NCBI RefSeq assembly: GCF_016906995.1
Contig: NZ_JAFBBD010000005.1
Span: forward strand, 62,001-126,000
Source: Spongiibacter marinus
GTDB lineage: Bacteria > Pseudomonadota > Gammaproteobacteria > Pseudomonadales > Spongiibacteraceae
Reading direction: 5' to 3'
DNA: 64,000 nucleotides
Under the pieces are notes generated by a model that was given only the letters and a program-made list of their open reading frames with translations, did no database searches and was not told where the DNA came from. A program made the position numbers and the translations under genes. Shown piece by piece: positions 1 through 64,000 of this stretch (position 1 is the first letter of the stretch; every line of letters begins with the position of its first letter).

Positions 1-19
1 AAGTGGCAGAATATATGCT

Positions 20-64
20 AGAGATTGAGAAATAAGAGATTGAGAAGTAAGAGATTAAAAAGTA
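20..64. repeat. Three tandem 15-bp A/G-rich direct repeats
   Basis: Three adjacent 15-base units start at 20, 35 and 50. The first two differ at one base and the third differs at two or three more. A partial fourth copy starts at 65. They lie about 110 bp before the start of the TonB-dependent receptor gene, so they could be repeated binding sites or a slippage-prone spacer in its promoter region. The role is inference; only the repetition is seen. Confidence 0.75.
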
Positions 65-173
65 AGAGGTAAACGATCGAGGCTTGTGAGTTGTGACGGC
101 GTCGCCAGAACGCCGCTCTTCTTTTCGAATGCAAGCCGCCGCGCAGCATGGTGAGAAGCGAAGAGGGTAAAGC

Positions 174-2444
174 ATGAAGGCAGGGCATCGAGCGCGAATA
201 GGCGCAGCAATCGCCGCGACCGTAGTGGCAACAGGCGCGCAGGCGGCAAACAACCTCGCCCTAGAGGAAGTTTTGGTCACCGCGCAGAAGCGGGAGCAGA
301 GTGCCATGACGGTGCCGGTAACCGTGGATACCTTCAGTACCCAGGATCTGGAAAATACCGGGGCCTTAACCATGACCGACATTCAAGCCTATATTCCAGG
401 CTTGAAAGTGGGGACTAACATTCAGGATGCTGGCGGTGTTACCCAGTCCTCTTTTGTGATCCGCGGTATTGAAAGCTCTAATATCAGTACCGGTGGCGAC
501 CCCTCTGTCGCCACATTCTTGGATGGTGTCTACCTTCCTCGCGCGGCGATAACGGTGCCATTTTCAGATATGGACCGTGTCGAGGTTTTGAAAGGCCCGC
601 AGGGCACGCTGTTCGGGCGTAATGCCGCAGCAGGCGTGGTCAGCTTCGTTTCCAACCTTCCCGACCTTGAGGCGCGCGAGGGCTTTCTCTCCGCGAAACT
701 CGGGAATTACGGCCTCGTTCGCATTGAGGGCATGGGGAATGTGCCGCTGAGCGATAATCTGGCTTTGCGGGTCAATGTGCTGCACAACCAGCGTGATGCC
801 GTGGTCGACAATAAGGGGCCATCGCGGCCAGACCCGCGAGAGCAGGATAACCAATTCGCCAAAGTATCACTGTTGTGGCAGGCCAGTGATCGGCTGCGTA
901 TGCAGCTGTCTGCCGATTACGACAAGGTCGATAACGGCCCGCAGGCGATGATGGGAATTAGCGAGCAATACGCGGATTTTCCCGACCCAACGGATAGAAA
1001 AGTCAGTACCGATGCGCGCAAGCCCGGTGAGCGTCGCGATATGTACGGCGTGGTTGGCAAACTCTGGTTTGATGTGAACGATGCCAGTACCTTAAGCCTG
1101 ATCGCTAGCCATCGCGAATTTGAAACCTATAACTTGCAAGATGAAGACGGTACTGCCGTTGAAGATGTTTATGTAGATACCAACAACGTCGAAGACTCCG
1201 ATATCAGCTATCTCGAAGCGCAGCTCAATATCGCTCTGGAAAATGTCGATATGGTTTTCGGTGTTAACTACAGCACCGAAGATACCTACCAGCTCACCGC
1301 GTTAACCTTTAGTTACGGCGCCGTCGTCGAGCTGGCCTCCGACATGTTGGGCCTGCCCGCCAACGTGCTCAACTCGTTAATCGGAGGGGTGATTGCCGGT
1401 AATTATGTTACCGAGACGATGACCAATATCGGTGACTTTGAAAACTACGGCGTTTACTCAGACGTCGATTTTACGGTGACGGACCGGCTGAATATTCTAG
1501 CCGGTTTGCGCTACAGCAAAGATGACAAGCAGTTCAGCTGGGATGCGCCGCTTACTGATTTCCCGCTGTCGCAATTACAAGGGGAAAACTTTTTCTTCAA
1601 CACCAATGGTGTTGAGCGTGCCAGCGAAAGCTGGGACAAAATTACCGGCCGCCTGGTGGCGAACTATCAGCTGGCCGAGGGAGCGATGGCCTTCGCCAGT
1701 TACTCTACGGGTTACAAGTCTGGTGGCTACGACTCGTTAAACCCCGGCTCGGGGGATGTTCCTCTGGAACCAGAGGTCGTTAATAACTATGAGCTGGGGA
1801 TAAAAGGCGACTTTTTAGCCACGACGATTCGAACGCAGTTGGCGTTATTCCAAATGACCATCGACGACCGTCAGGAGGCTATTGAGTCGCAGCAGCCGGG
1901 CAGTGGCGCGGCAGTGCCGACGGTGATTAACACTGATGAAGATATCAGTGGTGTCGAGCTGACCTTAGATTGGTTGGTCACCGAGTCGCTCCGCTTTGGC
2001 GTGATTTATACCTACCGCGAGCAGGAGTCCAGCCGCGAGGCGCACTACGATGCGCAGGGTAATTTTGTTACCGCCGACAATCGTTCGGCGACAACACCTC
2101 AGGAATACACGCTTACCCTGGATTGGTCGCCAGAGCTTGCTGCGGGTACCGTGCTGTTTCACCTCGACTATGTGTACGAGGAGAATACAGACCGCGAGAA
2201 CGAGGACCACCTGGATGAGTTTAACCGTGTCCCCGGTTACGGCGATGATACCGAACTGCTCAATGCCCGCGTGAGTTTTATCACTCCGTCAGGGGGCTAT
2301 GAGTTTGCGGTGTGGGGTAAAAACCTCTTGGAAAACGAGCGGGTTTCGCAGCCCGGCGGTTTAACCGGCGATGTACTGGGCACCTACCACGTGGGCATTG
2401 TTGACCCACTCACCTACGGTGTCGACTTTAAGGCCTTTTTCTAA
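174..2444 (+). CDS. TonB-dependent outer-membrane receptor
   Basis: This 756-residue protein should import a scarce ligand across the outer membrane using TonB energy. A signal peptide covers residues 1-24 and ends AQA. A TonB-box-like stretch LEEVLVTAQKR (29-39) opens the plug domain, which contains the conserved VEVLKGPQGTLFGRN motif near 136-150. The rest reads as an alternating beta-barrel and ends in Phe, as expected for Bam-assembled porins. An AGAGGG ribosome-binding site precedes the ATG. The overall pattern is like the proteobacterial receptors often annotated for siderophores or unknown substrates. The ligand cannot be read from sequence, but the next gene encodes an exported phosphatase, so a phosphoester ligand is possible. 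Confidence 0.93.
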   Translation: MKAGHRARIGAAIAATVVATGAQAANNLALEEVLVTAQKREQSAMTVPVTVDTFSTQDLENTGALTMTDIQAYIPGLKVGTNIQDAGGVTQSSFVIRGIESSNISTGGDPSVATFLDGVYLPRAAITVPFSDMDRVEVLKGPQGTLFGRNAAAGVVSFVSNLPDLEAREGFLSAKLGNYGLVRIEGMGNVPLSDNLALRVNVLHNQRDAVVDNKGPSRPDPREQDNQFAKVSLLWQASDRLRMQLSADYDKVDNGPQAMMGISEQYADFPDPTDRKVSTDARKPGERRDMYGVVGKLWFDVNDASTLSLIASHREFETYNLQDEDGTAVEDVYVDTNNVEDSDISYLEAQLNIALENVDMVFGVNYSTEDTYQLTALTFSYGAVVELASDMLGLPANVLNSLIGGVIAGNYVTETMTNIGDFENYGVYSDVDFTVTDRLNILAGLRYSKDDKQFSWDAPLTDFPLSQLQGENFFFNTNGVERASESWDKITGRLVANYQLAEGAMAFASYSTGYKSGGYDSLNPGSGDVPLEPEVVNNYELGIKGDFLATTIRTQLALFQMTIDDRQEAIESQQPGSGAAVPTVINTDEDISGVELTLDWLVTESLRFGVIYTYREQESSREAHYDAQGNFVTADNRSATTPQEYTLTLDWSPELAAGTVLFHLDYVYEENTDRENEDHLDEFNRVPGYGDDTELLNARVSFITPSGGYEFAVWGKNLLENERVSQPGGLTGDVLGTYHVGIVDPLTYGVDFKAFF

Positions 2445-2456
2445 ATCGCGTTTCCC

Positions 2457-2484
2457 GGTGGCAGTTACTGGGCTGTCACCAGAT
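2457..2484 (+). terminator. Possible intrinsic terminator after the TonB receptor
   Basis: An 8-bp stem (2457-2464 with 2473-2480, one G-U pair) with an 8-base loop is followed by a short T-rich stretch (AGATTTTC). The T tract is weak, so it may only attenuate transcription into the phosphatase gene that begins about 60 bp further on. Confidence 0.35.
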
Positions 2485-2537
2485 TTTCATATTGGCCACC
2501 TACACTCCCCGCGATATTGATATCGGGGGGAGCCGTT

Positions 2538-4040
2538 GTGTCTTCAAGCAGTTTAAGTCGTCGCCGCTTTTTGGCGGGTAGCATGGCAGGTTTGGCTCTA
2601 AGCGCGTGTGGGGGCTCCTCGGGCAGCTCATCAAGCAGCGGCCCTGTCGATTCGCCACTTCCCCCGGACCCGCAGCCTGAGCCGATACCCGATAGTGCTG
2701 AGCCCGGCCCCATCCCGCCAAGAGGTTTGCACCTCAGCTTTGTTGGCGACAGCCACACCTCGCGCACGGTAACGTGGTTTACCGATGGCCTTGAACCGCC
2801 GCAGTCTCGCTTGGAGTTTGGCGTGGTTGAAGAGGGCATGAGCGAAGCTGATATCGCCGAGCAGGTGTTCGAGCATTTCGTCGATGCGAGTGCCGACGAA
2901 ACGCCGGGGGTGGAGAGTTTTACTCACCGTGCAACGGCAGCGGGGATTGATGCTGAAAAGCCCATGCGTTACCGCGTGGGCTCAGATGAGGGCGGTTGGT
3001 CTCCGGTGTATGTGGTTGCGCCGTCGCCGCGCGGCGAGTGGAGCTTTATCCACTTTGGCGACCACGGTATTGGTGACCTGCCCCAGCAACTGACGGCCGA
3101 AGTACTAAAAACACCCGCAGACCTGATTATGATTGCTGGGGATCTCAGCTACGCGAATGGCGACCAGCCAATCTGGGATACCTGGTTTGAGCAAATGGAG
3201 CCGCTGCTGGCTCACCGCATTACCATGACCGCGCCGGGCAATCACGAGCAAAAGGATTTTGGTGGCGAGGCTTTTAAAAACCGCTTTACCCACCCGCCCA
3301 AACCATTGAGTTCGGTGATTGGTCAGGGGAGTCCCGGCAGCTCGTTCTATTCCTTCGACTATAACCGCGTGCATTTTCTTGTAACAACGGCCGGGGCCTT
3401 GATCAACGACGGCACCCTCGTTGAAGAAATTATCAATATTGAGGTCGACCTGGCTCAGGCTGCACTGCGTCGAGCGCGGGGTGAGATCGACTTTATTGTT
3501 GTTATGCAGCACTACACGATCTGGACTGATCAGCTCGGTCGCAGCCCGGCTAACCCCACGTTGGTGGCGCTGGAAGAGAACATTATGCTGCGCTATGGCG
3601 TTGACCTGTTAGCGGTGGGGCACGACCATGTCTATCAGCGCTCCAAACCGATGGGACTGGGGCTGCCCAACCCCCTTGGTTATGTGCAGGTGCTGGTGGG
3701 AACGGGTGGCGCCTCTATTCGCCTGTTCGACGAAAATGGCCCGCAAATTTGGTCTGCGGCTGAATTTATTGGCGTTGGCTTTTGCCGCTATGCGGTTAGC
3801 CCCGGCAAGATTCGAGGCGAGTACTATGGCTCGCCGCCGTTGGACCTGAGCGATGAGGGACGGCAGTACATTACCGGCGACTTCTCACTTCAGGACAGTT
3901 TTGAGATAAGTACCAAGCCGCAGATTGCCTGCCAGTTGTGCGCCAAGCCGGCTCGCAGTAGTGACATCCTGCTCGCCGACTACGAGGCGATCTCCCGGCA
4001 TACTCGCGAGCGAAATCGCCACGACTTGAGACACTGTTAG
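2538..4040 (+). CDS. Purple acid phosphatase-like Tat lipoprotein
   Basis: Predicted metallophosphoesterase of the purple acid phosphatase family, hydrolysing phosphate esters outside the cytoplasm. The N-terminus has a twin-arginine signal (SRRRFLAG) ending in the lipobox LSAC, so the protein should be Tat-exported and lipidated at Cys24. A Ser/Gly/Pro linker leads to a PAP N-terminal fibronectin-like domain (about 55-150). The metal motifs follow in order: GDHG (~174), GDLSY (~200), GNHE (~234), QHYT (~323) and GHDH (~361). GTG at 2538 is chosen because a GGGGGGAG ribosome-binding site lies 6-7 bases before it; the in-frame TTG at 2517 has none. The stop overlaps the convergent peroxiredoxin gene by 4 bp. 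Pairing with the TonB receptor suggests organophosphate scavenging (inference). Confidence 0.88.
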   Translation: MSSSSLSRRRFLAGSMAGLALSACGGSSGSSSSSGPVDSPLPPDPQPEPIPDSAEPGPIPPRGLHLSFVGDSHTSRTVTWFTDGLEPPQSRLEFGVVEEGMSEADIAEQVFEHFVDASADETPGVESFTHRATAAGIDAEKPMRYRVGSDEGGWSPVYVVAPSPRGEWSFIHFGDHGIGDLPQQLTAEVLKTPADLIMIAGDLSYANGDQPIWDTWFEQMEPLLAHRITMTAPGNHEQKDFGGEAFKNRFTHPPKPLSSVIGQGSPGSSFYSFDYNRVHFLVTTAGALINDGTLVEEIINIEVDLAQAALRRARGEIDFIVVMQHYTIWTDQLGRSPANPTLVALEENIMLRYGVDLLAVGHDHVYQRSKPMGLGLPNPLGYVQVLVGTGGASIRLFDENGPQIWSAAEFIGVGFCRYAVSPGKIRGEYYGSPPLDLSDEGRQYITGDFSLQDSFEISTKPQIACQLCAKPARSSDILLADYEAISRHTRERNRHDLRHC

Positions 4041-4582
4041 GCGTTGTCCTGGGTGGCGCAAAACGCCAGCAGGTCATCGAAGGGCAGGTGATCGCCTTCG
4101 TCTTTGCCATAGTGAGCAACGCGAACAATACCGTCGCGGTCGATTAAAAAATTGGCTGGCATGGTTGTCATATTGCCTTTGATCGTAGTCGGCACATAGC
4201 CTTTGCACATACCGCGTATCGCTGTGGGCATGCGCGTCAGCATACCCTTTATCACCCCGAGTATTGAGCGTTGCACTGAGTAGCGCTCGTAGTATTGGCC
4301 GGTTTCATCGGCGAGAATTGGGAAGGGGGCGTGATGGTCAGCTGCGTGCTCCTGAAGGTTGTCCAGCGGCGAGTCAAATACCGCGACCACCGTAAAATCG
4401 TTAGTAAATTCATCGAAACGCTTTACCAGTTCATGAACCCGCATATTGCAAAAAGGGCAGCTGGCAAAGCGAAAGAACGACAGCATATAGGGTCGGCCTG
4501 CTAAGCTGGCTATGTCAAACTCCTCACCATTTATGGCGGTCAGGCGTAGGGGTAGGGCACGGTCGCCGGCTTGTACTGTCAT
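4037..4582 (-). CDS. Peroxiredoxin-like (AhpC/TSA, thioredoxin-fold) protein
   Basis: A 181-residue cytosolic protein with a thioredoxin-type fold. The active-site region SCPFC (Cys42, Cys45) follows the beta-strand YMLSFFRFA, and the C-terminal half carries the NFLIDRDGIVRVAHYG strand pair typical of AhpC/TSA proteins. The CxxC spacing is more thioredoxin-like than that of a classical peroxiredoxin, so it could be a peroxiredoxin-like reductase rather than a true peroxidase. A TGGAGA ribosome-binding site lies just before the ATG. It stands alone on the minus strand and converges on the phosphatase gene with a 4-bp overlap. Substrate unknown. Confidence 0.82.
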   Translation of the reverse strand: MTVQAGDRALPLRLTAINGEEFDIASLAGRPYMLSFFRFASCPFCNMRVHELVKRFDEFTNDFTVVAVFDSPLDNLQEHAADHHAPFPILADETGQYYERYSVQRSILGVIKGMLTRMPTAIRGMCKGYVPTTIKGNMTTMPANFLIDRDGIVRVAHYGKDEGDHLPFDDLLAFCATQDNA

Positions 4583-4712
4583 ACTGTCTCCAATGTTAAG
4601 GTCTTACATATCGCGGTGTGACGCACACGCCGCCATTTTGTTACACCTGCCGCACGATTGTGCGATTGGCTCACAGAAATAACCTTTCCTCTTTGGTGCT
4701 ACGGCACACTTC

Positions 4713-4741
4713 TTGACCTGCTGTGCAACTTAACGTAAAAG
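4713..4741 (+). promoter_or_regulatory. Candidate sigma-70 promoter for the repeat lipoprotein
   Basis: TTGACC at 4713-4718 is separated by 17 bases from TAAAAG at 4736-4741 in an A/T-rich stretch. It lies about 105 bp before the ATG of the repeat lipoprotein gene. The -10 hexamer is only fair. The rest of 4583-4845 shows no gene. Confidence 0.4.
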
Positions 4742-4896
4742 TTTAGAAAAATAATAATGAAATGTCAGACCTCGCCTTGGTTGCGCAGGTAGGCATTTTG
4801 AGTGTTTCAAGAAGAAACAGGCCTTCCGGCCCAACCGGGGTTCATATGTCATTATCAAAGTTTGCCATTGCGGTATTGTCCATTGGTCTTGCTGCC

Positions 4897-4917
4897 TGAG
4901 GAGGTTCCTCCTCCTCA
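4897..4917 (+). other. In-frame TGA at the lipobox cysteine, at the base of an 8-bp hairpin
   Basis: The codon after LAA should be cysteine (TGC/TGT) and is TGA. The same three bases begin a perfect inverted repeat, TGAGGAGG (4897-4904) with CCTCCTCA (4910-4917), around the loop TTCCT. A C-to-A or T-to-A change of a Cys codon is the simplest explanation. The hairpin partly follows from the GGA/GGT/TCC codons that encode the Gly-Ser linker. Confidence 0.85.
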
Positions 4918-6639
4918 AGCTCTAATTCTGGTGGCGGTACGACATCACCTAAACCTATCGAACAGGGGCGGCTGATAGATAGCCCGGTTAAGGGTGCGGG
5001 CTTCGTTAGCAGCTCGTCGATCACCGGTCTCACCAATGTGAATGGGGCATTTTCCTACCGCCAGGGCGACGCCGTCTCCTTCCGGCTTGGGGGGCTTTCG
5101 CTAGGGAGTGCGCAAGGGGCCGCCATTATTACCTTGCTGGATCTTGTTGGTGGTGCTCGGGCAGCGGCGAACAGTGGTAGCAGCACTGATGAGGTGTTGG
5201 ATGACTTTCCGGCGATCGTAAACCTGGCGCGCCTGCTCCAGTCTCTGGACGTGGATGGCGATAGTGGCAACGGTATACAAATTCCGTCAGAGGCAGCCCA
5301 AAAAGTTAGTGCTTACGTCAATAGCATCGACTTCACTGACCCGGATATGTTTGCCGACAGTGATAAACCGGCAGTGAAATTTATCTGCGAAGTAAAAGCG
5401 GCGAGAGGGATACCCGCCTGTAGTGAAAGTAACATTGTCGACGAGGACGCGGCTCGAAGCGAAGTAAAAGACACTGAAGAGCAGCGGCGCACTGGCAATA
5501 TCAATGAGCTGCCTATCGTCAGTGCTGGCGCTGACCTGGTCGTTGCTGAAGCCGGCAGCGTTACCCTGCAGGGAAGTGCGGAAGATAACGACGGCAATGT
5601 CACGGGCACGCTCTGGCAGCAGACTGACCGCAATGGTGTTGCGATTAATGGCAGCATCGAAATCAATAATCCCGGTTCCTTAACGGCCAGCTTCACCGCG
5701 CCGGAAGTCGATCAAGACAGAATCTTTTATTTTTCATTAACGGCGACAGACAACGATGGCGATCGAGCCAGCGATACCGTTGCTGTGCTAGTGCGCGACA
5801 GCAGTGGTGGTGGAAATGCGCGGCCTGTGGCCAATGCCGGTGTCGACCAAAATGTTGAGTCAGGCGAAGTTGTTGTACTCGACGGCAGTAATAGTGAAGA
5901 CCTGGATGGTCAGATAACAAGTTATAGCTGGTCGCAAATCGACGAGGATGGAAACTCGGTTAGCAATGGTGTTGCGCTGCAAAATGGCGATACCGCTGAG
6001 GCCAGTTTCACGGCGCCGAGCGTTGACGTAATTACTCAGCTGCGTTTTCGCCTGACGGTTTCGGATAACGAATCGGCGACCGATTTTGATGACATCACGA
6101 TCAACGTAAGCCCTGAGGATACCGAGCCCGAAAATGTGTCTCCTGTTGCTAATGCAGGCGATGACCAAAACGCTATAGCCGGCGACAGTGTCACTCTCGA
6201 CGCCAGTGCTTCAAGTGACGCTGATGGCGACGAGCTTAGCTATTCTTGGGAGCAGACTGACGATACGGATATCCAGCTCACCGGTGCCGATACAAAGGTT
6301 GCCAGTTTCACGGCACCAGATGTTAGCGAGTCAAGAACCCTGACATTCAAAGTAACAGTGAGTGATGGCGCACTCAGTGCAGACGACCATGTCAGCGTCG
6401 TTGTTGCGCCCGCGCCTGCGGTTTGTGATCCAGCCGATCCCGGTACCTACCAGCAGTGTTTTGCAATTTGTACTGACGGCGACCCCGACACAGCGTGCCC
6501 GCTGCCGTACGAGGATTTCTCCCCGAATCCAGAGCAATTTGAGGAGGTCTTTAGCCAGCTGCAGGCCTGTGCCGACCAAGACCCTGAAACACAGTGCCTC
6601 TTGCCCTTGGAGGGTGAGCCGGAATTTCCATCGCAGATA

Positions 6640-9170
6640 GAGGAGGTTTTGGGCGAACTCTGTGACGATGCGTCGAATCCGCAGCAGTGCTTAACCGACG
6701 GTCAGGATGCGATCTGTAGTGCGTTTGACCCAAATAGTGAGACGCCATTCTGCGGCGGAGGCGACCCAGGTACTCCCCCAGAACTGCCGGTCGATCCCAC
6801 TGAATTATTGGGCGAGCTTTGCGAAGATGCCTCGAATCCGCAGCAGTGCTTGACCGATGGGCAAGATGCTTTGTGTGGTGCATTTGACCCTAATAGTGAA
6901 ACGCCATTTTGCGGCGGTGGTGATCCGGGCACTCCGCCGGAGCTGCCGGTTGATCCCGCCGACTTACTGGGCGAACTCTGTGACGACACGTCCAACCCCC
7001 AACAGTGCTTAACCGATGGCCAGGATGCTTTGTGTGGTGCCTTTGACCCGAATAGTGAGACGCCATTCTGCGGCGGTGGCGACCCAGGTACTCCCCCAGA
7101 ACTGCCGGTCGATCCCACTGACTTATTGGGCGAGCTTTGCGAAGATACCTCGAATCCGCAGCAGTGCTTGACCGATGGGCAGAACGCTTTGTGTGGTGCC
7201 TTTGACCCGAATAGTGAGACGCCATTTTGCGGCGGTGGTGATCCGGGCACTCCGCCGGAGCTGCCCGTTGATCCCGCCGACTTACTGGGCGAACTCTGTG
7301 ACGACACGTCCAATCCCCAACAGTGCTTAACCGATGGCCAGGATGCTTTGTGTGGTGCCTTTGACCCGAATAGTGAAACGCCATTCTGCGGCGGTGGTGA
7401 TCCGGGCACTCCGCCGGAGCTGCCGTTTGATCCCACCGATTTATTGGGCGAGCTTTGCGAAGATACCTCGAATCCGCAGCAGTGCTTGACCGATGGTCAA
7501 GATGCTTTGTGTGGTGCCTTTGACCCGAATAGTGAGACGCCATTTTGCGGCGGTGGTGATCCGGGTACTCCGCCGGAGCTGCCGGTTGATCCCGCCGACC
7601 TACTGGGCGAACTCTGTGACGACACGTCCAACCCGCAGCAGTGCTTAACCGATGGCCAAGATGCGATCTGTGGTGCGTTTGACCCCAGTGGCATGACGCC
7701 ATTCTGTGGCGACCCCGGCACTCCGCCGGAACTGCCGGTCGACCCGGCCGACTTATTGGGTGAACTCTGTGACGATACCTCGAATCCGCAACAGTGCTTG
7801 ACCGATGGCCAAGATGCGATCTGTGGCGCGTTTGACCCCAATGGCATGACCCCATTCTGCGGCGATGCTGGCGATCCGGGCACTCCGCCTGAGCTGCCAG
7901 TCGATCCGACTGATTTAGTGGGCGAGCTCTGTGACGATGCCTCGAACCCCCAACAGTGCTTGACCGATGGTCAAGATGCGCTGTGCGGAGCTTTTGATCC
8001 AGAAGGTTTGACCCCATTCTGCGGCGATGCTGGCGATCCCGGTACTCCCCCAGAGCTTCCAGTCGATCCCGCCGACTTATTGGGTGAACTTTGCGAGGAC
8101 ACGTCCAATCCACAGCAGTGCTTAACCGACGGCCAAGATGCGATCTGTGGCGCGTTTGACCCCAATGGCATGACCCCATTCTGCGGAGATGGTGGCGATC
8201 CGGGCACTCCGCCTGAGCTGCCAGTCGATCCGACTGATTTATTGGGTGAGCTTTGCGACGATGCGTCCAATCCACAGCAGTGCTTGACCGATGGGCAAGA
8301 TGCGCTGTGCGGAGCTTTTGACCCAGAAGGTTTGACCCCATTCTGCGGCGATGGTGGCGATCCCGGTACTCCCCCAGAGCTTCCAGTCGATCCCGCCGAC
8401 TTATTGGGTGAGCTTTGCGACGATGCGTCCAATCCACAGCAGTGCTTGACCGATGGCCAAGATGCTCTGTGCGGAGCTTTTGACCCAGAAGGTTTGACCC
8501 CATTCTGCGGCGATGCTGGCGATCCGGGCACCCCCCAGAACTACCAATCGATCCGACTGATTTATTGGGTGAGCTTTGTGACGATACCTCGAACCCCCAA
8601 CAGTGCTTGACCGATGGGCAAGATGCTTTGTGTGGTGCCTTTGACCCGAATAGTACGACGCCATTCTGCGGGGGTTCCAGTGATCCGGGTACTCCGCCGG
8701 AACTGCCGGTCGACCCTGCTGACTTATTGGGTGAACTCTGCGACGATGCGTCGAATCCACAGCAGTGCTTGACCGATGGGCAAGATGCTCTGTGCGGAGC
8801 TTTTGATCCAGAAGGTTTGACCCCATTCTGCGGCGATGCAGGAGACCCAGGTACTCCCCCAGAGCTTCCAGTCGATCCCGCCGACTTATTGGGTGAGCTT
8901 TGCGACGACACGTCTAATCCACAGCAGTGCTTGACCGATGGCCAAGATGCGCTGTGCGGGGCTTTTGATCCAGAAGGTTTGACCCCATTCTGCGGCGGTG
9001 GCGACCCCGGTACTCCGCCGGAACTGCCGGTCGACCCCACTGACTTATTGGGCGAGCTCTGCGACGACACCTCGAATCCGGCGCAGTGCTTAACCGATGG
9101 CCAAGATGCGATTTGTACTGCGTTTGATCCTGATAGTGAGTCACCGTTTTGCGGAGGGGGCTCGGGCATT
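6640..9170 (+). repeat. 16 tandem ~159-162-bp repeats (four-cysteine protein repeat)
   Basis: Each unit encodes about 53 residues with the spacing C-x8-C-x8-C-x11-C and a Pro-rich link (DPGTPPELPVDP). Linker length varies: PFCGGG in units 1-6 and 15-16, PFCG in unit 7, four residues after the Cys (such as GDAG, GDGG or GGSS) in units 8-14. That gives unit sizes of 51-54 residues. Units 2-7 alternate PT-ED with PA-DD types, so the array grew partly by duplicating dimers of about 318 bp. The segment before it (about 6424-6640) holds C-x8-C pairs that look like degenerate founder units. Confidence 0.95.
8531..8536 (+). other. C6 homopolymer with net -1 frameshift in repeat 13
   Basis: Comparison with the other units shows that GGC-ACC-CCC-CCA-GAA needs seven C residues; six are present. 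Restoring one C joins the long upstream frame to the downstream frame that carries repeats 13-16 and the stop at 9183-9185. It could be a polymerase slippage mutation, a phase-variable tract or a homopolymer sequencing error. Confidence 0.85.
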
Positions 9171-9237
9171 CCATTACTGCAGTGACTAGTGTGTGGGCAT
9201 GGGTCCAGGCGCGGGGAATACTAGTTGGTGTTGCGGT

Positions 9238-10674
9238 CTATCCTAAGCTGAGAAGGCTTTGCTTAAGTTCCGAAAGCACCACTGACGCGCTCCTTTGGGA
9301 GCGCTCGTAGGGAACGCAAACATAGCCGCTGTAGATATCGGGACTGGCATTTTCAGTGTCTGCTGCAGCGCTTTCAATCTGGCTGATAAATCGTTGGCAT
9401 ATTGCCGGGCAGGCTTCTGCTTCGGCATTGGGGCAAACCACTACAAAATCTGCGTCGGTGATACGTGCGACGATATCGTCACGGCGGCAGTGGCGGTCGA
9501 CCCGCTGTGCGATCGCTTGCAGAAAGGCAACATTGTCCTCTTCAGAAATACATTCCCGTATGACGGAATAGTGGCGAATACCAACCAAAAATACCGACAG
9601 TGCCTGCTGGTCGTATTCACAGCGGTTGAGTTCGTTTTGGAGTAACGAGGTTAGTGCATGGCGGTTGTACAGCCCCGTTATCGGGTCGATAGATTCGCTA
9701 ACTTCGCTAACATCACGCGCTTTGTGCTTGTCTGGTTTTGGTAACTCGTCCGATGCTTTAAGAGCATTCTCGATACGCCGTGGCTGTAGTGCCTCTCTCA
9801 GGTGCTGTCCGGCTTTTTGAAATACTGCGGCCGGAATTTTCATTCGGTCAGCCAGTGGGCGCAGCTCATTGTATGCACTGCGAAACAGGTGTAGCTGCAT
9901 GGTTAGTTGGCCACTGTGCCATTCCAGTTCGTTCAAACAGTGGTAGTGGAGGCGTTGCAGGATGGCGTCAGGGTCGCTTGAAAAGGCCAGGTCTGCGGCC
10001 AGCGAAGAAAGCTTGGCGATAAACCCCAACTGCTCCGTCACGTTGTTGCTAAGTGGCGCCTCATTGAGGTGGCTCAGGCCGGTGGCGTTGCTTATTGCTT
10101 CGGGCAACCCCCACTTTTCTAAGAGAGTCTGACTTAGGGCTGAATGGTCAATGCCAAATGTATCGCGTTCCAGTGTTGCGAAGGTGTTGTGATCTTCGCC
10201 TTGGTTCTGGATTGGTTGATAAAACTCTGGTTGTAAGTGATCAATAGCCAGCATACCGATGTCTTGCAGGCTGGCGGCGATGATGGCCTCTTCAGCGGGA
10301 AGCGACTTATCCAGCTCACTTAGCAACCGGGCTGCTGTGGCGCAGAGCATGACCCTCAGCCAGAAGTGATGTTGGTCTAAGCGCCGGGTACCGGCTTTTG
10401 CATAGCTTTGCGCGATGGTTGCGGCGAGGCTTAGCGCTGCGACGGTTCTTCCCCCGAGCAGCACTGCAAGGCGATGGATGTCACTGTGCGGCCGCCTTGG
10501 TTGGAAAATGGGGGAGTTGACAAAATTCAGCGTATCTTCGGCAAGCCCCGGTGTGCCTTCTAGTATTTGTGTTAGCTGCTGAACTTCAAATTCGCCGCTG
10601 CGCAATAGGTCCGCCAGCAGCAGACTGGCCGGTGTAGGTGCGGGGAGTTTCCTATCATTAATGTCGAAAGCCAT
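9238..10674 (-). CDS. HDOD domain protein with degenerate GGDEF domain
   Basis: This 478-residue cytosolic signalling protein has an HDOD domain in its N-terminal half (about 15-215, with helices around HFWLRVMLCATAARLL and QDIGMLAID). A linker leads to a C-terminal GGDEF-family domain starting at DPITGLYNRHAL (about 325). The catalytic GGDEF signature is replaced by ARITDADFVV, so diguanylate cyclase activity is unlikely; the domain may bind nucleotide, act as a sensor or dimerise. It stands alone on the minus strand, next to the repeat lipoprotein locus, with 235 bp to the divergent acyl-CoA ligase. HDOD proteins are commonly tied to motility or stress signalling; the target here is unknown. 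Confidence 0.85.
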   Translation of the reverse strand: MAFDINDRKLPAPTPASLLLADLLRSGEFEVQQLTQILEGTPGLAEDTLNFVNSPIFQPRRPHSDIHRLAVLLGGRTVAALSLAATIAQSYAKAGTRRLDQHHFWLRVMLCATAARLLSELDKSLPAEEAIIAASLQDIGMLAIDHLQPEFYQPIQNQGEDHNTFATLERDTFGIDHSALSQTLLEKWGLPEAISNATGLSHLNEAPLSNNVTEQLGFIAKLSSLAADLAFSSDPDAILQRLHYHCLNELEWHSGQLTMQLHLFRSAYNELRPLADRMKIPAAVFQKAGQHLREALQPRRIENALKASDELPKPDKHKARDVSEVSESIDPITGLYNRHALTSLLQNELNRCEYDQQALSVFLVGIRHYSVIRECISEEDNVAFLQAIAQRVDRHCRRDDIVARITDADFVVVCPNAEAEACPAICQRFISQIESAAADTENASPDIYSGYVCVPYERSQRSASVVLSELKQSLLSLG

Positions 10675-10909
10675 CAGTCCGTCGATCTCGATCTTGGTGA
10701 ATCTGTGTGCGGCTGGGCTTCAAGATAGCAGCGAGCAGGGTATTGATCAGCCATTTTTTTATTTTAATACGAAATGCTTACTCTACGTGGCATCTGGGCT
10801 GAGAGGCATTCGTCCGCAAATCGATAGAAATAGCGCCCTTCAGGTGGTTCACCTCGAAGAGGGTGCTGGGCTAGTATTGGCCTAATTCAAATGAGGGAGA
10901 GTAATAATA

Positions 10910-12541
10910 ATGACCCCAATGATGATGAGCCAACTCACCATTACGTCAATCATGAAGCACGCCGAGCGAGTGAATGGCGCGACCGAAATTGTTTCGGTCA
11001 CTGCCGATAATCCACGTCATCGCTATACTTACAAAGATGCATTTAAGCGTGTTCGCCAGCTTGCCAATGCCCTGCAAACGATAGGGGCGCAGTCCGGCGA
11101 TACCCTCGCCACGCTGGCGTGGAATGACTACCGCCACCTGGAAATATACTACGCGCTATCTTGCAGTGGCATGATTTGTCACACCATAAATCCACGACTC
11201 TTCCCCGAGCAAATCGATTACATCGTTAATCACGCCAAGGATAAGTGGGTATTCGTTGACGCCACGTTGGTGAAGGTTCTAGAACCTTTGCAAGACAAAC
11301 TGCCCGCAGTAAAGGGTTATATCGTGCTGAGTGATGAAGCACATATGCCCGATACCAGCCTGAACAATGTGCATTGTTATGAGCAATTAATTGCTGCCGA
11401 GAAGGACGAGTTCGACTGGCCGGAGCTGGAAGAAACCACGCCATCAGCCTTGTGTTATACCTCCGGTACCACGGGTAATCCAAAGGGGGTGATGTACACC
11501 CATCGCTCTACGGTGTTGCACGCCTTTGCCAGTATTGCGCCGGATGTATTTGGTTTGTCGGTACGGGATGTGGCGATGCCTATTGTGCCGATGTTCCATG
11601 TTAACGGCTGGGGGCTGGTATACAGCGCTCCCATAGTGGGTACGAAACTGGTGATGCCCGGTCCGAAAATGGGCGATGGAGAAACACTGTGTGCACTGAT
11701 TAACGACGAGCAAGTGACCTGCTCGGCAGGTGTCCCTACCGTTTGGTTGGCGTTGCTGGATTACCTTGGCACATCCGGCAAACAAGTAGAAAGCCTGAAC
11801 CGAGTGACCGTCGGCGGTGCGGCCTGCCCGCTAAGAATTATGACCGACTTCCGCGACAATTACGGCGTTGAGGTACAGCAGGCATGGGGCATGACGGAAA
11901 TGAACCCCTTGGGCACCTTCAACGGAGGTATCCCGCTGCAGCTCGACGGTCTGAGCGAAGAAGAATACAACCAGATTCGCCTGAAGCAGGGGCGGCCGTC
12001 CTTTGGGGTGGAAATTAAAGTGGTCGACAGCGACAACAATGAGCTGCCGTGGGATGGCGAGAGCTCAGGTGCCGTCAAAGTGCGGGGCCCGTGGATCGTC
12101 AACGACTATTACGGCTACGACGGCAAAACCCTCGACGACGATGGCTGGTTTGAAACCGGCGATGTCGCCTGCTTCGACGAATACGGCTACATGCAAATCA
12201 CTGACCGCTTGAAGGATGTTATCAAGTCTGGTGGTGAATGGATCAGCTCAATAGAGCTGGAAAATTGCGCCGTTAACCACCCCAAAGTTGCCGAGGCCGC
12301 CGTGGTGGGTATTCCTCACCCGAAATGGACAGAGCGCCCACTGCTATTAGTGATTTTGAAAGACGGCGAGCAAATGGAAAAATCAGAAATGCTCGCTTGG
12401 TTCGAAGACAAAGTCGCCAAGTGGTGGATTCCAGGAGACTGCGTATTTGTTGACTCGCTGCCCCACACGGCAACCGGCAAGCTGAGTAAGAAGGACATTC
12501 GCGAGGACTACAAAGACTTCCGCTGGCAGGATGAGAGCTAG
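10910..12541 (+). CDS. AlkK-like medium/long-chain fatty acyl-CoA ligase
   Basis: A 543-residue AMP-forming acyl-CoA synthetase that activates a fatty acid with ATP and then CoA. The P-loop-like motif [12 protein letters not shown] lies near 182-193, WGMTEMNP near 325, the motif [19 protein letters not shown] near 415-430, KSGGEWIS near 440, and the C-terminal catalytic lysine in ATGKLSKKD near 520. N-terminal sequence and length resemble the AlkK/medium-chain ligase branch used in alkane or fatty-acid oxidation. A GAGGGAGAG ribosome-binding site precedes the ATG. It is monocistronic, and a candidate hairpin terminator follows. Chain-length preference is not readable from sequence. Confidence 0.9.
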
Positions 12542-12553
12542 CCATACGCCCAG

Positions 12554-12592
12554 GAGATAAAGGCTGCTGGCGCGGTCTTTATCTCATTTTCC
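12554..12592 (+). terminator. Candidate terminator after the acyl-CoA ligase
   Basis: The inverted repeat GAGATAAAG (12554-12562) and CTTTATCTC (12577-12585) encloses 14 bases and is followed by ATTTTCC. The stem is A/T-rich, so strength is uncertain. Confidence 0.5.
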
Positions 12593-12689
12593 CTCTCGGA
12601 GTGAGAAAGGCGTCCTGCCCTTTCCTTGATAATCCGATACCATCTCCCCCGCCTGTTTTTAGCGTTTCTAATTTACCAAGGGCTCCGTT

Positions 12690-13880
12690 ATGGAAAACCC
12701 CGCGTCCGCTGTGTCACCTGTCAGGGCCTTCAGCCTTGCGCCGTTGATGTTTCAAAACTTTAGCTGCACTTTGGCGATCATGGCCTTTGTTGCCCTGGTG
12801 GGCCCAGTGGCGCGTATTTTGTCTCTTGAGCCCTGGCATATTGGCGCCGCCATGACGATGGGGGGATTCACCTGGATCCTTTGTGCGCGCTGGTGGGGTG
12901 GCCTGAGCGACCGCCACGGCCGCAGGCCGATCATGCTGATCGGGCTAACAGGCTTTACGGTGAGCTACTTTGGTCTGTGCTTGTTTATTGACCTGTCACT
13001 GCGCCACCAAATACTGCCGATGCTGGCCTTTCTTGGGCTCGTTGTCGGGCGGGTGGTGGTGGGCCTGTTTTACGCGGCGGTGCCGGCCACAGCGGCCGCT
13101 ACGGTTGCAGACAATGTCGAGCCGGATAAGCGCGCTGGAGCTATGGCGTTACTCGGCGCAGCCAGTGGCGCGGGCATGGTAATCGGGCCGGGCTTTGTTG
13201 GCTTGTTAGCGCCCTACGGGCTGGGTTTTCCCATGTACGTGACCGCCGTTCTTCCCGTCTTGGCGCTGGTGTTGGTGTGGTGGCGTATTCCCCGGCAACC
13301 GCCTCAGGCGGCGCCGGTAACGCGCGCCCCAAAGCTGCAAGATCGACGCCTGCGGCGACCGATTGTGGTGGCGTTCTCTGCGGCATTTTCGGTCTCTATT
13401 GCTCAGGTCACGGTGGGCTTTTTTGCCCTGGATCAGCTCGGGCTTCCCGCGCCCGAGGCCGCTCAGGTGGCTGGTATTGCGCTAACCGTTGTCGGTGTGG
13501 CGTTAATTATTTCGCAGAGTATTTTGCGCAAACTATCCCAGCCGCCCGCGCGGCTAATCCGTATCGGAGCACTGGTGTCGGCCTGTGGTTTTATGGTCAG
13601 CGTGTGGGTTGAGTCAGTGTGGGGCTTGTGGGCGTGTTTTGGTTTGGCGGCCGCCGGAATGGGCTGGGTATATCCCTCGGTGTCGGCGCTGGCGGCAAAC
13701 TCGGTTTCTTCAGAGGAGCAGGGCGCTGCTGCCGGTACGGTCACCGTGGCGCAAGGCGTAGGCGTGGTCGTCGGGCCTATGTTAGGCACGTTTATTTATG
13801 CTTTTCATGCCTCTGCGCCGTATGTAATGGTCGCGGTATTACTGCTGGCGATCAGTGTCTGGGTTGAGCTAAACGATTAG
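12690..13880 (+). CDS. MFS transporter (TetA-like efflux type)
   Basis: A 396-residue, very hydrophobic protein with about 12 predicted membrane segments and the loop 2-3 signature GGLSDRHGRRP near 68-78, diagnostic of the major facilitator superfamily drug/H+ antiporter branch. The Gly-rich motif-C-like stretch GAASGAGMVIGPGFVGLLAPYG near 155-175 supports an efflux antiporter. The substrate is unknown. It starts with ATGGAAAACCCC about 150 bp after the acyl-CoA ligase and is followed after 59 bp by the broken permease gene on the same strand. Confidence 0.9.
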   Translation: MENPASAVSPVRAFSLAPLMFQNFSCTLAIMAFVALVGPVARILSLEPWHIGAAMTMGGFTWILCARWWGGLSDRHGRRPIMLIGLTGFTVSYFGLCLFIDLSLRHQILPMLAFLGLVVGRVVVGLFYAAVPATAAATVADNVEPDKRAGAMALLGAASGAGMVIGPGFVGLLAPYGLGFPMYVTAVLPVLALVLVWWRIPRQPPQAAPVTRAPKLQDRRLRRPIVVAFSAAFSVSIAQVTVGFFALDQLGLPAPEAAQVAGIALTVVGVALIISQSILRKLSQPPARLIRIGALVSACGFMVSVWVESVWGLWACFGLAAAGMGWVYPSVSALAANSVSSEEQGAAAGTVTVAQGVGVVVGPMLGTFIYAFHASAPYVMVAVLLLAISVWVELND

Positions 13881-13939
13881 CGTTGCAGAGCCACCGGGGT
13901 TTTGATTCACTGTGAACGAGCAGTGAATTGGAGCGCCGA

Positions 13940-14987
13940 ATGTCTACTTGTGATACCTCCCACCACAATAATTCACCCTCTTGCCACAGCAAGCAGTCCT
14001 TTGATGTGTTGCTGTGGGGCTCTATGGCAATTGTCGCTGTACTGTACGCGCTGGCGCTGGTGGCCAGCGACGCCCTGCCCACTTGGCTGCACACCGCAGC
14101 GGAGGCCACCGAAAACCTGGTGAATACCATGTGGTGGGGCATGGCTCTGGGGGTAGTGATGCTCTCGTTGTTAACGCGCATACCGCGAGAGTTTGTAATA
14201 AGCGTATTGGGCGCCGGTGGCGGTTTCACCGGCATTGTTCGGGCCACCGCGGCAGGCGTGCTGCTCGACCTGTGTATTAATGGTGGGTGCCAAACTCTAT
14301 GAGCGCGGCGCCAGCCTGGGGCAAGTGATGGCCTTTCTTATCGCCAGCCCCTGGAACTCCTTTTCCCTCACCTTGATATTGGTCGCCCTGATCGGGCTGA
14401 AGTGGACGGTGGTGTTCATTCTTGCATCGGTGCTAATTGCCGTGATTAGCGGCTGCTTGTTTGATGCATTGGTGCGGCGCGGGGTATTGCCCGCTAACCC
14501 CAACACGCTTGCGCTGCCAGAAAATTTCGACTTTTGGTCGCAGGCAAAGGCTGGCTTGCGAGACACGCGTTTTGATAAGCGCTTTGTATTCACCATGTTT
14601 GTCGATGGCATAAAAGAGTCGCGCATGGTGATGCGCTGGGTGTTATTTGGCATTGTGCTTGCCGTTGCCTTAAAAAGCTTTGTGCCGGCGGATATCTTTT
14701 CCAGTTATTTCGGGCCGAGCTTAATGGGCCTGGGGGCAACGATTGTGGCGGCCACGATTATCGAAGTGTGCTCCGAAGGTTCCACGCCGATTGCAGCAGA
14801 CCTGTTAACCAGAGCGAACGCCCCCGGAAACAGTTTTGCGTTTTTAATGACGGGCGCAAGCACCGACTATACCGAAATTATGGTGATGAAGGAGCGCACC
14901 GCCAGCTGGAAGGCGGCGTTGTTTTTGCCGCTGCTGACGGTGCCACAAATTGTGCTGGTCGCCTTGGTGATGAATGCCGGCGGCTAA
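13940..14987 (+). pseudogene. Metal-type permease (COG0701/DUF318 family), frameshifted
   Basis: Two overlapping frames make one permease. The first (ATG 13940, GGAG ribosome-binding site) has a Cys/His-rich N-terminus (STCDTSHHNNSPSCHS) and membrane segments up to ATAAGVLLDLC. The second resumes as LMVGAKLYERGASLGQVMAF and runs to 14987. At 14273-14279 one base separates the TGT and TTA codons of the two frames. Family members, as I recall them, have about four more residues here (roughly SHGI), so an 11-base deletion fits; a single inserted base would give the same shift. Related proteins are Cu/Zn or arsenite-type permeases. As written, the product stops after TM3-4 and should be non-functional. 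The stop overlaps the mscS-type gene by 3 bp. Confidence 0.78.
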
Positions 14988-17248
14988 CGCGCCGAATCCT
15001 GACTGGCCACAACATCACTATCGCTGCTGGCTAAGCGCACATTGGCGGCTGGTGCGTCGCCGTTCTTGTCCTCGCCAAAATACAAAGTGGTATGCGGGAA
15101 GGGGATTTCAATGCCGGCGTCGTCAAAGTGCATCTTCACCAAGCGATTGTAGGCGCGGCCAACGGCCCACTGCATACCGGGCGCGGTTTTGATCAATACG
15201 CGAATGTTTACCGAGCTGTCGGCCAGTGCCGACACGCCCGCCACTTGCATTGGTTCGAGAATGTCTTGCTTGTGCTCACCACTTGCCAACTCCTCAAAGG
15301 CAGCCTGCAAGTGCTCGATGGCCTTGTCGATATTCTCGCGATAGGCGATGCCGTATTCGCCAAGGTGGTAAGCAAAGTCGCGCGTATAGTTCGACACCGC
15401 ATCCACCGACGAGAAGGGCACAATATGGTAGGTGCCGAACAGGTCGCGCAAGGCAACCGAGCGAATGCCCACGCGTTCAACGGTGCCTTCGTGGCCGCCA
15501 GCTTGCACGTAGTCGCCTGTGTTCATGGCATTTTCCAGTTGTATAAATATGCCGTTGATCACGTCCTGCACAAGTTTTTGCGCGCCAAAGCCAACCGCAA
15601 GACCGAGCACCCCGGCGCCCGCGATCAGTGGGCCGATGTCCACGCCAATTTCCGACAGCACGATCATGGTTGTCATCACAATAATGACCGCAGCAAGGGA
15701 GGTGTGGAACAGGCCAAGTAGCGTCTCTGCGCGGGCAGCGCGTGCGGCATTGGCCATGCCCGTGGGGGAAAGGCGGTGTTCGATAAAGCTGGCCAGTGCA
15801 ATCCACAAGCCTGCGGCCAGGGCGAGGATGAGCAGAATATCAACCAGCGACGACACCGTGCTGCGGCCGACTTCCGTGGCATACCACTGGCCCAGGTCAA
15901 ACACCGACCAGGCGTCGAGTGACCACACAACAATTGCGGCGGTCACCAGCCCTCGCAGTATTCGTAAACCGGTGGGGATGTAGGTATTCAGGCGTTTTTG
16001 AAGGTGGGGCAGTTGCTCATTGATCGACTCAGAAAGCCGCACCTCCCTGCCGATCAACTGGCGAAGAACAACGAGCAGCAATGCACCCAGACCGGCATAG
16101 GTGGCGGTCTGCAAGGTAGCGAGCGCCACAAAGGGCAGGGCGCTTTCGGGCCGCAGCAAACTGGTAAAGACCACCACCAGTGCGTAGGCCAGCGCCAGTA
16201 AATGCCAGCTGCGCGCCAGCAGACGCAGGGCAATGCGGCGGCTGCCCTGATAGTTGGCAGCCCTGCCGAATAGCTGGTCTCGCAAGCGTTTTCGGTTTAG
16301 TAAAACGGTGGCGGTGTAGTACAGCGCAGCGAGCAGCACAATGCTGGTGCTCAGCGCGCTGCCGAGCGCCTCCGAGGCATTGGCGTTCACAATCGGCACC
16401 AGCACCATAATGCCGTAGCCGGTAAAGCCTGTGATGTTGGCGAAAAACCGATTGCAGTACTTTGCTTGCCGTTGGTTAAGCGGTAACAAGCGCAGAGCCG
16501 GAAAACGACTGGCAAACAGCGCCCGCAGCACCAGTTTTATTCCCTCAACGATCAAAAACGCATTGAGAAACAGCGCGAGGCGAGTGCTATCGGCGTCGGC
16601 CTCGGCAGACAACTGCGAGGCAATCACGTGACCCGACGCATAGGCCAGCAACACCGTCGCTAAATCCACCAGCCCGGCGGCGCTTACCGCGGCTACGGTT
16701 CTCAGCATGGCGAATTTGCGGGACCCGCGCACCGCCCAATCATTAATGCCAGCAAACAGCGGCTTGGCGGCGCGATGCAGAATAAAAAACAGCGCAAATG
16801 TTGCGAATGCCAGCAGGGCCAGGTGGCTTGCGGCGCGAATAATAGCGGCCAACTCGACGCGGTGTTTGTCGTCGCTGTGAGTCAGCGCCTCGACGCTTGT
16901 TGCCAGTGTAGCCAGCTGCTGTTTGAAATTCTCGCCAGCGGCAGCGGTTAGTGTTGCAAGCTGGCGGGCGAGTGAGTCTTCACTATCGCTGGCCTCACTG
17001 TTTGAGGGCGATTTATCATCCTCTGACGATGCTTGCTCTTTGTCGGGGGCGTCGCTGGTATTTACTGCCTTGGACGGGTTGCGCAACTGCTCAATCAACG
17101 CGTTGCGGGCGCCCTCGTTCTCAAGTAACTCTGCGAGGACCGACGAGCTATCACTGGTCGTCGGCGGTGCTGCGTGAAGGGTATGCCCGGAAAAGAGGAG
17201 TGGAATGAATAGAAGGGCGATCAAGCGCGTTGCTGGTCGCAGTGACAT
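14984..17248 (-). CDS. MscS-family mechanosensitive channel (YbiO-like, large)
   Basis: A 754-residue inner-membrane channel that releases solutes on membrane tension. ATG at 17248 is chosen because AAGGAG (17259-17264) sits 10 bases upstream and a clean signal peptide follows (ending HTLHAA); a longer in-frame reading to 17311 lacks these. A Ser/Asp/Glu-rich periplasmic stretch with coiled-coil character (about 35-110) precedes about ten membrane segments. The MscS pore helix is seen in AGAGVLGLAVGFGAQKLVQDVINGIFI, and the cytoplasmic beta domain follows (DYVQAGGHEGTVERVGIRS). Size fits the YbiO/moderate-conductance branch rather than 286-residue MscS. It is divergent from nhaD, so both ion-homeostasis genes share a 511-bp regulatory gap. 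Confidence 0.9.
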   Translation of the reverse strand: MSLRPATRLIALLFIPLLFSGHTLHAAPPTTSDSSSVLAELLENEGARNALIEQLRNPSKAVNTSDAPDKEQASSEDDKSPSNSEASDSEDSLARQLATLTAAAGENFKQQLATLATSVEALTHSDDKHRVELAAIIRAASHLALLAFATFALFFILHRAAKPLFAGINDWAVRGSRKFAMLRTVAAVSAAGLVDLATVLLAYASGHVIASQLSAEADADSTRLALFLNAFLIVEGIKLVLRALFASRFPALRLLPLNQRQAKYCNRFFANITGFTGYGIMVLVPIVNANASEALGSALSTSIVLLAALYYTATVLLNRKRLRDQLFGRAANYQGSRRIALRLLARSWHLLALAYALVVVFTSLLRPESALPFVALATLQTATYAGLGALLLVVLRQLIGREVRLSESINEQLPHLQKRLNTYIPTGLRILRGLVTAAIVVWSLDAWSVFDLGQWYATEVGRSTVSSLVDILLILALAAGLWIALASFIEHRLSPTGMANAARAARAETLLGLFHTSLAAVIIVMTTMIVLSEIGVDIGPLIAGAGVLGLAVGFGAQKLVQDVINGIFIQLENAMNTGDYVQAGGHEGTVERVGIRSVALRDLFGTYHIVPFSSVDAVSNYTRDFAYHLGEYGIAYRENIDKAIEHLQAAFEELASGEHKQDILEPMQVAGVSALADSSVNIRVLIKTAPGMQWAVGRAYNRLVKMHFDDAGIEIPFPHTTLYFGEDKNGDAPAANVRLASSDSDVVASQDSAR

Positions 17249-17528
17249 CACGATTATTCTCCTTATCGCTGGCGATTTTTTGTGGATACCTGCCTCCCAA
17301 GTAACGAACAATATGTTGGTGCCATTGGGGTTGTGTCAGCGGGGCGCTGAGAAAGTTCCATTGAGCCGCGCATCCGCATCTGCGCATTGTGGTTGCCGAA
17401 TTGAGTCGGTTTTCACGCCAGATCTTGCGCTAGATCAATGCGCAGCCTGCTAAAGCTGCTACCTTCCGCGCCAAGTTTTTCAGCCGTAACAGTGCAGTTT
17501 GTCGCAGCAGTCCTTCGCCTTGTACAAA

Positions 17529-17621
17529 AGTCGAATAGTGCGTCCGCCATAGTAGGCGTATAGTCCCGGCGATTGTCGCCGGTTCAACCTGAGTTGTGCC
17601 CTTTCGTGCCCCTATTCGACT
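17529..17621 (+). ncRNA. Candidate structured RNA element between mscS-type gene and nhaD
   Basis: A perfect 10-bp inverted repeat (17529-17538 with 17612-17621) closes a 93-base region. Inside are three consecutive small hairpins: 17545-17548/17555-17558, 17566-17572/17576-17582 (7 bp, loop TTG) and 17585-17588/17593-17596. This is a four-way-junction layout. It ends 138 bp before the nhaD start, compatible with a leader RNA, but the strand is not proven and no known riboswitch class is recognised. The rest of 17249-17759 shows no gene. Confidence 0.45.
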
Positions 17622-17759
17622 CGCACACGCCGTGTCGCTGAGTCACGTCCACCTTGTTACCGGCGAGCGAACGCCCCGTCATCTCGACATACCCGATCGC
17701 GCATTTTCGGTCGACGGCCCGTTCCAAGCAGAATTTTTACACCATATGGGAGAACCTTA

Positions 17760-19157
17760 ATGAAACGAGGAATAGTGTTTGCTATTGCCTGGCTAACGGC
17801 TATTGCGGCGCAGGCGTCAGAGGCGCACGCCACCGCAATGGACCTTACCCAGCACTGGGTCGGCTTTGTTGCCATTGCAGTATTTGTCGCCGCGTATGTG
17901 CTGGTGATCCTGGAAGAGCAAATACATCTGCGCAAATCCAAACCCGTGCTGCTTGCTGCAGGTATTATTTGGATGCTGATTGCCGTGGTTTACAACGGCA
18001 ACGGGCGGCCCCACGAAGTGGAGGTGGCAATTCGCCACAACTTCCTGGAATACGCCGAGCTATTCTTCTTTCTGCTGGTAGCAATGACCTACATAAACGC
18101 CATGCTGGAGCGCGGCGTATTTGAGGCGCTGCGCAACTGGCTGGTGGCGCGGGGCTTTAGTTACCGCGCGCTGTTTTGGCTAACGGGTATTCTGGCCTTC
18201 TTTATTTCGCCCATTGCCGACAACCTCACCACGGCATTAATTATGTGTGCGGTGGTGTTGGCGGTAGGCGTTGGCCAGCCCAAGTTCGTGGCCATTGCCT
18301 GTATTAACATTGTGGTGGGCGCCAATGCGGGCGGCGCGTTCAGCCCCTTTGGCGACATCACCACACTGATGGTATGGCAAAAAGGCGTTATTGAATTTAA
18401 AGAATTCTTTGTGCTGTTTGTCCCCAGTGCAGTGAACTTCCTGTTGCCTGCCGTCATCATGCAATTTGCCCTGCCCAGTGGCACGCCCCCGGCATCGGGC
18501 GGCAGCCAGGTGCAAATGAAATATGGCGGTTTGGTGATTGTTGGTCTGTTCCTGCTGACTATCGTTACTGCTATCAGTTTCCACAACTTCCTGCACATCC
18601 CCCCGGTATTCGGCATGATGACCGGCCTGGCCTACCTCAAGTTCTACGGTTATTACCTTCGCCAAAAATCCAAAAACTGGAACCAGGGAACAGAGAACCC
18701 GCCGGGCTCATCCGACGACCCCTACAACTTCGACGTGTTTGCCAAAATCGCTCACGCCGAATGGGACACCCTGTTCTTCTTCTACGGCGTTATTCTGGCC
18801 GTGGGCGGCTTGGGCTTTATCGGCTACCTCAGCGTCGCGTCTGACCTCGTATACGGCGGCTTGGGCAATACCGGCGCCAATATTATGGTGGGTATCATGT
18901 CGGCCATCGTCGACAACATCCCGGTTATGTTCGCCGTACTCACCATGAGCCCCGATATGCCGCACTCGCAGTGGCTGCTGGTTACCCTAACCGCTGGGGT
19001 CGGTGGTAGCTTGCTCTCTATCGGCTCGGCCGCTGGCGTTGCCCTAATGGGCCAGGCAAGAGGCCAATACACCTTCTTCAGCCACCTGAAATGGACGCCA
19101 GTCATTGCGCTGGGCTACGGCGCCAGTATTTGGGTTCACTTGCTAATGAATGGTTAA
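17760..19157 (+). CDS. nhaD: Na+/H+ antiporter NhaD
   Basis: A 465-residue sodium/proton antiporter of the NhaD/ion-transporter superfamily, typical of marine and halophilic gammaproteobacteria. A signal-like N-terminus (MKRGIVFAIAWLTAIAAQASEA) is followed by about 12 membrane segments. Conserved polar stretches within the membrane include SPIADNLTTALIM (about 142-154), NIVVGANAGGAFSPFGDITTLMVW (about 182-205) and, in the second half, MSAIVDNIPVMFAVL. The two inverted halves with Asp-Asn pairs match the fold of this superfamily. A GGGAGAA ribosome-binding site is 6 bases before the ATG. It ends at a shared terminator with tmRNA. Confidence 0.94.
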   Translation: MKRGIVFAIAWLTAIAAQASEAHATAMDLTQHWVGFVAIAVFVAAYVLVILEEQIHLRKSKPVLLAAGIIWMLIAVVYNGNGRPHEVEVAIRHNFLEYAELFFFLLVAMTYINAMLERGVFEALRNWLVARGFSYRALFWLTGILAFFISPIADNLTTALIMCAVVLAVGVGQPKFVAIACINIVVGANAGGAFSPFGDITTLMVWQKGVIEFKEFFVLFVPSAVNFLLPAVIMQFALPSGTPPASGGSQVQMKYGGLVIVGLFLLTIVTAISFHNFLHIPPVFGMMTGLAYLKFYGYYLRQKSKNWNQGTENPPGSSDDPYNFDVFAKIAHAEWDTLFFFYGVILAVGGLGFIGYLSVASDLVYGGLGNTGANIMVGIMSAIVDNIPVMFAVLTMSPDMPHSQWLLVTLTAGVGGSLLSIGSAAGVALMGQARGQYTFFSHLKWTPVIALGYGASIWVHLLMNG

Positions 19158-19176
19158 GTTGAGCGGGTGCTAAAAC

Positions 19177-19208
19177 AAAAAGGCCAACCCAGATGGGTTG
19201 GCCTTTTT
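19177..19208. terminator. Bidirectional terminator between nhaD and tmRNA
   Basis: AAAAAGGCCAACCC pairs with GGGTTGGCCTTTTT around the loop AGAT. A-runs and T-runs on either side let it end both nhaD (plus strand) and ssrA (minus strand), whose 3' end is only 4 bases away. Confidence 0.92.
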
Positions 19209-19211
19209 AGT

Positions 19212-19569
19212 TGGTGGAGCCGGGGGGAATTGAACCCCCGTCCGCCAGTCCGCCGCTCGGGGCTCTACATGCTTAGCTTCCGTTTATTGATTTAGCCGCT
19301 TACAGCCCAACGGTCAGGACGTAGTTGGCGATTCTGATTAAAGGTTTCGCTGATCGGTCTCAGACAAACGTCACAGCTAGCTTGTTCTATCTGACGGTTG
19401 CGTCCCGTTTACAAGCATCCGGTAGCAACCGCTAACGGGGTTTAGGCCGCTAGAGCGTAGTTGTCGTCGTTGGCAACTATAAGTTAACAGCTTTGGATTT
19501 ACGTGATTCGCTGTCCTCACGGCATGCACCACAGAGTTTTGTAACCGGCGTCGAATCCAAATCGGCCCC
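19212..19569 (-). ncRNA. ssrA: tmRNA (SsrA)
   Basis: On the minus strand the RNA starts GGGGCCGATTTGGATTCGACGCC (5' end 19569) and ends with the T-arm GGGGGTTCAATTCCCCC, then GGCTCCACCA (3' end 19212). The two ends form the acceptor stem. The resume codon and tag lie at 19474-19442: GCC AAC GAC GAC AAC TAC GCT CTA GCG GCC TAA, giving ANDDNYALAA. tmRNA rescues stalled ribosomes and tags the nascent chain for proteolysis, working with SmpB, encoded 5 kb away. The length of 358 nt is normal for the one-piece type. Confidence 0.97.
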
Positions 19570-19622
19570 GAAATCTGCAATAGCGTATCGTACCACTTCG
19601 ACTACAGCGGCACTAGCAAAGT

Positions 19623-21131
19623 TCATTGCTTGGGGTCTTGGGGCTGAATTTTTAGTTGGATGTTCACGCTTTTGGCAAGCAGCTCGGCTTCGTCGCAGAG
19701 GTCGGCGGCGGTGAGTGGGTTGGCGTCCAGCCAGCTTTGGGGCACGTTTAGCTCGATAAGGTCGGTTTCGGGGCTCTGCAGGGTGATGTCGTGGGTGAGT
19801 TCGAAGGCCTGGCGTCGTCGGTAAAACAGGCAGGCCAGGCGCAGTAGGCTGATCATTACCCAGTCGGGCGTGACGCCGTATTCGGCAATCCCCAGACTTT
19901 TGGGTTTGCGGCGGTGGTTGAGCACCAGCATGCTGAGCCGCGCTTGTTCTTGTCTGGAAAAGCCCGACAAGTCGGCATTCTTCAGTATGTAGGCGCCGTG
20001 CTTGTGATAGCCGCCGTGGGCAATGGCCAGCCCGAGTTCATGCAATTGCGCAGCCCAGACCAGTAGTTTTTCCGCCTCCTGGTAGTCGCTGTTCATGCGT
20101 GGCTCCAGCGCGGGTAGCCAGCGTTTGCACAGTTGGGCGACGCGGTCACCCTGGAGGGGGTCGATGTGGTACTGCTCGATGAGTTGGCGAATGGTTTCGT
20201 CGCGGCGGTCTTTGTGGTGTAGGCGGCCAGCCAGGTCGTAAATAATGCCTTCGCGCACGGCGTAGCTGGAGATATGCAGCTCGGGTATGTCCATTTCTTT
20301 GAACAGGGCATAGAGCACGGCAAAGCCGCCGGGGATAACGTCGCGGCGGTCGTCGCTGAGTCCGGGCAGTTGCAGTTCGCTGGTGTGGCGGGCTTTTAGT
20401 AGCTGTTGTTTGATGGCTTGCATGGCGTCGCGGGTAATTTGTCCGGTGTCGCACAGCGCCATTTCGGCGGCAATTTTACTGATGGCGCGTATGGTGCCGG
20501 AGGAGCCGACCACTTCCTGCCATTGGTCTTTGTACTGTTCTACATAGGGGGAGATGAGCTGGCGGGCGGCGTTGACGGCGCGCTTAAAGGCCTTCTCGCT
20601 AATGTCGCCGTTGTTGAAAAAGCGCATGCTGTAGCTCACGCAGCCCATCGGCAGGCTTTCCAGCAGCTTGGGGTTTTGCTTGCCGGCAACAAGCTCGGTG
20701 GAGCCACCGCCAATATCGATAACCAGGCGTTTTTGCTTTTCTACCGCGAGGTCATTGGCCACGCCAAGATAGACCAGCCGGGCTTCTTCTGTACCCGAGA
20801 TAATGTTGATGGGCAGGCCGAGTATGGCTTCGGCACGCTGCATAAAGTCGCCGGCGTTGCTGGCGGCGCGTAGGGTATTGGTGCCGACTATTCTCACTTG
20901 GCTGCGCGGCACGCCGCGAAGGCGGTTGGCGACTTTGGCCAGGCTGTCGAGGGCGCGCTGTTGGGCGTCTTCGCTCAGTACGCCGTCGTCGTTTAGACCC
21001 GCGGCGAGGCGCACCATATCTTTGTGGCGGTCGATAATGCGAAGTTTGTCGTCTTGAAAACTGGCAATCAGAAGGTGAAAGCTGTTTGAGCCGAGGTCCA
21101 GCGCAGCGTAAGAATCGGAGTTTTGTGCCAT
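19623..21131 (-). CDS. ppx: Exopolyphosphatase (Ppx/GppA family)
   Basis: A 502-residue hydrolase that removes terminal phosphate from polyphosphate (or from pppGpp in GppA). The acetate/sugar-kinase/actin-like core is visible: phosphate-1 motif YAALDLGSNSFHLLIA at 8-23, the glutamate region IISGTEEARLVYLG near 125-138, and phosphate-2 motif IDIGGGSTELV near 150-160. The C-terminal part has an HD-type helical domain (HELGLAIAHGGYHKHGAY). Its length matches Ppx rather than the ~310-residue short forms. It diverges from ppk across 141 bp; breakdown and synthesis of polyphosphate are therefore paired but not in one operon. Confidence 0.94.
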   Translation of the reverse strand: MAQNSDSYAALDLGSNSFHLLIASFQDDKLRIIDRHKDMVRLAAGLNDDGVLSEDAQQRALDSLAKVANRLRGVPRSQVRIVGTNTLRAASNAGDFMQRAEAILGLPINIISGTEEARLVYLGVANDLAVEKQKRLVIDIGGGSTELVAGKQNPKLLESLPMGCVSYSMRFFNNGDISEKAFKRAVNAARQLISPYVEQYKDQWQEVVGSSGTIRAISKIAAEMALCDTGQITRDAMQAIKQQLLKARHTSELQLPGLSDDRRDVIPGGFAVLYALFKEMDIPELHISSYAVREGIIYDLAGRLHHKDRRDETIRQLIEQYHIDPLQGDRVAQLCKRWLPALEPRMNSDYQEAEKLLVWAAQLHELGLAIAHGGYHKHGAYILKNADLSGFSRQEQARLSMLVLNHRRKPKSLGIAEYGVTPDWVMISLLRLACLFYRRRQAFELTHDITLQSPETDLIELNVPQSWLDANPLTAADLCDEAELLAKSVNIQLKIQPQDPKQ

Positions 21132-21272
21132 GTATTAATTCCCAATGCGAAGGCTGAGTGTAAGGCCTGTGCAGGGTAATTGCGACCGTCGTACACTGTA
21201 ATACTGCTGACATGTATAACAACTAAGCTCGCGCGCGACGTTGTGTTTTATTGAAGGGTAAGGGTTGCTGAT

Positions 21273-23399
21273 ATGGCGGAGTCGAACACCGATAAAGCGT
21301 GGATAGCCAAGGAGCTGAGCTGGCTGTCGTTTAATGATCGCGTGTTGCAGGAAGCGGCCGATCCGTCAGTGCCGATTATTCAGCGCATTCGCTACCTCGG
21401 TATTTTTTCCAACAACCTGGATGAGTTCTTTCGTGTTCGTGTCGCCGATGTGCGTCGTCTGGCCGCGTTCTCCACGCCCTCTAAACAAGAAGAATACAAG
21501 CAATTGTTGGAAGAGATTCGCCAGAAGGTGTTGAAGCTGCAACATCGCTTTGAGTCGACCTACAACGCCAACCTTAAAGAGCTGCGCCGCCGCAAGATTT
21601 ACGTTATCAACGAGAAGCAGCTCGACGATTCTCAGATTGAGTATGTGCGCAATTATTTCCATGCCCACATTCAGCAAGAGTTGGTGCCGATCGTTTTGGA
21701 CGAAGCCAACCCAATGCCGGAGTTGAATGACGCGTCGATCTATTTGGCGATTAAGCTGAGCTATCAGGGGCAGACGCGCTTTGCCTTGCTTGAAGTGCCC
21801 ACCACGCGGATCGAGCGCTTTGTGCGTATTCCCGGGCGCAACGGTAAAAAAGGCAAGGTGCTAATTGCCCTGGAGAATATGATTCGCGTGTGCCTGCCGC
21901 AGGTTTTTCGTGGCGTGTTCCCGCTGGACTCGGCAGAGGCCTATACCATTAAGCTAACGCGCGATGCGGAGCTGGAGCTTGGTGAGGAAGTGACGCAAAC
22001 CTTTGTGGAAAAAATGACGCAAAGTTTGAAGCGTCGTCGCAAAGGTGATCCGGTGCGTTTTGTTTACGATGCGCAAATGCCTAATGACTTGTTGGAGTAT
22101 CTTGTGCGCCGCCTGGGGCTGGGTCGTTTGGACTCCATGATTCCCGGCGGGCGGTACCACAACTCCAAAGATTTTATGCGCTTTCCCAATCTGGGGCCGG
22201 CCTACCTCGACAGCAAGTCGCTGCCGAAAATTCGCGTGCCCGAGATTGATGCGGCGGACAATATTCTCAGCTGCATGCGCGAACGCGATCTTCTGCTGTT
22301 CTATCCGTATCACAGCTTTGACTACCTGACCGATTTGCTGAAAACCGCCGCCATCGACCCAGCGGTTAAGTCTATTCGCATCAGTTTGTACCGGGTTGCC
22401 TCCAACTCACATGTTGTGGACGCGCTGCTCAATGCGGTGGCCAACCACAAGGAAGTTACGGTGGTGGTTGAATTGCAGGCGCGTTTTGATGAAGAGGCGA
22501 ATATTGCCCTGTCGCAGCGCCTGACCGATGGTGGTGTTAACGTCATTTTGGGTGTGCCGGGCTTGAAGGTGCACAGCAAGTTGATCTCTATTAGCCGCCA
22601 GGAAGGCAGCGTTCAGAAATACTACAGCCACGTGGGAACCGGTAACTTCAACGAGAAGACCGCCGAGGTATATACCGACTTCAGCCTGCTTACCTACGAC
22701 CAAGCCATTGGTGATGAGGTGGCGAAGGTCTTTGATTTTATTGCCTACACCTACAAACGGCACAACTTCCAGCACCTTGCAGTTTCGCCGCTGAATAGCC
22801 GTGATAGGGTGATTGAAAATGTTCAGGCAGAGATCGATGCGGCCAAGCGCGGCGACGAGTGCGGCATAACGCTTAAGTGCAATAATCTGGTTGATCGGGA
22901 GCTGGTCGACAAGCTGTATGAGGCGAGCCAGGCCGGTGTGCCGATACGCCTGATTGTGCGGGGTATGTGCTCCTTGGTGCCGGGCGTGAAGGGCTTGAGT
23001 GAAAATATAGAAGCCATCAGTATTGTCGATGGCTTTTTGGAGCACCCTCGGGTGTATATATTCCGCAATAGCGGCAAGCCTCGTTACTTTATTTCATCGG
23101 CGGACTTAATGACGCGCAATATCGACTTCCGCGTTGAGGTCACTTGCCCGATATACAGCCCCGAGCTTCAGCAGCGCATTCAGAGCATTATCGATATTCA
23201 GTGGGCGGATAATGTAAAGGCGAGGCTGATTGATCCCAGCCAGACTAACGCCTTTCGCCCGCGCAAGAAGAGTGCGCCGAAGGTGCGCTCTCAGTTGCAG
23301 ATTCATAGCTATCTGGAATCGGGCAAGTTACCGCGTCTGGCCAAGCTGGACTATAAGGCGCGCAATAAGAGCAAAAAAACCAAGAAGAAGCGCGGCTAA
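21273..23399 (+). CDS. ppk: Polyphosphate kinase 1
   Basis: A 708-residue membrane-associated kinase that polymerises ATP gamma-phosphate into polyphosphate. The N-terminal domain begins at WIAKELSWLSFNDRVLQEA (about 9-27), the standard PPK1 opening. The middle holds FPNLGPAYLDSKSLPKIRVP, and the phospholipase-D-like catalytic domains carry KVHSKLISI with the catalytic His near 433 and YYSHVGTGNFNEKTAEVYTD near 450. A Lys/Arg-rich tail ends the protein. AAGGGTAAGGG precedes the ATG. It diverges from ppx and converges on the methyltransferase gene with 3 bp between stops. Confidence 0.96.
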   Translation: MAESNTDKAWIAKELSWLSFNDRVLQEAADPSVPIIQRIRYLGIFSNNLDEFFRVRVADVRRLAAFSTPSKQEEYKQLLEEIRQKVLKLQHRFESTYNANLKELRRRKIYVINEKQLDDSQIEYVRNYFHAHIQQELVPIVLDEANPMPELNDASIYLAIKLSYQGQTRFALLEVPTTRIERFVRIPGRNGKKGKVLIALENMIRVCLPQVFRGVFPLDSAEAYTIKLTRDAELELGEEVTQTFVEKMTQSLKRRRKGDPVRFVYDAQMPNDLLEYLVRRLGLGRLDSMIPGGRYHNSKDFMRFPNLGPAYLDSKSLPKIRVPEIDAADNILSCMRERDLLLFYPYHSFDYLTDLLKTAAIDPAVKSIRISLYRVASNSHVVDALLNAVANHKEVTVVVELQARFDEEANIALSQRLTDGGVNVILGVPGLKVHSKLISISRQEGSVQKYYSHVGTGNFNEKTAEVYTDFSLLTYDQAIGDEVAKVFDFIAYTYKRHNFQHLAVSPLNSRDRVIENVQAEIDAAKRGDECGITLKCNNLVDRELVDKLYEASQAGVPIRLIVRGMCSLVPGVKGLSENIEAISIVDGFLEHPRVYIFRNSGKPRYFISSADLMTRNIDFRVEVTCPIYSPELQQRIQSIIDIQWADNVKARLIDPSQTNAFRPRKKSAPKVRSQLQIHSYLESGKLPRLAKLDYKARNKSKKTKKKRG

Positions 23400-23402
23400 G
23401 CC

Positions 23403-24026
23403 TCAGGCTTTAATAATAAGCAATTCGCCACTCTGCTTTTTGGGGTGGCTCACTTCCCAGTCGATCAGTTCGGCGCCAAATGCCTTTTCGCATTTGCGTG
23501 CGAGCTTGTGGAAAGGTGGCCTGCCGGGGTCGGCGATGATAATAGTTTTCACGCCAGCTGCGAGAGCCGTTTCAATGGCATTGAAAAGCGGCTGTACCAG
23601 CTTCGGCCAAAAGCAAATATCGCCGCCTAACACCATTTTTTGGCCCTTCATATCGTTGGCGGTGAGTTCTTCATAGCGAGCTACGCGCTGGGTGATGCTG
23701 ACATCATTGAGCAGGGCGTGGGCGTCCAGGTAGGGGAAGACGTGCTCGTCGGCGTCGATGGCGGTCACTTTAGACTTGAACTGCTGCGCGCAGAAAATTC
23801 CCAGTATTCCCCAGCCGCAGCCGATTTCCATCACTTTACTGCCGCGGCGGGGAGGGTGTTGCAGCAGGTAGTCCATGATCAAAAACGATGAGCCCCACAC
23901 CTGGTAGCCGTGAATCTCTGGCTGGGCCAATGCGCGCTGCATACGGCGAATAAGCTTGTGGCTTTTCTTGAGGATGAGAACATCGTGAACGATGCGAATA
24001 TTCTTGAGAACTTCTGGCTCGCTCAT
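23403..24026 (-). CDS. Class I SAM-dependent methyltransferase
   Basis: A 207-residue protein with a Rossmann methyltransferase fold. Motif I is VMEIGCGWGILGIFCAQ (about 65-81), the acidic residue that binds the ribose lies in VTAIDADEHVFPYLDAHALLNDV, and the later strand is MVLGGDICFWPKLVQPLF. The N-terminal EIHGYQVWGSSFLIMDYLL resembles the METTL/ETFB-lysine or Nnt1-type protein methyltransferases, so a protein lysine target is possible but not shown. It is the last gene of the leftward cluster smpB-sixA-this gene, 27 bp after sixA. Confidence 0.8.
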   Translation of the reverse strand: MSEPEVLKNIRIVHDVLILKKSHKLIRRMQRALAQPEIHGYQVWGSSFLIMDYLLQHPPRRGSKVMEIGCGWGILGIFCAQQFKSKVTAIDADEHVFPYLDAHALLNDVSITQRVARYEELTANDMKGQKMVLGGDICFWPKLVQPLFNAIETALAAGVKTIIIADPGRPPFHKLARKCEKAFGAELIDWEVSHPKKQSGELLIIKA

Positions 24027-24053
24027 GCGGCAATGGCTTCCTGGTGCAGCGGC

Positions 24054-24551
24054 TTAGCGCAGCTGTTTGGGGCGTATTAGGTCTTGCAGCTTGGCGCTGT
24101 CGGGGCGCAGTTGGTCCCAGTACTCAACGTTGATTTCCAGCTCGACAAAGGTGCAGGTGCCGAGCTGATCCAGTTCGCCGTCGTAGAGGTAATTCACTAA
24201 GTCGAGCAGCGCTGGGTTGTGGCCGATAATCAGGGCGTTGTCGTACTGGTTGCCCAGCTCTTTGAGCCAGGTGAGCAGCTGCTGCATGTCGAAGGTGTAG
24301 AGGTCTTCAGTGGTATGTATCTCGGCGTGGTCGAAAACATCCGATTCGGTGCGGAAGCGCTGAAGGGTTTCCTGGCAGCGATTGGCAGAGCTGCAAAATA
24401 CCTGCGGGAACTTTTTATGGTTGCGCTCTAATTGGTGAGCGACCAAGCCGCAGTCTCGTTTCCCGCGGCGGGTCAGCGGGCGTTCGGCATCGTTGAGCTG
24501 GTCGTCATCCCAGCTGGATTTGGCATGCCTTAACAAGTAGAGAGTTTTCAT
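24054..24551 (-). CDS. sixA: Phosphohistidine phosphatase SixA
   Basis: A 165-residue histidine phosphatase (phosphoglycerate-mutase fold) that removes phosphate from phosphohistidine, for example on HPt domains or the nitrogen phosphotransfer system. The RHG-type motif is LLRHAKSSWDD with the nucleophilic His9. The second catalytic His is in IIGHNPALLDLVNYL (about 114-128), and RPLTRRGKRDCG (about 24-35) is the family's substrate loop. Length is normal. It sits 19 bp downstream of smpB on the same strand, so the two are probably cotranscribed. Confidence 0.93.
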   Translation of the reverse strand: MKTLYLLRHAKSSWDDDQLNDAERPLTRRGKRDCGLVAHQLERNHKKFPQVFCSSANRCQETLQRFRTESDVFDHAEIHTTEDLYTFDMQQLLTWLKELGNQYDNALIIGHNPALLDLVNYLYDGELDQLGTCTFVELEINVEYWDQLRPDSAKLQDLIRPKQLR

Positions 24552-24570
24552 CGGCTCGGGCGTGTGTCAC

Positions 24571-25050
24571 TCACGAATTGTGTTGGCGCAGTATGCGCTG
24601 TTTCTGGCGGTCCCAGTCGCGATTCTTTTCAGTTTCGCGCTTGTCGTGATCTTTCTTACCCTTGGCCAGGGCGATCTCCGCCTTTATCAAATGCTTTTTC
24701 CAGTACAGGGCGGTACACACACAGGTGTAGCCCTTTTGCTGGGTCGCTTCCTCCAGTCTGCGCAGTTCTCTGCTGTGAAGCAATAGCTTGCGGGTGCGGC
24801 CGGGGTCGGTCACAAAATGAGTGGAGGCACTGAGTAGTGGGGTGATATTGCCGCCGAGCAGAAACGCTTCACCGTCTTTTAGCAGCACATAGGTGTCGGT
24901 GATCTGCACCTTGCCCTGGCGCAGACTTTTCACTTCCCAGCCTTGCAGCGACAAGCCCGCCTCAAATTTTTCTGTGAGGTGGTAGTCGTGCTTCGCCTTC
25001 TTATTCAGGGCGATTGTGCTGCTGGTGTTCTTGGGTTTCTTTTTGCTCAT
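24571..25050 (-). CDS. smpB: SsrA-binding protein SmpB
   Basis: A 159-residue RNA-binding protein that carries tmRNA to stalled ribosomes. The opening [32 protein letters not shown] and the barrel segments [12 protein letters not shown] and [26 protein letters not shown] are classic. The lysine/arginine-rich tail ([21 protein letters not shown]) is the part that enters the mRNA channel. The start is set at the ATG encoding MSKKKPKN; a 10-residue upstream extension (to 25080) overlaps a TATAAT-like sequence and is unlikely. Its RNA partner ssrA is encoded 5 kb away in this window. Confidence 0.96.
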
Positions 25051-25136
25051 GGCGGCGATTATAGAGTGACTCGCTGGCAAAACCTATGGCGCTCAGGTAA
25101 AAATAGCGCTGCTTTGATGACTTTCGCCGGCGGTTT

Positions 25137-26507
25137 ATGGCCCTCAAGAAGAATAAAGTTCAGGGTATCTGGTCAAGTCGCTGGACATTTCTAGCGGCGG
25201 CGACCGGCCTTGTTGTGAGTTTGGGTAACTTTTGGAAGGCTCCCCAACAGCTCGCCGCTAATGGTGGCGCGGTATACCTAGTGGCTTACCTCGTCTTCTT
25301 GTTGCTGGTGGTGTTGCCGGTGGCTATCGCTGAAGTGCGTATCGCCGTGCGCGCCCGCGCCAATCCCATTCACGCGGTGGACCAAATCGCCCATTTCTCC
25401 GGCGCGTTTCGCCACTGGTCGCTGGTTACCCAGCTGGCGGCACTAACGGCGCTGTTGCTGGCGGCAAACCTGGGGGTTGTTGCCAGCTGGCTGCTGACCT
25501 ACATAATGAAAATGTCGTCGGGGGTAATGGAGGCGGCGAGCCTCGATACCATTGCTGGCGAATTCCAGCGGCTGCTGACCAGCCCTGAGGAAACGCGCGG
25601 CGCGCACGGCTTTTTTGTGGTGCTGGCGGTATTGCTGTCGTCGATCAGCGTAAACCGTGGCATGGCCATGGTGTTGCGCATTCTGTTGCCGGTGCTGTTG
25701 CTGGTCATGCTCAGCTTGCTGTACTTCAGTTATGAGCTGGGTGATTACGGCGCAGCGTGGCGCGCGTTGTTTGATTTCCGCCCGGGAGACTTTTCCTGGC
25801 AGGCGCTGCTGTCTGCGCTGCAGCAGGCATTTTATGCCCTCGGTTTAGGCACGGCGGCACTCATGGCTTATGGGGCGTATTTCCCGTCCGGGCGCTCCAT
25901 TACCCGCCAGTTGTTGGCCTTGGCTGTTATCGACACCTTGGCGATGCTGCTCGGCGGGTTGATCTTAATCGCCCTGGTCAGTGACCAGCATATTGTGGCG
26001 GGCCAGGGGCCGGCGCTGCTCTTTATTAGCCTGCCTTACAGCTTTGGCAACTTGGCCTTTGGTGATATTGCCGGTACCGGCTTGTATGTGTTGTTGAGCA
26101 TTTTGGTGCTGACGACGGTTGTCGCGCTATTTGAGCCCGTGGTGGCCTATTTGGTTGAGCGCTGGGCGTTGCCGCGCTGGGTGGCGGCGGTTGCGGTGGG
26201 TTTGTCGGTGTTCGCGGTGGGTGAGGTTTCCCTGGCATCGCTGCAGGTGGCGTCACCGCTGCAGTGGTTCTCGCGAACGGCAATGGAGTGGCTGGATATC
26301 GCGGTCGCGAATATTCTGCTGCCGATGTGCGCGCTGTGTTTTGTGCTATTTGCGGCGTGGCGGGTACCCAAGAATGTGTACGGTGGCCGGGATCACTGGC
26401 TGGAGCAGGGCTTTTTTTGGCTTTGGTTGCGTATGTTGCGGTATATTGCGCCGCCAGCGCTGCTTTGCCTGCTTTCAATAGGCTTGTATCAGCGCTTACA
26501 GCTATAA
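25137..26507 (+). CDS. SNF-family sodium-dependent transporter
   Basis: A 456-residue integral membrane protein with about 11-12 membrane segments and the neurotransmitter:sodium symporter (SNF/LeuT) pattern. It opens with WSSRWTFLAAATGLVVSLGNFWKAPQQLAANGGAVYLVAYLV, the TM1 Na+/substrate-binding unwound region; the usual NFWRFPY is here NFWKAPQ. ALGLGTAALMAYGAYFP in the middle matches TM6. It probably takes up an amino acid or similar solute with Na+. It is divergent from smpB, with ratA 22 bp downstream. The substrate is unknown, and the altered TM1 motif may signal a changed specificity. Confidence 0.85.
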   Translation: MALKKNKVQGIWSSRWTFLAAATGLVVSLGNFWKAPQQLAANGGAVYLVAYLVFLLLVVLPVAIAEVRIAVRARANPIHAVDQIAHFSGAFRHWSLVTQLAALTALLLAANLGVVASWLLTYIMKMSSGVMEAASLDTIAGEFQRLLTSPEETRGAHGFFVVLAVLLSSISVNRGMAMVLRILLPVLLLVMLSLLYFSYELGDYGAAWRALFDFRPGDFSWQALLSALQQAFYALGLGTAALMAYGAYFPSGRSITRQLLALAVIDTLAMLLGGLILIALVSDQHIVAGQGPALLFISLPYSFGNLAFGDIAGTGLYVLLSILVLTTVVALFEPVVAYLVERWALPRWVAAVAVGLSVFAVGEVSLASLQVASPLQWFSRTAMEWLDIAVANILLPMCALCFVLFAAWRVPKNVYGGRDHWLEQGFFWLWLRMLRYIAPPALLCLLSIGLYQRLQL

Positions 26508-26529
26508 CCCAGTACCGGAAGCCCTCCGC

Positions 26530-26961
26530 ATGAACGATATTCGCCGCAGCGCGCTATTGCCATACTCAGCAGAATTGATATATCAGCTTATTAACGATGT
26601 TGAAGCTTATCCGCAGTATATGGATGGCTGCGTTGGCGCTGAGGTGCTGCTGGCGGATGAGTCGATGATGGAGGCGAGGCTGGATTTGTCGCGAGCGGGG
26701 ATCAAAATGAGCTTTAGCACGCGAAATCAGCTTACGCCGCCGCGCCGCATTGTGCTGGAGCTGCTCGACGGCCCCTTTGAAAAGCTGCGCGGCGAATGGG
26801 AGCTATTGGCGCTGGGTGACAAAGCCTGCAAGGTGAGCCTGCATCTGCGATTTGCGTTGAGCAATGCGCTGGCGGGTGCGGCGACGCGTCAATTATTTAA
26901 TTCTGTGGCCAATAATTTGGTCGATGCCCTGGTTAAACGTGCGAAAGAGCAATATGGATAA
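26530..26961 (+). CDS. ratA: RatA/Coq10-type START-domain protein
   Basis: A 143-residue START-fold (polyketide cyclase-like) protein with the invariant opening RSALLPYSAELIYQLINDVEAYPQYMDGC (about 5-33). In E. coli RatA has been described as a toxin blocking 70S formation, while the wider family (Coq10) binds ubiquinone and supports respiration; sequence alone does not decide. Next to smpB and ratB/rnfH, this is the conserved gammaproteobacterial locus. Its stop overlaps the next start by 8 bp. Confidence 0.92.
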   Translation: MNDIRRSALLPYSAELIYQLINDVEAYPQYMDGCVGAEVLLADESMMEARLDLSRAGIKMSFSTRNQLTPPRRIVLELLDGPFEKLRGEWELLALGDKACKVSLHLRFALSNALAGAATRQLFNSVANNLVDALVKRAKEQYG

Positions 26962-27265
26962 CAATCAAACAGTACATGTTGAAGTCGCCTATGCACTCGC
27001 GGATAAGCAGCGCATTGTGGCGTTAGAGTTGCCCGCTGGGTCGACAGTTCGCGATGCGGTAATGCAGTCGGGGCTGGACAGCCAGTTTCCCGAGCTGGAT
27101 TTGTCCAGTGCGGATGTGGGGATTTTTGGCAAGGTGGTGAGCAAGCCTGATGCGCAGGCGCTCAACGACGGCGAGCGCGTGGAGATCTACCGGCCGCTGA
27201 TCGCCGACCCGAAAGAGGTTCGCAAACAGCGGGCGGCTAAAGCCAAGGCTCGCAAGCAGGCTTGA
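26954..27265 (+). CDS. ratB: RnfH/RatB ubiquitin-fold protein
   Basis: A 103-residue small protein with a beta-grasp fold, starting MDNNQTVHVEVAYALADKQRIVALELPAG and containing the family motif VGIFGKVV and DGERVEIYRPLIADPKEVRKQRAAKA. The ATG at 26954 overlaps the end of ratA by 8 bp, so translation is probably coupled. A longer in-frame reading back to 26864 lies inside ratA and is not used. The biochemical role of this family is not settled. Confidence 0.93.
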   Translation: MDNNQTVHVEVAYALADKQRIVALELPAGSTVRDAVMQSGLDSQFPELDLSSADVGIFGKVVSKPDAQALNDGERVEIYRPLIADPKEVRKQRAAKAKARKQA

Positions 27266-27270
27266 CCTGC

Positions 27271-27654
27271 TTATTCGCTAGCGGCTTGGGCGTCGGCCTC
27301 GGCGCTGCTGCTGCTAATTTTCCCCTCGGCTGAGGGTTTAACGTCGGTAACAATGCGCACCAGTTTGTCGCCTTGGAAGTACGCGCTGAGCTGGTGGCGC
27401 TCGGCGGGCTTGCCTTCTTTATTCAACGTGTACACATAATCCCAGCGGTCGGGGCTGAAGCTGTCGCGAATCAGCGGCGTGCCCATAACGTATTCAACCT
27501 GGCTGCGGCTCATGCCGATTTCAAGCTGATCTACCATTTCCTGGGTGATGATGTTGCCCTGATCGATGGGCAGGCGGTAAACGCCGGGAAACTCCAGAGA
27601 GCTGCAGGCGCCAAGCAAAATTACCAGGCTGGCGGTAGCAATACGCAAAAACAT
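27271..27654 (-). CDS. bamE: Outer-membrane assembly lipoprotein BamE
   Basis: A 127-residue lipoprotein subunit of the Bam complex that inserts beta-barrel proteins. The signal MFLRIATASLVILLGAC ends in the lipobox LGAC (Cys17). The conserved core follows: YRLPIDQGNIITQEMVDQLEIGMSRSQVEYVMGTPLIRDSFSPDRWDYVY. A Ser/Ala/Glu-rich tail is extra compared with the short enterobacterial protein. ATG 27654 is chosen for the signal peptide; the frame stays open to 27708. It diverges from fur across 74 bp, as in pseudomonads. Confidence 0.94.
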   Translation of the reverse strand: MFLRIATASLVILLGACSSLEFPGVYRLPIDQGNIITQEMVDQLEIGMSRSQVEYVMGTPLIRDSFSPDRWDYVYTLNKEGKPAERHQLSAYFQGDKLVRIVTDVKPSAEGKISSSSAEADAQAASE

Positions 27655-27728
27655 AGTCAGGGTTCCAATCACTCGCAGAGGCAGGGATAATAGCGCAAAC
27701 CTAAACACAACGCTAAGGTCAGTGGTTT

Positions 27729-28142
27729 ATGTCAAGCGAAAATCAAGAGCTCCGCAAAGCTGGGCTTAAAGTCACCCTACCTCGGGTAAAAATTCTACAA
27801 CTGCTTGAGCAGGCCGAAGCTGAAAATCAGCACTTCAGTGCGGAAGATGTCTACCGTTCGCTGATGGAGTCTGGTGAAGATGTGGGCCTGGCGACCGTTT
27901 ACCGTGTTCTCACTCAGTTTGAGGCCGCCGGCTTGGTGGTGCGCCACAACTTTGAGGCCGGGCATTCCGTTTTCGAATTGGCCAAGGGCGAGCACCACGA
28001 CCATATCGTGTGTATGGAGAGTGGTGAGGTAATTGAGTTTTACGATGACGTGATCGAGGAGCGCCAACATAAACTGGTGGAAGAGCGCGGCTTTGAACTC
28101 GTCGATCACAGCTTGGTGTTATACGTTCGTCCCAAGAAGTAA
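27729..28142 (+). CDS. fur: Ferric uptake regulator Fur
   Basis: A 137-residue dimeric iron-responsive repressor. The winged helix is visible (LKVTLPRVKILQLLEQ; SAEDVYRSLMESGEDVGLATVYRVLTQFEAAGLV), followed by the metal-binding segment FEAGHSVFELAKGEHHDHIVCMESGEVIEF. Only one cysteine is present where E. coli Fur has CxxC (CMES here), as in Pseudomonas Fur, so the structural zinc site must differ. It is convergent with recN, with a strong GC hairpin between them. Likely targets in this window include the TonB receptor, though no clear Fur box was found there. Confidence 0.95.
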   Translation: MSSENQELRKAGLKVTLPRVKILQLLEQAEAENQHFSAEDVYRSLMESGEDVGLATVYRVLTQFEAAGLVVRHNFEAGHSVFELAKGEHHDHIVCMESGEVIEFYDDVIEERQHKLVEERGFELVDHSLVLYVRPKK

Positions 28143-28152
28143 CGCTTATCTT

Positions 28153-28173
28153 GCGGGCGGCGCTGCCGCCCGC
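28153..28173. terminator. GC-rich hairpin between fur and recN
   Basis: A perfect 9-bp stem (GCGGGCGGC with GCCGCCCGC) and a GCT loop lies in the 33-bp gap between the convergent stops. It lacks a T-run, so it may act as an mRNA 3'-end stabiliser or a two-way Rho-assisted terminator. Confidence 0.5.
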
Positions 28174-28175
28174 GT

Positions 28176-29843
28176 TCAGTGGCGTATGCCGAGCATTTCT
28201 CTGGCGTGTGCCAAGGTGTTCTCGGTTATCGCTATCCCGCCCAGCATTCGGGCAATTTCCTCGATTTTTTGATCTTCTGCCAGCGGCTCCAGCTCGGTTC
28301 GCAAGGCCGTCTTGTTGCCGGTTTTCTTAACGCGAATATGGTGGTCGCCCTGGCTGGCCACCTGTGCCTGGTGGGTGACGCACAGCACTTGGCTGCGTTT
28401 GCCCAGGTCGTTGAGTAGCTGGCCGACAATTTCTGCGGTCGCCCCGCCAATGCCCACGTCCACCTCGTCGAAGACGATTGTCGGGACGGCGGCAACCTGA
28501 GCGGTGACGACTTGTATGGCCAGGCTGATACGCGACAATTCGCCGCCCGAGGCAATTTTATGCAGCGGGCCCATCGCGGCGTTGGGGTTGCTGCGAATGC
28601 GAATTTCGATGTCTTCGGCGCCGTGGCTGTGCGGCTCATCGTCAGCAAGAGGAATAATGGCAAACTCCACTTCGCAGTGTTTCATTGCCAGTTCGCCCAG
28701 TTTGCCCTCAATGCGTTTTTTCATTTTTAACGCGGCGGCGCTGCGCAGCTTGCTCAGCTTCTTGGCTTTGCTCTGGTAGTTGCTGAGCGCCTGCTGTTGC
28801 TCCTGGCGCATGGCATCGAGCTTTTCATCGGTTGCGTCGAGCTGCTCGAGCTGGTGTTGCAGCGATTGTTGCAGCTCGGGAAGTTCTTCGGGTTGAATCT
28901 TGTGTTTGCGCGCGGTTTGGTAGATGGCGTCAAGCCGTTGTTCAACGTCTTGCAGGCGCTGGGGGTCCAGTTCCGTTTCGTCGGTGACGCGCTGCAGTTC
29001 GCTGGCGGCCTCTTCGATCTGAATGCGCGCGCTCTCAATCAGACTGATGGCGGCTTCTTGCGCTGGGTGGCCGTGCTGGCAGCCGCTCAGTGACGAGAGC
29101 GCTTGATGCAAAATACCCATCGCGTTGACTTCGCCTTCGCGGCACAGTGCCAGGCTGTGGTGGTTGGCGGCCAGAATTTGCTCGGCATTGGCGAGCTGCT
29201 TTTGTTGGATCTCCAGTTCTTCAATTTCGCCGGGCTGAATATCGAGGCGCTCTAGTTCGTCGAGTTGGTAGCGCAGCAGTTGTTCCTGGGCGTTTTGCTC
29301 ATCGAGGTGGCTTTCGAGTTCGTTGAGGCGCTTGCTAATGCGCTGATAGCGCAGGCAGTCTTCCCCGAGTGAACTGCACAGTTCGCTGGCGCCGGCAAAG
29401 GCGTCGAGCAGCTGTCGTTGATAGGGCTTTTTAAGCAGGGACTGATGGGCGTGCTGGCTGTGAATATCAATAAGCAGGCCGCCGAGCTCTTTGGTGTCGT
29501 TTACGGTGGCGGGCTGGCCGTTGATATAGGCGCGCGACCGACCCTCTTTGGTGATTACTCGTCGCAGTCGGCATTCGTTGCCCGCTAGCAGTTCTCGCTC
29601 CTGCAGCCATTGGCGGGCCAGGGGAATATCGCTGATATCGAATTCGGCGTGGATGTCGGCGCGCTCGGCGCCCGCCCGCACGACGCCGCTGTCTGCGCGG
29701 TCGCCCAGTGTCAGGCCGAGTGCGTCGAGCATAATCGATTTGCCGGCGCCGGTCTCGCCTGTTAATACCGTCATTCCCGGCTGTAGCTCGATTTCCAGGG
29801 CTTGGGTGATGGCGAAATTGCTGACGCTTAAATGAACCAGCAT
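28176..29843 (-). CDS. recN: DNA repair protein RecN
   Basis: A 555-residue SMC-like ATPase for double-strand-break repair. The Walker A motif GETGAGKSIMLDALGL lies near 30-45. Two coiled-coil arms rich in Gln/Glu/Leu (about 155-235 and 290-370) flank a short hinge. The ABC signature region is KIASGGELSRISLAIQVV (about 432-449) and Walker B is PTIVFDEVDVGIGG (about 459-472). Length is normal. It is transcribed toward fur and divergent from grpE, with 204 bp between. Confidence 0.96.
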   Translation of the reverse strand: MLVHLSVSNFAITQALEIELQPGMTVLTGETGAGKSIMLDALGLTLGDRADSGVVRAGAERADIHAEFDISDIPLARQWLQERELLAGNECRLRRVITKEGRSRAYINGQPATVNDTKELGGLLIDIHSQHAHQSLLKKPYQRQLLDAFAGASELCSSLGEDCLRYQRISKRLNELESHLDEQNAQEQLLRYQLDELERLDIQPGEIEELEIQQKQLANAEQILAANHHSLALCREGEVNAMGILHQALSSLSGCQHGHPAQEAAISLIESARIQIEEAASELQRVTDETELDPQRLQDVEQRLDAIYQTARKHKIQPEELPELQQSLQHQLEQLDATDEKLDAMRQEQQQALSNYQSKAKKLSKLRSAAALKMKKRIEGKLGELAMKHCEVEFAIIPLADDEPHSHGAEDIEIRIRSNPNAAMGPLHKIASGGELSRISLAIQVVTAQVAAVPTIVFDEVDVGIGGATAEIVGQLLNDLGKRSQVLCVTHQAQVASQGDHHIRVKKTGNKTALRTELEPLAEDQKIEEIARMLGGIAITENTLAHAREMLGIRH

Positions 29844-29943
29844 GGTGGCGGCTCCAAAATGAAGATGTATGGTTATTTATACAGTAGTTGGCTGTGCCCG
29901 CTCAAGCCCTGGTTGCGTTCCGGGAATTAAAAATACCGGCGGC

Positions 29944-29971
29944 CTTGAAAAAACAGGCAGAGCCCCCATAC
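29944..29971 (+). promoter_or_regulatory. Sigma-32 (heat-shock) promoter for grpE
   Basis: CTTGAAA at 29944-29950, 13 bases, then CCCCATAC at 29964-29971. This is almost the E. coli sigma-32 consensus (CTTGAAA, CCCCATNT) and lies 76 bp before the grpE start. Confidence 0.82.
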
Positions 29972-30047
29972 ACGGGGAAGCTCACCCTCGGGGTGCGGAA
30001 GTTATTGGGCGGCTGGGCCGTCCGGCGAAATGAAGGAGGCTGCTAAG

Positions 30048-30617
30048 GTGGCAGAGGAACAAGATAAAACAGCCGCGGCTGAAGAGCTGGCAGCGGAGCA
30101 GGCAGAATCGGTTGAGCAGGTTGCTGAAGAGCAGGGCGCCGATGCGGGAGATGATCTTCAGGCGCAGCTGGACGCCGCGCGTGAAGAGGCGGCCAATGCC
30201 AAAGAGCAGGCGTTGCGCGCTGTAGCAGAGGCGCAGAACGTGCGTCGCCGCGCCGAGAAAGACGCCGAGAACGCGCGCAAGTTTGCGCTGGAGAAGTTCG
30301 CCGGGGATATGTTGAGCGTGGCGGACAATCTGGATCGCGCGCTTGCGGCTGCCGATACCGAAGACGAGGCGCTGAAGCCGATTCTTGAAGGTGTGGAGTT
30401 GACGCGCAAATCATTGCTGGATGCGCTGGCGCGCCACAATGTTGAACAGATCGATCCAACCGGTCAGCCATTTGACCCGGAATTCCACGAGGCGATGGCG
30501 ATGGTGCCTAACCCGAGTGCGGAGCCGAACTCGGTGATTGATGTGATGCAAAAGGGCTACACCCTGAACGGGCGCCTGCTGCGTGCGGCGATGGTTGTGG
30601 TCGCGAAGGCGGAGTAA
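30048..30617 (+). CDS. grpE: Nucleotide exchange factor GrpE
   Basis: A 189-residue DnaK cochaperone that releases ADP. An acidic, Ala/Glu-rich N-terminal coil (about 1-60) leads into the long helix [36 protein letters not shown] and the beta domain [18 protein letters not shown], both diagnostic. GTG at 30048 is chosen because AAGGAGG lies eight bases upstream; the ATG at 30030 would place that site inside the gene. It is preceded by a near-consensus sigma-32 promoter and followed 134 bp later by dnaK with its own. Confidence 0.93.
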
Positions 30618-30653
30618 CTGCCAAATATTCACACCTGAGATGTTGATGGCCGG

Positions 30654-30681
30654 CTTGAAATTGAGAAAAACGGACCAATAT
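30654..30681 (+). promoter_or_regulatory. Probable sigma-32 promoter for dnaK
   Basis: CTTGAAA at 30654-30660, a 13-base spacer, then ACCAATAT at 30674-30681, which matches five of the seven fixed positions of CCCCATNT. It has the same spacing as the grpE promoter and is 71 bp before the dnaK start. Confidence 0.6.
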
Positions 30682-30751
30682 CTACAGCAAGAACAGAGTT
30701 TAACGGGGCCTGGGTGCCTCGCGCAGTAAACAGCGAATGCGGAGAAAAGTT

Positions 30752-32677
30752 ATGGGTAAAATTATTGGTATCGACCTTGGCACCACCAACTCCTGTGTGG
30801 CGGTAATGGATGGCGACAAGGTAAAGGTTATTGAGAATGCCGAGGGTGGTCGCACCACGCCTTCTATTGTTGCTTACACTGACGACAATGAAATTCTGGT
30901 TGGTCAGAGCGCCAAACGTCAGGCGGTGACGAACCCGGACAACACCCTGTATGCGGTTAAGCGCCTGATCGGTCGCCGCTTTGAGGACGATGTTGTTCAA
31001 AAAGACATCAAGATGGTGCCTTACACCATCAGCAAAGCCGACAACGGCGATGCCTGGGTTGAAGTAAAGGGTGAAAAGCTGGCACCCCCGCAGATCTCTG
31101 CGGAAGTACTGAAGAAAATGAAGAAAACCGCTGAAGACTACCTGGGTGAAAAAATCACCGAGGCGGTTATCACGGTTCCTGCTTACTTCAACGACTCTCA
31201 GCGTCAGGCGACTAAAGATGCCGGCCGTATCGCTGGTCTGGAAGTGAAGCGGATTATCAACGAGCCGACGGCGGCTGCACTGGCCTACGGTATGGACAAG
31301 GCCAAGGGCGATCGCACCGTAGCCGTGTACGACCTAGGTGGTGGTACCTTCGATATCTCGATCATCGAAATTGCCGAGGTGGATGGCGAGCATCAATTCG
31401 AAGTGCTGGCGACCAACGGTGACACCTTCCTGGGTGGTGAGGATTTTGACCTGCGCCTGATTGATTACCTGGCGGAAGAGTTCAAGAAAGAAAACGGTAT
31501 TGACCTGAAAGGTGACTCGCTGGCAGTTCAGCGCCTGAAAGAAGCGGCTGAAAAAGCGAAGATCGAATTGTCATCCAGTCAGCAAACCGAGGTTAATCTG
31601 CCTTACATCACGGCAGATGCCACCGGTCCTAAGCACTTGGTTGTTAAATTGAGCCGTGCCAAGTTGGAGTCGCTGGTTGAGGATTTGGTGAAGCGTTCGC
31701 TGGAGCCAATGAAAACGGCGCTGCAAGATGCCGGTTTGTCTGCCTCTGAGGTTGACGAAGTGATTCTGGTTGGTGGTCAGACGCGTATGCCGCTGGTGCA
31801 GTCTAAAGTGACTGAATTCTTCGGCAAAGAGCCGCGTCGTGACGTGAACCCGGATGAGGCCGTTGCGATGGGTGCTGCCCTGCAAGGTGCGGTACTGTCG
31901 GGTGATGTAAAAGATGTACTGCTGCTCGACGTCACCCCGCTGAGCCTGGGTATTGAAACCATGGGTGGTGTGGCAACACCGCTGATCGAGAAGAACACGA
32001 CTATCCCAACGAAGAAGTCGCAGGTGTTCTCGACCGCGGAAGACAACCAGACTGCTGTAACCATTCACGTGGTTCAGGGTGAGCGTAAGCAGGCGTCGGC
32101 GAACAAGTCACTCGGCCGTTTCGACCTTGCAGACATTCCGCCGGCACCGCGCGGCCTGCCGCAGATCGAAGTGACCTTCGACATCGATGCCAACGGTATT
32201 TTGCATGTATCGGCCAAAGACAAGGCAACTGGCAAGGAGCAGTCTATTCGCATCACTGCTTCCAGCGGCCTGAACGAGGACGAGATCGAGCAAATGGTGC
32301 GCGATGCCGAGGCGAATGCCGAAGCTGATAAGAAATTTGAGGCGCTGGTCACTGCGCGCAACAACGCCGAAGGTCTGGCTAACGCGACTCGCAAAACGCT
32401 GGAAGAAGCTGGCGATAAGGCGAGTGACGAAGAGAAGTCAGCCATTGAAGCAGCGCTGGTGAAGGTTGACGAGGCCGTTAAAGGCGACGACGTCGAGGCT
32501 ATCGAAGCGGCTGCCAAAGAGCTTAGCGAAGCCTCTGCTGGCCTGGCGCAAAAGATGTACGCCGAGCAAGCGGCAGAAGCGGAAGCGGCGGGCGGTGAGC
32601 AGCCTGAAGCCTCAGCGGCCGGCGACGACGTTGTCGATGCGGAGTTTGAAGAAGTCAAAGACGACGACAAGAAGTAA
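30752..32677 (+). CDS. dnaK: Chaperone DnaK (Hsp70)
   Basis: A 641-residue ATP-driven chaperone. ATPase motifs: [18 protein letters not shown] (3-20), [15 protein letters not shown] (about 193-207) and [15 protein letters not shown] (about 333-347). The linker [18 protein letters not shown] opens the substrate-binding domain (about 388 on), and the lid ends in the acidic tail with EEVKDDDKK. The start MGKIIGID is preceded by GGAG; an in-frame ATG five codons upstream is less likely. It works with GrpE (upstream) and DnaJ (downstream) and has its own probable sigma-32 promoter. Confidence 0.98.
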
Positions 32678-32850
32678 GCGGCGGGCGGGGCTCTGCCCCG
32701 CGTTGCTGGCGTGAACGGGAGAAGGGAGGCGCTAAAACCTTAGGGTTTTGCAGGGCGTTTGGCCCGCTCCCGTTTCGCGTGTGATGAGAGATTGAATTTT
32801 TACTGGGCTTGCGGGGTTTGTCTGCGCCCAACACAGCGTGAAGCGAGACG

Positions 32851-33981
32851 ATGTCAAAACGCGATTACTACGAAATACTGGGCGTGTCCCGAGATTCGGA
32901 CGAGAAGGAAATTAAAAAAGCCTATCGCCGTATCGCCATGAAGAATCACCCGGACCGCAACCCGGATGACCCCAAGGCGGAAGATATTTTCAAAGAGGCG
33001 ACAGAGGCCTACGAGGTGCTGTCGGATTCTGAGAAACGCTCAGCGTATGACCGCTTTGGTCACGACGCGGTAGGTGGCGGTGCCGGAGGTTTCGGTGGCG
33101 GCGCAGGTGGCGCTGGCTTCAGCGACATCTTTGGCGATGTTTTTGGCGATATCTTTGGCGGCGGTGGCGGGGGGCGTCAGCGTGGCCCGCAGCGCGGCGC
33201 GGATCTGCGCTACACGCTTGAGATCGATCTTGAGCAAGCGGTGCGCGGAACAACGGCGAAAATCCGTATTCCGACTCTGGTGTCGTGTAAAACCTGTGAC
33301 GGTAGCGGTGCCAAGAAAGGCTCGACGCCGCTTACCTGCGGAACCTGTAATGGCGTGGGTCAGGTGCGCATGCAGCAGGGCTTCTTTGCTGTGCAGCAAA
33401 CCTGCCCCAATTGCCGGGGTAGCGGGACGATTATTTCCGACCCGTGTAATGACTGCCATGGCCAGGGTCGGGTAGAGGAAACCAAGACGCTGTCGGTGAA
33501 AGTGCCGCCCGGCGTTGATACTGGCGACCGCATTCGCCTGAGTGGCGAGGGCGAGGCTAGCCCCGACGGCGGCCCCGCTGGCGATTTGTATGTGCAAATG
33601 TCGGTGCGCCCGCACCCCATTTTCAAGCGCGATGGCAAGCACCTTCACTGCGAAGTGCCCATTGGTTTTGCCGACGCGGCGCTCGGTGGCGAGCTGGACG
33701 TGCCCACCCTTGATGGCCGAGTAAAACTGAAGATTCCCGCCGAGACGCAAACGGGTAAGTCTTTCCGCCTGCGCGGCAAGGGGATTACGCCGGTTCGTGG
33801 TGGCAGCACTGGTGACTTGATCTGTAAGGTGGTTGTTGAAACGCCGGTATCGCTGAGCAAGCGCCAAAAGGAGCTGCTGCAAGAGTTTCAGTCAACGCTG
33901 GATGGCGATGACAAGCAGTCGCCGCGCAAGAAAAGCTGGTTTGACGGCGTTAAAGACTTCTTTGACGACATGAAGCTGTAA
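32851..33981 (+). CDS. dnaJ: Cochaperone DnaJ (Hsp40)
   Basis: A 376-residue type I J-protein that delivers substrates to DnaK and stimulates its ATPase. The J domain opens [26 protein letters not shown] with HPD in [11 protein letters not shown] Gly/Phe-rich region follows (about 73-112). Four zinc-binding CxxCxGxG repeats are complete: [24 protein letters not shown] and CNDCHGQG. The C-terminal substrate-binding domains are intact. The 173-bp gap after dnaK holds a GC hairpin but no good terminator, so cotranscription is likely. Confidence 0.97.
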
Positions 33982-33985
33982 ATAG

Positions 33986-34014
33986 TTGAGGGGAGGGTTG
34001 CCTCCCCTCGACTT
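33986..34014 (+). terminator. Hairpin after dnaJ
   Basis: GAGGGGAGG pairs with CCTCCCCTC around a GTTG loop a few bases after the dnaJ stop. No T-run follows, so it may be a Rho-dependent or mRNA-stabilising hairpin rather than a strict intrinsic terminator. Confidence 0.45.
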
Positions 34015-34068
34015 GCCTCACATTTTTCTCCATCCTGAGACCCTGGTATCCGGGTTGGACGACACACT

Positions 34069-36257
<2,189 letters not shown>

Positions 36258-36261
36258 ATCG

Positions 36262-36690
36262 ATGGCAAAGCTAGAGTTTGCGGTGCCCGAGGCCTTCCCG
36301 TTCAGCACCGATATTGCTTTGTTGCGCAGCCATATTAACGCCGGCAATCACCTGGGTAACGATGCCTTGGTGAGTTTGCTTAACGAGGCGCGCGGGCGCT
36401 TCCTGGCAAGCCGCGGCGTTCGCGAGGGTGGCCGTGACGATGGCCTGGGTATGGTGAATGCAGATATGGCGGTGCGCTACTTAAGCGAGGCGCATTACGG
36501 TGAGGTATTGCGCTTTGATGTTGCCGCCAGCGACTTTCATCGCTGCGGTTTTGATATCGCCTACCGAGTCAGCGATGTGAGCTCCGGCCGCGCGGTGGCG
36601 GTGGCGAAAACGGCCCATCTGGTGGTTTCTCCCGAGCTGGGGCGTGCTGTCGATGCGCCCGCGGAGATGGTCGCGGCTCTCAAAGGGTAA
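36262..36690 (+). CDS. Hotdog-fold acyl-CoA thioesterase (4HBT/YbgC-like)
   Basis: A 142-residue single-hotdog protein likely to hydrolyse an acyl-CoA or aryl-CoA thioester. The active-site segment is DIALLRSHINAGNHLGNDALVSLLNEARGRFL (about 17-48); the usual Asp of YbgC-type DxxxxxHxxY is replaced by Asn/His here, a variant seen in some family branches. VNADMAVRYLSEAHYGEVLRFDV completes the hotdog core. It starts 4 bp after dapB and is probably cotranscribed with it; a strong terminator follows. The physiological substrate is unknown. Confidence 0.78.
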   Translation: MAKLEFAVPEAFPFSTDIALLRSHINAGNHLGNDALVSLLNEARGRFLASRGVREGGRDDGLGMVNADMAVRYLSEAHYGEVLRFDVAASDFHRCGFDIAYRVSDVSSGRAVAVAKTAHLVVSPELGRAVDAPAEMVAALKG

Positions 36691-36793
36691 TAGTTACACC
36701 GTGAGCGTGTCGGTCGCGGTGGATTCTGCTGCCAACTTCGCGTAAAATTTCTTTTCAGATTTGGGCGCCGGGTTTAATCACCCGAGACCCCGT

Positions 36794-36832
36794 AAAAAAG
36801 CGAGATGGGGATTCACCGCATCTCGCTTTTTT
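36794..36832. terminator. Strong intrinsic terminator before carA
   Basis: GCGAGATG (36800-36807) pairs with CATCTCGC (36819-36826), flanked by A6 and T6. It probably ends the yihY-dapB-thioesterase transcript. It could instead act as an attenuator for carAB, because a possible TAAAAT -10 box (36742-36747) and a small CGGGT/ACCCG hairpin (36769-36784) lie just upstream. Confidence 0.85.
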
Positions 36833-36923
36833 GCACGCGTATTTTCCTCTGTGGTTCCCTGGTTATCGTTCCGACGGCTGTCGGCGGTGACTCTCGGCCG
36901 CAAGTCTGATCCAGGAGGTTATC

Positions 36924-38072
36924 TTGACGGTTACAGCCATACTCGCCCTAGAAGACGGCAGTATTTTTCGGGGTGTTGCAATCGGTGCGCACGGGCACTC
37001 GGTTGGGGAGGTGGTGTTCAATACCGCCATGACGGGTTATCAGGAGATTCTCACCGATCCCTCCTACGCGCGTCAGATCGTGACGCTGACCTATCCCCAT
37101 ATCGGCAATACCGGCGTTAACTCAGAAGACGAAGAAGCTGCAGAAATTTGGTCTGCGGGCTTGGTTATTCGCGATTTGCCCATGTTGGCGAGCAGTTTCC
37201 GCAGCGAGCAAAGCCTGTCTGACTATCTGCGCGCGCGCAATATAGTCGGCATCGCCGAGATAGATACCCGCCGCCTGACGCGTATTCTGCGCGACAAGGG
37301 TGCTCAGGGTGGCTGTCTGCTGGCCGGTGATGACCTCGGCGCGGAAGATGAAGCCAAAGCACTGGAATTGGCAAAGGGCTTTGCAGGCCTGAAAGGCATG
37401 GATCTGGCGAAAGAAGTGACCACTGCCGAGCGCTATGAGTGGCGCGAAAGCACATGGCAGCTGGGCGAGGGGCATAAAGTCCTGGGCGATGACGACTTGC
37501 CTCACCATGTTGTTGCCTATGACTTCGGCGTAAAGCGCAACATTTTGCGTATGCTGGCCGACCGCGGCTGTCGCCTCACCGTGGTGCCTGCAACCACGCC
37601 AGCAGCTGATGTACTGGCGATGAATCCCGATGGGGTCTTCCTGTCCAATGGCCCGGGCGATCCAGAGCCCTGTGACTACGCCATCGCGGCGATCAAAGAC
37701 ATTCTCGACGCCGACTTGCCGGTCTTCGGAATTTGCCTGGGGCACCAGCTGTTATCGTTGGCATCAGGTGCAAAGACCATGAAGATGAAGTTTGGCCACC
37801 ACGGCGCCAACCATCCGGTTCAGGACTTAAAAACCAAGGTGGTACACATCACCAGTCAGAACCACGGCTTTGCCGTTGATGAAGACAGCTTGCCGGCGAC
37901 CATGACGGTGACCCACAAGTCGCTGTTTGATGGCTCCTTGCAGGGGGTTGAGCGCAATGACAAACCTGCGTTTGGCTTTCAGGGACACCCAGAAGCTAGC
38001 CCGGGGCCGCATGATATTGCGCCCTTGTTTGACCACTTTATTGAGTTAATCCAGGCCAAGAAGGCCGGTTGA
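36924..38072 (+). CDS. carA: Carbamoyl-phosphate synthase small subunit CarA
   Basis: A 382-residue glutamine amidotransferase that supplies ammonia to CarB for arginine and pyrimidine synthesis. The N-terminal small-subunit domain ([37 protein letters not shown]) is followed by the class I GATase domain with the nucleophile in FGICLGHQ (Cys271) and the His/Glu pair in [14 protein letters not shown]. The start is TTG: AGGAGG (36913-36918) sits five bases before it and the next ATG is too far inside. carB follows after 72 bp. Confidence 0.97.
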
Positions 38073-38144
38073 GACTATCGGATTGCGTCCTGCGCAACCG
38101 GGGGCGGCAGTAGCCGTTCTCGCTGAGCGTAAAGCGGAGACAAC

Positions 38145-41100
38145 ATGCCCAAAAGAACCGACATAGAATCCATTTTGATCCTGGGTGCCGGCCCGATTGT
38201 CATCGGCCAGGCCTGTGAGTTTGACTACTCCGGTGCGCAAGCCTGTAAGGCGCTGCGCGAAGAGGGTTATCGCGTTATTCTGGTGAACTCCAACCCGGCC
38301 ACCATCATGACCGACCCGGCAATGGCTGATGCCACCTACATTGAGCCGATTGCCTGGCAGACTGTTGAAAAAATCATCGAGAAAGAGCGCCCCGATGTAC
38401 TGCTGCCAACAATGGGTGGGCAGACAGCGTTGAACTGTGCGCTGGACCTGGATCGCGAAGGCGTACTGGAGAAGTACGGCGTAGAGATGATCGGCGCCAA
38501 GAAAGACGCCATCGACATGGCCGAAGATCGCCAGTTGTTCGATCAAGCGATGAAGCGTATCGGCCTGGAAACGCCGCGCTCTGCGATTGCACACAGCATG
38601 GAGGAGGCACTGCAAGTTCTCGACTCCATCGGTTTTCCGGCGATTATTCGTCCGTCGTTCACAATGGGCGGCAGCGGCGGTGGTATTGCCTATAACAAAG
38701 AAGAGTACGTGGAGATTTGTACCCGCGGCTTGGATTTGTCACCCACCAACGAGCTGTTGATCGATGAGAGCCTGATCGGCTGGAAAGAGTTTGAAATGGA
38801 GGTGGTGCGTGATCGCAATGACAACTGCATCATCATTTGTGCCATCGAAAACTTCGACCCGATGGGTGTGCACACCGGTGACTCGATTACCGTTGCCCCC
38901 GCGCAAACGCTGACGGATAAAGAATATCAAATCATGCGAAATGCCTCTTGCGCGGTGCTGCGTGAGATTGGTGTTGAAACGGGCGGTTCGAACGTCCAGT
39001 TTGGTATGAACCCGAAAGACGGCCGCCTGGTGGTGATTGAGATGAACCCGCGGGTGTCTCGTTCATCGGCATTGGCCTCGAAGGCCACTGGCTTCCCAAT
39101 TGCTAAAGTCGCTGCCAAGTTGGCGGTGGGTTACACCCTCGATGAGCTGCAAAACGACATTACCGGCGGCGCAACGCCTGCGTCATTTGAGCCGAGCATC
39201 GACTATGTCGTGACCAAGATTCCGCGCTTTACCTTTGAAAAGTTCGGCGAAGCACAGACCAAGCTGCATACGCAGATGAAGTCGGTCGGAGAGGTGATGG
39301 CGATTGGCCGCACCTTCCAGGAGTCCGTGCAAAAGGCACTGCGTGGTCTGGAAGTAGGCTCTGCCGGCTTTGAGCACAAGATTGATGTTGATCGCGACGA
39401 TGCTCGCGATGTGTTGATTGCCGAGCTGACCAACCCTGGCCCTGAGCGCATTTGGTATGTGGCCGATGCTTTCCGTGCTGGCATGTCGGTGGAAGAGGTG
39501 TACGAGCACTCGTGGATCGACCCCTGGTTCCTGGTGCAGATCGAAGACATTGTTAAGTCTGAAAACGCCCTGAAGAAGGTGGCGCTGTCGGATATTGACG
39601 AAGCGCTTATGCGTCGCCTCAAGCGCAAAGGTTTCAGCGATCAGCGCTTGTCCGTGCTGCTGGCAGTGAGCGAGCGGCAATTGCGCGCCCGCCGTCACGC
39701 ATTGGGCGTATTGCCGGTGTACAAGCGGGTGGATACCTGTGCGGCAGAGTTCGCTACGTCTACGGCGTATATGTACTCAACCTACGAGGAAGAGTGCGAA
39801 GCCCAGCCAAGCGAGCGCGAAAAAATTCTGGTTATCGGTGGCGGTCCAAACCGCATCGGTCAGGGCATCGAATTTGACTATTGCTGCGTGCACGCGGCAT
39901 TAGCCATGCGCGAAGACGGTTACGAAACCATTATGGTGAACTGTAACCCCGAGACGGTTTCTACCGACTACGATATTTCCGACCGCCTGTATTTCGAGCC
40001 AGTAACGCTTGAAGATGTGCTGGAGATTGTGGCGAAAGAAAAGCCCAAGGGCGTGATCGTGCAATTTGGTGGGCAGACGCCACTTAAGCTGGCCCGCGAC
40101 CTCGAAGCTGCCGGTGTGCCGATTATTGGTACCAGCCCTGAGGCGATTGACCGCGCTGAAGACCGTGAGCGCTTCCAGCAAATGATTGAGCGCCTGAATC
40201 TCAAGCAGCCGCCCAACACCACAGTGCGCTCTGAAGAGGCGGCATTGGCCGCTGCGCAGAAAATTGGCTATCCATTGGTTGTTCGCCCATCGTATGTATT
40301 GGGTGGTCGCGCCATGGAGATCGTTTACAAAGAGGAAGAACTGGAGCGCTACATGCGCGAAGCGGTGAAGGTGTCCAACGAGTCGCCGGTACTGCTGGAC
40401 CACTTCCTTAATGCGGCAGTAGAGGTCGACCTCGATGCCGTGTCAGACGGCAAGCAGGTGGTGATTGGCGCCATTATGCAGCACATCGAGCAGGCGGGTG
40501 TTCACTCGGGTGACTCGGCGTGTTCGCTGCCGCCATATTCGCTCGATGCCGAAACGCAGGACAAAATGCGCGAAATGGTCAAGCGCATGGCCCTGGAGCT
40601 TGGCGTTGTCGGACTGATGAACGTGCAGCTGGCAGTACAGGATGGCGAGATCTACGTGATCGAGGTCAACCCGCGCGCTTCGCGTACCGTGCCCTTCGTC
40701 TCCAAGTGTATTGGTCTGTCTTTGGCCAAGGTGGCCGCGCGCTGTATGGCGGGTACCAGCCTTGCTGAGCAAAACTTTACCGCCGAGCGCGTGCCCGATT
40801 ACTACTCGGTGAAAGAGGCGGTTTTCCCCTTCAATAAATTCCCCGGTGTCGACCCGATTCTCGGGCCCGAAATGAAGTCGACGGGCGAGGTTATGGGCTT
40901 GGGCGAAAGCTTCGCAGAGGCCTTCTCTAAGGCGGCTCGCGGTGCTGGCGAGGTCTTCCCAACCGAAGGTCGTGCCTTTATCTCGGTGCGTGACCCAGAT
41001 AAGGCGGGCGCTGTTGCGGTAGCGAAGCAGTTGCTGGAGTTGGGCTTTGAGCTGTGCGCGACTCGCGGAACGCACAAAGTCCTGGCCGACGCGGGCCTGG

Positions 41101-41366
41101 CTTGCCAGCGCGTGAACAAGGTGATGGAAGGGCGTCCGCATATTGTCGATATGGTCAAAAATGGCGATATTGATCTGATTATCAATACCACTGAAGGTAA
41201 GCAGGCGATTGCCGATTCATCGCTGATTCGCCGCTCTGCTCTGCAGAATAAGGTGAGCTACACCACAACGCTGGCGGGGGCGGAAGCCATTTGCCAGGCG
41301 CTGGTATTCGGCGCTGAGCGTACGGTGCGTCGCCTGCAGGATGTGCATGAGGAGTTGGTAAAATGA
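38145..41366 (+). CDS. carB: Carbamoyl-phosphate synthase large subunit CarB
   Basis: A 1073-residue synthase made of two homologous ATP-grasp halves. The first half has [28 protein letters not shown] near 12-40 and MGGQTALNC; the second has [28 protein letters not shown] near 560-590 and [10 protein letters not shown]. The C-terminal MGS-like allosteric domain (about 940 on: [32 protein letters not shown]) binds regulators such as UMP and ornithine. Length is normal and no lesion is seen. Its stop overlaps greA by 4 bp. Confidence 0.98.
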
Positions 41367-41848
41367 GTCAGCAAACCCCGATGACGGTGGCCGGTGAACA
41401 GGCGTTGCGCGATGAGCTTAAGCGCCTGAAAACGGTTGATCGTCCTCGCATTACTCAGGCGATTGCCGAGGCCCGTGAGCACGGCGACTTGAAAGAAAAC
41501 GCCGAATACCATGCTGCGCGTGAGCAGCAGGGTTTTTGTGAAGGTCGTATTCAGGAAATTGAAGGCAAGCTATCCAATGTGCGGGTGATTGATATCACCA
41601 CAATTCCCTGTACCGGCAAGGTGATTTTCGGCACCACTGTGTCGCTGATCAATTGCGATACCGACGAAGAAGTAACCTACCGCATTGTTGGTGAGGATGA
41701 GGCCGACGTGAAGGCGGGTAAGATCTCTGTCACGTCGCCGATTGCGCGCGCCTTGATCGGTAAGGAAGAGGGTGATGTGGCGGTAGTTGCTGCCCCCGGT
41801 GGCGACATCGAATACGAAATCGACCAGGTGCAACACCTCGCAGAGTAG
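41363..41848 (+). CDS. greA: Transcription elongation factor GreA
   Basis: A 161-residue factor that rescues backtracked RNA polymerase by stimulating transcript cleavage. The antiparallel coiled coil carries the acidic tip in [28 protein letters not shown] (about 45-72); the FKBP-like C-terminal domain includes [30 protein letters not shown]. The start overlaps the carB stop as ATGA, indicating coupled translation; carAB-greA is a common pseudomonad order. Confidence 0.97.
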
Positions 41849-41867
41849 CGCCGCACAGCGCGCCGAT

Positions 41868-42176
41868 TTAGGCGCGCAGCAAGTTTGACAGGCGCGGGTT
41901 GGGCTTTTTCGCGGCGCGGTAGATCAGCGCTATTTTACCGATAGCCTGTACTAGCTGTGCGCGGCTTCCCTCGCACAGTTGATCGATCAATTCGCGCCGC
42001 TCGCCTGGATCGGCAACATTGACTTTGACCTTGATCAGTTCGTGGTCCTCCAGGGCCCGCTCCAGTTCCTGCTCCACACCTTCACTCAAGCCTCGGTCGC
42101 CAATCATCACAACAGGGTTGAGTTTGTGGCCAATGCTGCGCAGATGTTTTTTGTCGCTGGCGGTGAGTGCTTCCAT
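41868..42176 (-). CDS. yhbY: RNA-binding protein YhbY
   Basis: A 102-residue CRM-domain protein that binds the pre-50S ribosomal subunit. The signature [41 protein letters not shown] (about 12-52) is followed by the [30 protein letters not shown] region with the conserved Gly-rich loop. It diverges from rlmE, the standard arrangement in gammaproteobacteria; both act in ribosome assembly. Confidence 0.95.
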
Positions 42177-42287
42177 AGGTATCTAGCTTGTTGGTTTACG
42201 GGAGCGTTATTGTACGGGAAAGGTATACTGTTAGCGATACGCCCGTTTTGGGGCTCGGCTCGTTTACATACAAAAAAGGGAAATGCG

Positions 42288-42911
42288 GTGGCAAAACGAT
42301 CTTCTTCTAGTGGTGCGTGGCTGAAAGAGCACTTTGATGACCACTACGTGAAGCGCTCCCAAAAGGAGGGCTATCGCTCGCGCGCCTGTTATAAGTTGCT
42401 GGAAATTCAAGAAAAAGACCGTCTGATAAAGCCTGGGATGTGTGTTGTTGATCTGGGCTGCGCGCCGGGTGGCTGGTCCCAGGTAGCGGCAGAACTGGTG
42501 GGCGACCGGGGGCGTGTATTGGCCTCAGATATTCTGCCGATGGATACACTGGCTGGCGTTGAGTTTATTCAGGGTGATTTTACCGAAGAGTCGGTATTCA
42601 ACGAGCTGCTCGCCGCGCTGGGCGATCAGCGGGCCGACCTTGTAATTTCCGATATGGCCCCCAATATGAGTGGAGTGAAGGACGTGGATCAGCCCCGCTC
42701 TATGTATTTATGTGAGCTGGCCCTTGATATGGCAGCTCATGTGCTCCGCCCTGGTGGCGATTTCGTAACAAAGATATTCCAGGGCGAAGGCTTCGAGGCG
42801 TATTTTCGAGACATGCGCAGCCGCTTTGACAAGGTGATAACGCGCAAGCCGGCGGCGTCGCGGCCGCGCTCGCGTGAAGTTTATTTGCTGGGGCGTGGCC
42901 TCAAGGCCTAA
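42288..42911 (+). CDS. rlmE: 23S rRNA 2'-O-ribose methyltransferase RlmE (FtsJ/RrmJ)
   Basis: A 207-residue enzyme that methylates U2552 of 23S rRNA on the 50S particle. N-terminus [40 protein letters not shown] carries the catalytic Lys in the RSRACYKL segment. Motif I is [18 protein letters not shown] (about 54-71), the catalytic Asp is in [12 protein letters not shown] (about 119-130), followed by [11 protein letters not shown] and [10 protein letters not shown]. The start is GTG 42288, with an AGGG ribosome-binding site seven bases upstream; the frame stays open far upstream only because it overlaps the yhbY reading region. It is followed by ftsH. Confidence 0.96.
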
Positions 42912-43025
42912 TGGTGCTGCGGCCATTTGTTCGTAGAGAGCGTGGAATTTCTGTAGTAGAGTGGGGTCTAGGACTGTGCGCCTGGCCAACTGGCTTTGCG
43001 CAGTGTGCGATATGAGGATCGGTTT

Positions 43026-44987
43026 TTGAACGACATGGCTAAAAATTTATTATTGTGGCTGGTTATCGCCGCAGTGTTGCTGACAGTATTTAATAACTTC
43101 AGCGTGCAATCGCCTACTGAGCAGCTCAATTACTCCCAGTTTATTACTGAGGTGCAAAACGAGCGTGTGCAAAAGGTGGTGATCGATGGCTTAGTCATTA
43201 GCGGCCAGCGTAACGATAATAGCCGGTTCGAAACCGTTCGTCCCTTGCTCGATGATCCCAAGCTGATTGACGACCTGCTGGAACACAATGTTGTTGTAGA
43301 AGGGCGCAAGCCTGAGCAGCAAAGCCTGTGGACGCAATTGCTGGTCGCCAGCTTCCCGATTTTAATTATTCTCGCGATCTTTATGTTTTTCATGCGCCAG
43401 ATGCAAGGTGGCGCGGGTGGCGGCAAAGGCGGCCCGATGGCGTTTGGCAAAAGTAAGGCCAGACTGCTGAGTGAAGACCAGATTAAAACCACCTTTGCCG
43501 ATGTTGCCGGTGTCGATGAGGCGAAGGAAGACGTACAGGAGTTGGTTGAGTTCCTGCGCGACCCCGGAAAATTCCAGCGTTTAGGCGGCCGAATCCCTCG
43601 CGGCGTATTGATGGTGGGGCCCCCGGGAACGGGTAAAACCCTGCTTGCCAAGGCGATTGCCGGTGAGGCAAAAGTCCCCTTCTTCTCGATTTCCGGTTCA
43701 GACTTTGTCGAGATGTTTGTCGGTGTAGGTGCTTCGCGTGTGCGGGACATGTTTGAACAGGCCAAAAAACAAGCACCCTGCATTATCTTTATCGATGAGA
43801 TCGACGCCGTCGGCCGTCACCGTGGTGCCGGCATGGGCGGTGGTCACGATGAGCGTGAGCAAACCCTGAACCAGCTGCTGGTTGAGATGGACGGTTTTGA
43901 AGTTAATGATGGCGTTATCGTTATTGCCGCGACGAACCGCCCCGATGTGCTTGACCCGGCCCTGCTGCGCCCCGGGCGTTTTGACCGCCAGGTCGTGGTT
44001 GGTCTGCCCGATATTCGCGGACGTGAACAAATCCTGAAAGTACATATGCGCAAATTGCCGGTCGGTGACGATGTGGATGCCGCGGTTATTGCTCGCGGTA
44101 CACCGGGTTTCTCGGGTGCTGATCTGGCGAACCTGGCAAACGAGGCGGCGCTGTTTGCCGCGCGGGCAAATTCGCGCCTGGTGACGATGGAACAGTTCGA
44201 CCTGGCCAAAGACAAGATCATGATGGGCGCCGAGCGCAAATCGATGGTGATGTCGGAGAAGGAAAAGCTCAATACCGCTTACCACGAGGCCGGGCATGCC
44301 ATTGTTGGCCGCGTTGTGCCTGAGCACGATCCCGTTTACAAGGTGAGTATTATTCCGCGTGGGCGCGCCCTGGGTGTGACCATGTTCTTGCCAGAGGAAG
44401 ATCGCTACAGCCTGAGCCGTCGCCACATTATCAGCCAGATATGCTCGCTGTTTGGCGGTCGTATCGCTGAGGAGATGACGCTGGGTGCCGACGGCGTCAC
44501 TACCGGGGCGTCGAACGATATTCAGCGTGCCACCGACATCGCGCGCAAAATGGTAACGAAGTGGGGCCTGTCAGAAAAAATGGGCCCACTGATGTACGAC
44601 GATGCTGACGAAGAAGTCTTTTTGGGTCGCTCTGCCGCTCAGCCTGGTAAGGGTGTCTCCGGCGAGACAGCCAGACAGATCGATGAGGAAGTACGACGCA
44701 TCATCGATGAGTGCTATGCCAAGGCGCAGAGCATTTTGGAAGAAAATCGCAGTAAGCTGGATATGATGGCTGAAGCATTGATGATGTACGAAACCATCGA
44801 TGCCAAGCAGATCGACGACATTATGGCGGGGCGCAAGCCGCGCAGCCCAGCGGGCTGGGATGACGACCAAAATCGTCGCGGCGGCCAACAGCGCCCGGTG
44901 GTGGATGACGGAGCGGAAGAAGACGTCGAGCAGCCACGCAAGCGCGGCCCCGAAGACCCCTTTGTTGATTCGGTAAGCGATCATTGA
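43026..44987 (+). CDS. ftsH: ATP-dependent membrane protease FtsH
   Basis: A 653-residue AAA+ zinc protease that degrades membrane and regulatory proteins, including sigma-32. TM1 [15 protein letters not shown] (about 7-22) and TM2 [19 protein letters not shown] (about 105-123) flank a periplasmic domain. Walker A GPPGTGKT lies near 198-205, Walker [12 protein letters not shown] near 255, the second region of homology [21 protein letters not shown] near 302-322, and the zinc site HEAGH near 420. The TTG at 43026 is the start: GAGG is eight bases upstream and the product LNDMAKN aligns with E. coli MSDMAKN. It overlaps the folP region. Confidence 0.97.
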
Positions 44988-44992
44988 TCCCG

Positions 44993-45862
44993 ATGGCTTT
45001 ATCGAAGATTCCCGAATCGCCACAGCTGAGCTGTGGCGATCGCGTTTTAGACCTCTCGAAACCGCAGTTAATGGCGGTAATCAATGTCACTCCCGACTCG
45101 TTCTCCGATGGCGGGCGCTATTTCCGTGATGGCGGTTTGCACCTCGATACCCTGCTGAACCAGGTCGATGCGGCGCTGCGCGCCGGTGCCACCATGATTG
45201 ATATTGGTGGTGAATCAACGCGCCCCGGCGCGGCGCCGATTTCCGAGGCGGAGGAGGTGGCGCGTGTGCTGCCCGCGGTAGAAGCGGTTGCGCGGCGATT
45301 TGATGTGGTGATTTCGGTGGATACCAGCACGGCTTCTGTGATCGCCGAATCGGCTTCGGCGGGGGCTGGGCTGATCAATGATGTGCGGGCTTTGCGTCGC
45401 GAAGGCGCGCTAGCGGCGGCTGCCGACTCCGGCCTGCCGGTTTGTTTGATGCATATGCGTGGCGAACCGGGGGATATGCAGCGTCAACCGCAGTACGAGG
45501 ATGTCGTCACTGAGGTAGAGGCCTTCTTGCGTGAACGCGTAGCCGCCTGCGCCGACGCGGGAATACCAGCGGAGCGCTTACTGCTGGACCCCGGTTTTGG
45601 CTTTGGTAAGACGCTAGCCCACAACCTGGCCTTGTTCCGCCGCCTGCCGGAATTGTGCGCCTGGGGTTATCCGGTGTTGGTGGGAGTGTCGCGCAAGTCT
45701 ATGGTGGGTGATATTACCGGACGAGCAGTTGCTGATCGTATGCCCGGTAGTATCACCCTGGCTGCTCTCGCTGCCGAGCGCGGCGCGGCCATCATTCGTG
45801 CCCACGATATCGCTGAAACGGCCGATGCCTTAGCCGTCGCCGCAGCGCTAAAAGGATTCTGA
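44993..45862 (+). CDS. folP: Dihydropteroate synthase FolP
   Basis: A 289-residue TIM-barrel enzyme that joins p-aminobenzoate to dihydropterin pyrophosphate in folate synthesis, the target of sulfonamides. Motifs: [18 protein letters not shown] (about 25-42), [13 protein letters not shown] (about 67-79), [22 protein letters not shown] (about 200) and [12 protein letters not shown] (about 227). ATG 44993 is used; a TTG at 44984 overlapping the ftsH stop is an alternative and neither has a strong ribosome-binding site, so coupling to ftsH is likely. glmM follows in 2 bp. Confidence 0.95.
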
Positions 45863-45864
45863 TA

Positions 45865-47199
45865 ATGACAAGAAAGTATTTCGGCACTGATGGTGTGCGC
45901 GGTCGAGTGGGGGAGTTTCCCATCACTCCCGAGTTTGTTCTGAAGCTGGGCTGGGCGGTTGGCCAGGTGTTCGCAAAAGAAGGCCGCAGCCGAGTGTTAA
46001 TTGGTAAGGACACGCGGATTTCGGGGTATATGTTTGAGTCTGCGCTGGAAGCGGGCTTGGTGGCGGCAGGCGTAGATGTGCGTTTGCTGGGGCCAATGCC
46101 AACGCCGGCGATTGCCTATCTGACCCGTACCTTTAAGGGGCGCGCAGGGATTGTTATTAGTGCCAGCCACAATCCGTATTACGACAATGGTATCAAGTTC
46201 TTTTCGGCTGAAGGCAGTAAGTTGCCCGATGCGCTTGAAAGTGCAATCGAAGCGGCGATGGACCTGCCGATGACCACCGTCGATTCGTCGGCGCTGGGCA
46301 AGGTCAAGCGCATAGATGATGCAGCGGGCCGCTATATTGAATACTGCAAATCGACGGTCGGCTCCGACCTTTCCCTGAGCGGCCTTAAACTGGTTTTGGA
46401 TTGCGCCCACGGCGCGACCTATCATGTGGCGCCAGCGGTGTTTGCCGAGCTGGGGGCCGAACTCGTAGTTATTGGTGCGGCGCCGGATGGCTTAAATATT
46501 AACGCCGGATATGGCTCGACCGACCCCAAAGCGCTGTGCGAGCGCGTGGTGGCAGAGAAGGCCGACTTGGGTATTGCCTTTGATGGCGATGGCGATCGCG
46601 TATTGTTTGTCGACAGCAATGGCGAACTGGTCGATGGCGATGAATTGCTGTACATCATTGCCGCGGATCAACACCGTCGCACGGGTCGCTGCGATGGTGT
46701 GGCGGGAACACTTATGTCCAACCTGGGCTTGGAGCTCGCGCTTGGCGAGCTTGGTATTCCCTTTGAGCGCGCCAACGTCGGCGATCGTTACGTGAAGGCA
46801 TTAATGAATGAGCGAGGCTTCTCGCTGGGTGGTGAAAATTCGGGGCATATTATTTGCTCGGATGTGAGTACCACTGGCGACGGCGTAGTGGCTGCGCTGC
46901 AAGTACTGAAAGCCATGCAGACACAATCCGCTTCGCTCTCCACCTTGCGCGCGCCACTGCAGATGTTGCCGCAAGTGATGATAAACGTTCGTACAGCGGG
47001 TGCCTTCGACCTGAGTGACGCCGCGTTGCAGGCGGCAGTTGCTGATGTGGAGGCAGAGCTGGGTGATCGAGGGCGGGTATTGCTGCGTGCCTCGGGCACC
47101 GAGCCGTTGATTCGCGTCATGGTTGAAGGACATGACGAGCAGCAGGTACAGCGGCTCTGTAAGCAGTTGGCGCAGCGCGTTGAAAGCTTGGCAAGCTGA
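45865..47199 (+). CDS. glmM: Phosphoglucosamine mutase GlmM
   Basis: A 444-residue mutase converting glucosamine-6-phosphate to glucosamine-1-phosphate for UDP-GlcNAc and cell-wall synthesis. The N-terminus [22 protein letters not shown] is standard. The phosphoserine loop [19 protein letters not shown] (about 96-114), the Mg2+ loop [14 protein letters not shown] (about 236-249), the sugar loop GGENSGHII (about 321-329) and the phosphate-binding [15 protein letters not shown] (about 412-426) are intact. It lies 2 bp after folP, the usual folP-glmM pairing. Confidence 0.97.
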
Positions 47200-47260
47200 T
47201 GTTGTATGTGTGTATAAGTTTATGTAAGATTGGCGCCCATTTTGCGCTAAGGGAAGTGCT

Positions 47261-48016
47261 ATGCGGAGCAAACTGGTAGCAGGTAATTGGAAAATGCACG
47301 GAGATCGTGCGGCTATCGGTGAGTTGCTGACTGCCCTAAAAGCTGAATTACCCTCTGAGCCAAGCGTTGATATTGCCGTTTTCCCCAGTTCGGTTTATAT
47401 CAACGACGCGATTAAGGTGCTCAAGGGAAGTCCGGTTGCCGTTGGTGCCCAGAATGTCTGTGAATACGCCGGTGAAGGTGCATACACGGGTGAGGTGTCG
47501 GCAGCCATGTTGGCCGATGTCGGTTGTCGCTATGTGATTGCCGGGCACTCTGAGCGCAGGGCGCTTTATGGTGAAAGTGACGCGCTTGTCGTCACAAAGG
47601 TCAAGCGCGCTCTCGATGTAGGCTTAACGCCGGTGCTGTGTGTGGGGGAATCGGAGTCTGAGCGCGAAGCCGGGCAAACCCTAGAAGTGGTTGCGCGTCA
47701 GCTGAATGCGCTTTGGGATCAACTGTCAGTAGCAGACTTGGGTTCCTTAATAGTGGCTTACGAGCCGGTGTGGGCAATTGGTACAGGTAAGACCGCCACC
47801 CCGGAGCAGGCGCAACAAGTACACGCGTTTATTCGCAGCGTGTTTGCCGAAAAAGATGCCAATCTCTCAAATGAGATGAGAATTCTTTATGGCGGTAGTG
47901 TAAAAGCGGCGAATGCTGCTGAGTTATTTAGCCAGGCTGATATCGATGGTGGCTTGGTCGGTGGCGCATCGTTGAATGCGCAGGAATTTTCCGCAATATG
48001 TCGGGCGGCGGAGTAA
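47261..48016 (+). CDS. tpiA: Triosephosphate isomerase TpiA
   Basis: A 251-residue glycolytic TIM barrel. The substrate lysine lies in VAGNWKMHG (about 6-14), catalytic His96 in VIAGHSERR, catalytic Glu168 in VAYEPVWAIGTGKTA, and the phosphate loop is ILYGGSVKAAN (about 207). It is placed between glmM and secG as in pseudomonads; secG begins immediately after its stop. Confidence 0.97.
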   Translation: MRSKLVAGNWKMHGDRAAIGELLTALKAELPSEPSVDIAVFPSSVYINDAIKVLKGSPVAVGAQNVCEYAGEGAYTGEVSAAMLADVGCRYVIAGHSERRALYGESDALVVTKVKRALDVGLTPVLCVGESESEREAGQTLEVVARQLNALWDQLSVADLGSLIVAYEPVWAIGTGKTATPEQAQQVHAFIRSVFAEKDANLSNEMRILYGGSVKAANAAELFSQADIDGGLVGGASLNAQEFSAICRAAE

Positions 48017-48391
48017 ATGGAACAAATTATATTAGTTGTACATGTTTTGGCTGCGCTGGCCATTATCGGTTTGATCCTTGTTCAGCAGGGGAAAGGTGCC
48101 GATATGGGGGCGTCTTTTGGTGCAGGTGCATCGCAGACGTTGTTTGGCAGCGATGGTAGTGGTAATGTGCTGACCCGCGCGACCGCGATCCTGGCAACAC
48201 TGTTCTTTGTAACCAGTTTGTCGTTGGCTTATGTGGCCAAGCAGCGCAGTGTCGTTGGTGAAGATATCATCGATGTACCTGTTCTGGAGGAGAGTCGCGA
48301 AGTGGCTCCAGTGCCTGAGGGTGACCTCCCTGAGGCGGCTGCGTCGGACATGCCGGCGATGAGCGACAGCGACATGCCCCAGGGGCAGTAA
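48017..48391 (+). CDS. secG: Protein translocase subunit SecG
   Basis: A 124-residue inner-membrane subunit of the SecYEG channel. Two membrane segments are seen (IILVVHVLAALAIIGLILVQQ and ATAILATLFFVTSLSLAYVA) around the conserved cytoplasmic loop QGKGADMGASFGAGASQTLFGSDGSGN. A Glu/Pro/Met-rich acidic tail (about 80-124) is typical of the longer gammaproteobacterial forms. The ATG directly follows the tpiA stop; tRNA-Leu is 11 bp downstream. Confidence 0.96.
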   Translation: MEQIILVVHVLAALAIIGLILVQQGKGADMGASFGAGASQTLFGSDGSGNVLTRATAILATLFFVTSLSLAYVAKQRSVVGEDIIDVPVLEESREVAPVPEGDLPEAAASDMPAMSDSDMPQGQ

Positions 48392-48402
48392 GTAGTAATA
48401 AA

Positions 48403-48488
48403 GCCGAAGTGGTGGAATTGGTAGACACGCTATCTTGAGGGGGTAGTGAGCTTAGCTCGTGCGGGTTCAAGTCCCGCCTTCGGCACCA
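48403..48488 (+). tRNA. tRNA-Leu(GAG)
   Basis: Type II tRNA of 86 nt including an encoded CCA. The acceptor stem GCCGAAG pairs with CTTCGGC. The D-arm is TGGTGGAATTGGTAGACACG, the anticodon arm CTATC-TTGAGGG-GGTAG gives anticodon GAG (Leu), then a long variable arm, then T-arm GCGGGTTCAAGTCCCGC. It sits after secG, as in other gammaproteobacteria, and is followed by a terminator. Confidence 0.96.
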
Positions 48489-48495
48489 AATACCG

Positions 48496-48527
48496 AAAAG
48501 GGAGTTGCAAGGCAGCTCCCTTTTTTT
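48496..48527 (+). terminator. Intrinsic terminator after tRNA-Leu
   Basis: GGGAGTTGC pairs (one G-U pair) with GCAGCTCCC around AAG and is followed by T7. It ends the secG-tRNA-Leu transcript just before the rimP promoter. Confidence 0.93.
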
Positions 48528-48584
48528 ATGCCCCGTTGTCGCCATGATCGTGCGCCTGTATGTGGGTATTTGCCTGTGTTTATC

Positions 48585-48613
48585 TTGACCTGGTTCGGGC
48601 GACTGTCTATAAT
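48585..48613 (+). promoter_or_regulatory. Strong sigma-70 promoter of the rimP-nusA-infB operon
   Basis: TTGACC (48585-48590), a 17-base spacer, then a perfect TATAAT (48608-48613). Transcription should begin near 48620, giving a leader of about 200 nt before rimP. Confidence 0.88.
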
Positions 48614-48619
48614 TTCGCC

Positions 48620-48800
48620 TCCTTGGAGCAGGTCAGTTCTGGTGGCGGCGAGAGTTTCCGTCATCGGGTGCGTAGGGCGACTCATCTGCTTTTATAGAAG
48701 TTTTTAAAAGCCCCTTACGTAGGGGCTTTTTCGTATCGTCGCGGTGTAGTTTGCGATGGTCGACAGGAAATTTCGATGGTGGGCCTTGGGCCCATTTTTT
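48620..48800 (+). promoter_or_regulatory. rimP leader with two tandem intrinsic terminators (attenuator)
   Basis: Between the promoter and rimP lie two terminator hairpins. The first, 48706-48731, has the stem AAAAGCCCCT/AGGGGCTTTT with T5. The second, 48780-48800, has the stem TGGGCC/GGCCCA, a TTG loop and T6. A terminator-bearing leader ahead of the rimP-nusA-infB operon is a known gammaproteobacterial arrangement (rimP leader). The operon encodes NusA, which modulates termination, so autoregulation by attenuation is plausible. The second terminator, only 17 bases before the rimP start, is unusual. Confidence 0.72.
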
Positions 48801-48817
48801 ATTGGTGGGTAATTAAT

Positions 48818-49273
48818 TTGTCAGCACAGCGCGACAAGCTAGAAGAAATGCTAAGGCCGGGCATCGAAGCCCTGGGGTTTGATTTGTGGGGGATTGAATA
48901 CCAGTCCCACGCAAAGCGCAGCATGCTTCGCATTTATATTGATGCAGAGGCCGGTATTTCTGTTGATGATTGCGCCAAGGTCAGTCATCAGGTGAGCGGT
49001 GTTTTGGATGTCGAGGATCCGATTACTGGTGAGTACACGCTTGAGGTGTCTTCGCCGGGTATGGACCGCCCCTTGTATCGCTTAGAACAGTACGCTGAGT
49101 ATATTGGCAGCGATATTAATATTCGCTTGCGCATCGCCTTTGAAGGGCGGCGCAAATTCCAAGGTCGCTTGGTAGCGATTGAGGGTGATGAAGTTGTTAT
49201 TCAGCTTGATGGTCACGAGTACTTGTTGCCATTCGAGCAAATTGACAGAGCACAGATTGTCCCGAGTTTCTGA
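48818..49273 (+). CDS. rimP: Ribosome maturation factor RimP
   Basis: A 151-residue factor for 30S assembly. The family core is clear: LEEMLRPGIEALGFDLWGIEYQSHAKRSMLRIYIDAEAGISVDDCAKVSHQVSGVLDVEDPITGEYTLEVSSPGMDRPL. The TTG at 48818 is chosen: GGTGGGT lies just upstream and the product LSAQRDKLEEML matches family N-termini. An ATG at 48776 would add 14 residues (VGLGPIFYWWVIN) encoded by a terminator hairpin, and is rejected. It is the first gene of rimP-nusA-infB-rbfA-truB-rpsO-pnp. Confidence 0.94.
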   Translation: MSAQRDKLEEMLRPGIEALGFDLWGIEYQSHAKRSMLRIYIDAEAGISVDDCAKVSHQVSGVLDVEDPITGEYTLEVSSPGMDRPLYRLEQYAEYIGSDINIRLRIAFEGRRKFQGRLVAIEGDEVVIQLDGHEYLLPFEQIDRAQIVPSF

Positions 49274-49317
49274 CGGGCAATTAACCATAACAGCCGGCTA
49301 CGGAATAGAGGCGGACG

Positions 49318-50820
49318 ATGAGTAAAGAAATATTGCTGGTAGTTGAAGCAGTATCCAACGAGAAGGGGGTGTCTAAGGACATCATCTTCGAGGCGATGGA
49401 ACAGGCTTTGGCCACTGCGACGAAGAAGCGCTATGAAGAAGACTCGGATATCCGTGTTGTAATTGATCGGGTGACCGGTGATTACGAGACCTTCCGTCGC
49501 TGGGAAGTAATGCCTGATGATGAAATGGCATTGCTCGGCACGCAGTTTACGCTCGAAGAGGCTCACGAGTGTGACCCGAGCCTTAAGGCTGGCGATGTAT
49601 ATGAAGAGCAAATTGAAAACGTCGGCTTTGGCCGAATTGCTGCGCAGACAGCCAAGCAGGTTATCGTGCAAAAAGTGCGCGAGGCCGAACGAGCGCAGGT
49701 TGTTGAAGAATACGCCGGTCGCGTCGGCGAGCTGATTAATGGCACGGTGAAAAAAGTCACCCGTGACAGCATTATTGTTGACCTTGGTAACAACGCCGAG
49801 GCCCTTCTGCCTCGAGAAGAGCTGGTGGGGCGGGAAGTTTTCCGCATCAATGACCGTGTGCGCGCCATTCTGCAAGACGTACGCCCGGAAGCGCGAGGCC
49901 CGCAGCTGTTCCTCAGCCGTGCATGCCCGGAAATGCTGATCGAACTCTTCAAAATTGAAGTGCCAGAAGTTTCTGAAGATGTGATCGAAATCCGCTCTGC
50001 TGCTCGTGACCCGGGTTCTCGCGCGAAGATCGCCGTTAAGACTAACGACGGCCGCATCGACCCGGTTGGTGCATGTGTCGGTATGCGTGGTTCGCGTGTG
50101 CAAGCCGTATCGGGTGAGCTCGGCAATGAGCGTGTTGACATTATCCTGTGGGACGACAACCCAGCGCAGCTGGTAATCAACGCGATGGCACCGGCTGAAG
50201 TTGAGTCGATCGTCGTCGACGAAGATACCAATACCATGGATGTGGGTGTTGCCGAGGATAACCTGGCGCAGGCCATCGGTCGTGCCGGACAGAATGTTCG
50301 ACTGGCTAGTGAGCTGACGGGTTGGACGATCAACGTAATGAGCGTTGATGAGATGGCTGAGAAGCACGAGCAGGAATCTGGCCAGATTATCGAATCTTTC
50401 ATGGAGAGCCTGGACGTCGGTGAAGATGTTGCCGAAGTACTTGTGGAAGAAGGCTTTACCACCCTTGAAGAGGTGGCCTACGTTCCGCTTGAAGAGATGA
50501 TGGCGATCGAAGGTTTTGACGAAGAAATTGCTCAGGAATTGCGCGCGCGAGCCAAAGACGCGCTGCTGACTCAGGCAATTGCAAGTGAAGAACAACTGGA
50601 TGCTGCTGAGCCGGCTGAAGACCTGTTGACGATGGATGGCATGGAGAAACACCTGGCCTTCATCCTCGCCAGCCGTGGCATTGTGACGATGGAAGATCTG
50701 GCTGAACAAGCTGTTGAAGATCTTCTCGATATTGAAGATATGACTGAAGAGCGGGCTGCTGAGCTGATTATGACTGCCCGTGCCCCCTGGTTTGCCGACG
50801 AAGACGAATCAGCAAGCTAA
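49318..50820 (+). CDS. nusA: Transcription termination/antitermination factor NusA
   Basis: A 500-residue RNA polymerase-binding factor. Domain order: N-terminal domain ([30 protein letters not shown]), S1 ([27 protein letters not shown], about 142-168), two KH domains ([26 protein letters not shown] near 250 and [22 protein letters not shown] near 320) and two C-terminal acidic repeats (about 360-425 and 435-495) like those of E. coli. It lies 44 bp after rimP. It may regulate its own operon through the leader terminators. Confidence 0.97.
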
Positions 50821-50849
50821 GCGAGTCGTACAGTTTAGGGAGATAATGA

Positions 50850-53621
50850 ATGGCTGAAGTTACCGTGAGCCAGCTTGCCGAAGTTGTTGGCGCACCAGTA
50901 GAGCGTCTACTTAGGCAGATGAAAGAGGCCGGTTTGTCGCACAGCTCGGCGGAACAAAAGGTGTCCGACGAAGACAAGCAAACTCTGCTGACCTTTCTAA
51001 AGCGCAGCCACGGTGAGTCCACCGAGGGGCCGCGTAAAATTACCTTGAAGCGTAAGACCATCAGTACGCTAAAAACAGGTTCAGGTGCGGGCAAGAAAAC
51101 TGTCAACATCGAAGTGCGCAAGAAGCGGACGTATGTAAAACGCGACCCTGCTGAGCTGGCCGCAGAGGCCGAGGAAGCGGCGCGTCTGGCTGCTGAAGCT
51201 GAGCAAGCGGAAGCTGCAGCCACTGAAGCGCCTGTCGAGGTTGCTGCTGAGCCGGAAGTCAAAGAAGAAGCGCCTGCAGCTGAGGTGCCTGAAACCGCAG
51301 CACCTCAAGAAACTGAGGTTGTCGAGGCGGCAGAGCCTGCACCCGAGCCTGAGCCCGAACCGGAAGCTGAGCCCGAACCAGAGCCAGTGGCAGAAGAGCC
51401 AGCGGCGGAAGCGGAACCCGAGCCGGAAGCGGAGCCTGAGGTGGCGGCCGCCCCTGTTCAGGATGAATACGTCGAAGAGGTTGTTGAAGAAGACCCTCGT
51501 GATATCGACCCGGAAATCCTGCGTCAGCGTGCAATCCTGCGCCGTAAAGAAGAGGAAGAGCGCGAGAAAGAGCGTCGTGCTGCTGTCTTAGCGGAGAAAA
51601 AGCGCGAAGAAGAAGAACGTGAGCGCAAGCGCAAAGAACGCGTTGAAACTGAGCAGAAGAAATCAGCCGGTCCCCGTCATTTGCGGGCCGCGCCAAGCAG
51701 CGATAATGACGATCGCGGCAAGGGCAAAAAAGGTAAAAAAGGCAAAGGTCGTCGCGACGATTTTGATAATGATCGCGGAGCCGGTCGCCGCAAGAAGAAA
51801 ACGCTCAAACTGCCAGAAGATCAGCAGCGCCACGCCTTCCAGGCGCCCACTGAGAAGATCACCTACGAGGTGTCTATCGGTGAAACCAGCACCGCCAGTG
51901 AGCTGGCGGGGCAAATGAAGGTGAAAGCGGCTGAAGTAATTAAAGAGCTGATGAAAATGGGCATGATGGTGACCATTAATCAGCCTCTGGATCAGGAAAC
52001 GGCGCAACTCGTTGTCGAAGAAATGGGCCACAAGGCCAAGATCGTTTCTGAAGATGCCGTGGAAGAGGCGTTGGAAGAAACGCTGGTTGCTCAGACGGGT
52101 GAGGGTACCCTGAAGACGCGCGCTCCGGTAGTGACCGTAATGGGTCACGTTGACCACGGTAAAACCTCTCTGCTGGACTATATTCGCAAGGCAAAAGTGG
52201 CCAGTGGCGAAGCGGGTGGTATTACCCAGCACATTGGTGCTTACCATGTGGAAACTGGTCACGGCATGATCACTTTCCTCGATACTCCAGGACACGCGGC
52301 CTTTACGGCAATGCGTGCCCGCGGTGCGAAAAGTACCGACATTGTTATCTTGGTAGTTGCGGCTGACGATGGTGTTATGCCGCAAACCGAAGAGGCAATT
52401 GCCCACGCTCGTGCAGCCGAAGTGCCGCTGGTAGTTGCGGTTAACAAAATGGACAAAGAGGGCGCCGATCCCGAGCGGGTGAAAACCGAACTCTCTCAGA
52501 AAGAGGTTATCTCTGAAGAGTGGGGCGGTGATACACAGTTCTGCTATGTGTCTGCACACAGCGGTGAGGGCATTGATGCTCTGTTGGATGCCGTGCTGCT
52601 GCAAGCTGAACTGCTAGAGCTTAAAGCCGCTGACGATATTCCTGCTCAGGGTATGGTGATTGAGTCGCGCCTTGATAAAGGTCGCGGTGCCGTGGCTTCA
52701 GTGCTGGTGCAGCAAGGTCAGCTCAAGCAAGGTGATATTGTTCTGGCCGGTCAGTGCTATGGCCGTGTTCGGGCGATGCTGGACGAGAACGGTAAACCGG
52801 TTAAGCAAGCCGGGCCATCGATCCCCGTCGAGATTCTCGGCTTGGATGGTACGCCTGAAGCGGGCGATGGCTTTGTGGTGGTTGAAAATGATCGCCGGGC
52901 GCGTGAAGTGGCTGACTTCCGTCAGGTGCGCGAGCGCGAGCAGCGTATCAAGCGTCAACAAGCTGCCAAACTGGATCGCATGTTTGAAAGCATGGAAGCC
53001 GGTGATCGCAAGACTCTGAACGTCGTGCTAAAAGCCGATGTGCGCGGTTCGCTCGAGGCTATCCAGGCGTCATTGCTGGATCTTGGTAATGACGAAGTAA
53101 ACGTCAATATTGTGACCGGCGGTGTAGGCGGTATCACGGAGTCTGACGTGAATCTGGCGATGACCTCCGAGTCGGTGATGTTTGGCTTTAACGTACGTGC
53201 TGACGGCAGTGCGCGGAAGTTGGCGGAAAGCGAAGGTATCGACCTGCGCTACTACAGCGTCATCTATGATTTGATCGACGATGTGAAGTCGGCATTGAGC
53301 GGTATGCTCAGCCCAGAAATGCGCGAAGAAATTGTGGGTATTGCCGAAGTGCGTGACGTATTCCGTTCGCCGAAGTTTGGTGACATCGCCGGCTGTATGG
53401 TCGTCGAGGGTACGGTTTATCGCAGCAAGCCGATCCGCGTTCTGCGCGACGATGTGGTGATATACGAGGGTGAACTTGAGTCCCTGCGTCGCTTTAAAGA
53501 CGATGCGAACGAAGTGAAGAACGGTCTTGAGTGCGGTATCGGCGTTAAGAACTACAAAGACGTTCGTCCCGGCGACAAGATCGAAGTGTTCGAGGTGAAA
53601 GAAATTGCCCGGTCACTGTAA
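50850..53621 (+). CDS. infB: Translation initiation factor IF-2
   Basis: A 923-residue GTPase that places fMet-tRNA on the 30S subunit. The N-terminal IF2-N fold ([28 protein letters not shown]) is followed by a long low-complexity linker: Glu/Ala/Pro-rich (about 95-215), then a highly charged Lys/Arg/Glu helix (about 225-275) and a Gly/Lys/Arg patch. A second IF2-N domain is near 330-380. The GTPase carries GHVDHGKTS (about 432-440), DTPGH and NKMDKEG, then domains II-IV. The body is standard; only linker length varies between species. Confidence 0.97.
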
Positions 53622-53648
53622 GGCATTGCAAGAGCGGGAGGCACGCTA

Positions 53649-54038
53649 ATGAAAGAATTTAGTCGTACCGCCCGCATCGCCGACTTTTTGAAGCGAGAGC
53701 TGGGCAGCTTGATCCAGCTTGAACTTCGCGACCCACGCATTGGTATGGTGAGTGTCACGGACGCTGAAGTGAGCCGTGATCTGAGTCATGCGAAAATTTT
53801 CGTGACGGTCATGGGTAAAGACAATGCCGAGGAAGCCGCTGAGTCATTGGCGGCGCTCAACAAGGCTGCAGGTTTTTTACGCAGCCATGTTGCCAAGGTA
53901 AATAATGCTCGTACAACGCCGCAGTTGCGGTTCTTCTACGACTCTTCTATTGATCGAGGTCAGCGTTTGAGTTCGCTCATTCAGCAGGCCGTCGATTCCG
54001 ATCGCAGCCGCCAGGCCGATAACGACGACGAGGCCTGA
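53649..54038 (+). CDS. rbfA: 30S ribosome-binding factor RbfA
   Basis: A 129-residue KH-fold protein for late 16S rRNA maturation and cold adaptation. The core MKEFSRTARIADFLKRELGSLIQLELRDPRIGMVSVTDAEVSRDLSHAKIFVTVMG is diagnostic, with LRFFYDSSIDRGQRLSSLI near the end and an acidic tail. GGGAGG precedes the ATG. It lies 27 bp after infB and 2 bp before truB. Confidence 0.96.
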   Translation: MKEFSRTARIADFLKRELGSLIQLELRDPRIGMVSVTDAEVSRDLSHAKIFVTVMGKDNAEEAAESLAALNKAAGFLRSHVAKVNNARTTPQLRFFYDSSIDRGQRLSSLIQQAVDSDRSRQADNDDEA

Positions 54039-54040
54039 GC

Positions 54041-54976
54041 TTGGGGCGTCGTCGAAAAGGCCGCGCGGTCAGCGGCATCCTTGTGTTGGATAAGCCGCTG
54101 GAGCGCAGCTCGAACTCTGCCATGATTGTGGCTCGAGCGATCTACAAAGCAGCAAAGGCCGGCCATACCGGGGCGCTCGATCCGCTAGCCAGCGGCGTTT
54201 TACCGATTTGCTTCGGTGAGGCGACGAAGTTTTCCCAGTACCTCCTCGATGCTGATAAGGTTTATCGCACTACGGTTGTGCTCGGCGAGCAGCGCAGCAC
54301 TGGCGATGCCGAGGGTGAGGTCGTTGCCATTACCGATGCTAGCTTTCTTTCTGAGGCCGACGTCGAGGCAGTGCTGCCGGAATTTCGTGGAGAGATTCTG
54401 CAGGTGCCGCCAATGCACTCCGCCCTCAAAAAAGACGGCAAACCGCTCTATGAGCTGGCGCGTAAAGGCGTTGAAGTTGAGCGTGAGGCGCGCCCTGTTA
54501 CCATCAGTCGCCTCGAGCTTGAGGGATTTCGGCCCGGCGCGCGTGCTGAAGTCGACCTGTTGGTTCACTGTAGCAAGGGCACCTATATTCGCTCACTCGC
54601 CGAAGACATTGGCGCGGCGCTGACGGTAGGCGGTTATGTCTCCGCCCTCCGGCGTGTGCAGGCAGGGCCCTTCGATGAGTCTCAGGCCTTGGATTTCGAT
54701 GCGCTGCAGCCATTGCGTGACCGGGAGGCATTTGACGAGCTTGACGCCTTGTTGCTGCCCTTGGACACCGCCTTGAGCCATATCCCGGCGGCGCGGCTCG
54801 GTGAGGTCGCCGCTGGCTTTTTGCGCAACGGTCAGGCGGTATTTGTGCCGCAGTTGCCTGCTGGAGAGTTGTTCCGCTTATACGAAACCACGCCATCTGG
54901 CCCGGTTTTTATGGGCTTGGGTGAATTGTTGGCCGACGGGCGCATTACGCCTCGTCGTTTGCTGGCAAATATGTGA
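54041..54976 (+). CDS. truB: tRNA pseudouridine-55 synthase TruB
   Basis: A 311-residue enzyme that makes pseudouridine 55 in the tRNA T-loop. The catalytic Asp lies in GHTGALDPLASGVLPICFGEATKFSQ (about 42-67). KVYRTTVVLGEQRSTGDAEGEVV, QVPPMHSALKKDGKPLYELARKG and the C-terminal PUA-like domain are present. It begins with TTG (LGRRRKGRAVSG), 2 bp after the rbfA stop, consistent with coupled translation. Confidence 0.95.
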   Translation: MGRRRKGRAVSGILVLDKPLERSSNSAMIVARAIYKAAKAGHTGALDPLASGVLPICFGEATKFSQYLLDADKVYRTTVVLGEQRSTGDAEGEVVAITDASFLSEADVEAVLPEFRGEILQVPPMHSALKKDGKPLYELARKGVEVEREARPVTISRLELEGFRPGARAEVDLLVHCSKGTYIRSLAEDIGAALTVGGYVSALRRVQAGPFDESQALDFDALQPLRDREAFDELDALLLPLDTALSHIPAARLGEVAAGFLRNGQAVFVPQLPAGELFRLYETTPSGPVFMGLGELLADGRITPRRLLANM

Positions 54977-55115
54977 TAATACGCCGCTGGTTTTTGCGAT
55001 GTATTGCGTGAGGCCAGTTGTAAAGTTTGACGAGGCCCGAAGGGTTTCCAAACCTGTCTGTAGATATGCACGGTCAGGCTTGCTTATTCACGCATATCAG
55101 TAAGAGGAAATTATT

Positions 55116-55385
55116 ATGGCACTATCTGCCGCAGAAAAAGCTGAAGTTGTAAAACAGTACCAAACTGCCGAAGGCGACACTGGTTCGCCAGAAGTGCAAG
55201 TTGCACTGTTGACGGTAAACATCAACAAGTTGCAGGGTCACTTTGAAGGCCACAAAAAGGATCACCACTCTCGCCGTGGTTTGATCCGCATGGTAAACCA
55301 GCGTCGTAAATTGCTGGACTACCTGAAACGCAAAGACCAAGAGCGTTACAGCAAACTGATTAAAAGTTTGGGTCTGCGTCGCTAA
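55116..55385 (+). CDS. rpsO: 30S ribosomal protein S15
   Basis: An 89-residue primary-binding protein of the 30S platform, matching the usual length. The family core [67 protein letters not shown] is complete. AAGAGG precedes the ATG. The 139-bp gap after truB may hold an rpsO promoter, but none stands out. A strong terminator-like hairpin separates it from pnp. Confidence 0.98.
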
Positions 55386-55397
55386 AAGAAGAATAAG

Positions 55398-55428
55398 TGA
55401 GGGGGCCGCAGGCCCCCTCATACTTTTT
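55398..55428 (+). terminator. Hairpin terminator between rpsO and pnp
   Basis: A perfect 10-bp stem (TGAGGGGGCC with GGCCCCCTCA, loop GCA) is followed by TACTTTTT. It is likely to end most rpsO transcripts while allowing some readthrough into pnp, as at the equivalent E. coli site. Confidence 0.88.
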
Positions 55429-55457
55429 GTAACCCCTGTTTAGGGAGGAAATAATTC

Positions 55458-57572
55458 GTGAATCCCGTTTCTAAAACGTTCCAGTGGGGCGGTCAAACCG
55501 TTACATTGGAAACCGGCCGTGTTGCCCGTCAGGCAAGTGGCGCGGTGCTCGTCACCATCGAGCAAACTCAAGTTCTGTGTACCGTGGTTGCAGCAAAGGC
55601 TGCCAAGCCCGGTCAGGACTTTTTCCCCTTGTCTGTGCATTACCAAGAGCGTGCTTACTCCGTCGGTAAAATCCCCGGTGGTTTCTTCAAGCGCGAAGGT
55701 CGTCCCTCTGAGAAAGAAACGCTGACGTCGCGTTTGATCGACCGTCCGATTCGTCCGTTATTCCCCAATGGGTTTAAAAATGAGGTGCAGGTTGTTTGTA
55801 CCGTCATGTCGTCTGAGAAAGACGTTGACCCGGATATCGCGGCACTGATCGGTACGTCGGCCGCGCTGGCGGTATCGGGTGTTCCTTTTGCTGGCCCTAT
55901 CGGTGCAGCTCGCGTGGGCTTCACCGCAGAAGATGGCTATATCCTCAACCCGAGCTACAGCCAGCTGAGCACAAGCCTGCTGGACATGGTTGTTGCGGGC
56001 ACTGAAGACGCCGTTCTGATGGTTGAATCAGAAGCGCAAGAGCTGAGCGAAGATCAAATGCTGGGTGCGGTATTGTACGCCCACCAGGAAATGCAAGCTG
56101 CCGTTAAAGTGATTAAAGAGCTGGCCGCTGAAGCGGGCAAGCCCACTTGGGACTGGCAGCCTGAGCCCGAGAACACCGCGCTGATGGCCGCTGTTGCCGA
56201 TGGCTTTAAAGGTGGTTTGGGTGAGGCCTACCGCATTACCGACAAAATGGAGCGCTACGCCAAAGTGGGCGAGCTGCGCGACCAAGCCGTTGAGCAGCTG
56301 GCTTCTGGTGATGACGCCGAGTTTGATGCTGAAGACGTGAAAGCGGTATTCGGTAAGCTGGAGAAACAAATTGTTCGTCAACGTATCCTCAATGGCGAGC
56401 CACGCATCGACGGTCGCGATGGCCGCACTGTGCGACCCATTAGCGTAGAAGTGGGCATGCTGAACAAGGCCCACGGTTCTGCCCTTTTCACTCGTGGTGA
56501 AACTCAGGCCATTGGTGTTGCGACGCTGGGTACCACTCGTGACGCACAGCTCATCGATGCTCTGGAAGGTGAGCGTAAAGACAACTTCATGCTGCACTAC
56601 AACTTCCCTCCTTACTCGGTGGGCGAGTGTGGTCGCATGGGTGGCACAGGCCGCCGCGAAATCGGTCACGGCCGCTTGGCTCGTCGTGGTTTGGCTGCGG
56701 TACTGCCCACGGCTGAAGAATTCCCTTACACCATTCGCGTGGTGTCTGAAATTACTGAATCCAATGGTTCTAGCTCCATGGCGTCAGTGTGCGTTGGCAG
56801 CCTGTCGCTGATGGATGCCGGTGTGCCGCTGAAAGCGCCCGTTGCTGGTATTGCCATGGGTCTGGTTAAAGAGGGTGAGCGCTTCGCGGTACTGACCGAT
56901 ATCCTGGGTGATGAGGATCACCTCGGTGATATGGACTTTAAAGTTGCCGGTACAGCCGACGGTGTTACTGCATTGCAGATGGACATCAAGATCGAAGGCA
57001 TTACGCAAAAGATCATGGAAGTCGCGCTGGAGCAAGCGCAACAAGCGCGCTTGCACATCCTGGGTCAGATGAATCAGGTGCTGTCGGTGTCTCGCGACGG
57101 CGTGTCGGACAATGCCCCCAGCATGCACGTGATGAAGGTCGACTCTGACAAGATTCGCGACATTATCGGTAAAGGCGGCGCAACCATTCGCGGTATTTGC
57201 GAAGAGACTGAAGCGCAAATCGATATTGAAGATGATGGCACCGTGCGTGTTTACGGTTCTGACGCTGCATCTCGCGATGCTGCAGTGGAGCGCATTCTCG
57301 CTATTACTGCAGAGGCTGAAGTCGGTGAAACGTACGTTGGCACTGTCGCGCGTATCGTCGACTTCGGGGCCTTTGTTAATATCCTGCCCGGCAAGGATGG
57401 TCTGGTACATATCTCGCAAATCTCGGAAGAGCGTGTTGAGAATGTCAGCGACTACTTGAAAGAAGGTCAGGAAGTTAAAGTTAAAGTCCTGGATGTCGAT
57501 CAGCGTGGTCGCATTAAACTTTCTATGAAAGAAGTTGAAGCAGAAGAGGCCGCCGCTCCCGAAGCGGAATAA
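55458..57572 (+). CDS. pnp: Polynucleotide phosphorylase
   Basis: A 704-residue phosphorolytic 3'-5' exoribonuclease, part of the RNA degradosome. Two RNase PH-like domains are seen (about 1-220 and 310-540; the second includes [36 protein letters not shown], and the active-site [21 protein letters not shown]). A KH domain follows ([36 protein letters not shown], about 555-590), then S1 ([34 protein letters not shown], about 620-655). An AGGGAGG ribosome-binding site precedes the GTG start; a terminator follows the stop. Confidence 0.97.
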
Positions 57573-57590
57573 GTGCTCTCGCTGTGAACG

Positions 57591-57616
57591 AAACCCCGCC
57601 TCGGTGGGGTTTTTTT
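57591..57616 (+). terminator. Intrinsic terminator after pnp
   Basis: CCCCGCC pairs with GGTGGGG (one G-U pair), extended by A-T pairs, and is followed by a T-run of seven. It ends the rimP-pnp operon. Confidence 0.92.
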
Positions 57617-57742
57617 ATGCGTGAGATAAAGTCATTTTTATATAGTGTGACATAGCAGAGATTGCCGCTAGACAAGCTTGAAGGCTGTGATAACCTCGAC
57701 ATGCAGTTTGATGGAATGCAAACAACAACAAGAGGAAATCCT

Positions 57743-58225
57743 ATGAAAAAAGTAATGATGGCAACGGCTTTTTTGGCGGCATCTAGTGCAAGTTTCGCTG
57801 TCGCTCCGGGTGGCCCAAATTGCGGTTGGGGGAATATGCTATTCTCAGGCCAGTCTGGACTGGCATCTCACTTCCTGGCTTCATGGACTAATGGTACCTC
57901 CGGTAATGCGACTTTCGGTATGACCTCTGGCACCAACGGTTGTTCAGCCGACGGCACGCTGACATATGGCGGTAAGTCGATGGTGAACGTCGGTCAGATC
58001 ATGGACGAGTTTTCTGAAGACGTCGCGCGTGGTGAAGGCGAGGCCCTGACGGCCGTTGCTGTGTCTTTTGGCATTGCCGAGGAAGACCGCGGAGTATTTA
58101 AAACCACACTGCATAATAATTTCGACAGCCTGTTCCCCTCGGCTGACGTGAATGCGGAATCTGTGATGAATTCAATTGTGGAATTGATGAAGCAGGATAA
58201 GCAGCTGGCGAAGTACGTTTCCTAA
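57743..58225 (+). CDS. DUF3015 family exported protein
   Basis: A 160-residue protein with signal peptide MKKVMMATAFLAASSASFA and a mature part that begins PGGPNCGWGNMLFSGQSG, the hallmark of the DUF3015 family (two conserved Cys, the second in TNGCSADG). C-terminal helices include DVNAESVMNSIVELM. AGAGGAAA precedes the ATG at 57743; the frame runs back to 57662 but lacks a signal there. A small terminator follows, then a DUF4105 gene, a pairing I recall as common in gammaproteobacteria. Function unknown; periplasmic or outer-membrane location is inferred. Confidence 0.88.
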   Translation: MKKVMMATAFLAASSASFAVAPGGPNCGWGNMLFSGQSGLASHFLASWTNGTSGNATFGMTSGTNGCSADGTLTYGGKSMVNVGQIMDEFSEDVARGEGEALTAVAVSFGIAEEDRGVFKTTLHNNFDSLFPSADVNAESVMNSIVELMKQDKQLAKYVS

Positions 58226-58248
58226 TTGCTTGGCATTAGCGTTACCTT

Positions 58249-58276
58249 AACGGCCCCGAGGGGCCGTTTTGTGTTT
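58249..58276 (+). terminator. Hairpin between DUF3015 and DUF4105 genes
   Basis: AACGGCCC pairs with GGGCCGTT around CGAG and is followed by TTTTGTGTTT. It is a moderate terminator that would lower expression of the downstream pair relative to the abundant-type exported DUF3015 protein. Confidence 0.7.
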
Positions 58277-58292
58277 ATGGAAGAAATAAAAT

Positions 58293-60140
58293 ATGAGAGC
58301 GAAGCTAAAACAAGCTCTGACTATATTGCTGGGTATGTGCGCCAGCTCAGCGGTGTTTGCGGCCACGACAGAGTCGCTGCAGGCGTATGCCGCGGAGCCA
58401 CAGTGGCGCGCGTTGCTGCACTTCCCAAAGTCATCGACAGGCCCGAGCTATGTCGACGACCCGCGCTTTTTTCTGGCTGAGACTGGCCGGAGTAGTCCAC
58501 TTGCAGAACTGACAGAAACGCTTGCGGCGTTTTCAGCGGAACCGTCGTTGCGATGCCGCTATCCTGCGCGAGAGCAATGGCTGGTCGAAAAAAAGCTGTT
58601 GGCACCGGCCGCTCAGCACTGCGACGAATATCGGCAATGGCGTGACAAGCTTAATGTGGACGCGGTTGTTTTAGTGCTCGCCTCAAGTTATTTGAACAGC
58701 CCCTCATCGATGTATGGACATACCTTTTTGCGATTGGACCCTGCGGGTGAGCGCGGCGACAGCGATTTCCTCTCGTATGCGTTAAATTTCGGCGCGAATA
58801 TCCCGCCCGGTGAGAACGATTTGCTCTACGCCTACCGAGGCTTATTTGGTGGCTACCCAGGGCTGTTCAGTATGCAGCCTTACTATCAGAAAATTCAGGA
58901 ATATACCCGCCTGGAAAATCGCGATATGTGGGAGTATCGACTGACATTAGCGGATGACGAAATAGAGCGTTTACTCAGTCATGTGTGGGAGTTGCGCAAT
59001 GTTAACTTCGACTATTTTTTCTTTGACGAAAACTGTTCCTATCGCTTGTTGGAGCTATTGGAAGTTGCGCGTCCCGGTCTGGATCTAACGAGCCCCTTCG
59101 AATATGCCGCAATGCCAGTGGACACGGTGCGCGAAGTCGTTGACGCTGGATTGGTCGGTCAGATTGATTACCGGCCATCAAAGCGGCTGGAGTTAGATAC
59201 CTTAACGGCTGCTCTCAGTGCCGAGCAAAGAGTCTGGGTTCGCCAATTGGCCGATGGTGACAGGGAAGACTTAGCGGATACCGGCCTGGATGCCGACGCT
59301 CAGCGAGCAACCTACCTGGCCGCTTATCGATACTTGCGTTATCGACTGAACACGGCTCCGCGAACCACTGAAATGGCGGCGCGGAGTCTTCGCTTACTCC
59401 GTGGTGCACGTAAGCCTGGAGGCTTCAGCGCGCCGGTAGTCAGCACGCCGCCGCGACCGGAGCGTGGGCACAGAACGTCAATGTTCGGCTTGGGCGTGGG
59501 TTATCGAGAATTTTCCGAGCAGGGGCCTGCGGGGAACGAGGCGTTGGAGTATGTCGATCTGAATTGGCGGATTAGTTATCACGATGCCCTGGATGCTATG
59601 GCGGGCTATCCTGAGGGAGCCAGCTTGGTAATGGGTAACTTGGCGTTGCGGTGGCAGGATCAGGAAGGCGTGCGTTTGCAACGCTTCGACCTCGTCGATA
59701 TCCGTTCCTTGTCTCCTCGGGGAGAGTTCTTTTCACCGATCAGCTGGCAGGTTCAACTGGGGTTGGAGCGCTTGGATGATGCCCCCAGTCAGCCGCTTGT
59801 TGCGCAGATTAATGCCAGCGGCGGCGGGACCTGGCCAGTGATGAAAGGCGTGGCCTACCTGATGCCGGCATTGCGTTTTGAATATAACGCGGATTTTCGC
59901 GAGGACTGGCGGTTGGCGCCTGGCATCAATATTGGCCAGCTTTGGCAAGGAACCAAGTATTCTGCCGAGATAGCAGGCCAGTGGCAGGACTTCTCCGGCG
60001 CCGGAGAAAGGAAGGTCCTTAAACTCAGCGGGAATTATGCATGGTCTGCCGATAGCAGTTTGCGCTTGAGTATCGACTATCGAGACCAGCCTTGGGGGCA
60101 TTCTCACGGAGTAGCGCTATCATGGCGTCAGCATTTTTAG
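58293..60140 (+). CDS. DUF4105 (Lnb N-terminal periplasmic domain) protein
   Basis: A 615-residue envelope protein. Signal peptide covers about 1-23 (ending SSAVFA). The DUF4105 core holds ASSYLNSPSSMYGHTFLRLDPAGERGDSDFLSYALNFGA and DLLYAYRGLFGGYPGLFSMQPYYQKIQEYTRLENRDMWEY, then DENCSYRLLELLEVARPGLDL with the conserved Asn-Cys-Ser, reminiscent of a cysteine-peptidase/NlpC-like active site. The C-terminal third (about 390 on) alternates like a small beta-barrel and ends in Phe (GVALSWRQHF), so it may sit in the outer membrane. Function unknown. The next gene starts inside its last codons. Confidence 0.85.
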   Translation: MRAKLKQALTILLGMCASSAVFAATTESLQAYAAEPQWRALLHFPKSSTGPSYVDDPRFFLAETGRSSPLAELTETLAAFSAEPSLRCRYPAREQWLVEKKLLAPAAQHCDEYRQWRDKLNVDAVVLVLASSYLNSPSSMYGHTFLRLDPAGERGDSDFLSYALNFGANIPPGENDLLYAYRGLFGGYPGLFSMQPYYQKIQEYTRLENRDMWEYRLTLADDEIERLLSHVWELRNVNFDYFFFDENCSYRLLELLEVARPGLDLTSPFEYAAMPVDTVREVVDAGLVGQIDYRPSKRLELDTLTAALSAEQRVWVRQLADGDREDLADTGLDADAQRATYLAAYRYLRYRLNTAPRTTEMAARSLRLLRGARKPGGFSAPVVSTPPRPERGHRTSMFGLGVGYREFSEQGPAGNEALEYVDLNWRISYHDALDAMAGYPEGASLVMGNLALRWQDQEGVRLQRFDLVDIRSLSPRGEFFSPISWQVQLGLERLDDAPSQPLVAQINASGGGTWPVMKGVAYLMPALRFEYNADFREDWRLAPGINIGQLWQGTKYSAEIAGQWQDFSGAGERKVLKLSGNYAWSADSSLRLSIDYRDQPWGHSHGVALSWRQHF

Positions 60141-60958
60141 GCCGTGCGGCGGCGTTGTGTCTCGCCGTTGTTTTATTAAGTGGCTGCGAGGCGCTGTTAT
60201 TTTTTCCTCAGCAGCAGTTGCTGCGCACGCCGGAAGATGTCGGCCTTGTGTATCAGGATGTGCGAATCCCTGTCGGAAATACAGCGCTCCACGGCTGGTG
60301 GCTGCCAGCTGAGCAGCCCCGCGCAACGCTGTTATTCAGCCACGGTAATGCCGAGAATATCAGTACCCACTTGGCGAGTGTGTATTGGTTGCCGAAAGAG
60401 GGCGTCAATGTTCTGTTAATTGACTATCGCGGCTTCGGTAAATCCGAGGGGGTGCCCAGTGTGGCGGCGGCGGTAGAAGATGTACGCGCAAGCTGGCAGT
60501 GGTTGTTGGCTGAGCAGGGGGATTGGCCCTTGTTTGGATTGGGGCAGAGCTTAGGGGCAAGTCTGATGGCTGCCGCGACTGCGCGAGAGGCCGAGGCGCT
60601 TACGGGGCATATTGCCGGGCTGGTGCTCGATGCCGGTTTTACTCGCTATTCTGCTGTGGCGAGAGAGCAGGCTGCTAAGAGCCCCCTTACCTGGTTGTTG
60701 CAGTGGCCGGTTGGCTGGGCCATGCCATCGGGTTTTGATCCCATCGATGCCCTGTTATCGCTGCCGCCAGCGCCGGTGCTGATTATTCACGGCCGACGCG
60801 ACCCGGTGATTGCTCTGCATCATGCGCAGCAGTTACATGAACAAGCCAAACCGCCAAAGTCACTTTACGTATACGACGGCGGTCACATTGAAAGTTTTCA
60901 TCGCGCTGCCACGCGGCAGCGCCTACTGGATTTTATTGATGAGAGCGTAGGGCGCTAA
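60122..60958 (+). CDS. Lipoprotein alpha/beta hydrolase (YfhR/BEM46-like)
   Basis: A 278-residue serine hydrolase with a lipobox (LLSGC, Cys22) after a short signal. LLFFPQQQLLRTPEDVGL and HGWWLPAEQPRATLLFSHGNAENISTH are typical of the BEM46/YfhR group. The catalytic triad can be placed: Ser in GLGQSLGAS (about 150), Asp in IIHGRRDPVI (about 229) and His in YDGGHIESF (about 258). It overlaps the end of the DUF4105 gene by 19 bp. An esterase or lipase acting at the envelope is likely; the substrate is unknown. Confidence 0.87.
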   Translation: MASAFLGRAAALCLAVVLLSGCEALLFFPQQQLLRTPEDVGLVYQDVRIPVGNTALHGWWLPAEQPRATLLFSHGNAENISTHLASVYWLPKEGVNVLLIDYRGFGKSEGVPSVAAAVEDVRASWQWLLAEQGDWPLFGLGQSLGASLMAAATAREAEALTGHIAGLVLDAGFTRYSAVAREQAAKSPLTWLLQWPVGWAMPSGFDPIDALLSLPPAPVLIIHGRRDPVIALHHAQQLHEQAKPPKSLYVYDGGHIESFHRAATRQRLLDFIDESVGR

Positions 60959-60977
60959 GCTGCGCGAACCGACGCCG

Positions 60978-61460
60978 TCAGTGTTGGTGTCCGCCCTCAC
61001 CATGAGCGTGACCGTGCTCACGCTCCTCCGCGGTGGCGGCGCGCACTGAGTCGATATGAATGGTAAAGGTAAGGGTTTTACCCGCCAGTGGGTGGTTGGT
61101 GTCCACGTCGACAGAGAATTTGCCCACCTTCACTACGGTAGCGCTGCGGCTGCCCTGGTCAGTATTGAAACGCACGATTTGGCCCACACGTAATTTACCC
61201 TCGTGCTTCAAATACTTGGCAGGAATGCGTTGCTGTTTACCCTCTTGCACTACGCCGTAGGCTTGCTCGGGCGGAAGCGTGACTTCAAAGTCATCGCCGG
61301 CTTGGCGTTTGCTGAAGGCTTTTTCCAGGCCGGGAATAATATTGTTAGCACCGTGTAAATAGAGGGTGGGCGTCTCGCCAAAATTACTTTCCAATACACC
61401 GCCGCTGCTGTCGCGCAGCTCATAGTGGAAGGCCACCACACAATTAGTATCGATTTCCAT
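60978..61460 (-). CDS. slyD: FKBP-type peptidyl-prolyl isomerase SlyD
   Basis: A 160-residue prolyl isomerase/chaperone with an insert-in-flap domain (GANNIIPGLEKAFSKRQAGDDFEVTLPPEQAYG, about 43-75) and the FKBP halves around it. The C-terminal tail is His-rich (REHGHAHGEGGHQH), as in metal-binding SlyD that serves nickel enzymes. ATG 61460 is chosen, with AGGGGGA seven bases upstream; the frame is open to 61487. It converges on the hydrolase gene with a 19-bp gap. Confidence 0.94.
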   Translation of the reverse strand: MEIDTNCVVAFHYELRDSSGGVLESNFGETPTLYLHGANNIIPGLEKAFSKRQAGDDFEVTLPPEQAYGVVQEGKQQRIPAKYLKHEGKLRVGQIVRFNTDQGSRSATVVKVGKFSVDVDTNHPLAGKTLTFTIHIDSVRAATAEEREHGHAHGEGGHQH

Positions 61461-61566
61461 ACATCCCCCTGCAATCATCACTGCCACGGCTCGCTAGAGC
61501 ATTTGCCGCGTATAATAAGTGCTGATGAGGGCTTAGGGTAGAAAAACAAGAAAGGAGTTCGAGAAT

Positions 61567-61743
61567 ATGGGAGAGGTCGTTAAATTTGCGCCACGCAAGC
61601 CGCGCAAACAAAGCAGCCTGTGCCGGGAAGGCCACCATAAGTGGAAGGTGGAAAAGCGTACGCAGTTTGATGTAAAGCAGGGACGGTTGGTGAGTGTTTA
61701 TAAGTGTGAGCGCTGTGGGTTGACTAAAACCCGCGCCGACTAA
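61567..61743 (+). CDS. 58-residue Cys/His small protein (possible zinc ribbon)
   Basis: A short gene with a good AAGGAG ribosome-binding site nine bases before the ATG. The product has Lys/Arg-rich ends and the pattern SLCREGHHKW (about 17-26) ... YKCERCGLTK (about 46-55). Cys19, His23/His24, Cys48 and Cys51 could bind one zinc ion. It has the look of a conserved small protein of gammaproteobacteria, but I do not recognise a named function. It is divergent from slyD and convergent with the next gene. Confidence 0.75.
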   Translation: MGEVVKFAPRKPRKQSSLCREGHHKWKVEKRTQFDVKQGRLVSVYKCERCGLTKTRAD

Positions 61744-61754
61744 GCGGCGTGAGT

Positions 61755-62009
61755 TTAGTGTGCGAGTTCTTCGTCGAGCTCGGCGCTGATCAGTGCCAAC
61801 CAGTTTTGGGCCTCGTCATGGCCTTCCACCGCTTTCACCACGCATGCGATCCCTAGCAGGTGCTCCATGAGGAGTTTTCGCATTGGAACGTTGTTCTCTG
61901 AGGCTTGTTCCTGTAGAAACAAGAACGCCTGTGCGCTAATGTCGTCGATCTGCATCTGCTGAGTGTTTTCTCGATACTCTGACAGCGTGACTACTTTTGA
62001 CATTGCCAT
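61755..62009 (-). CDS. Small conserved hypothetical protein (84 residues)
   Basis: Translates as MAMSKVVTLSEYRENTQQMQ, then helix-rich sequence QAFLFLQEQASENNVPMRKLLMEHLLGIACVVKAVEGHDEAQNWLALISAELDEEL. The start at 62009 has AGAGGA seven bases upstream; the frame is open to 62051 but the earlier ATG lacks such a site. It is acidic, soluble and entirely alpha-helical in appearance. I do not recognise it. It diverges from parC with 120 bp between. Confidence 0.65.
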   Translation of the reverse strand: MAMSKVVTLSEYRENTQQMQIDDISAQAFLFLQEQASENNVPMRKLLMEHLLGIACVVKAVEGHDEAQNWLALISAELDEELAH

Positions 62010-62129
62010 TTCGCAATCCTCTTGTGACATGGCAAAAGTATATGACGGCACCGCGGTGTAAGCGCTTCGTAATTACACGTATGGGGCATTCTGCGGGAAT
62101 GCTGAACATTTGAGGAACTGGCTAAATCT

Positions 62130-64000
62130 ATGTCTGACAATATCGTGATCGGCGCCGATGGCGTTGAGCAGATCCCATTAAAATCTTATACCGAGAAGGC
62201 GTATTTGGATTACTCCATGTACGTTATTCTTGATCGCGCGCTGCCGAATATTGCCGATGGCTTAAAGCCTGTTCAGCGCCGAATTGTCTATGCGATGAGT
62301 GAGCTGGGATTAAAGGCCAGCGCAAAATACAAGAAGTCGGCGCGCACCGTTGGCGATGTTATCGGTAAGTTCCACCCCCATGGCGATAGTGCGGTCTATG
62401 AGGCCATGGTGCTCATGTCTCAGGACTTCTCTTACCGTTATCCGCTGATTGACGGTCAGGGGAACTGGGGTTCTCCCGATGACCCCAAATCGTTTGCGGC
62501 GATGCGCTATACCGAATCCAAGTTAACGCGCTACGCCGAAGTCATGCTGAGCGAGTTGGGGCAGGGAACGGTAGATTGGGTGCCGAATTTTGACGGTGCG
62601 CTTGATGAGCCTGCCATGCTGCCCGCGCGGGTGCCCAATATTTTGCTGAACGGTACCACAGGTATCGCGGTGGGAATGGCCACCGATATCCCCCCTCATA
62701 ATCTTCGGGAAGTGGTGAGTGCCTGCATTCATCTTCTCGATGCGCCCAAGGCCACCGTTGCCGAACTCTGTGAGCACGTGAAGGGCCCGGATTTTCCTAC
62801 CGATGCCGAGCTGATTACCCCCGCTGACGAAATTCGAAAAATCTATGAGACCGGGCGCGGCTCCTTGAGAATGCGGGCGGTGTGGCAGGAGGAGCACGAC
62901 GACATCGTTATTACGGCGTTGCCTCACCAGACATCAGGCTCCAAGGTGTTGGAGCAAATTGCCCAGCAAATGCAGGCCAAGAAATTGCCAATGGTGGTCG
63001 ACTTGCGCGATGAGTCCGACCACGAAAATCCGACCCGGCTGGTGATCGTGCCGCGCTCTAACCGAGTGAATACCGAAGCGCTAATGAACCATCTGTTCGC
63101 CACCACGGACCTGGAGCGCAGTTATCGGGTCAATATGAATATGATCGGCATTGATGGCCGGCCGCAGGTAAAGAGCCTGGATCGTATTCTCGGAGAGTGG
63201 CTGGAGTTTCGTACCAACACCACTCGCCGGCGTTTGGAATTCCGTCTCGATAAAGTTCTCAAGCGTTTGCATATTCTCGATGGTTTATTGGTCGCGTTCC
63301 TCAATATCGATGAGGTCATTGCCATTATCCGTGAAGAGGATAAACCGAAGCCTGTGCTTATGGAGCGCTTCGGTTTAAGCGACACGCAAGCCGAAGCCAT
63401 CCTAGAGCTGAAACTGCGTCATTTGGCCAAGCTCGAGGAGATGAAAATTCGCGGCGAGCAGGAAGAGCTGTCGGCCGAGCGGGACCAGCTCGAGCAGACG
63501 CTTGGCTCCACCCGTCGAATGAAAACGCTGGTGCGCAAAGAGCTATTGGCCGCGGCAGAAGAATATGGCGACGAGCGCCGTTCACCGCTGGTGGCGCGTA
63601 ACGAGGCGAAGGCCTTTGCGGAAGAGGATATCGTCTCCGCTGATCCAGTAACCATTGTTTTGTCGGAAATGGGTTGGATTCGCGCGGCCAAAGGCCACGA
63701 TATTGACCCTGTTGCTCTTAGCTATAAGTCGGGCGACCGTTTCAATTTGGCGGCGAGGGGGCGCAGTAACCAGTCCGTATTGATCTTGGACAGCACCGGC
63801 CGCAGTTACAGCGTCGCCGCTCACACACTGCCATCGGCTCGAGGACAGGGGGAGCCCCTGACTGGGCGCATTAACCCGCCGTCGGGCGTGAGCTTTTGCG
63901 GAATGATGATGGGGGGCGACGACAGTTATTACCTGCTGGCCTCCGATGCGGGTTATGGCTTCGTTGCCAAGCTGGGTGATTTACACAGTAAAAACAAAGC
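62130..64000 (+). CDS. parC: DNA topoisomerase IV subunit A, ParC (3' end outside window)
   Basis: At least 623 residues are present, with no stop before the window edge. ParC decatenates replicated chromosomes with ParE. The opening [46 protein letters not shown] is standard. The quinolone-resistance region [15 protein letters not shown] has Ser87 and Glu91 (E. coli 80 and 84), the wild-type, sensitive residues. The active-site Tyr127 is in [11 protein letters not shown] coiled region (about 420-480) leads into the C-terminal beta-pinwheel, of which blades starting near 500 are seen. Confidence 0.96.

Follow-up and report, generated by a model that had tools for sequence, protein, structure and literature searches.

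The window analysed here, a stretch of 64,000 nucleotides from Spongiibacter marinus, carries a gene that begins like a bacterial lipoprotein gene and is interrupted by a stop codon. An ATG at 4846-4848 is followed by MSLSKFAIAVLSIGLAA, by a TGA at 4897-4899 and then by GGSSSSSSNSGGG, all in one frame. Bacterial lipoproteins are defined by a hydrophobic signal peptide (type II) whose end forms a lipobox, the cysteine at position +1 being invariant; in the window the signal peptide and the LAA of the lipobox are present, but the +1 codon is TGA and there is no Cys, and the sequence as it stands departs from this definition. The original prediction had placed the TGA exactly on the lipobox Cys codon and had seen a Ser/Gly linker continue in frame 3' of it; both points are confirmed, the first by the sequence at 4846-4899 together with that of relatives, the second by the residues encoded after 4899. 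Coordinates of the features are collected in Table 1.

Table 1. Features of the interrupted lipoprotein gene, in window coordinates
Feature	Position	Strand	Basis or remark
Coding sequence of lipoprotein signal peptide, MSLSKFAIAVLSIGLAA	4846..4896	+	sequence read; aligned with relatives
In-frame TGA at the lipobox cysteine codon	4897..4899	+	sequence read; Cys codon in 10/10 relatives read
Perfect 8-bp inverted repeat including the TGA (arms 4897-4904 and 4910-4917, 5-nt spacer)	4897..4917	+	folds; interrupted in sister
Ser/Gly linker, N-terminal part and PKD/K319L-like domains	4900..6640	+	frame open and conserved
GTG, earliest in-frame start-type codon 3' of the TGA	5038..5040	+	script; Shine-Dalgarno sequence and signal peptide looked for by eye, none seen
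Cys-rich tandem repeat array, period 159 bp, 15.4 units	6649..9110	+	repeat search
C-run where the array loses frame (second lesion of the gene)	8531..8536	+	translation of array
3' end of the lipoprotein gene in another frame, ending in GSGIPLLQ and a stop	8565..9185	+	sister gene ends in GSGIPLL and a stop

Beyond the TGA, the frame stays open from 4900 to a second TGA at 8608-8610 (1236 codons), and a genome search agrees on the same frame. Pfam domains identified in the gene are a K319L-like PKD domain (5.9e-43) and PKD_4 (8.6e-19). As comparison with the closest relative shows, this open frame is not due to chance, since that genome encodes the same protein (96% identity over 321 residues) with an N-terminus that aligns residue for residue. 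The repeats of the array that follows are Cys-rich and about 53 residues long, and appear to recur in a relative with 56% identity (locus L007, positions 1-900, compared by eye from the untranslated sequence). The only best Pfam stretch listed in the array is a match to Alpha amylase inhibitor (26.9 bits, cut-off 25), and the repeat may therefore be an undescribed unit.

The closest relative, hereafter the sister, is Neomelitea salexigens DSM 19753 (Spongiibacter marinus at NCBI; NZ_KE383819.1, locus L004). Window positions 50-6852, a segment made up of the upstream genes and 2 kb from the start of the lipoprotein gene, are 95.3% identical to the sister over 6806 columns. The sister gene has the same neighbours, the same signal peptide, a matching PKD part and Cys-rich repeats; it differs in that its lipobox Cys codon is present, the codon matching 4897-4899 being TGC, and in that a run of N lies within its array. 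A search of 38 genomes for the lipoprotein gave matches in 22, the window's own genome included. TGC or TGT was found in a lipobox at the aligned place in all ten relatives whose N-termini were read (L004, L007-L010, L017, L019, L021, L023 and L024), this set consisting of matches that reach the N-terminal part and leaving out PKD-only matches and several N-terminal matches without a fetched locus. The more distant of the ten are about 34-38% identical and share the N-terminal part without necessarily being orthologues. The alignment of orthologues at this codon that had been called for thus yields a Cys codon in the sister and in nine more distant relatives, and none of the ten starts downstream with another signal peptide, the observation that had been named as speaking against an interrupted lipobox.

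The part of the gene 3' of the TGA still appears to be under strong constraint. For the 605 codons of 5038-6852, 70 synonymous and 21 nonsynonymous changes separate window and sister (dN/dS 0.081), a value inside the range of the remaining genes of the window. Polarisation by three outgroups, two of them near-identical, of the 21 amino-acid differences in 4846-6654 (the stop included) assigned eight to the window branch and five to the sister branch, with eight unresolved; the changes are not clearly concentrated on the window branch. Neither the dN/dS ratio nor the polarised changes (eight versus five) give a sign of relaxed selection after the lesion. Such undiminished constraint implies that the break is recent relative to the split of the two genomes, or that the protein is still made, or that the base is wrong.

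A second lesion was identified inside the array. Near 8531 the repeats shift frame: the first frame acquires an unrelated tail and stops at 8610, and the repeats resume in another frame that runs to 9185 and ends in GSGIPLLQ. The gene of the sister ends in GSGIPLL, and 8565-9185 is therefore the native 3' end of the window gene. Of the single giant frame of a repeat lipoprotein proposed originally, the portion past the TGA is indeed open, but the array departs from that frame near 8531. Repeat arrays such as the one holding this lesion can be misassembled, and the run of N in the array of the sister leaves the frame change without a counterpart to compare. C-runs were also seen by eye in other units of the array, and could render it prone to slippage.

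We propose that the TGA is probably a recent and real nonsense substitution, which changed the lipobox Cys codon of a gene for a lipoprotein with PKD domains and Cys-rich repeats to UGA, and that the gene is now a young pseudogene. RF2 would end translation at the UGA in the ordinary way, after 17 residues, and the strain would then be without the exported, lipidated protein that this gene specifies; template switching in a quasipalindrome would be a possible source of the substitution, given the perfect 8-bp hairpin at the site. The young pseudogene would carry the array frameshift as its second lesion. The assignment as a pseudogene follows from a disabling TGA and a frame change in the array as compared with intact relatives, the array itself not being comparable in the sister. 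From this evidence we infer both that the bases are real and that the product is absent. Three options had been left side by side at the outset: a nonsense mutation is the best supported, because the Cys codon is present in ten relatives, the same gene carries a frameshift and another gene carries an 11-base deletion; UGA recoding is disfavoured; and an error in the sequence retains a minor but appreciable chance.

According to that last option, codon 4897-4899 of the strain truly encodes Cys, and the frameshift at the C-run of the array is an error as well. The normal constraint 3' of the TGA is what this would predict, and both the hairpin at the site (z -3.17) and a C-run in a tandem array are plausible contexts for errors. 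Window and sister were compared over nearly the full length, the inner array excepted. Of the sister ORFs of at least 100 residues, 49 have a match in the window, and for 42 of these no stop or loss of coverage was flagged there, which argues against an assembly with errors throughout. By our reading, the seven flagged ORFs comprise the lipoprotein gene, a gene of the ArsP_1 family, two upstream extensions (one of an AhpC/TSA gene, the other of the gene at 17760 and with a one-base gap 5' of the ATG of that gene) and three minus-strand frames without support as genes. Read in this way, the broken coding genes among the seven are two, i.e. the lipoprotein gene and the ArsP_1-family permease (PF03773; window 13883-14987), which in the sister encodes 371 residues (Pfam 7.7e-27). 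The permease gene, nine kb from the lipoprotein gene, has lost 11 bases between 14274 and 14275, which breaks its frame, and a deletion of this size, as opposed to a change of one base, is atypical as a base-calling error. An erroneous base at 4897-4899 is the less likely reading, although it is the strongest competitor of the nonsense substitution.

Translation could also restart downstream of the TGA, for instance at the GTG at 5038 or at an ATG at 5347, such that an unlipidated protein would still be made and used. This would agree with the strong constraint on the downstream sequence, and a GGAGG directly behind the TGA resembles the core of a Shine-Dalgarno sequence. However, no ATG, GTG or TTG occurs at 4906-4925 in any frame, and termination-reinitiation via the GGAGG was rejected, as there is no start codon at a usable distance. 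The GTG at 5038 is indeed the first in-frame start codon past the TGA, as had been stated and as the start-codon scan bears out; on inspection by eye it has neither a Shine-Dalgarno sequence nor a signal peptide following it. Moreover, the Cys-rich repeats suggest an exported protein, and the upstream lipoprotein signal is the one used by the ten relatives read. Restart is therefore improbable.

More improbable still is decoding of the UGA as an amino acid (Cys, Sec or another) at the lipobox with the hairpin acting in cis, in which case lipidation would require readthrough. The UGA falls exactly on the Cys codon, the frame is conserved 3' of it, and the hairpin at the UGA is strong (-26.3 kcal/mol, z -3.17), none of 200 shuffled sequences folding as well. 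An in-frame UGA at a Cys position with a hairpin at it would recall bacterial selenocysteine recoding, which uses SelA, SelB, SelC and SelD, the hairpin spanning the UGA being at most a candidate for a SECIS-type element. The locus differs from that system in that the relatives read have Cys codons and in that the pathway genes are unmatched or below cut-off. The search for selA, selB and selC advised earlier was performed on the genome of the window, a draft of 29 contigs with completeness 99.99, and lends recoding no support. The selA profile (TIGR00474), which matched four of 14 control genomes and exceeded its cut-off in one, has no match in this genome; the best scores for selB (110.9 bits, cut-off 242.25) and selD (52.7 bits, cut-off 125) are below their cut-offs. 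The tRNA-Sec model gave 11 matches, the best at 45.3 bits and below the gathering score of 47 (150 of 346 first-look candidates were scored). At the eight loci holding nine of these matches ARAGORN assigned tRNAs for Thr, Gly, Tyr, Leu, Ser, Trp and Cys, and no UCA anticodon; the two matches outside these loci are the weakest, at 31.3 bits. With selA unmatched and selB, selD and tRNA-Sec under their cut-offs, selenocysteine recoding was rejected.

A genome-wide reassignment of UGA was likewise rejected, since RF2 (prfB) is present at 503.7 bits, over its cut-off of 370, and 15 of 44 genes in the window end in TGA (22 in TAA and seven in TAG). These 44 genes are the 49 ORFs of the window minus the two pieces of the lipoprotein gene and the ORFs at 13852-14247, 14217-14987 and 62523-62927. 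A lipobox-TGA-Gly pattern, restricted to Gly behind the TGA and to part of the residues possible in a lipobox, was matched 23 times in the genome and 13 times by a reversed control, an excess tentatively ascribed to base composition. On inspection of all 23 matches, each with about 500 bases of flanking sequence, a hydrophobic signal peptide together with a long open frame was found at the 4846 locus only. One other match (L057) has 167 open codons that reach the edge of the sequence retrieved, no hydrophobic segment preceding it, and the remaining ones have at most 84. A TGA in the lipobox as a habit of this genome was thus not found with this pattern.

Three further points weigh against readthrough. 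First, the codon is TGC or TGT in the ten relatives read. Secondly, the sister, which has no UGA, still has a shorter and interrupted hairpin (-21.8 kcal/mol, z -1.49). Finally, the later frameshift would truncate the product anyway. Decoding of the UGA at a low rate with help of the hairpin, as Cys by a near-cognate tRNA or as another residue, so that a small fraction would be lipidated and exported, is equally remote. Among the literature matches listed for selenocysteine together with lipobox, none is on this subject by title, and those listed in a broader search, or for a lipobox with a premature stop or pseudogene, include no stop at the lipobox Cys. If it were true, UGA decoding here would amount to a switch of surface anchoring at the level of translation, located at the sole residue on which lipidation depends. 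The locus rather calls for caution, in that a stop exactly at a functional Cys is no evidence of recoding unless the machinery is present and relatives share the UGA.

For the nonsense substitution, the inverted repeat at the TGA suggests an origin by a quasipalindrome-templated mutation. The new base raises the complementarity of a nearby inverted repeat, with arms of 8 bp in the window that are interrupted in the sister. Mutations that perfect imperfect inverted repeats form a recognised class, one hotspot of which lies in thyA of E. coli (PMC7202029). The present site resembles the quasipalindrome template-switch hotspots in that a base change perfects an imperfect inverted repeat; it differs from the thyA hotspot in that one event, of presumed direction, is proposed here, without a clear excess across the window. 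In a comparison chosen after the hairpin had been noticed, 331 other one-step substitutions to a stop (at 294 of the 1217 codons of 4846-8499, the TGA codon excepted) did not once produce an inverted repeat of at least 8 bp, as the actual TGA does; the longest was 6, in three cases. A second difference from the sister lies at 4911, in the opposite arm, and with differences in both arms a single event is insufficient for both.

Among 2805 SNPs between window and sister, those completing arms of at least 8 bp numbered ten for window alleles (7.0 expected), two of them in the TGA hairpin, and six for sister alleles (6.5 expected). For arms of at least 7 the numbers were 30 versus 17.5 expected in the window, a raised figure but one of several looks, and 14 versus 19.0 in the sister; for arms of at least 9 they were one versus 3.5 and three versus 3.0, respectively. 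There is thus no clear general excess of hairpin-completing SNPs across the window, and it is the TGA site by itself that carries the case for a hairpin origin. Template switching in the quasipalindrome may have generated the substitution, a tangible possibility which nevertheless falls short of an even chance. The locus is a natural candidate for hairpin-templated nonsense mutation, because the Cys codon of a lipobox can enter into quasipalindromes with a Gly-Gly-Ser-Ser linker just behind it. Taken alone, this gene has little weight: overall it is an ordinary case, the recently broken gene of a surface protein in a single marine bacterium.

The comparison with the sister also showed a raised dS for the HDOD/GGDEF and AMP-binding genes located 3' of the array (9238-12541), at 0.51 and 0.43. 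Elsewhere the genes of the window have values of 0.02-0.31, apart from zero at 62523 and 1.40 for a badly alignable piece of the array. The raised dS at 9238-12541 suggests recombination with another lineage.
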